32,953 bases of DNA, from assembly GCA_026414685.1 (NCBI GenBank), contig JAOAIN010000061.1, positions 1-32,953 of the forward strand. The letters run 5' to 3'. Below, one piece after another: positions 1 through 32,953 of the stretch. Each line of letters opens with the position of its first letter. Position 1 is the first letter of the stretch. A program made the translations under genes and the position numbers. Below the pieces are notes generated by a model, which had not been told where the DNA came from, did no database searches, and saw nothing but the letters and a program-made list of their open reading frames with translations. This stretch comes from Candidatus Goldiibacteriota bacterium (GTDB lineage Bacteria > Oederibacteriota > PGYV01 > DSYL01).

Positions 1-1
1 T

Positions 2-964
2 TCATGGACTGTGAGTTTGACATCAAGTCCAACAGGAACGCAAACAGTAACAATTACTTTAACAAGAACTATAACACCAACCCACACTCGGACAGTGAGT
101 CCAACCCAGACAATAACAGACACGATATCATCAAATACACCAACCAGCACACTGACAAGAACAAACACATTAACATATACAGTGACTTTGAGTTATACAT
201 TTACTAGGACCCAGACACCAACGCACACAGAGACTATGACAAACACATCATCACCCACATGGACACGAACAATAACAGCGAGTTATACTGCAACGAATTC
301 AATAACACCAACCCACACTCGGACAGTGAGTCCAACCCAGACAATAACAGACACGATATCATCAAATACACCGACTGTTCCCTCTACTTTTACAGAAACA
401 TTTACTATAACCCGAACATTTACATCTACTCATTCATACACTGTAACGTTTACATCCACATTAACAAGAACATTTACAGTTGCATTAACACTGACATCTA
501 CATCAACTTATATATTGACTTATACAAATACTTTTACTTCTACTCGTACTTTAACATTGACAGCAACACAAACCAGAACACAGACAGTAACAGGCACCAT
601 ATCACCGACACCTACATTAACACCTACTTTTACAGTGACAATTAATATTCAAAGACCCACAATCAATGATGTAGTTATATATCCCAATCCATATAATCCC
701 AATAAGGATAATATGTATATTTCTTTTAATTCATTATATGGAATTAAAATTATAAAGATTAAAATTTATACTACTGGATACAGGAAAATAAAACAGTTTA
801 ATTTTTCTTCACATATTTATAATCCATATAATTCTGAAATTATAATTGAAAATAAATATTTGCATGACCTTGCAAATGGTGTATATCATATTATAATAAG
901 CATTAAAGATATGAAAAATGAAGAAATATGGTCAAAACCCAAGCAATTGATTATTCTGAGATAA
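2..964 (+). CDS. Thr-x repeat surface protein, 3' part (5' end outside window), with C-terminal YPNPYNP domain (FlgD-Ig / T9SS-CTD-like)
   Basis: Frame is open from the window edge; about 200 residues with Thr at nearly every second position, then ...VVIYPNPYNPNKDN...GVYHIIISI...KQLIILR. Confidence 0.8.
   Translation, partial: SWTVSLTSSPTGTQTVTITLTRTITPTHTRTVSPTQTITDTISSNTPTSTLTRTNTLTYTVTLSYTFTRTQTPTHTETMTNTSSPTWTRTITASYTATNSITPTHTRTVSPTQTITDTISSNTPTVPSTFTETFTITRTFTSTHSYTVTFTSTLTRTFTVALTLTSTSTYILTYTNTFTSTRTLTLTATQTRTQTVTGTISPTPTLTPTFTVTINIQRPTINDVVIYPNPYNPNKDNMYISFNSLYGIKIIKIKIYTTGYRKIKQFNFSSHIYNPYNSEIIIENKYLHDLANGVYHIIISIKDMKNEEIWSKPKQLIILR
71..372 (+). repeat. Exact 71-bp direct repeat, copies 71-141 and 302-372 (offset 231 bp), inside the Thr-x coding region
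   Basis: ataacaccaacccacactcggacagtgagtccaacccagacaataacagacacgatatcatcaaatacacc present identically twice; offset is 77 codons, in frame. Confidence 0.9.
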
Positions 965-977
965 AAAATTATTAAAT

Positions 978-1481
978 ATGAATGTAAATAAATTTTTATT
1001 TTTTATTTTATTTTTATTAATAACTTCATGCGCGTCTATGTATGTTAAACCATCAATAGAAGCAACATTATTTAGACAAAAAATACCTGGTAATGCAGGG
1101 ATAATTTTCAAGACAGCACTTAAATTACTACCTTTAATAGGGTATAAGATAGAAGGAAGCAACCCAGATGCTGGGACCATAACTACCAATCCTGTTGATA
1201 TGAAAATAACACCACAGGATTGTGACTGTGGCACTGCTTTTGGATTGCCTGTTATAAAGAGTGAAGGTGTGAATGCAAAGGTGTATTTTATTTTAGGGAT
1301 ATCTGATAATGAAATGACAATAAAGGCAGAAATTCAACCAGAACTTAAAGATTTAATGGCAACACTTTCTGCTGCCGGTATGACTGTTACTTGTGTATCA
1401 AAAGGCAAATTAGAAGAAATGTTTGCAAAAAAATTTATGGATAATATTAAATCAAAAGCAATACAGATGATTTTTAAATAA
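978..1481 (+). CDS. Putative lipoprotein of unknown function
   Basis: MNVNKFLFFILFLLITSCAS: signal peptide with lipobox-like LITSC. Confidence 0.7.
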   Translation: MNVNKFLFFILFLLITSCASMYVKPSIEATLFRQKIPGNAGIIFKTALKLLPLIGYKIEGSNPDAGTITTNPVDMKITPQDCDCGTAFGLPVIKSEGVNAKVYFILGISDNEMTIKAEIQPELKDLMATLSAAGMTVTCVSKGKLEEMFAKKFMDNIKSKAIQMIFK

Positions 1482-1525
1482 TTAATTTAATTTTTTATAA
1501 TGACTAAAAGATTTAAAATTTATTA

Positions 1526-1822
1526 TTATTTTCCCAATATTATTTTTATATCCTCAAAATCCTGTTGCTGATATGCTTTGAATTCAACATTATATTTTAA
1601 ATTTTTTGTCTGGATTTCAAATCTACCATTATATAAAGTTCCTGCTGGTTTTATAATTATTTTTTTTATATCAGATGGTTTGAATTCTGCTATTACATTT
1701 AATAAATTAGAAATTCCTTTGTTGCGGATTATAATTTTATCATTGTAAACATCTATTTGCTCATTTATTCCTATTGCAACTTTTATTGGTTTTGCATCTT
1801 CAAAATTATTATTAGGGTTCAT
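1526..1822 (-). CDS. Hypothetical protein, 98 aa
   Basis: Complete ORF on minus strand, 16 bp downstream of the preceding minus-strand gene. Confidence 0.55.
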   Translation of the reverse strand: MNPNNNFEDAKPIKVAIGINEQIDVYNDKIIIRNKGISNLLNVIAEFKPSDIKKIIIKPAGTLYNGRFEIQTKNLKYNVEFKAYQQQDFEDIKIILGK

Positions 1823-1838
1823 TTTTATTTAATGAGTA

Positions 1839-2138
1839 TTATTGTTTGGTTGTTTCGTTTACTTTTGTCCAGTCCCTTAATTCACCATTATATTGTCCAC
1901 CTGTCATTGGTGGCGACATTACAAAATTTATTTTACCTTTATACATTGTGCATATACCTTTTAACATCTTTAATATCAGATGCCATTTAGGCTCAATATC
2001 AATTTTAACAATAAAATATTTAGACAGCGGCTCAGCGACAAAAATTGCATGTTTTTTTAAAGTATCAAGCAATAAATTATGAATGCGTTTTTCAAGTTCG
2101 GGTTCTGCCTGTATATCCCATGAAATTGTAAAATGCAT
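1839..2138 (-). CDS. Hypothetical protein, 99 aa
   Basis: Minus-strand ORF with SD-like AGGGAG before ATG; opposite-strand ORF 1846..2082 lacks recognisable features. Confidence 0.55.
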   Translation of the reverse strand: MHFTISWDIQAEPELEKRIHNLLLDTLKKHAIFVAEPLSKYFIVKIDIEPKWHLILKMLKGICTMYKGKINFVMSPPMTGGQYNGELRDWTKVNETTKQ

Positions 2139-2210
2139 TCTTTTTTCTCCCTGTATTTATTTTAGTTTATTATATTCAAATAATATATTTATGTCAAGAA
2201 AAGTATTAGT

Positions 2211-2242
2211 ATCTTCAAATCTTCACATCTTCGCATCTTTAA
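2211..2242. repeat. 8-bp tandem repeat, four units (atcttcaa/atcttcac/atcttcgc/atctttaa)
   Basis: Direct reading in the divergent intergenic region. Confidence 0.75.
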
Positions 2243-2284
2243 ATTTTTGTTTACAAAAAATGAAAATAATTTATAATTATATTC

Positions 2285-3757
2285 ATGATTGCAAATAAAT
2301 TTATAAAAGTCTATTATTATATAACGTCATTTATAATTGGTGCGGTTATTTTAATACTTGAGATTCTTGGGACAAGGATAATTGCACCTTATTATGGTTC
2401 ATCCATATTTGTATGGGCATCGTTAATTGGTATTACCCTTGTTTCTCTTGCAATCGGTTATTTTTTAGGTGGATTTTTTGCAGATAGATATAAAAAACCA
2501 GATTTAATGTATATTTTTATTTTTACTGGCGCTACATGGATGATTATATTGCCATATATTGCCAAACCAGTTATATCAATGACTGATTTTTTAGGGCTTA
2601 GATTAGGTACTTTTTTGTCATCTGTGATTTTATTTGTTATTCCACTATTATTATTTGGTACTGTTTCACCTTATCTTGTAAAATTATGTGCAAATGATAC
2701 TAATAATATTGGTATAACTGCCGGTATTTTATATAGCATTTCCACAATAGGAAGTTTTATTGGTGCTATTTTAACCGGATTTTTTCTAATTCCATTTTTA
2801 GGGATTAATTTAATTATTAATATTTCAGGTGGTATATTAATTTTACTGGTCATTGTCTGGTATATTTATATCAAAGAAAAAAAAATAATTTTGTTAATAT
2901 TATTGATGTTATTTATTAGATTTGTTGCTGCCACCACTCCACAACCAGAAAGTAGGGGTAAGTTGTTGTTTGAAAAAGACGGCCATTATGGAAAGATAAA
3001 AGTGGTAGATTATTCTAATTATCGTGCATTTTTTATTGATGGTGCTTTACAGTCAATGTATGACATTAATACTCAGCAACATTTTTTACAATATATTGAT
3101 GTTATGTTACAGGCAGTTGATTTTTTTGGTAGTCCACGTGATATCCTAGTAATTGGTCTTGGCGGAGGGTCTATTGATAATAGATTAAAAAAATTGAAAG
3201 CAAATGTTGATAATGTTGAGATTGATCCTGTAATAGAATATGTTGCAAGAAAGTATTTTAATTTTACCGGTAACTCAATAATTGCTGATGGTAGAGAATA
3301 TCTACGTAAGACATCAAAAAAATATGATGTAATTTTTACAGATGTTTATTCTGGGTATTCTCTTTGTCCTTATCTTTTCACAAAAGAAGCATTTTACCAG
3401 ATGAAGTCAACTTTAAACCCAAATGGAATATTGGCTGTTAATACTGTTAGCTATATTTCCAGCGATGAAAAAGGGCAGATAATTCATGACGATTTGTATG
3501 CTTTTATTTATTGGACTTTAAAATTAGTTTTTAAAAATGTTTATATGCAAGCGGATCAGTATGGTTTTACAAATATCATTTATTTTGCATCAGATAGAAG
3601 TTTAAATATAGGCAATAGGTATATAAATATACAACCAGAAAAAAAAGAAAAAATTTTTACAGATAATTATAATCCCATAGAATTTCTCGCTTCTGGTATA
3701 ATGGAAAAATGGAGAAATGAAAATGTAGTCAGAATAGGCAAGGACTATCAATTATAA
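2285..3757 (+). CDS. Membrane-fused spermidine synthase-like protein (N-terminal multi-TM domain plus SpeE-like domain)
   Basis: About 6 N-terminal TM segments; IDGALQS, ILVIGLGGGS, VEIDP, DGREYL, DVIFTDVYSG motifs. Confidence 0.85.
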   Translation: MIANKFIKVYYYITSFIIGAVILILEILGTRIIAPYYGSSIFVWASLIGITLVSLAIGYFLGGFFADRYKKPDLMYIFIFTGATWMIILPYIAKPVISMTDFLGLRLGTFLSSVILFVIPLLLFGTVSPYLVKLCANDTNNIGITAGILYSISTIGSFIGAILTGFFLIPFLGINLIINISGGILILLVIVWYIYIKEKKIILLILLMLFIRFVAATTPQPESRGKLLFEKDGHYGKIKVVDYSNYRAFFIDGALQSMYDINTQQHFLQYIDVMLQAVDFFGSPRDILVIGLGGGSIDNRLKKLKANVDNVEIDPVIEYVARKYFNFTGNSIIADGREYLRKTSKKYDVIFTDVYSGYSLCPYLFTKEAFYQMKSTLNPNGILAVNTVSYISSDEKGQIIHDDLYAFIYWTLKLVFKNVYMQADQYGFTNIIYFASDRSLNIGNRYINIQPEKKEKIFTDNYNPIEFLASGIMEKWRNENVVRIGKDYQL

Positions 3758-3842
3758 AAGTGTTGTGTAAATTGTAATTTGTCTATTGTATGTTTGAAAA
3801 AGCATGTCATATTAAAGAACATTTTTTATAGTGGAGGTTTTT

Positions 3843-4157
3843 ATGATACTTACAAATATTCCTATGGTTCCTGGTATGAAAATTGTAGAGCATTATGGAC
3901 TAGTTACTGGTAGCACTGTAAGGGCTAAGCATATAGGCAAAGATATAATGGCATCACTCAAAAACATAATAGGTGGTGAATTAAAGGGCTATACAGAACT
4001 TTTAAACGAAGCCCGAAAAGAAGCTTTAGAGCGTATGATAAAACAGGCAGAAAAACTTGGTGCCAATGCAGTAATTAATGTAAGATTTTCAACATCATCT
4101 ATTGCTCAAGGTGCAGCAGAACTTTATGTATATGGCACAGCAGTTAAGGTAGAATGA
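3843..4157 (+). CDS. YbjQ / DUF74 family protein
   Basis: ILTNIPMVPGMKIVEHYGLVTGSTVRAKHIGKDI...GGELKGYTELLNEARKEALERM...GANAVINVRFSTSSI; SD ggaggt before ATG 3843 (track start 3831 is a GTG). Confidence 0.88.
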   Translation: MILTNIPMVPGMKIVEHYGLVTGSTVRAKHIGKDIMASLKNIIGGELKGYTELLNEARKEALERMIKQAEKLGANAVINVRFSTSSIAQGAAELYVYGTAVKVE

Positions 4158-4657
4158 TGAACAGAGATAATTTAGCGTTTTTACAAATAATTTTAAATAA
4201 TCTTGATGTAATTTTTTTTATTTTTTTAGTATTTCTGGGTTTTACTTCAGGAACAATAGCTGAAAAGAGTCATTATAGATCTATAAAAAAAAGAGAAGAA
4301 AATTTAATGCATATACCTGTTGTAAATTCCGGTGATTTTATTGATAATTCAAAGGAAATAGAAAATGTTTATTTTATATCTGGTTCATGTGTAGTGGCTC
4401 TTGATTATTTTAAAATGGTTTTTGCTGCAATAAAACAGATTTTTGGTGGCCGTATTCAATCATATGAAACATTGATAGACCGGGGGAGAAGAGAAGCAAT
4501 ATTAAGATTAAAAGAAAAAGCTGCTAGTAAAAATGTTGATGTCATAATAAATTTAAGAATTGAGACATCATCAATCGGACAAAATGCAGGACAGAAAGGT
4601 GGTATAGGAAGTGTTGAGGTTTTTGCCTATGCCACCGCAATAACATATAAAAAATGA
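4154..4657 (+). CDS. Membrane-anchored YbjQ-like protein
   Basis: N-terminal TM helix, then VYFISGSCVVALDYFKMVFAAIKQIFGGRIQSYETLIDRGRREAILRLKEKA...IINLRIETSSI; 4-nt ATGA overlap with upstream gene. Confidence 0.8.
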   Translation: MMNRDNLAFLQIILNNLDVIFFIFLVFLGFTSGTIAEKSHYRSIKKREENLMHIPVVNSGDFIDNSKEIENVYFISGSCVVALDYFKMVFAAIKQIFGGRIQSYETLIDRGRREAILRLKEKAASKNVDVIINLRIETSSIGQNAGQKGGIGSVEVFAYATAITYKK

Positions 4658-5463
4658 AATATATACCAAAATTACCAGATGGTGATATAAATGCACCAAC
4701 AACAAATTTATTAAAGGATTTCATTTATTTTCTTGCAATACTTATTCTTGTAATAATCTTTATATATGTTTTTCTTGGTTTTCTTGTTGATATAGTTGCT
4801 GAAAAAATATCTCCAGAATTTGAAGAAAAACTTGCTTATAATTACATGATGATGTTTGAAAAAAAGCCTATAACAGTTAAAGAAAAGAAATTACAGAAAT
4901 TTTTAAATGATCTTGTTTCATACACAGATTTGAAAAACAGAAAATTTAATGCAAGAATACTTGAAACCAAACAGGTAAATGCTCTTGCCATGCCAGGAGG
5001 TAATATTATTGTTTTATCCGGATTATTAAAAACAGTAAAAACAGAAAATCAATTAGCATATGTTTTATATCATGAATTGGGACATTATGCCCATAAAGAC
5101 CATTTAAGAGGACTTGGTAGAGGTCTTGTTTTGTCATTAATTGCTACTGTTTTATTTGGTTCAGATACTTTTTTCAATAGAACACTCTCCAGTTCTATTT
5201 CCAACATTCAGCTAAAATATACAAGAAGCCAGGAAATAAAAGCAGATCTATATGCTATAGATTTACTTTATAAAAAATATAAAAATGTGGCAGGAGCAAC
5301 AGATTTACTGATAGTTTTTGGAAAAAATGAGCCTGCTTCCAAAGCATTTTCACTTTTTACTACTCATCCGCATTATTCAGATAGAATAAAAGCAATAGAT
5401 AATTACATTAAGAAAAAAAATTATAAGGTATTAATGAACAGTCAGATAAAATTAAATTTATAA
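4654..5463 (+). CDS. M48 family metalloprotease with N-terminal TM
   Basis: VLYHELGHYAHKD (HExxH) and YTRSQEIKADLYAIDLL third-ligand region; 4-nt ATGA overlap with upstream gene. Confidence 0.88.
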   Translation: MKYIPKLPDGDINAPTTNLLKDFIYFLAILILVIIFIYVFLGFLVDIVAEKISPEFEEKLAYNYMMMFEKKPITVKEKKLQKFLNDLVSYTDLKNRKFNARILETKQVNALAMPGGNIIVLSGLLKTVKTENQLAYVLYHELGHYAHKDHLRGLGRGLVLSLIATVLFGSDTFFNRTLSSSISNIQLKYTRSQEIKADLYAIDLLYKKYKNVAGATDLLIVFGKNEPASKAFSLFTTHPHYSDRIKAIDNYIKKKNYKVLMNSQIKLNL

Positions 5464-5470
5464 ATTATTA

Positions 5471-5499
5471 TTGACATAAAATAAAAATGAATAAATAAT
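5471..5499 (+). promoter_or_regulatory. Candidate sigma70-type promoter: TTGACA (5471-5476), 17 bp, AATAAT (5494-5499)
   Basis: Consensus match upstream of thyX-like gene. Confidence 0.55.
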
Positions 5500-5532
5500 A
5501 TAATTTTAAAATATTATTATATAAGGTGAAAA

Positions 5533-7032
5533 ATGTTAGAAGTAAAACTTGCTGGTTTTAATATAGATTATGATGCATTGGAGAAATTGAAAAAATTTGG
5601 CTGGGATGGAAAAGATAATTTAACCCCTGAGACAATTTCTGCTGCTTATGCCAGGATAAGCAGAGACCCAAGACCTGTGAATCAATTAAGAGAAGAAGCA
5701 AGGGAAGAAGTAGATAAAGCCAGAAAATCCAATGAAAATATTGTTTTTAAGATGGGACACCATTCTGTTGCTGAGCATGCTTATTTGAATTTTGATATTC
5801 TTGGTATTTCGCGTCTTGCTGTGGAATCACTTGAAGAGGCTCGGCTCTGTTCATATACAGAAAAATCACAACGTTATATAACTTTGGAGGGTGATTATGT
5901 TATTCCAGACGAATTTAATGAAAAAGAGAAAAATCTTTTCAGAAAAATAGTTGGGTTACAGGTTGATGCTTATAATAAGGTTTTACCTGTTTTACATGAA
6001 TATCAGAAGAAAATAAACATTGATAAATTAAATACTAAATCTGGTCAGAATATGGTTGAAGGATGGGCAAAAGAAGACGCACGATATATGGTATGTCTAG
6101 CCACTGAATGCCAGTTGGGATTTTCTACAAATGCACGTAATCTTGAATATATATTACGTAAATTAAAATATAACCCACTTTCTGAAGTGAGAAAACTATC
6201 CAAAATGCTCTATGACAGAGCAAAAAAGGTTGTTCCATCACTTATTATTTTATCTGATCCTGTTGCTTTTAAAAAGCAATTTGGTTGGGAAGTTTCAGAT
6301 GGATTTTTAAAGACTGGTTTAGAAAAGATTGAGATGCTTTCAAAAAATATAAAAATTTTTAGTAAAAAAACATCCCGAATAGAAAGGGAAGTAAATTTAT
6401 TTGACTGGACAGACAACATTGATGAGAAAATAATTGCTGGTTTACTTTATCAAAAAGGAAATATGGGATATTCACAATGCCTTTCAACAATTAAAAAATT
6501 TGACAAAAAGAAAAGAAAAAATATTTTCAAGATGTTTTTTGATGGTTTTACTGAATATGATTCCATGCCAAGGCAATTTGAATTTATAAATTTTTGTTTT
6601 GAATTGATAATAAGCGCCAGTGCCTTTGCACAATTAAAAAGACACAGAATGATGACTATATTAAAACAACCATATGATATAAATCTAGGGATAACCATAC
6701 CGCCATCATTCATTATAACTAACCAGGAAAAAATATTAAAAGATATTATTAGAAAAACAGAACATCTGTTTGAAAAATTATATAAAAAGAATAAACATGC
6801 GGCTGCGTATGTGTTAACAAATGCTCATAGGAGAAAAGTTTTAATAAATATAAATTTAAGAGAACTTTACCATCTTGCTCGTTTACGTATGGACAGTCAT
6901 GCTCAATGGGATATTCAAAACATAGTAACAGCCATGGTAGCAGCGGTTAAAAGGATAGCCCCGTTATCAGGTGCCCTCCTGTGTGGAAAAGATGAATTCA
7001 AAAAATGTTATGAAGAATTTATTAATAGTTAA
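5533..7032 (+). CDS. thyX: Double-length FAD-dependent thymidylate synthase (ThyX) family protein
   Basis: First half: HHSVAEHAYLNFDI...EEARLCSYTEKSQRY...STNARNLEYIL; second half: LKRHRMMTILKQPYD...NLRELYHLARLRMDSHAQWDIQ. Confidence 0.85.
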   Translation: MLEVKLAGFNIDYDALEKLKKFGWDGKDNLTPETISAAYARISRDPRPVNQLREEAREEVDKARKSNENIVFKMGHHSVAEHAYLNFDILGISRLAVESLEEARLCSYTEKSQRYITLEGDYVIPDEFNEKEKNLFRKIVGLQVDAYNKVLPVLHEYQKKINIDKLNTKSGQNMVEGWAKEDARYMVCLATECQLGFSTNARNLEYILRKLKYNPLSEVRKLSKMLYDRAKKVVPSLIILSDPVAFKKQFGWEVSDGFLKTGLEKIEMLSKNIKIFSKKTSRIEREVNLFDWTDNIDEKIIAGLLYQKGNMGYSQCLSTIKKFDKKKRKNIFKMFFDGFTEYDSMPRQFEFINFCFELIISASAFAQLKRHRMMTILKQPYDINLGITIPPSFIITNQEKILKDIIRKTEHLFEKLYKKNKHAAAYVLTNAHRRKVLININLRELYHLARLRMDSHAQWDIQNIVTAMVAAVKRIAPLSGALLCGKDEFKKCYEEFINS

Positions 7033-7801
7033 TATATTATTTTGTTTATTATTATTTAATTTTATATATTCAGAAAATATTGATTCAAAAATTAACACTT
7101 TCAATAATAAATCTGATATATCACATTCAATTTATTTTGGATTTTCTGCATTCATTCAATACGGAGAATCAAATGGCACAGCAATTGCTCCTGAGAATGG
7201 AGTTTATGATAATAAGGGCGCGCCATATGAAATGGGCTATGGGTTTTCTTGTCATATTTTTTATACTTTGAGTAATGAATGGAGAATTTTTCTTGAAACC
7301 GGATATTCTGATAGACGAATTTTATGTGCGAGAAAAAATGAATATGGGATTGGCTCATGGATTGCAGATATGACTGGTAACACTTTTAATAATTTTTATG
7401 GTCCATTTGATAGTGATATTTATTTTTATATGGACACATTTATAATAAAAACAGGAGGAAAATACTACATATTAAATGATGAAAATTTAAAACCATGGTT
7501 TGGTGTTGGATTAACTCTTTATCCCTGGAGTGCTTCTTATATGAATGCTGAAAGAAGTAAGATATGGGGGTCTTTAAATGGTATATGTTTTTACCTATCA
7601 TTTTTAAATTTCGGGATTGATATGAATATAGATTTAGGTGAAAAAGAAAAAATAATATTTTCCCTGTATGCAGATTTAGGTGCTCCTTCTGTACAATTAA
7701 AATTTAATAATCTCTTCCAAAATGGTTGGAACTATGTTGACGAGAGCGAAGATGTAATTGCGCCTTATAAATTCGGACTTATAATGATGTTTGAATTATA
7801 A
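7010..7801 (+). CDS. Secreted / outer-membrane beta-barrel-like protein of unknown function
   Basis: MKNLLIVNILFCLLLFNFIYSE signal peptide; aromatic/Gly alternating strands; start overlaps thyX 3' end by 23 nt. Confidence 0.6.
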   Translation: MKNLLIVNILFCLLLFNFIYSENIDSKINTFNNKSDISHSIYFGFSAFIQYGESNGTAIAPENGVYDNKGAPYEMGYGFSCHIFYTLSNEWRIFLETGYSDRRILCARKNEYGIGSWIADMTGNTFNNFYGPFDSDIYFYMDTFIIKTGGKYYILNDENLKPWFGVGLTLYPWSASYMNAERSKIWGSLNGICFYLSFLNFGIDMNIDLGEKEKIIFSLYADLGAPSVQLKFNNLFQNGWNYVDESEDVIAPYKFGLIMMFEL

Positions 7802-7914
7802 TATAAAACAATTATTTTCCATCTAATTAACTGAAAATATTTTAATTGCTTCACAAAAAGTATGAAGTTGTATATGAACCTTATTTGAATCCATCAGAAA
7901 TTTTTATAATTTAT

Positions 7915-7943
7915 TTGACATAAAAAAAATATTCTATTAATAT
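7915..7943 (+). promoter_or_regulatory. Candidate promoter: TTGACA (7915-7920), 17 bp, TAATAT (7938-7943)
   Basis: Perfect -35 and weak -10 (4/6) upstream of ABC transporter gene. Confidence 0.35.
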
Positions 7944-7963
7944 ATTTATTTTGAGGTGAGAAA

Positions 7964-8695
7964 ATGGAAATAGTAATAGAAGTAAAAAATCTTACAAAGA
8001 TATATAAATCACTTGATTTCTGGAAAAAAGATACATATACAGGTATAAAAGATGTTAATTTATCCATTTACAAGGGAGAAATTTTTGGATTGCTCGGATT
8101 AAATGGTGCAGGCAAGACAACATTGATGAAAACCTTACTTGGATTATTACAACCAACTACTGGTAGTATAAAAATTTTGGGCAGTTCAATAAATAATACA
8201 GAAATAAGAAAATATATTGGATATATGCCAGAATTGCCATATTTTCCAAAATATCTTAAAGCATATGAAATATTAGAATATTTCGCTGATATTTTTAATA
8301 TACATAATAAAAGACAGAAAATATTACAAACACTTGAATTAGTTGGACTTAAGGGAAATGAATATAAGAAAATAAAAGGTTTTTCAAAGGGGATGCAATC
8401 ACGGCTTGGAATGGCTCAGGCGCTCATAAACGATCCTGAGATTCTTTTTCTTGATGAGCCGATGTCCGGTCTTGATCCACTCGGTTATAAAGAAATGAGA
8501 GATGTGCTTGTTGACCTTAATAAAAATGGTAAAACTATTTTTTTTAATTCTCATATATTAAGTGAGGTGGAAAAAATATGTGATAGAGTCGCCATTATGC
8601 ATCGGGGCCATTTAATTGAGCCTGTAAAGGTTTCATGGATAATAAAAAAATTTAAATCCGTAGAATCTTATTTTATTCACCATGTAAAGGAGTGA
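7964..8695 (+). CDS. ABC transporter ATP-binding protein
   Basis: Walker A GLNGAGKTT, signature FSKGMQSRLGMAQ, Walker B ILFLDEP, SHILSEVEKICDRV. Confidence 0.95.
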   Translation: MEIVIEVKNLTKIYKSLDFWKKDTYTGIKDVNLSIYKGEIFGLLGLNGAGKTTLMKTLLGLLQPTTGSIKILGSSINNTEIRKYIGYMPELPYFPKYLKAYEILEYFADIFNIHNKRQKILQTLELVGLKGNEYKKIKGFSKGMQSRLGMAQALINDPEILFLDEPMSGLDPLGYKEMRDVLVDLNKNGKTIFFNSHILSEVEKICDRVAIMHRGHLIEPVKVSWIIKKFKSVESYFIHHVKE

Positions 8696-8702
8696 ATATC
8701 AA

Positions 8703-9479
8703 ATGAAAAGCGTTTTAGCAGTTATTGAATACATTGTAAAACAGAATATAAGAAACAAAATGTTAAATGTGCTCACAATATTTTCTATTTTTATTATAGG
8801 TTTTTCACTTGCAATAAGTGAACTTGCCCAGGAATCTGAGATAAGAATGTTAAAGGATTTTGGCTTATTTTCTATATCGTTATTATCATTTATAACATTA
8901 TTATTGTCAGTTACAATACAGATGTTTGAAGAGACAGAACTAAAAACAATGCATATTATAATGGTGAAACCAATAAAAAGAAGTGAATATTTAATTGGTA
9001 AATATTTTGGAATAATAACAACTTTATTTATAAATATTTTATTTATGTTTATTGTATTGATGCTGGTTATCAATATAAGAGGAAGCGATCCCTGGGAGTT
9101 AAAATTATTATTATCAGTGTTTTTTATATTTATAAGTATATGTATAATTTCTTCTGTAGCAGTTTTATTTTCAGTTATTGCTACATCTGTCCCGGGTTGT
9201 GTTTTGTTTCTTTTTTTTACTTATGTTTTGGGTCATTTAACCATACATTTAAAAAAACTTGTTGCTCATTCAGAAAATACAGTTATTAAAATTATAGTGG
9301 ATATTATTTATTATGTTGTTCCAAATCTTGAATTATTTAACTTGAAAAATAAACTTGAAACGACATATGGTTTAATTGAACCTTCTTTTTTCTTGTTTAT
9401 TATAATTTATGCAATTTCTTATATATCTATAATTTTACTAATATCAATAAAATACTTTGATAAAAAAGAATTCTTTTAA
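8703..9479 (+). CDS. ABC-2 type transporter permease
   Basis: Six hydrophobic segments, MVKPIKRSEYLIGKYFG; directly downstream of ATPase gene. Confidence 0.8.
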   Translation: MKSVLAVIEYIVKQNIRNKMLNVLTIFSIFIIGFSLAISELAQESEIRMLKDFGLFSISLLSFITLLLSVTIQMFEETELKTMHIIMVKPIKRSEYLIGKYFGIITTLFINILFMFIVLMLVINIRGSDPWELKLLLSVFFIFISICIISSVAVLFSVIATSVPGCVLFLFFTYVLGHLTIHLKKLVAHSENTVIKIIVDIIYYVVPNLELFNLKNKLETTYGLIEPSFFLFIIIYAISYISIILLISIKYFDKKEFF

Positions 9480-9483
9480 AAAT

Positions 9484-10188
9484 ATGATAAAAAAAATTTT
9501 AAAATTTACATTTTTATTTTTTTTGATAATAGCTTGTTGTATTAGTAATTATATTGCTACCAAAGATTTATTCAAAAACCAACCTGAATGGTATTTTTTA
9601 AGAAAACATTCTTTTAAAAAATTCAATCATATTTTAAGTGCTGCAATGGGTTTCAGAGCAGTTATGGCTGATTTTGAATACATATATTTTCTGCAATATT
9701 ATGGAGATCCGGCTAATAAAAGAGAGAGATACATTAAATTATATTCAATTTTTGATTCCATAACAGATATTGATCCACATTTTATTTTTACTTATACATT
9801 TGGTAGTGCTATTTTGGCTTTTGATGTAAAAAGATATGATGAGGCCATTTCATTGATAAAAAAAGGATTGAAATATAATCCTACATTGTGGAGGTTGAGA
9901 TTATATCTTGGAGCCATTGTTTATAAAGAATTAGAAGATAAAGAAAAATATGTAAGTTATCTTGAAGAAGCACTCAAATACGATGATCATCCAGCAATGA
10001 TAGAAAGAATATTAGGACATATTTATGAACAATATAAAACTCCTGATGAGGTAGTTGCTTACTGGGTTAAAATTTATAAAATCACAAAAGATAAAGAAAC
10101 ACGGCAGCATGCCTACAAAAAAATAATTCATTATATTGAGAGTAAAAAAATAAAAAATCCTGAATCAATTTTAGAACAGATAAAATGA
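9484..10188 (+). CDS. TPR-like repeat protein with N-terminal membrane anchor/signal
   Basis: N-terminal hydrophobic segment; helical repeats ([50 protein letters not shown]); ATGA overlap with uvrA. Confidence 0.7.
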
Positions 10189-13001
10189 CCAAATATATAG
10201 TAATAAACGGAGCACGTGAGCATAATCTAAAAAATATAAATTTAAAAATTCCACGTGATAAACTGGTTGTTATAACTGGTGTATCTGGTTCTGGAAAATC
10301 ATCACTTGCCTTTGACACCATATATGCAGAAGGTCAAAGAAGATATGTGGAGTCATTATCTGCTTATGCCAGGCAGTTCTTAGGACAGATGCAGAAACCA
10401 GATGTAGATTCAATAGAAGGTTTATCTCCTGCAATTGCAATAGAACAGCGTAGTGCTGGAGCAAATCCACGTTCAACTGTTGGAACAATAACAGAAATTT
10501 ATGATTATTTAAGATTATTATATGCAAGAATTGGTATTCCTCATTGTCCTAATTGTAAAATACCAATAAAGTCCCAGACAGTGCAGCAGATTGTGGATAG
10601 AATACTCAAAATACCTGAAAAAACAAAAATTATGATACTGGCACCTGTTGTAAGAGGTAGAAAAGGAGAATACAATAAATTATTTGAAAATATTAAAAAA
10701 GAAGGTTTTTTAAGAGTACGAGTAGATGGTGAAGTAAAATCTCTTGATGAAAAGATAATTCTTGATAAAAATAAAAAACATTCAATAGAAATAGTCATAG
10801 ATAGAATTGAAACTGGAAATATAAATAAAAAACGTATAACAGAATCTGTAGAACTTGCCTTAAAAATTGGAGAGGGAATAATAATAATAAATCAGATAAA
10901 AGATAATCAAGATATGCTTTTTTCAGATAAATTATCCTGCCCTAACTGTGATTTTTCAATGGCAAAACTGGAGCCACGGATATTTTCATTTAATAATCCT
11001 TATGGTGCATGTCCTGTATGTACTGGATTAGGAAGTCGTGTTGAAGTTGATCCCAAACTTGTTGTTGATGAGGAACTAAGCATTAATGAAGGTGCACTTA
11101 AACCATGGACAAATCAGGAAAGTTATTACTGGCATCTTGTAACGGGTCTTGCAAAGCATATGAATTTTTCTCTTGGAACTCCATTTAAAAAGTTACCAGC
11201 AAATGTTAAAAATGCACTTCTATATGGTCTAAGTGAGGATATCAAATTTCATTACAAGGGTTTTGCAAGCGAATGGAAGCATTACGGACAATTTGAAGGT
11301 TTAATTCCATTTCTTGAAAGAAGATATAAGGAAACAGAAACAGAAAGAATAAGAGAAGAGATATTTGAAAAATATATGGAAGAAAAAGAATGCAGTGCAT
11401 GCAATGGTAAAAGATTAAAGCCGGAATCTCTGTCTGTTTTAATTGAAAAGAAATCAATAATTGATATCACTGAAATGTCCATAGAGAATTGTTATGAATT
11501 TTTTAATAATTTAAAACTTTCTGAAAAAGAAGAAATAATAGCAAGACAGATTCTAAAAGAAATAAAAGGTAGATTACAATTTTTAATCAACGTTGGTCTA
11601 TCTTATCTTACATTGGATAGAAAAGCAGGGACATTATCGGGTGGTGAATTTCAAAGAATTCATCTTGCGACACAGATAGGAGTGGGGCTTGTAGGTGTTT
11701 TATATATTCTTGATGAGCCCTCCATTGGATTGCATCAGAGGGATAATCAAAAACTTTTAAATACTCTGAAAACATTAAGAGATTTAGGAAATACTGTTAT
11801 TGTTGTTGAACATGATGAAGAAACAATATTGAATGCTGATTATATAGTTGATATGGGACCTGGACCAGGTGTTCATGGCGGAGAAGTTGTTGTTGCTGGT
11901 GATATCAATCAACTTATTAAATCAAAAAATTCAATAACTGCAAAATATCTTTTAAATAAAGAGAAAATTAAAATAAAAACTAAAAGAAGACAATTCAGCG
12001 GTGTCTTGGAAATAACAGGAGTAAATAAAAATAATTTAAAAAATTTAAATGTAAAGTTTCCACTCGGTGCTTTTATATGCATCACAGGAGTATCCGGCTC
12101 CGGTAAATCATCACTAATTGCTGAAACATTATATCCTGCATTAACTTACGAAGTTTACAGGGGTATTCATAAACCATCAGGTTATAAGGAACTTAAAAAC
12201 TGGAATTTAATTGATAAAGTTATTGAAATAGATCAATCACCCATAGGTTGAACTCCAAGATCCAATCCAGCAACTTATACGGGTGTTTTTACTGAAATCA
12301 GAGAACTTTTTGCAAATACAAAGGAAGCACGTCTGCGTGGTTATGGCCCAGGTAGGTTTTCTTTTAATGTGCGTGGTGGTAGATGTGAAGCGTGTGCTGG
12401 TGATGGAATTATTAAAATTGAGATGCATTTTTTACCAGATGTCTATGTGCCTTGCGAGGAATGTAAGGGTAAGAGATATAACAGAGAAACACTTGAAATT
12501 TTATACAAAGATAAAAATATCGCAGAAGTTCTTGAAATGCGTGTGGAAGAGGCCCTGAAATTTTTTGAAAATATACCAGGTATAAAAAGAATTCTCGAAA
12601 CCCTTGATGAAGTCGGACTTGGATATATTCAGCTTGGTCAATCAGCCACAACATTATCGGGCGGTGAAGCGCAGAGAGTAAAACTAGCAACTGAATTATC
12701 CAGAAAATCAACTGGAAAAACATTATATATGCTTGATGAGCCAACAACAGGACTTCATTTTGCAGATATTGAAAAACTTTTAAATGTTTTAAACAAACTT
12801 GTTGATATGGGAAATACAGTGATAGTTGTTGAACATAATCTTGATATAATTAAAAATGCTGACTGGATAATTGATTTAGGACCAGAAGGTGGAGATAAAG
12901 GTGGTTTTATTGTTGCCGAAGGCACTCCTGAGGATATTATGAAAAATAAAAATTCATACACGGGACAGTATTTAAGTAAATATTTAAAAAGAAACCTTTG
13001 A
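10185..13001 (+). pseudogene. uvrA: UvrA excinuclease ABC subunit A, interrupted by one in-frame TGA at 12249-12251
   Basis: 10185..12251 (GVSGSGKSS twice, zinc-binding CxxC pairs, LSGGE) ends IDQSPIG*; same frame continues [21 protein letters not shown]...[15 protein letters not shown]...[16 protein letters not shown] to 13001. Confidence 0.92.
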
Positions 13002-13165
13002 TAAAATTTTTGTAAAAAATGTTAAAAAGTATTGATAAATTATAGAGCTTATAATATTTTACTCTTTTTATAAATTTAATTTTTCATTTATAATAAATAA
13101 TTAATATGATTAAAAATTACAACACAATCCCATTCTTTAATGCACTTTTGGAAAAAAATATACAT

Positions 13166-13193
13166 TTGACATTGAATAAATTTATTATATAAT
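13166..13193 (+). promoter_or_regulatory. Candidate sigma70 promoter: TTGACA (13166-13171), 16 bp, TATAAT (13188-13193)
   Basis: Exact -35 and -10 boxes, 30 bp upstream of ATG 13223. Confidence 0.6.
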
Positions 13194-13222
13194 TATATAA
13201 AATTAATTAATAAGGAACAAAT

Positions 13223-13840
13223 ATGAAGAAATTATTAATGATTATTTTTTTCTTATCAATAATTATAAATTCTAATTGTTTTACAATACAGAATTCCACT
13301 GGAAGATTTGATGTCGGGATTGGCTATGGTTTAACTTCTATTTACCTAAATATGAATTCTTTTGAATTACACGCATTATATAATACAAATGAAGTATTTT
13401 ACATAGGTGCGAGATTTTTATATTTTAACTCATACAGTTATGAATCTATAATCCCCACAACAGGCTATAATACATCCTTCAATGACATTTCTTTATTATT
13501 TGGAATGCAATTTGGTAATTTCAATGAAAGATTTCAATTTGTTTTAAATTTACTTGCAGGATTTGCTTTTGCAGAAAGACAATATGGTGATATATCTACA
13601 TTTGACCCTGTAATATTAAAAAATACATTAAATAATGAAAATCTTACATTTTTTTCACCTTCTTTTGAATTTGGATTAAATTGTTATTTAACTCAAAATT
13701 TTATAATAAATTCAACTTTATCAGTAAAACTTGTCAGAATTAAAGATATGGACTGGGAACATAGACCTTGGCTTATCCAGTTAGGCGAAGAGGATGCATT
13801 TTTATTATACATTCCTGTTCGTCTTGCCTGGAGATTTTAG
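13223..13840 (+). CDS. Outer-membrane beta-barrel-like protein
   Basis: Signal peptide, amphipathic strands, terminal RLAWRF. Confidence 0.65.
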   Translation: MKKLLMIIFFLSIIINSNCFTIQNSTGRFDVGIGYGLTSIYLNMNSFELHALYNTNEVFYIGARFLYFNSYSYESIIPTTGYNTSFNDISLLFGMQFGNFNERFQFVLNLLAGFAFAERQYGDISTFDPVILKNTLNNENLTFFSPSFEFGLNCYLTQNFIINSTLSVKLVRIKDMDWEHRPWLIQLGEEDAFLLYIPVRLAWRF

Positions 13841-13843
13841 TAT

Positions 13844-15367
13844 ATGAGAGTAATTATTTTTTTAATAATAGCATTATACATAGTGCCATATTTTAATTAT
13901 GCAGCTATTGTAAATCCAGATTCAAATACTATTGTAGTGCAATCAATTGAAAATAAAAACATAAATGAAATTAACAAATTAAAAAAAGAATTATATCAAA
14001 AAGCATTAACCTCATATAAACAAGGACTTGCTTATGAAAAAGAAGGGAATTATAAAAAAGCATTTCTTGAATATCAAAAGGTTTTACAAACAAAAATAAA
14101 ATATCCGCAAATTTATAAAAGGATAGGAATGTGTTATTATTATTTTGGAAATTATGAATATGCAATTAAATATTTTCAGGAATATCTAAAATATTTTCCA
14201 AATGATAATAACATAAAAAATTATATACCAAAATTACAACAGCAATTAAAATTTAAAGAAATAAAATATCTTGAATCAACTGCTCCTACCGCTGAATTTA
14301 AATCACCATTATCAGCAGTTTTATTTTCTCATATTGATTTGCTGCCGCCTGCAATATGTTATCAGGGTTATGGTAATTTTTACAGTAGAAACAGGGGACA
14401 GAGTTGGCTCCCTGTTTCATCTTCTATGTCCTTACTTGGCACTTTTGCTTTTGCAGGTGGAGTTGCACTTCAATTGAATTCTAAAAATTTAGATCCTTTA
14501 TTTTATTCTTTATATAGTTTTGGAGCTTATCTTATTTCTTCGGCTTTTATATTTGACCTTTTTTCCAGTCCATTCATTGCAACTGAATCAACCGAAAATT
14601 TCATTTATCATGCAAAAACAAATAATGTAAAATTACAAGAGCAAAAGGTTGATTATAAAGATCCAGCATTAACTGGACTAATATCAATAATTGGTGGTTC
14701 AATTATTCCTGGAGCGGGCCATTTTTTTGCAGGCGACAATGACACTGCAATAAAATTATTAGTCATCACCCCATTGATTGCTGGAACCACTTGCGGAGTA
14801 GGCCTTGTATTAAAAAATAATGAAGACCCTGATACTGCAAAAATTGGTGAATATGTTTTATGGGGTGGACTTGGAGTATATAGTATAATGCGTTTAATTG
14901 ATTTTTATGGTTCATTATTACATTGCGACAAAATATCAGAAGAATATTATAAACAACTTGTAAATCCAAATAGTAAATTTGTATTAAAAGAAAAAAAACA
15001 AGAAAAGGAACCCTGGATCGCATTTTTAATTTCATTATTACCCATCCCTGGTTCTGGCAATTTTTATGCTGAAAATTACTGGACAGCAGGAACTCTGGCA
15101 GGTACAGGTTTAGCAAGTGCAATAACTTATTTTTCCATTACAGAATCTAATGATACAACAAAAATTTTAAAATATACATTTCTTGGAATTACTTGTTTAA
15201 CAAAACTATATGATATTTTATCTGCCCCTGGCTATGCTACAATTTTCAATGCAGTATATACCGACAAATTAGAGAAAGAAAAGTCATTAAAAAAATCTGA
15301 TAATATTTTTATATATCCAACTTTATTTTCAAATAATTTGGGAATTTCAATTTCTTACAAATTTTAA
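13844..15367 (+). CDS. TPR protein with a threefold membrane-associated repeat
   Basis: Signal peptide, TPRs (ALTSYKQGLAYEKEGNYKKAFLEYQKVL; YYYFGNYEYAIKYFQEYLKYFP), then three about 100-aa units centred on PxxGxGxFY-like motifs. Confidence 0.7.
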   Translation: MRVIIFLIIALYIVPYFNYAAIVNPDSNTIVVQSIENKNINEINKLKKELYQKALTSYKQGLAYEKEGNYKKAFLEYQKVLQTKIKYPQIYKRIGMCYYYFGNYEYAIKYFQEYLKYFPNDNNIKNYIPKLQQQLKFKEIKYLESTAPTAEFKSPLSAVLFSHIDLLPPAICYQGYGNFYSRNRGQSWLPVSSSMSLLGTFAFAGGVALQLNSKNLDPLFYSLYSFGAYLISSAFIFDLFSSPFIATESTENFIYHAKTNNVKLQEQKVDYKDPALTGLISIIGGSIIPGAGHFFAGDNDTAIKLLVITPLIAGTTCGVGLVLKNNEDPDTAKIGEYVLWGGLGVYSIMRLIDFYGSLLHCDKISEEYYKQLVNPNSKFVLKEKKQEKEPWIAFLISLLPIPGSGNFYAENYWTAGTLAGTGLASAITYFSITESNDTTKILKYTFLGITCLTKLYDILSAPGYATIFNAVYTDKLEKEKSLKKSDNIFIYPTLFSNNLGISISYKF

Positions 15368-15419
15368 TTTTTCACTTTTTTCAAAAAAATATATTTTTTA
15401 ATTTTTATTATATTTATTA

Positions 15420-15443
15420 ACGAAAATATAATAAAATTTTCGT
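15420..15443. repeat. Inverted repeat ACGAAAAT (15420-15427) / ATTTTCGT (15436-15443)
   Basis: 8-bp perfect arms, 8-nt loop, 17 bp upstream of a consensus -35. Confidence 0.6.
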
Positions 15444-15460
15444 AAAAAAATACAATAAAA

Positions 15461-15489
15461 TTGACAAATTTATAAAAAATTGATATAAT
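15461..15489 (+). promoter_or_regulatory. Perfect-consensus sigma70 promoter: TTGACA (15461-15466), 17 bp, TATAAT (15484-15489)
   Basis: Exact hexamers and optimal spacing upstream of NHL gene. Confidence 0.72.
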
Positions 15490-15545
15490 TTATATATGGG
15501 AGTAGAAGTTAATTGAAAATTCATAGAGAAAAGGAGGTGAGGAAG

Positions 15546-17426
15546 ATGAAAATAATTATGTTGATTTATTTATTATTTTTCCTTTTTATGGACTCATATG
15601 CTAACTATAATCAAGCCATTTATATAATGGATACAGGAAATAATAGGATTCAAAAATATTCTTTAAATAGTGAATTTATATTATTATGGGGACAATATGG
15701 CAAAGAACCAGGAATGTTTATATCACCATCATCAGTGGCAATATCAAGAGACGGTAATTATATTTATGTTGTTGATACAGCAAATAACAGAATACAAAAA
15801 TTCACATCATCTGGCGAGTTTCTAACATTATGGGGTGGCCCAAATTATGGCACAGTAAATGGTATGTTTGCCAGTCCATCATGTATTGCAGTTAATTTTG
15901 AAAATGGTCAGGATTTTATTTATGTTGCAGATACAGGAAATAACAGAATACAGAAGTTTGACAGTTATGGTAACTGGATAAGTAATATAACCGGATTTAA
16001 TAATCCTCAGGGAATAACAGCAGATTATAATTTTAATTATTTATATGTTGCTGATACAGGAAATAATAAAATTAAAAAATATGATATAAGGGGGAATTTA
16101 ATTCAGGAGTGGGGCGGCTATGGAATAACACCAGGTAAATTCAGGTATCCAAGAGATCTTGCTGTTGATAAAAACAATAAAATATATGTAGCTGATGGAT
16201 TGAATTACAGAATACAGAAATTCACTTCTGAGGGAGTGTTTGAATTACTATGGGGAAGTAAAGGAAGTAATAATGGTCAGTTTTTGGATCATTTTGGTGT
16301 TGCCGTGGATAATGATAATAATGTTTATGTTGCGGATGCAGGAAATAATAGGATTCAAAAATTCACTGAAAATGGGCAATGGATAAGCAGTATTGGAAAC
16401 ATCAATCAGGGTTTTAATCCAGGAGAATTTTATTATCCACAGGGAATAGAAGTTTATATAGAGAGACCTTTGATTTATCCTACGGAAATTATTAACACTC
16501 CTACACAAGAAGAAATTACTCCGACTTTGACTTTCACTTGGACAACTAATCCAACAGAAACATTTACAAGCACTGTTATTCCTACAAGGGAAGAACTAAT
16601 AAAAGAAAATCTAGAGGAAAGTGAAAATACTCCAACATTTACACCTACAGATATTATGCTGGAGATAGAAACCCCTGTTGCAATAGAAACAGAAATAACA
16701 CCTTTTATAACTCCAACATCAACAGATAAACAATGCGAACTGTATTATTCCATTGAATACAATAAAAAGAAATATTTTCATGGTAAATTCATAAAATACA
16801 AAAACTTTATGAAAAAATATAATAAGAATATATGGAATGAAAAAATATCAATATATGAAAATGAATGTGGGGGTTATATTTATGAATTTGAAATGTATAA
16901 CCTAAAAATTTATGTATATGATATTTCAGGATGTTATCTTGATGAAATTGAAGAATTGATAGCAATGAAAAATAAGTTCAGAAAAGGACATTTTTATAGC
17001 TGGTTTATAAAAAAATGTATGAAAAAAAGTTATTATGGAATTGATAAGATTGATGAGATGACTATAATCAGTGTTGTAAAAAATATTTTAAAAGATGCAA
17101 GTGTTGATTACATAAGCAAAACTACTGATACTTTTGAAGAACTTGATGAAACCAATACATTTAATTATCCCAATCCATTCAAAGACAGGACAACTATAAG
17201 ATTTTCTCTTGATAAACCCCAAAATGTAAAAATAATTATTTCAGATATTAATGGAAAAATTATATGGCAAAAATATCTTATGTCATATGAAACACGACAA
17301 GGTGTTAATTATCTTGAATGGACTGGTGTTAATGATTATAGAATGAGAATATCAAATGGAACGTATATTTACAGAATAATTACAGATGAAAAAATAGTAG
17401 TTAAAAAATTTGTTATACTCAAATAG
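15546..17426 (+). CDS. Secreted NHL-repeat (6-bladed) protein with T/P-rich linker, uncharacterised domain, and YPNPF C-terminal (FlgD-Ig / T9SS-CTD-like) domain
   Basis: Six [IL]Y(V/I)xDxxNxxIxKx repeats; TPTLTFTWTTNPTETFTSTVIPT; NYPNPFKDRTTIRFSLDKPQNVKIIISDINGKII...GTYIYRIITDEKIVVKKFVILK; SD aaggaggtg before 15546. Confidence 0.88.
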   Translation: MKIIMLIYLLFFLFMDSYANYNQAIYIMDTGNNRIQKYSLNSEFILLWGQYGKEPGMFISPSSVAISRDGNYIYVVDTANNRIQKFTSSGEFLTLWGGPNYGTVNGMFASPSCIAVNFENGQDFIYVADTGNNRIQKFDSYGNWISNITGFNNPQGITADYNFNYLYVADTGNNKIKKYDIRGNLIQEWGGYGITPGKFRYPRDLAVDKNNKIYVADGLNYRIQKFTSEGVFELLWGSKGSNNGQFLDHFGVAVDNDNNVYVADAGNNRIQKFTENGQWISSIGNINQGFNPGEFYYPQGIEVYIERPLIYPTEIINTPTQEEITPTLTFTWTTNPTETFTSTVIPTREELIKENLEESENTPTFTPTDIMLEIETPVAIETEITPFITPTSTDKQCELYYSIEYNKKKYFHGKFIKYKNFMKKYNKNIWNEKISIYENECGGYIYEFEMYNLKIYVYDISGCYLDEIEELIAMKNKFRKGHFYSWFIKKCMKKSYYGIDKIDEMTIISVVKNILKDASVDYISKTTDTFEELDETNTFNYPNPFKDRTTIRFSLDKPQNVKIIISDINGKIIWQKYLMSYETRQGVNYLEWTGVNDYRMRISNGTYIYRIITDEKIVVKKFVILK

Positions 17427-17443
17427 GAAACGAGGTGATATTT

Positions 17444-17821
17444 ATGAAAGTATCACTCGCAGAAAGGAGAAAAGCACCAAGAATTCCAGTTGATTTTGGA
17501 ATAAAATACCGTATTTTAAGGGGAAAAAATATACAAAAACTTGAAGAACAGAGTTATAGGATTGGAATTGCGAAAAATATGTCGCAATATGGGATATGTA
17601 TGTCTGCTCCTGATCCATTGGAAGAAGGTGATATAATACATATTAATTTTATTATAAAAGATAGAGAAATAGATGCATTTTGTTCAGTTATATGGTCTGA
17701 AAAAGAACCTATTGGAAATATGTATGAAGTTGGTTTTGAATTTGATTTTCTTGGACATTATGATTCTTTGTATTTAATCCAATATATGGCTGAGATGTTT
17801 GCAAAATACGGTATGATATAA
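17444..17821 (+). CDS. PilZ domain protein
   Basis: RRKAPRIPVDFGIKYRI and KNMSQYGICM (RxxxR and [D/N]xSxxG c-di-GMP signature). Confidence 0.85.
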   Translation: MKVSLAERRKAPRIPVDFGIKYRILRGKNIQKLEEQSYRIGIAKNMSQYGICMSAPDPLEEGDIIHINFIIKDREIDAFCSVIWSEKEPIGNMYEVGFEFDFLGHYDSLYLIQYMAEMFAKYGMI

Positions 17822-17983
17822 TAAATAAAAACAATAAAAAATAAAAAATTTTAACACAAAGATATATAAAGAATAAGTTCAATGTTAAGTAATTTAATAA
17901 AAAATTATTAAGAATTCTGGATTTAAATGATAAAAAAGAGTTTGAATATATATATTTGGTAGTGACATTAAATATTAAACTTT

Positions 17984-18007
17984 AAACTCTGACTTTTAGA
18001 CGAGTTT
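17984..18007. repeat. Inverted repeat AAACTC (17984-17989) / GAGTTT (18002-18007)
   Basis: Just upstream of the candidate promoter for sppA. Confidence 0.45.
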
Positions 18008-18012
18008 TAACC

Positions 18013-18041
18013 TTGACTTAACCTTATAAAATTATTAAAAT
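18013..18041 (+). promoter_or_regulatory. Candidate promoter: TTGACT (18013-18018), 17 bp, TAAAAT (18036-18041)
   Basis: 5/6 and 5/6 matches upstream of sppA-like gene. Confidence 0.5.
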
Positions 18042-18081
18042 ATCTTATGTTTCATTAATTTTAAATTAAAAAGGTTAATAT

Positions 18082-19008
18082 ATGAATAAAAAGACTATTT
18101 TTTTTATTATTATTATTTTGTTTGCTATATTTATATCATATAAACTAATTCCTTTTCAATCAGGAAAAGATATTTCAAGTCTAAATATAGGTAAAAAGCA
18201 AATTGCCCTCATAAATATTGAAGGCGAAATTTCAAATGATTTACATATAATGGAACTTTTGAATCTTTATTCAAATATGAAATCTGTTAAGGCGATCATT
18301 TTACGTATTAACAGCCCTGGGGGGAGTGTTGGTTCTTCTCAGGAAATTTACAGACAGATTAAAAAGGTAAAAGAAAAGGGAAAGATTGTTATATCATCAT
18401 TGAGTGATGTTGGTGCATCAGGGGCTTATTATATCGCAATGGCCGCTGATAAAATATATTCTAATCCTGGAACTATAACCGGCTCAATAGGCGTTGTTAT
18501 AAATTATATAAATGCAGAAAAATTACTTGGAAAGATTGGAGTGGATTTTGTTACTGTAAAATCCGGTAAATATAAAGATGCTGGTTCATTTTCAAGACAA
18601 ACATCAGAAGAAGAGAAACGTTTATTTCAAAAGCTAATAAATGATGTTCATGAACAGTTTGTAAATGATATTGCAGAATCAAGGTTTGAACAGATTGCAG
18701 CAGCTGCAAAGATACAGGAGAAAGAAGAAAAGAAAAGAAAAGAACTTATCAAAAAATATATTATGAACAATATTGCAGACGGCAGAATAATTACAGGTAT
18801 TGAAGCAAAAAAACTTGGTTTAGTTGATGAAATAGGAAATATAGATGATGCAATAGAAGCAACTGCTGCAATGATTGGTATATCCGGTAGACCACTGGTA
18901 ATATCAGAAAAAAAGAAATCAGGTTTAGCATCATGGCTTAATTCAAAATTTGAAAATTTTACTTTTAAAAACGATTATAATATATTAAAATATTTAATGA
19001 TTAATTAA
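18082..19008 (+). CDS. sppA: Signal peptide peptidase SppA (S49 family)
   Basis: INSPGGSVGSSQEIYRQI, SDVGASGAYYIAMAADKIYSNPGTITGSIGVV, VKSGKYKDAGSFSR. Confidence 0.92.
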   Translation: MNKKTIFFIIIILFAIFISYKLIPFQSGKDISSLNIGKKQIALINIEGEISNDLHIMELLNLYSNMKSVKAIILRINSPGGSVGSSQEIYRQIKKVKEKGKIVISSLSDVGASGAYYIAMAADKIYSNPGTITGSIGVVINYINAEKLLGKIGVDFVTVKSGKYKDAGSFSRQTSEEEKRLFQKLINDVHEQFVNDIAESRFEQIAAAAKIQEKEEKKRKELIKKYIMNNIADGRIITGIEAKKLGLVDEIGNIDDAIEATAAMIGISGRPLVISEKKKSGLASWLNSKFENFTFKNDYNILKYLMIN

Positions 19009-19032
19009 AATAAAGAATCCAAGGAGGATATA

Positions 19033-21402
19033 ATGGCTCAAAATCCTGATGCAGGGAAAACCAATCTTCCAAAAGATACAACTCCAAATCCAATGGATGC
19101 TGTTTCTGGAGAAACAAAACCTGTTGCTGCACCAGTATCTGCACCTGTAAAAGAAGCTCCACAGACCATTGCAGAGCAAGAAGAACAACCCAAAGATGCA
19201 AAATCTCTTTTAAAAGAAATATTAATTGAATCTCCATGGACAAATAGAATTTATCAATTTGTTATTTTATTACTTGGTTTATACGGTATTTATCTATCAA
19301 TAAAAGGCCAGATATTTTCACCATTACCTGCAATATTTGGGATGTTATTACTTAGTTTGGTTGCTTTAATTGATGTTTATCTTATAAAAAAATTCAGACA
19401 AAAATATGAAAAATTAGAAACTATAGTACGTTTTGTACTCGCAGGATTATTTGCTTTATTTATGATTGTATTTATAATAGAATTATTCAAACCATTTGAT
19501 ATCACAGTAAATAAAAATTTAATATTGGTGTGTTTTATTGCAGTTGTAGCTGTATTTATTGTTAATTTTTTATTATATATAAAAACAAATAGAGAAAAAA
19601 TTGTTGCTGATGTTTATATGTTTATTGCTATTTTATTTGCAGTTATTTCTGTCATTGTTTTTTATCAATATCAAGTAATTTTAAGTTTTTTTCTTATGTT
19701 AATTAGTGGGTCTTCAATAATAGCATCTATCAATAACGATCCCCTGAAAAAGGATGATCGTTTTCCAACTAGGATGTTAATTATTTTGCTGACAGGTATC
19801 ATGTTTACTGCTGTTTTTACTTATGCATCTTTGATTTTCACAAATCAACCATTAAAAGTTATAACCTTTGGAACCATATCCGATAACTTTTCAAAAAAAC
19901 CAGAAAATTTATCATGGTCAGGTGATTCCTGGTCTTTTGCATATAATGTTTTTAATAATAAAAAGAAAGAAAATAAGATAGGAATAATAAATGCCTTATC
20001 CCTTGGTCTTACTGAACTTCCTGCGGATAATTCTGATATTAAATTACCTAAATTTGTTGATAAACCAATATGGAATAACAATGGTTCAAAACTGATATTC
20101 ACCTGCTCTGATTCAAAAGATGGATATAAGAAAATCTGGGGAATTAATTTAAATCTTTCACTGGTAAAAGAGAAAAAGAAAAAAGGTAAAAAAGAAACAG
20201 AAAAAAAATTAAGAACAAAAGAAGATGATATTTTAAACAGACCTGTAGGTAAACCAAAAGTGCTTTTAAGTGACATGAACTTAATTGTTGATAAAGATTG
20301 TCAGCCAGTGATTCATAGAACTGCTTGGGCTCCTGATGGCTATCGTTTTGTATTTGCAGCCAAAGATGATGATTCAAATAATAATAATATTTGGGTAGCA
20401 GACACAAAAACACAGGAATATAATAAAATAACCAAAGGACAAAATAAAATAATGCCTTTGTGGTCACCAGCCGAAGATAAAATATTATATGTCACAAAAA
20501 CAGACAACTATACATATCTTAAAATTACAAATTATGATGGCTCCAATCCACATGAATTGAATATAAATAATAAATCAGATAGGATTTTATTCCCTTTATG
20601 GAATGCAAATGAATCAAAAGTTATTTATATAAAAAATAATAAACTTATAATAATGAATGCAAATGCAACAAATCAACAGGAATTAACAAAACAGACACTG
20701 GTTTATTCTGATTACTGGTTAACCGATGCCAAGAAAAAAGTAAAACTTGCCTTTACTGAATCAGGAACAATCTGGCGCATTTTTACCATAGATTCAGAAG
20801 GAAATAATCCAAAAGAAATATTCACAGAGGTTTGTGATTCTATGATACAGCCGAAATGGTCTTATGATGGTGAAGTGATATGTGCCGGAACCAATTATGT
20901 TAATTACAGTTCACTCTGGAGATTGAATAAAGATGGTGAAATGAAAATCAAACTGTTCACATCAAAACATAAAATAAAAAATATTGAATGGGATCCATCT
21001 TCAAAAAGAATAGCTTTTTTACTTGAGAAGGATATAAAAGATAACATTTGGTATAATGAACCACATGAAAAAATATATCAGATATGGGTTGTTGAACGCG
21101 ATGGCACAAATCCGAGATTTGTATATGAATCAATAGGTATAATTAATAATATAACTTGGGATGATATGGGAAAAAATATTGCATTTGATGAAACCTATTC
21201 TAGATGGTATTTTGCTCCAAAAATAACAACAGTAAAAGTTGCAAATGTAATTGATAATAAAGTAACAGATTTATTACCTTATGAATCATATGCAGAATAC
21301 CCTGCATGGTCTTATGATGGTCAAATCCTCGCCTATGTAAGCTGGGCAGAATTTTGGAGACCGACATTTTCAAAGAAAATATGGATTGCTCAGGTTAAAT
21401 AA
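19033..21402 (+). CDS. Multi-TM membrane protein fused to TolB/WD40-like beta-propeller
   Basis: N-terminal P/A-rich segment, about 8 hydrophobic helices, then repeated WSPxxxxI / WAPDGYRFVF / WSYDGEVICAG / WSYDGQILAYVSW. Confidence 0.8.
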   Translation: MAQNPDAGKTNLPKDTTPNPMDAVSGETKPVAAPVSAPVKEAPQTIAEQEEQPKDAKSLLKEILIESPWTNRIYQFVILLLGLYGIYLSIKGQIFSPLPAIFGMLLLSLVALIDVYLIKKFRQKYEKLETIVRFVLAGLFALFMIVFIIELFKPFDITVNKNLILVCFIAVVAVFIVNFLLYIKTNREKIVADVYMFIAILFAVISVIVFYQYQVILSFFLMLISGSSIIASINNDPLKKDDRFPTRMLIILLTGIMFTAVFTYASLIFTNQPLKVITFGTISDNFSKKPENLSWSGDSWSFAYNVFNNKKKENKIGIINALSLGLTELPADNSDIKLPKFVDKPIWNNNGSKLIFTCSDSKDGYKKIWGINLNLSLVKEKKKKGKKETEKKLRTKEDDILNRPVGKPKVLLSDMNLIVDKDCQPVIHRTAWAPDGYRFVFAAKDDDSNNNNIWVADTKTQEYNKITKGQNKIMPLWSPAEDKILYVTKTDNYTYLKITNYDGSNPHELNINNKSDRILFPLWNANESKVIYIKNNKLIIMNANATNQQELTKQTLVYSDYWLTDAKKKVKLAFTESGTIWRIFTIDSEGNNPKEIFTEVCDSMIQPKWSYDGEVICAGTNYVNYSSLWRLNKDGEMKIKLFTSKHKIKNIEWDPSSKRIAFLLEKDIKDNIWYNEPHEKIYQIWVVERDGTNPRFVYESIGIINNITWDDMGKNIAFDETYSRWYFAPKITTVKVANVIDNKVTDLLPYESYAEYPAWSYDGQILAYVSWAEFWRPTFSKKIWIAQVK

Positions 21403-21582
21403 CTATTAAAATAACCTATTATTAAATATTTATAACTTGTAAATTACATTATTATTACATAATCTAAAACATTCATAAAAATATATAAGTCACATATTAA
21501 ATCTTAAAATATTTAATCCATATTATGAAACTTTTCTAAAATAGTTTATCTGATAAAACATATTTTCACAAAATAAAAATAA

Positions 21583-21611
21583 TTGACAAAATCCTTTTAA
21601 AATGTCAAAAT
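21583..21611 (+). promoter_or_regulatory. Candidate promoter TTGACA (21583-21588)-17-CAAAAT (21606-21611), overlapped by the inverted repeat TTGACA/TGTCAA (21583-21588/21603-21608)
   Basis: Exact -35, weak -10 (4/6), palindromic arms 20 bp centre to centre. Confidence 0.4.
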
Positions 21612-21648
21612 ATTTACAAAAAAATAATTTCATATGGTGGAAATAATA

Positions 21649-23592
21649 ATGCATGTAAGAAAAGTTTTTTTAATAATTTTTTTAAATATTTTATTGATAT
21701 ATAAAAATATTTACAGTGATGAAACTCTGATAGGAACAACATCAAATAATTTTTTAAAAATTCAATTACCTGCAAGACCTGCTGCTATAGGTGAATCATA
21801 TGTTGCCCTTGCAGATGATATTAATTCAATTTTTTATAATCCAGCAGGCATAGGTAAAAGTATGTTAACTGAATTGTCTTTCACACATGCCGAATGGTTT
21901 CAACAGATAAGATATGAAAATTTAAGTTTTCTTATTCCTTTTTCTTTTGGAAATATTGCAGGTGCTATTAATTTTTTAAATATATCAACCATGGATAAAA
22001 CTCTTTCTATTTCACCACTTACCTATACAAAAGAATATACTTTTACTCCATATAGTTTAAATGGTATCTTAACTTATGCAAAAGAGTTCACGGATAATCT
22101 TTTTGTTGGATTAAATTTAAAATTTGTAAATTATACAATTGATTCACAGGATGAAAATGGCTCTTCATTTTCTATTTTATCTGATATAGGGTTGATATAT
22201 GATATGCCATTTTTGAAAGGATTTTCAACTGGGCTTGTTTTTAAAAATTTGGGGCCTTCTTCAAAATTTATAAGTGAAAATTATATGCAACCCATAGATA
22301 TGAAAGTTGGTTTAGCATATGCAATGGATTTTTTAGCATTATCAGCGGATATTGCATATCCACTTGATAATAATTTAAATTTTTATCTTGGTGGAGAAAT
22401 TAATTTATTTGAAATTCTATCCATTCGTGCTGGATATAAAGGCGGGACCATTAATCAGCCAACATTTGGCGCCGGTATTAATTATGCCCGCTTTTTTGTT
22501 GATTATGCATTTGTCCCTTATTCAGAAGAGAATCTCGGGATAACACATAGAATAACTGCTTCATACAAATTCGGAGCACCAGAATCAAAAATAATTTTTA
22601 ATCCTAAAGTTTTTTCACCAAATAATGATAAATTTGTTGATTATTCTTTTATACAAAAAGATATTATGCAAAAAAATAAAGTTAAAAATTATATCTTGAC
22701 AATTTATAATGAATTGAATGAGCCTGTTATAAAGACATCAAAATTGCATCCTGATACAAAACTTTTCTGGAATGGTTTTGATTCATTTAAAAAGATTGTC
22801 CCTGACGGAACCTATTACGGTAAACTTGAAACAATTTATTTAAATGGAATTAAATCAGAATCAAATATAGCTTCCGTTACAGTTGATAATACACCGCCTG
22901 AGGTGAAGATAGATGCAAACCCCAAAATGGTAAAACCCGGACAGATAACTGCATTATATGCACCTGTTAAATTCTCACCAGCTGTATTTGATTTACATGG
23001 CATAAGTAAATGGAAATTGATTATTTACACAGCAGATAATAAAATATTTAAAACTTTTGAAGGAACAGGTGAGCCTAAGGAAATTACATGGGATGGTTCA
23101 GATAATACTGGTTTGAATTATGTAAATACAGGCACAACTTATTATTACATCATGTATGCTGCTGATAGTGTTGGTAACTGGGGTAAATCAATCTCTGATA
23201 AAGTAAAGGTTTTATTAAGAGAAATAGTAATAACCCTTTCTTCTGATACACTTTTTGATTTGGGAAAGGCAGATGTGAAAATAAGTGTTTATAATGACCT
23301 TAAAAAAGTTGCAAATAAAATCAAATCACTCAATAACCCAACCGTGGTTATTGAAGGCCATACTGATAATTTACCTCTTTATTCAAGTAAATATAAGGAT
23401 AATCAGGAATTATCAGAATACAGGGCAAAAGCGGTTGGACGTTTTTTAGTAGAATTATTCAATATAAAACCAGAAATAATTTCAACTGTTGGTCTAGGAG
23501 ACACTCAACCAGTTGCATCAAATGATACACCAGAAGGGAGGAAAAAGAATAGGCGGGTTACTATAAGAATAAAAACAAGCAAGTGGGAATAA
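21649..23592 (+). CDS. PorV/PorQ-like beta-barrel + FlgD-Ig-like domains + C-terminal OmpA domain
   Basis: LPARPAAIGESYVALADDINSIFYNPAGIG (PorV-like), NPKVFSPNNDKFVDYSF (CTD/FlgD-like), VVIEGHTDNLP...LSEYRAKAVGRFL...GRKKNRRVTIRI (OmpA); SD ggtgga before ATG 21649. Confidence 0.85.
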   Translation: MHVRKVFLIIFLNILLIYKNIYSDETLIGTTSNNFLKIQLPARPAAIGESYVALADDINSIFYNPAGIGKSMLTELSFTHAEWFQQIRYENLSFLIPFSFGNIAGAINFLNISTMDKTLSISPLTYTKEYTFTPYSLNGILTYAKEFTDNLFVGLNLKFVNYTIDSQDENGSSFSILSDIGLIYDMPFLKGFSTGLVFKNLGPSSKFISENYMQPIDMKVGLAYAMDFLALSADIAYPLDNNLNFYLGGEINLFEILSIRAGYKGGTINQPTFGAGINYARFFVDYAFVPYSEENLGITHRITASYKFGAPESKIIFNPKVFSPNNDKFVDYSFIQKDIMQKNKVKNYILTIYNELNEPVIKTSKLHPDTKLFWNGFDSFKKIVPDGTYYGKLETIYLNGIKSESNIASVTVDNTPPEVKIDANPKMVKPGQITALYAPVKFSPAVFDLHGISKWKLIIYTADNKIFKTFEGTGEPKEITWDGSDNTGLNYVNTGTTYYYIMYAADSVGNWGKSISDKVKVLLREIVITLSSDTLFDLGKADVKISVYNDLKKVANKIKSLNNPTVVIEGHTDNLPLYSSKYKDNQELSEYRAKAVGRFLVELFNIKPEIISTVGLGDTQPVASNDTPEGRKKNRRVTIRIKTSKWE

Positions 23593-23602
23593 TATTATAA
23601 AG

Positions 23603-23718
23603 ATGTTTATTAGGAATGTTTTATACTGATGTTTTATAATAATGTTAAAGAAATATTTATAATACATTTTTATGAAACTTTATTATCAAACATTATTTTA
23701 AACATTTTTAATAAACAT
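23603..23718. repeat. Phased ATGTTT repeats (23603, 23616, 23629, degenerate ATGTTA 23642) and inverted AAACAT repeats (23688, 23700, 23713) upstream of iclR
   Basis: Spacing 13/13/13 on the left, 12/13 on the right. Confidence 0.65.
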
Positions 23719-23738
23719 AAAAAATATTGGAGGTAAAT

Positions 23739-24518
23739 ATGAGAAGAAAACAGTTTTATGATACAACGGTCCAATCGGTTCAACGAACTCTGGATATCAT
23801 TGAAACATTAAGCGAGTATAAAACTGGTGTTGGAGTAACCACATTAAGTAAAGAGTTAAAGCTGCATAAAAGCACTGTTCATCGTTTGCTTACAACTCTT
23901 ATGTTACGCAAGTATGTTGAGCAGGACCCAGAAACATCCAAATATAAACTTGGAATGCGTCTATTTGAAATAGGAAATGCAGTGCTTTCAAAACTTGATA
24001 TAAGGCAACATGCATCACCTTATTTAAGACAGTTATGGAAACAATGCGGTGAAACAGTGCAATTATCCATAGTTGATCAATATAAAGTCCTATATATTGA
24101 TGTCCTTGAATCTCTTGAAAAAGTAGGTGTTAAATCAAATGTTGGAGAAAGAGCACCACTTCATTGTTCAGCACCTGGTAAAATTTGGCTTGCAAATTTA
24201 CCAGAGGATCGTTTAAATGAAGTGATAAAAATGATTAAATTTGAACCTTATACTCCTTATACAATTGATAATGTTGAAAAATTAAAAGCATCTGTTCAGC
24301 AAGCAAGAGAACTTGGCTATGCAATTGATAATCAGGAATATTCTACAGATCTTATCTCTGTTTCTGCTGCAATTAAAAATTATAGAGGTAGGGTTATTGC
24401 ATGTGTTTCAATTACTGCACCTGCGTTGCGGACAAATGATGATAAAATAAAAGAAATGGGAAATAATGTTAAAACAACAGCAGAAAAAATTTCTCAATCA
24501 ATGGGGTTTAATAAATAA
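23739..24518 (+). CDS. IclR family transcriptional regulator
   Basis: SVQRTLDIIETLSEYKTGVGVTTLSKELKLHKSTVHRLLTTLMLRKYVEQ...YKLGMRLFEIGN; SD ggaggt before ATG 23739. Confidence 0.93.
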   Translation: MRRKQFYDTTVQSVQRTLDIIETLSEYKTGVGVTTLSKELKLHKSTVHRLLTTLMLRKYVEQDPETSKYKLGMRLFEIGNAVLSKLDIRQHASPYLRQLWKQCGETVQLSIVDQYKVLYIDVLESLEKVGVKSNVGERAPLHCSAPGKIWLANLPEDRLNEVIKMIKFEPYTPYTIDNVEKLKASVQQARELGYAIDNQEYSTDLISVSAAIKNYRGRVIACVSITAPALRTNDDKIKEMGNNVKTTAEKISQSMGFNK

Positions 24519-24551
24519 CTAATTCATATCAATAAACATTAGGAGATTGCT

Positions 24552-26718
<2,167 letters not shown>

Positions 26719-26730
26719 AAGGAGGTTTTT

Positions 26731-27087
26731 ATGTTTGTCTCTTTATTATTTGCAGCTGAAAATGTACCGGCATCTACCCCAGCGGCAGCAGAAGGTCCTT
26801 CAATGCTTCAGGCTTTTTTACCACTTATTATCATTTTTGTTTTATTTTACTTTATGTTTATCATACCAAATAAAAAGGAACAGAAAAAACATCAAGAAAT
26901 GTTAAAATCGTTAAAAATTGGAGATAAGATTATCACCAGTGGGGGTATAATCGGTGTGATAGATAAAATCAATGATACAGAAGATATAATAAGAATAAAA
27001 AGCGGCGAAAATACTCTTATTAATATAAAGAGAAGTTATATTGCATCCAAATTAGAAAAACCATCAGAAGAACTGGAAAAAAAATAA
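26731..27087 (+). CDS. yajC: Preprotein translocase subunit YajC
   Basis: FLPLIIIFVLFYFMFIIPNKKEQKKHQEMLKSLKIGDKIITSGGIIGVI; SD aaaggaggt. Confidence 0.93.
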   Translation: MFVSLLFAAENVPASTPAAAEGPSMLQAFLPLIIIFVLFYFMFIIPNKKEQKKHQEMLKSLKIGDKIITSGGIIGVIDKINDTEDIIRIKSGENTLINIKRSYIASKLEKPSEELEKK

Positions 27088-28071
27088 ATGTCTGAAATTC
27101 GAAGAGATCCTATTACAAATAGATGGATAATAACACTTGATGATAAATATTTTAATCCTTCATCTGTTTCATCAATACCTATTGATTTACCACAGATTGA
27201 TAAGAATTGTCCTTTCTGTCCCGGTAATGATTCAAAAATCAGTAAAGTGATTTTTGAGTTAAAAGATAAAAATGATGGCTGGAAGATAAAAGTTATACCA
27301 AACAACAGACCATATTTAATGGTGGAGAAGCAATTGAAAAAACAGGGCAGGGGGATTTTTGATGTTATAAGTGGCACAGGTGCAAATGAGGTAATAATTG
27401 AAAATCCATTGCATAATATTGATATTGATAAACTTGATATACAATCAATATCTGACATTATAAAAACCTATATTAACAGGACGCTGGATTTGAAAAAGGA
27501 TATTCGTTTTGAATATATTTTCATTTTTAAAAATAGAGGCCCGGATGCCGGTGGAACACTTTTTCATCCATATTCTCAATTAATAGCTTTACCTGTTATT
27601 CCTAAAAGAATATCAGAGGAAATTGAATCATCATTAAAATACTTTGAATTAAAAAACAGATGTATTTTCTGTGATATTATTGATAACGAATTACTGAACA
27701 ATGAAAGAGTTGTAAAAGAGACTGAAAATTATGTTGTCATAACACCATTTGCATCACGGGTCGCTTTTGAATTATGCATACTTCCCAAATTTCATTCTAC
27801 ACATTTTTATAATTTAAACGAGCAACAGATATCAGAATTGAGCACTGTTTTAAAAGATGTAATTTACAGATTGAATAAATCTTTAAATAATCCATCATAT
27901 AATTATATGATACACACCGCCCCTGTAAAATCAGAAGAAATCCCATATTATCACTGGCATATTGAAATAATGCCACGTATAAAAAGAACAGAAGGATTTG
28001 AATGGGGAACAGGTTTTTACATAAATCCTACATTGCCGGAAGATGTAGCAGAATATTTAAGAAAAATTTAA
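27088..28071 (+). CDS. galT: Galactose-1-phosphate uridylyltransferase family protein (HIT superfamily); catalytic HPH appears as HPY
   Basis: RRDPITNRWIITL, CPFCPGND, GGTLFHPYSQLIALPVIPKR, CIFCDII, YHWHIEIMPR. Confidence 0.88.
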   Translation: MSEIRRDPITNRWIITLDDKYFNPSSVSSIPIDLPQIDKNCPFCPGNDSKISKVIFELKDKNDGWKIKVIPNNRPYLMVEKQLKKQGRGIFDVISGTGANEVIIENPLHNIDIDKLDIQSISDIIKTYINRTLDLKKDIRFEYIFIFKNRGPDAGGTLFHPYSQLIALPVIPKRISEEIESSLKYFELKNRCIFCDIIDNELLNNERVVKETENYVVITPFASRVAFELCILPKFHSTHFYNLNEQQISELSTVLKDVIYRLNKSLNNPSYNYMIHTAPVKSEEIPYYHWHIEIMPRIKRTEGFEWGTGFYINPTLPEDVAEYLRKI

Positions 28072-28073
28072 TT

Positions 28074-29279
28074 ATGTCATATTTGAATGAAAAACCATTT
28101 ACAGTTACAGAGATAAATAATTTAATTAAAAATTTAGTTGAAGAAAATTTACAGAAAGTTTGGGTAAAAGGAGAGATATCCAATCTTTCAATACCATCAT
28201 CTGGTCATATTTATTTTACTTTAAAAGATGCTTTTAGCCAAATAAAAGTGGCATTTTTTAAATCCAGTAATAAATTGAATAATTTACAACTTAAGGATGG
28301 TAAAGAAGTTATTGTTTATGGAAAAATATCAATATATTCAAAACGGAGTGAATATCAGATAATAGCGGAAGAGATAAAAATATCAGGTGAAGGTGATTTA
28401 TTACTTGAATTTGAAAGACTCAAAAAGAAATTATCTGATGAAGGTTTATTTAATGAAAATAGAAAGCGTCCTATTCCACGTTTCCCGGAAAAAATAGGTA
28501 TTATTACCAGTCCCACTGGAGCAGTGATAAAAGATATCATAAAAATAATAAACAGAAGATACAAAGCGGTTGAAATTATAATTTATCCATCCATGGTTCA
28601 GGGGGATGAAGCGGCTCAACAGTTAATTGAAGGAATTAAATATTTTAATTCAAAAACAGATATTGATGTGATAATTCTTGCTCGTGGGGGTGGCTCAATA
28701 GAGGATTTATGGCCATTTAATGATGAAAATCTTGCACGTGAAATATATGCATCAAAAATTCCAGTGATATCAGCGGTGGGACATGAAGTTGATTTTACAA
28801 TTGCGGATTTTGTGGCTGATTTACGTGCTCCAACTCCATCTGCTGCAGCAGAACTTGTTGTGCCAGATACAGAAGAATTGTTAGATAAACTGGATAATTA
28901 TAAAAAAATTTTATATACTGTTATAAATAATTTATTGGAAAATTATAATGAAAAAATAAAAGGATATGAAACAAATAATGTTTTTAGAAAGATATTAAAT
29001 TTTTATGATGAATACAGTCAAATGCTTGATGATTATATTCTAGAAATAAAAAAAACAATAAAAAATTTTTTAGAAAAAAAAGAAGAAAAAGTTAAATTTA
29101 TTGCTGAAAAACTTATGTTACTTAATCCTTATGCGATTCTTAAAAAAGGATATTCTGTTGTTTTTGATAATACAGGTAAAATAATAAAGTCATATGAAAA
29201 TGTAAAAAAGGGTCAGGATATCAATATAAGATTACACAGAGGAAAATTAAAGGCTGATGTTACAAAAATTGAACCATGA
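28074..29279 (+). CDS. xseA: Exodeoxyribonuclease VII large subunit
   Basis: FTVTEINNLIKNLVEENLQKVWVKGEISNL, GIITSPTGAVIKDI, ARGGGSIEDLWPFNDENLAREI, VGHEVDFTIADFVADLRAPTPSAAAEL. Confidence 0.96.
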   Translation: MSYLNEKPFTVTEINNLIKNLVEENLQKVWVKGEISNLSIPSSGHIYFTLKDAFSQIKVAFFKSSNKLNNLQLKDGKEVIVYGKISIYSKRSEYQIIAEEIKISGEGDLLLEFERLKKKLSDEGLFNENRKRPIPRFPEKIGIITSPTGAVIKDIIKIINRRYKAVEIIIYPSMVQGDEAAQQLIEGIKYFNSKTDIDVIILARGGGSIEDLWPFNDENLAREIYASKIPVISAVGHEVDFTIADFVADLRAPTPSAAAELVVPDTEELLDKLDNYKKILYTVINNLLENYNEKIKGYETNNVFRKILNFYDEYSQMLDDYILEIKKTIKNFLEKKEEKVKFIAEKLMLLNPYAILKKGYSVVFDNTGKIIKSYENVKKGQDINIRLHRGKLKADVTKIEP

Positions 29280-29287
29280 GGTGTTCT

Positions 29288-29545
29288 ATGTCAAAAGACA
29301 AAAAAGAAAATATAGAAAATTTAATGAAACAGATTGAAAATATTATTGAAGAACTTGAAACCGGAGAACTTGACCTTGATGAATCAATAAAGAAATATGA
29401 AAATGGGATGATTTTAATAGATAAATGTAAAAAAATACTTAAAGAAGCCAAATTAAAAATTGAGACACTTAAGAAAAAGGGAAAGGACGAAGAAAAGGAC
29501 ACGGAAGAGGATGAGATGGAAAATGATGATGAAAAACTTTTTTAA
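29288..29545 (+). CDS. xseB: Exodeoxyribonuclease VII small subunit
   Basis: ENLMKQIENIIEELETGELDLDESIKKYENGMILIDKCKKILKEAKLKIE; follows xseA. Confidence 0.92.
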   Translation: MSKDKKENIENLMKQIENIIEELETGELDLDESIKKYENGMILIDKCKKILKEAKLKIETLKKKGKDEEKDTEEDEMENDDEKLF

Positions 29546-29556
29546 TTGGATATTTT

Positions 29557-30438
29557 ATGAAAAGATTAATAATCAACTTGATAAAAAAAATAAATAAAAA
29601 TTTATCTAATTATCTTAAATCAAAATTTGAATTTCCGCCTATTATTTATAAAGCGGTTAGATATAGTGTTTTTGCCGGCGGTAAAAGAATAAGACCTGTT
29701 TTATTATTGTTAACAGCAAAATCATGCGGTCTTTCTATTAAAAGTGTAATGCCAGTTGCATGTGGTATTGAAATGATACATACATATTCTTTAATACATG
29801 ATGATTTGCCAGCAATGGATAATGATGATTACAGAAGAGGTAAATTAACATCACATAAAAAATTCGGAGAGGCAATTGCTATTTTAGCGGGGGATGCTTT
29901 ACTTACAAAAGCATTTGAAACAATTTGTAATTGTAAAAGATTTTTTTCTTCAGATAAAATTATAAAAATTATTAAATTAATTGCAGATGCAGCCGGTATA
30001 AATGGTATGGTTGGAGGACAAGTGGCTGATATATTATTTGAAAATAAACCAATTTCAAAAAAAACACTTCAATTTATTCATTCACATAAAACAGGAGCAT
30101 TGATTAAAGCATCTATATTATCAGGTGCAATTTTATCTGATACGGTTGATAATAAAGAATTAAAATTATGGAATAAACTGGGTGAAATTGTAGGTATGAT
30201 TTTTCAGATAACAGATGATATACTGGATATTACATCAACAACAAAAAAACTGGGAAAAACCGCAGGCAAAGATATAAAACAAAAAAAAGCAACTTTTCCT
30301 GCTGTCTATGGGCTGAATAGATCGAGACAGATTGTATCAAATTTATTACTTGAAGCAAAAAAAATTTTATATAAAATAAAAAAGCCAACAGAAGATATTT
30401 TAAATCTGATTGAATATATATCAATCAGAGAAAAATAA
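29557..30438 (+). CDS. ispA: Polyprenyl diphosphate synthase (farnesyl/geranylgeranyl type)
   Basis: GGKRIRP, HTYSLIHDDLPAMDNDDYRRGKLTSHKKFG, FQITDDILDI. Confidence 0.93.
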   Translation: MKRLIINLIKKINKNLSNYLKSKFEFPPIIYKAVRYSVFAGGKRIRPVLLLLTAKSCGLSIKSVMPVACGIEMIHTYSLIHDDLPAMDNDDYRRGKLTSHKKFGEAIAILAGDALLTKAFETICNCKRFFSSDKIIKIIKLIADAAGINGMVGGQVADILFENKPISKKTLQFIHSHKTGALIKASILSGAILSDTVDNKELKLWNKLGEIVGMIFQITDDILDITSTTKKLGKTAGKDIKQKKATFPAVYGLNRSRQIVSNLLLEAKKILYKIKKPTEDILNLIEYISIREK

Positions 30439-30455
30439 ATTTTATAGGTGATTTT

Positions 30456-30932
30456 ATGGATGATTTTTTAATTGCATTAAATAATATATGGAATACAGTA
30501 GTAATCATTGTCACACATAAGATTTTTTATATTACATTTTTTACATGGTTAATAGCCCAGACATTAAAAGTTTTGATTTTCTTTATAACAAAGCATAAGT
30601 TTGATTTTAGATTGTTTGTAGGGACAGGTGGCATGCCATCATCTCATACAGCTGCTGTTTCTGCTATTACAACAACAATAGGGTTATATTCAGGTTGGGA
30701 CTCTCCTGTTTTCATGGTTTCTTTATGTTATGCAATAATAGTTATAAGCGATGCTATGGGAGTGAGAAGAGCTGCAGGTAAACAAGCGGTTGTACTTAAT
30801 AAAATGATGGATGAGATTGAGCATGGTAAATTCAAATACGAAAAAAGATTAAAAGAACTTCTTGGACATACTCCCTTAGAAGCCTTTGCGGGAATATTGA
30901 TAGGTATTGTTTTCCCGATACTGATGTTTTAA
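30456..30932 (+). CDS. Divergent PAP2 / DUF212 family membrane protein
   Basis: GTGGMPSSHTAAVSAITTTIG, AIIVISDAMGVRRAAGKQA, GHTPLEAFAGILIGI. Confidence 0.88.
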   Translation: MDDFLIALNNIWNTVVIIVTHKIFYITFFTWLIAQTLKVLIFFITKHKFDFRLFVGTGGMPSSHTAAVSAITTTIGLYSGWDSPVFMVSLCYAIIVISDAMGVRRAAGKQAVVLNKMMDEIEHGKFKYEKRLKELLGHTPLEAFAGILIGIVFPILMF

Positions 30933-30942
30933 TCATTTAATT

Positions 30943-32811
30943 ATGATTTATAAAATACTTACTAAAATAAACACACCCAATGATATAAAAAAATTATCAT
31001 TTGAGCAGCTTGAAGTACTTGTTACTGAAATTAGAGATTATATATTAAATGTGGTTTCAAAAACAGGTGGTCATCTTGCTTCATCGCTTGGAGCTGTTGA
31101 AATAACTCTTGCTCTTTATAAAGTATTTGATCCACCTTTTGATAAGATAATCTGGGATATAGGTCACCAAGCATATTGTCATAAAATAGTAACTGGTAGA
31201 ATGAAAAGATTTAAAACTTTAAGACAGAAAAATGGCATATCTGGTTTTTTAAAGCCTACTGAAAGTAAGTATGATATTTTTGGAGCAGGTCATTCTTCCA
31301 CATCCATATCCGCTGCGCTTGGTTTTGCCAAAGCACGGGATTTAAATAAAGAAAGATATGAAGTTGTTGCTGTAATTGGGGATGCATCTTTGGCAAATGG
31401 TATGGCTCTTGAAGCTATAAATCATCTAGGTCATGATAAAACCAAAATGTTAATAGTTGTTATTGATAATGAAATGTCAATTTCTCCAACTGTAGGAGCT
31501 CTTGCAGAATATTTTAATAGATTAATGAGTGGCGGCTTCATTAATAAATTGAGAAATACTATAAAAACTACATTACAAAAAATACCAGCTATAGGATATC
31601 CAACGACAAAAATTTTAATGAGTTTAGAAGAAGGTATTAAAGCTATATTTTCACCGGGAATTATTTTTGATGAACTTGGTATTCGTTATTTTGGACCTAT
31701 AAATGGACATAATATAAAATTACTTGTTGAAACATTAAAAAATATTAAAAACATAAATGGCCCTAAATTACTTCATATAGTGACAAAAAAGGGTAAAGGT
31801 TATAAGCCTGCAGAAGAAAATCCAACTATGTTCCATGGTATAGGTGCATTTGATCCTGCAACAGGCATTCCTGTATGCAAATCAAATATTCCTACATATT
31901 CAAAAGTTTTCTCCGATACATTAATAAAACAGGCGGTAAAGAATAAAAAAATTGTAGCAGTTGTTGCTGCCATGATAGAAGGCACAAATCTATCCGCTTT
32001 TAAAGAAAAATATCCTGATAGATTTTTTGATGTTGGTATTGCAGAAGAACATGCGGTTACTTTTGCAGCAGGACTTGCAAAAGCAGGTTTAAAACCTTTT
32101 GTCTGTGTTTATTCAACTTTTTTACAGCGTGGATTTGATCAGATAATACATGATGTAGGTATTCAAAAATTACCTGTTGTATTTATTATGGATAGGGCGG
32201 GGTTAGTTGGAGAAGATGGTGCAACTCACCATGGTGTTTTTGATATAGCATTTATGAAGATGATACCTAATATGGTTATAATGGCTCCTTCTGATGCTAA
32301 TGAATTGCAGAAGATGATTTCTTTTGCAGCGGATTACAAAGATGGACCAGTTTCTATACGTTTTCCAAGAGGAGAGAGTTACTATTATAATTCTAATTTA
32401 CAAATTAAACTCGGTAAAGCGCGTATTATTAAAAAAGGAAATTCATTGACAATATTAAATTTTGGTGCACTTTTGCCGAAAATAATGAAAGCCATTGAAA
32501 AAGTTGGGGATAAAAATAAAATAGAGATAATTGATGTTAGATTTTTAAAACCAATTGATGAAAAAACAATAATAAAATCTATAAAAAAGACAAAAAAAGT
32601 AATAACAATAGAAGAAGGAGTTATTCATGGTGGCTTTGGTGAGACAGTTTTGCGGATAATTTCAGAATATAATTTAAAAAATATAAAAGTAAAGCAACTG
32701 GGTATTCCAGATAAATTCATTGAACATGGAACAATTGAAGAATGTCGCGAAGAAGCTGGTCTAACTGAAAATAACTTTATTAAACATATAAAAGAATTTT
32801 TGAAATTATAA
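30943..32811 (+). CDS. dxs: 1-deoxy-D-xylulose-5-phosphate synthase
   Basis: SKTGGHLASSLGAVEITLALYKVFDPPFDKIIWDIGHQAYCHKIVTGR, DNEMSIS, GIAEEHAVTFAAGLA, DRAGLVGEDGATHHGVFD. Confidence 0.95.
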   Translation: MIYKILTKINTPNDIKKLSFEQLEVLVTEIRDYILNVVSKTGGHLASSLGAVEITLALYKVFDPPFDKIIWDIGHQAYCHKIVTGRMKRFKTLRQKNGISGFLKPTESKYDIFGAGHSSTSISAALGFAKARDLNKERYEVVAVIGDASLANGMALEAINHLGHDKTKMLIVVIDNEMSISPTVGALAEYFNRLMSGGFINKLRNTIKTTLQKIPAIGYPTTKILMSLEEGIKAIFSPGIIFDELGIRYFGPINGHNIKLLVETLKNIKNINGPKLLHIVTKKGKGYKPAEENPTMFHGIGAFDPATGIPVCKSNIPTYSKVFSDTLIKQAVKNKKIVAVVAAMIEGTNLSAFKEKYPDRFFDVGIAEEHAVTFAAGLAKAGLKPFVCVYSTFLQRGFDQIIHDVGIQKLPVVFIMDRAGLVGEDGATHHGVFDIAFMKMIPNMVIMAPSDANELQKMISFAADYKDGPVSIRFPRGESYYYNSNLQIKLGKARIIKKGNSLTILNFGALLPKIMKAIEKVGDKNKIEIIDVRFLKPIDEKTIIKSIKKTKKVITIEEGVIHGGFGETVLRIISEYNLKNIKVKQLGIPDKFIEHGTIEECREEAGLTENNFIKHIKEFLKL

Positions 32812-32819
32812 GATAAAAA

Positions 32820-32953
32820 ATGATTACAACATTAAAAATAAAAAATTATGCTTTAATACGAGATATAGAGATAAATTTTTCAAAAGGTTTAAATATTTTA
32901 ACTGGTGAAACTGGAGCAGGTAAATCAATAATAATTGGTGCATTAAATATTGC
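32820..32953 (+). CDS. recN: RecN DNA repair ATPase, N-terminal fragment (truncated at window end)
   Basis: MITTLKIKNYALIRDIEINFSKGLNILTGETGAGKSIIIGALNI. Confidence 0.9.
   Translation, partial: MITTLKIKNYALIRDIEINFSKGLNILTGETGAGKSIIIGALNI

Follow-up and report, generated by a model that had tools for sequence, protein, structure and literature searches.

The gene between yajC and xseA in the window, the stretch of 32,953 nucleotides from a Candidatus Goldiibacteriota contig that was analyzed here, encodes a protein of the GalT/ADP-glucose phosphorylase (ADPGP) fold in which the nucleophilic histidine is replaced by tyrosine, and this raises the question of what such a protein still does. An earlier note, made from the letters alone, had pointed out an HPYSQ motif in place of the expected one and had left the choice between a loss of GalT chemistry and a sequence error. 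The motif itself was verified by codons 160-164 and by the phmmer alignment, and the zinc and other motifs described as kept are present (CxxC at 41-44, C192xxC195, H236 and HWH at 289-291). Both Pfam domains, GalP_UDP_transf and GalP_UDP_tr_C, could be placed on the protein (Table 1), and a phmmer search against the PDB returned At5g18200 (1z84) as the top match with an E-value of 7.7e-74, Pyrobaculum and E. coli GalT ranking below. The protein reaches 121.4 bits with the family model TIGR00209 (cut-off 102.1) and 135 bits with NF008724, far under 448. Since the TIGR00209 cut-off is also passed by the Arg-bearing copy of the tandem pairs described below, this model does not discriminate function. 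The AlphaFold2 (AF2) model, with a pLDDT of 90.7 and a pTM of 0.90, matched 1z84/2h39 in Foldseek (TM 0.83-0.85), ADPGP being matched along its full length; the predicted structure is confident, yet it does not discriminate between the functional readings.

Table 1. Positions of the GalT/ADPGP-fold gene, its motifs and its neighbors in the window, and loci of the tandem paralogue pairs.
Feature	Position	Strand	Remarks
GalT/ADPGP-fold protein, nucleophile His to Tyr	27088..28071	+	327 aa; Pfam, TIGR00209, PDB, AF2
TLDDKYFNP, replacing the S-P-x-R-x-x-R-P phosphate-binding motif	27133..27159	+	E. coli GalT R28 to K20, R31 to N23
CPFC, first zinc site (C41, C44)	27208..27219	+	retained
His109, equivalent of zinc ligand E. 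coli H115	27412..27414	+	retained
HPYSQ motif	27565..27579	+	codons 160-164, cat cca tat tct caa; Tyr162 codon 27571-27573
C192xxC195, second zinc site	27661..27672	+	retained
H289-W-H291	27952..27960	+	retained
tgt	25618..26718	+	conserved upstream neighbor
yajC	26731..27087	+	directly upstream; stop codon adjoins galT-like start
xseA	28074..29279	+	directly downstream
xseB, polyprenyl synthetase (ispA-like), DUF212, dxs	29276..32811	+	remainder of conserved operon
Tandem-pair loci			L041, L043, L047, L053, L055, L057, L063, L071, L073
Tandem-pair loci, rest			L077, L082, L084, L103, L106, L107, L108, L109, L112

In the phmmer alignment, Tyr162 occupies the column of the nucleophiles of At5g18200 (His186, HSHSQ) and 6k5z (HPHSQ), which is also the site mutated in 2h39 (HSGSQ, Gly) and 6k9z (HPFSQ, Phe); its equivalent in E. 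coli GalT is the nucleophile His166. A displacement of the nucleophilic His by misalignment was ruled out, as HPYSQ and HPHSQ align free of gaps and H160 is the zinc ligand. The alignment with homologues proposed in the earlier note was carried out and revealed that each of the three known genus members has Tyr. The two other members, with 97% and 79% amino acid identity to the window protein, stem from separate assemblies (JAOAAI010000199.1, SKW142; JAGNJD010000012.1, Gw_SlDig_bin_230), and the trio is monophyletic with a support of 99, so that one change suffices. Among 130 aligned loci matches, 112 carry His at this column, the remainder being Arg, Asn, Val, Lys and six Tyr rows, which represent the three genus species, each fetched twice. 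Once repeat fetches had been removed, 80 of the 82 single-copy relatives from outside the order had His, as did nine of the ten other order members. A scan of 384 genomes with the degenerate DNA pattern HxY[ST]Q, which is blind to motifs such as HPYAQ, found the motif in a family context in the three genus members only; five further DNA matches occurred by chance in unrelated proteins. Tyr at the nucleophile position is fixed in the genus and very unusual.

Other replacements at this position were also observed. A divergent paralogue from another family of the same phylum (L117, G023:C79) carries HPYAQ and has no R31. Asn has replaced the nucleophile independently (HLNSQ, HSNSQ) in a single genome from another family of the order (L013 and L126, G005), where the syntenic operon locus is affected, and in one genome of the Nitrospinota (L095), where the gene adjoins glgA.

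The second change, which had escaped the earlier note together with the Asn-bearing relative, concerns the phosphate-binding loop. R28 and R31 of E. coli GalT form the Arg pair that binds the sugar-nucleotide phosphates. Outside the order, the R31 equivalent is Arg in 77 of 82 single-copy relatives, compared to none of 13 within it, and the R28 equivalent is Arg in 80 of 82, compared to Lys in 10 of the 13 order members. The S161 equivalent also drifts within the order. The nucleophile was lost in the genus after R31, which is absent throughout the order. The remainder of the site is kept: the Tyr species retain the equivalents of N77, N153, G159 and Q168 (N72, N149 and Q164 of the window protein being among these columns), both zinc sites and an intact C-terminal FEWGTGxxINPxxPE segment. 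The two predicted zinc sites are complete (C41, C44, H109, H160; C192, C195, H236, H289), and two of the three Tyr species have conservative replacements, D and K, at the otherwise invariant E48 and R68.

The gene is part of a syntenic operon of nine genes (GH5-tgt-yajC-galT-xseA-xseB-ispA-DUF212-dxs), which was found in 11 order members checked and in a twelfth, G008, covering five other families of the order; in G006 the GH5 gene alone is missing within the stretch fetched. The tgt-yajC-galT linkage extends to two additional families of the phylum and is therefore older. An apparent gene loss in G013 is unsupported, as its DXS-family match is only a distant one and the region is probably unassembled. 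For the closest species pair (G000-G002), which alone gave a usable omega because dS has reached saturation in the more distant pair, the dN/dS of the galT-like gene is about 0.07, compared to 0.045 for tgt, 0.09 for xseA and 0.13 for ispA. The galT/xseA ratio, computed from dN values, is 0.72-0.86 for the Tyr species and does not exceed that of His-bearing pairs, which have 0.79-0.96, except for G003-G011 with 1.4. The galT-like gene is retained under purifying selection comparable to that on the neighboring housekeeping genes.

An essential catalytic residue that is lost and fixed, in a gene that remains under purifying selection, is the pattern of a pseudoenzyme, and we consider it probable (roughly 0.6) that the protein is a nucleotide- or nucleotide-sugar-binding pseudoenzyme which has lost covalent (ping-pong) nucleotidyl transfer. 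Human GALT H186A was never uridylylated, hence the His is not simply dispensable (PMC5081055). Furthermore, R48 of human GALT is provided by the chain that lies opposite the nucleophile; in simulations R48/R51 contact F99/D98 of the other chain (PMC5081055; PMC8513031). With both the nucleophile and R31 lost, ping-pong transfer should be abolished, so that the standard GalT chemistry doubted in the earlier note is indeed not to be expected. The strong constraint on the rest of the site makes a ligand-binding pseudoenzyme the most economical reading, and the relative with Asn at the nucleophile position argues that the role does not depend on a nucleophile at this site. The Leloir step is provided for by a genuine GalT-GalK fusion. 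A search for a second ADPGP-type copy that could supply the nucleophile in trans yielded only this fusion and a DUF4921 protein.

The window gene is the Goldbacteria orthologue of an ADPGP/GalT-like protein and stands in a fixed operon. The phosphate-binding loop lost R31 when the order arose or slightly before, and the nucleophile His changed to Tyr on the stem of the genus, after which covalent ping-pong nucleotidyl transfer was most likely gone. The present protein is probably a homodimeric, zinc-stabilized binder which would serve as a sensor, carrier or regulator. Against a pseudoenzyme stands the fact that the substitution is older than the split of the three species and yet the rest of the active-site columns, the Gln beside the nucleophile among them, are still kept, whereas many pseudoenzymes decay faster, and that Tyr is itself a potential nucleophile.

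One alternative is that Tyr162 is a replacement covalent nucleophile which forms a nucleotidylyl-tyrosine, leaving the enzyme active with altered kinetics or an altered substrate. Tyr does act as the nucleophile in other phosphoryl-transfer enzymes, the other active-site columns including Q164, N72 and N149 are kept under purifying selection, and the HPYAQ paralogue provides a second, unrelated Tyr case in the phylum. However, by geometric reasoning the side chain of Tyr, which exceeds that of His in length, would intrude on the alpha-phosphate site. R31 is lost as well, and another family of the order has Asn here, a residue incapable of such a role. No precedent for a Tyr nucleophile was found in the literature searched. 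An altered enzyme of this kind is unlikely, as is the specific form of it in which Tyr162 works through a nucleotidylyl-tyrosine intermediate and R31 loss has possibly opened a new substrate.

A switch of the active site to direct, non-covalent transfer or to slow hydrolysis, in which Tyr would orient a water or the acceptor, draws support from the conserved nucleotide pocket and C-terminal segment and from the maintenance of relatives that have Arg or Asn in place of the nucleophile. The known reactions of the clade, however, are ping-pong through His (PMC5081055), and we regard this explanation as improbable, too.

The window protein could also be the subunit of a heteromer in which another subunit supplies the nucleophile, as is proposed here for 18 tandem pairs of GalT/ADPGP paralogues with complementary residue losses (17 in Omnitrophota, one in Riflebacteria; Table 1). 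The genes of a pair adjoin or overlap; those of L103, for example, are at 6001 and 7028. With R31 and N77 as sorting criteria, which leaves the His column as the independent part of the count, copy A has His and N77 in 18/18 and R31 in 0/18 and retains S/T161, whereas copy B has R28/R31 in all 16 readable cases and N77 in three of 18; His is replaced by Arg, Lys or Val in ten of the 18 B copies, and these counts include related genomes, i.e., the events are not independent. B copies that retain His usually have an altered motif, mostly a one-residue insertion ahead of it. As the Arg residues act across the dimer, the preferred reading of a tandem pair is a heterodimer in which a single site is complete, and the distribution of residues suggests obligate heterodimers with a composite active site; in the literature searched, no paper on tandem split pairs was found. 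These pairs divide His and Arg between paralogues, and it is copy A, without the Arg, that the Goldbacteria protein resembles. Nevertheless, the order is without a copy-B-like gene, in the 100% complete genome G003 the orthologue is accompanied by a DUF4921 protein alone, and in the window protein the His itself is missing, beyond Arg alone, which makes a divided site of this type very unlikely for Goldbacteria.

A sequencing or assembly error or a decaying pseudogene, suggested by the single-base difference between CAT and TAT and by a premature uvrA stop in the same window that is absent in relatives, can practically be dismissed on account of Tyr in three species with separate assemblies, the intact frame and the dN/dS of the gene. 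The common C-to-T cause for both that had been suspected likewise did not hold: the uvrA stop (gene at 10185-13001 of the window; codon 689, which lies within the conserved DQSPIGRTPRSNP motif, DQSPIG(R)TPRSNP, is an in-frame stop) occurs in this assembly alone, the frame being uninterrupted over 950-970 aa in relatives at 97%, 89% and 70% identity. It is a recent nonsense mutation or a sequence error and is thus uninformative on Tyr162.

The locus represents a natural, fixed loss of the nucleophile in an enzyme superfamily that is defined by it, with a readable stepwise history in which R31 went first and His second. It offers a test case for how metabolic enzymes exchange their nucleophile or turn into proteins with binding or regulatory roles. 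In the tandem pairs of the Omnitrophota and of one Riflebacteria member, which were found via the window gene, a single active site appears to be distributed over two subunits. Automatic "galT" labels can mislead, as TIGR00209 is passed by a protein without the nucleophile.

Concerning known systems, the GalT-family label of the earlier note holds for the GalT/ADPGP fold and needs refinement as to the enzyme. The search for galK that it had recommended revealed an intact GalT-GalK fusion of 716 aa in the same genome (L129, G000:C232, 3253-5403, minus strand) with HPHGQ and the Arg pair, which serves the galactose pathway of the cell, so that calling the window gene "GalT" is misleading. This fusion adjoins glycoside hydrolases, and similar open frames of 719-749 aa with a GalT match are present in G001, G007 and G012. 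A role of the window protein as the cell's GalT was ruled out, given the separate fusion and the absence of R28/R31 and His. Judged by sequence, the family lies nearer to ADPGP than to GalT. An ADP-glucose type glgA (TIGR02095) is located in the fetched flanks of 35 of 60 single-copy relatives, which fits an ADPGP ancestry; within the order the gene stands in the tgt-yajC-xseA-dxs context, and glgA is elsewhere in 12 of 14 genomes.

The nearest solved relative is the plant ADPGP At5g18200 (PDB 1z84, 1zwj, 2h39), the best match in both sequence and fold. The two proteins have in common both zinc sites, the zinc His equivalent to H184, the Gln that follows the nucleophile and the FExGTGxxINPxxPE segment at the C-terminus, whereas His186 of the plant enzyme corresponds to Tyr162 and R41/R44 of its SPARAKRP motif to K20/N23. 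With GalT (EC 2.7.7.12; E. coli 1hxp/1gup, human 5in3), the window protein shares the fold, the zinc site and the equivalents of N77, N153, G159, H164 and Q168 at about 23% identity. It differs in having Tyr162, in all three genus members, for the nucleophilic second His (H166) of HPHxQ, and K20 and N23 for the R28/R31 phosphate-binding pair. The DUF4921/DUF4931 GalT-like proteins (PDB 4qvu) have the GalT-like core in common with it and differ in length, in the N-terminus and in the retained nucleophile, as in the DUF4921 protein of the same genome (438 aa, HLHKQ).
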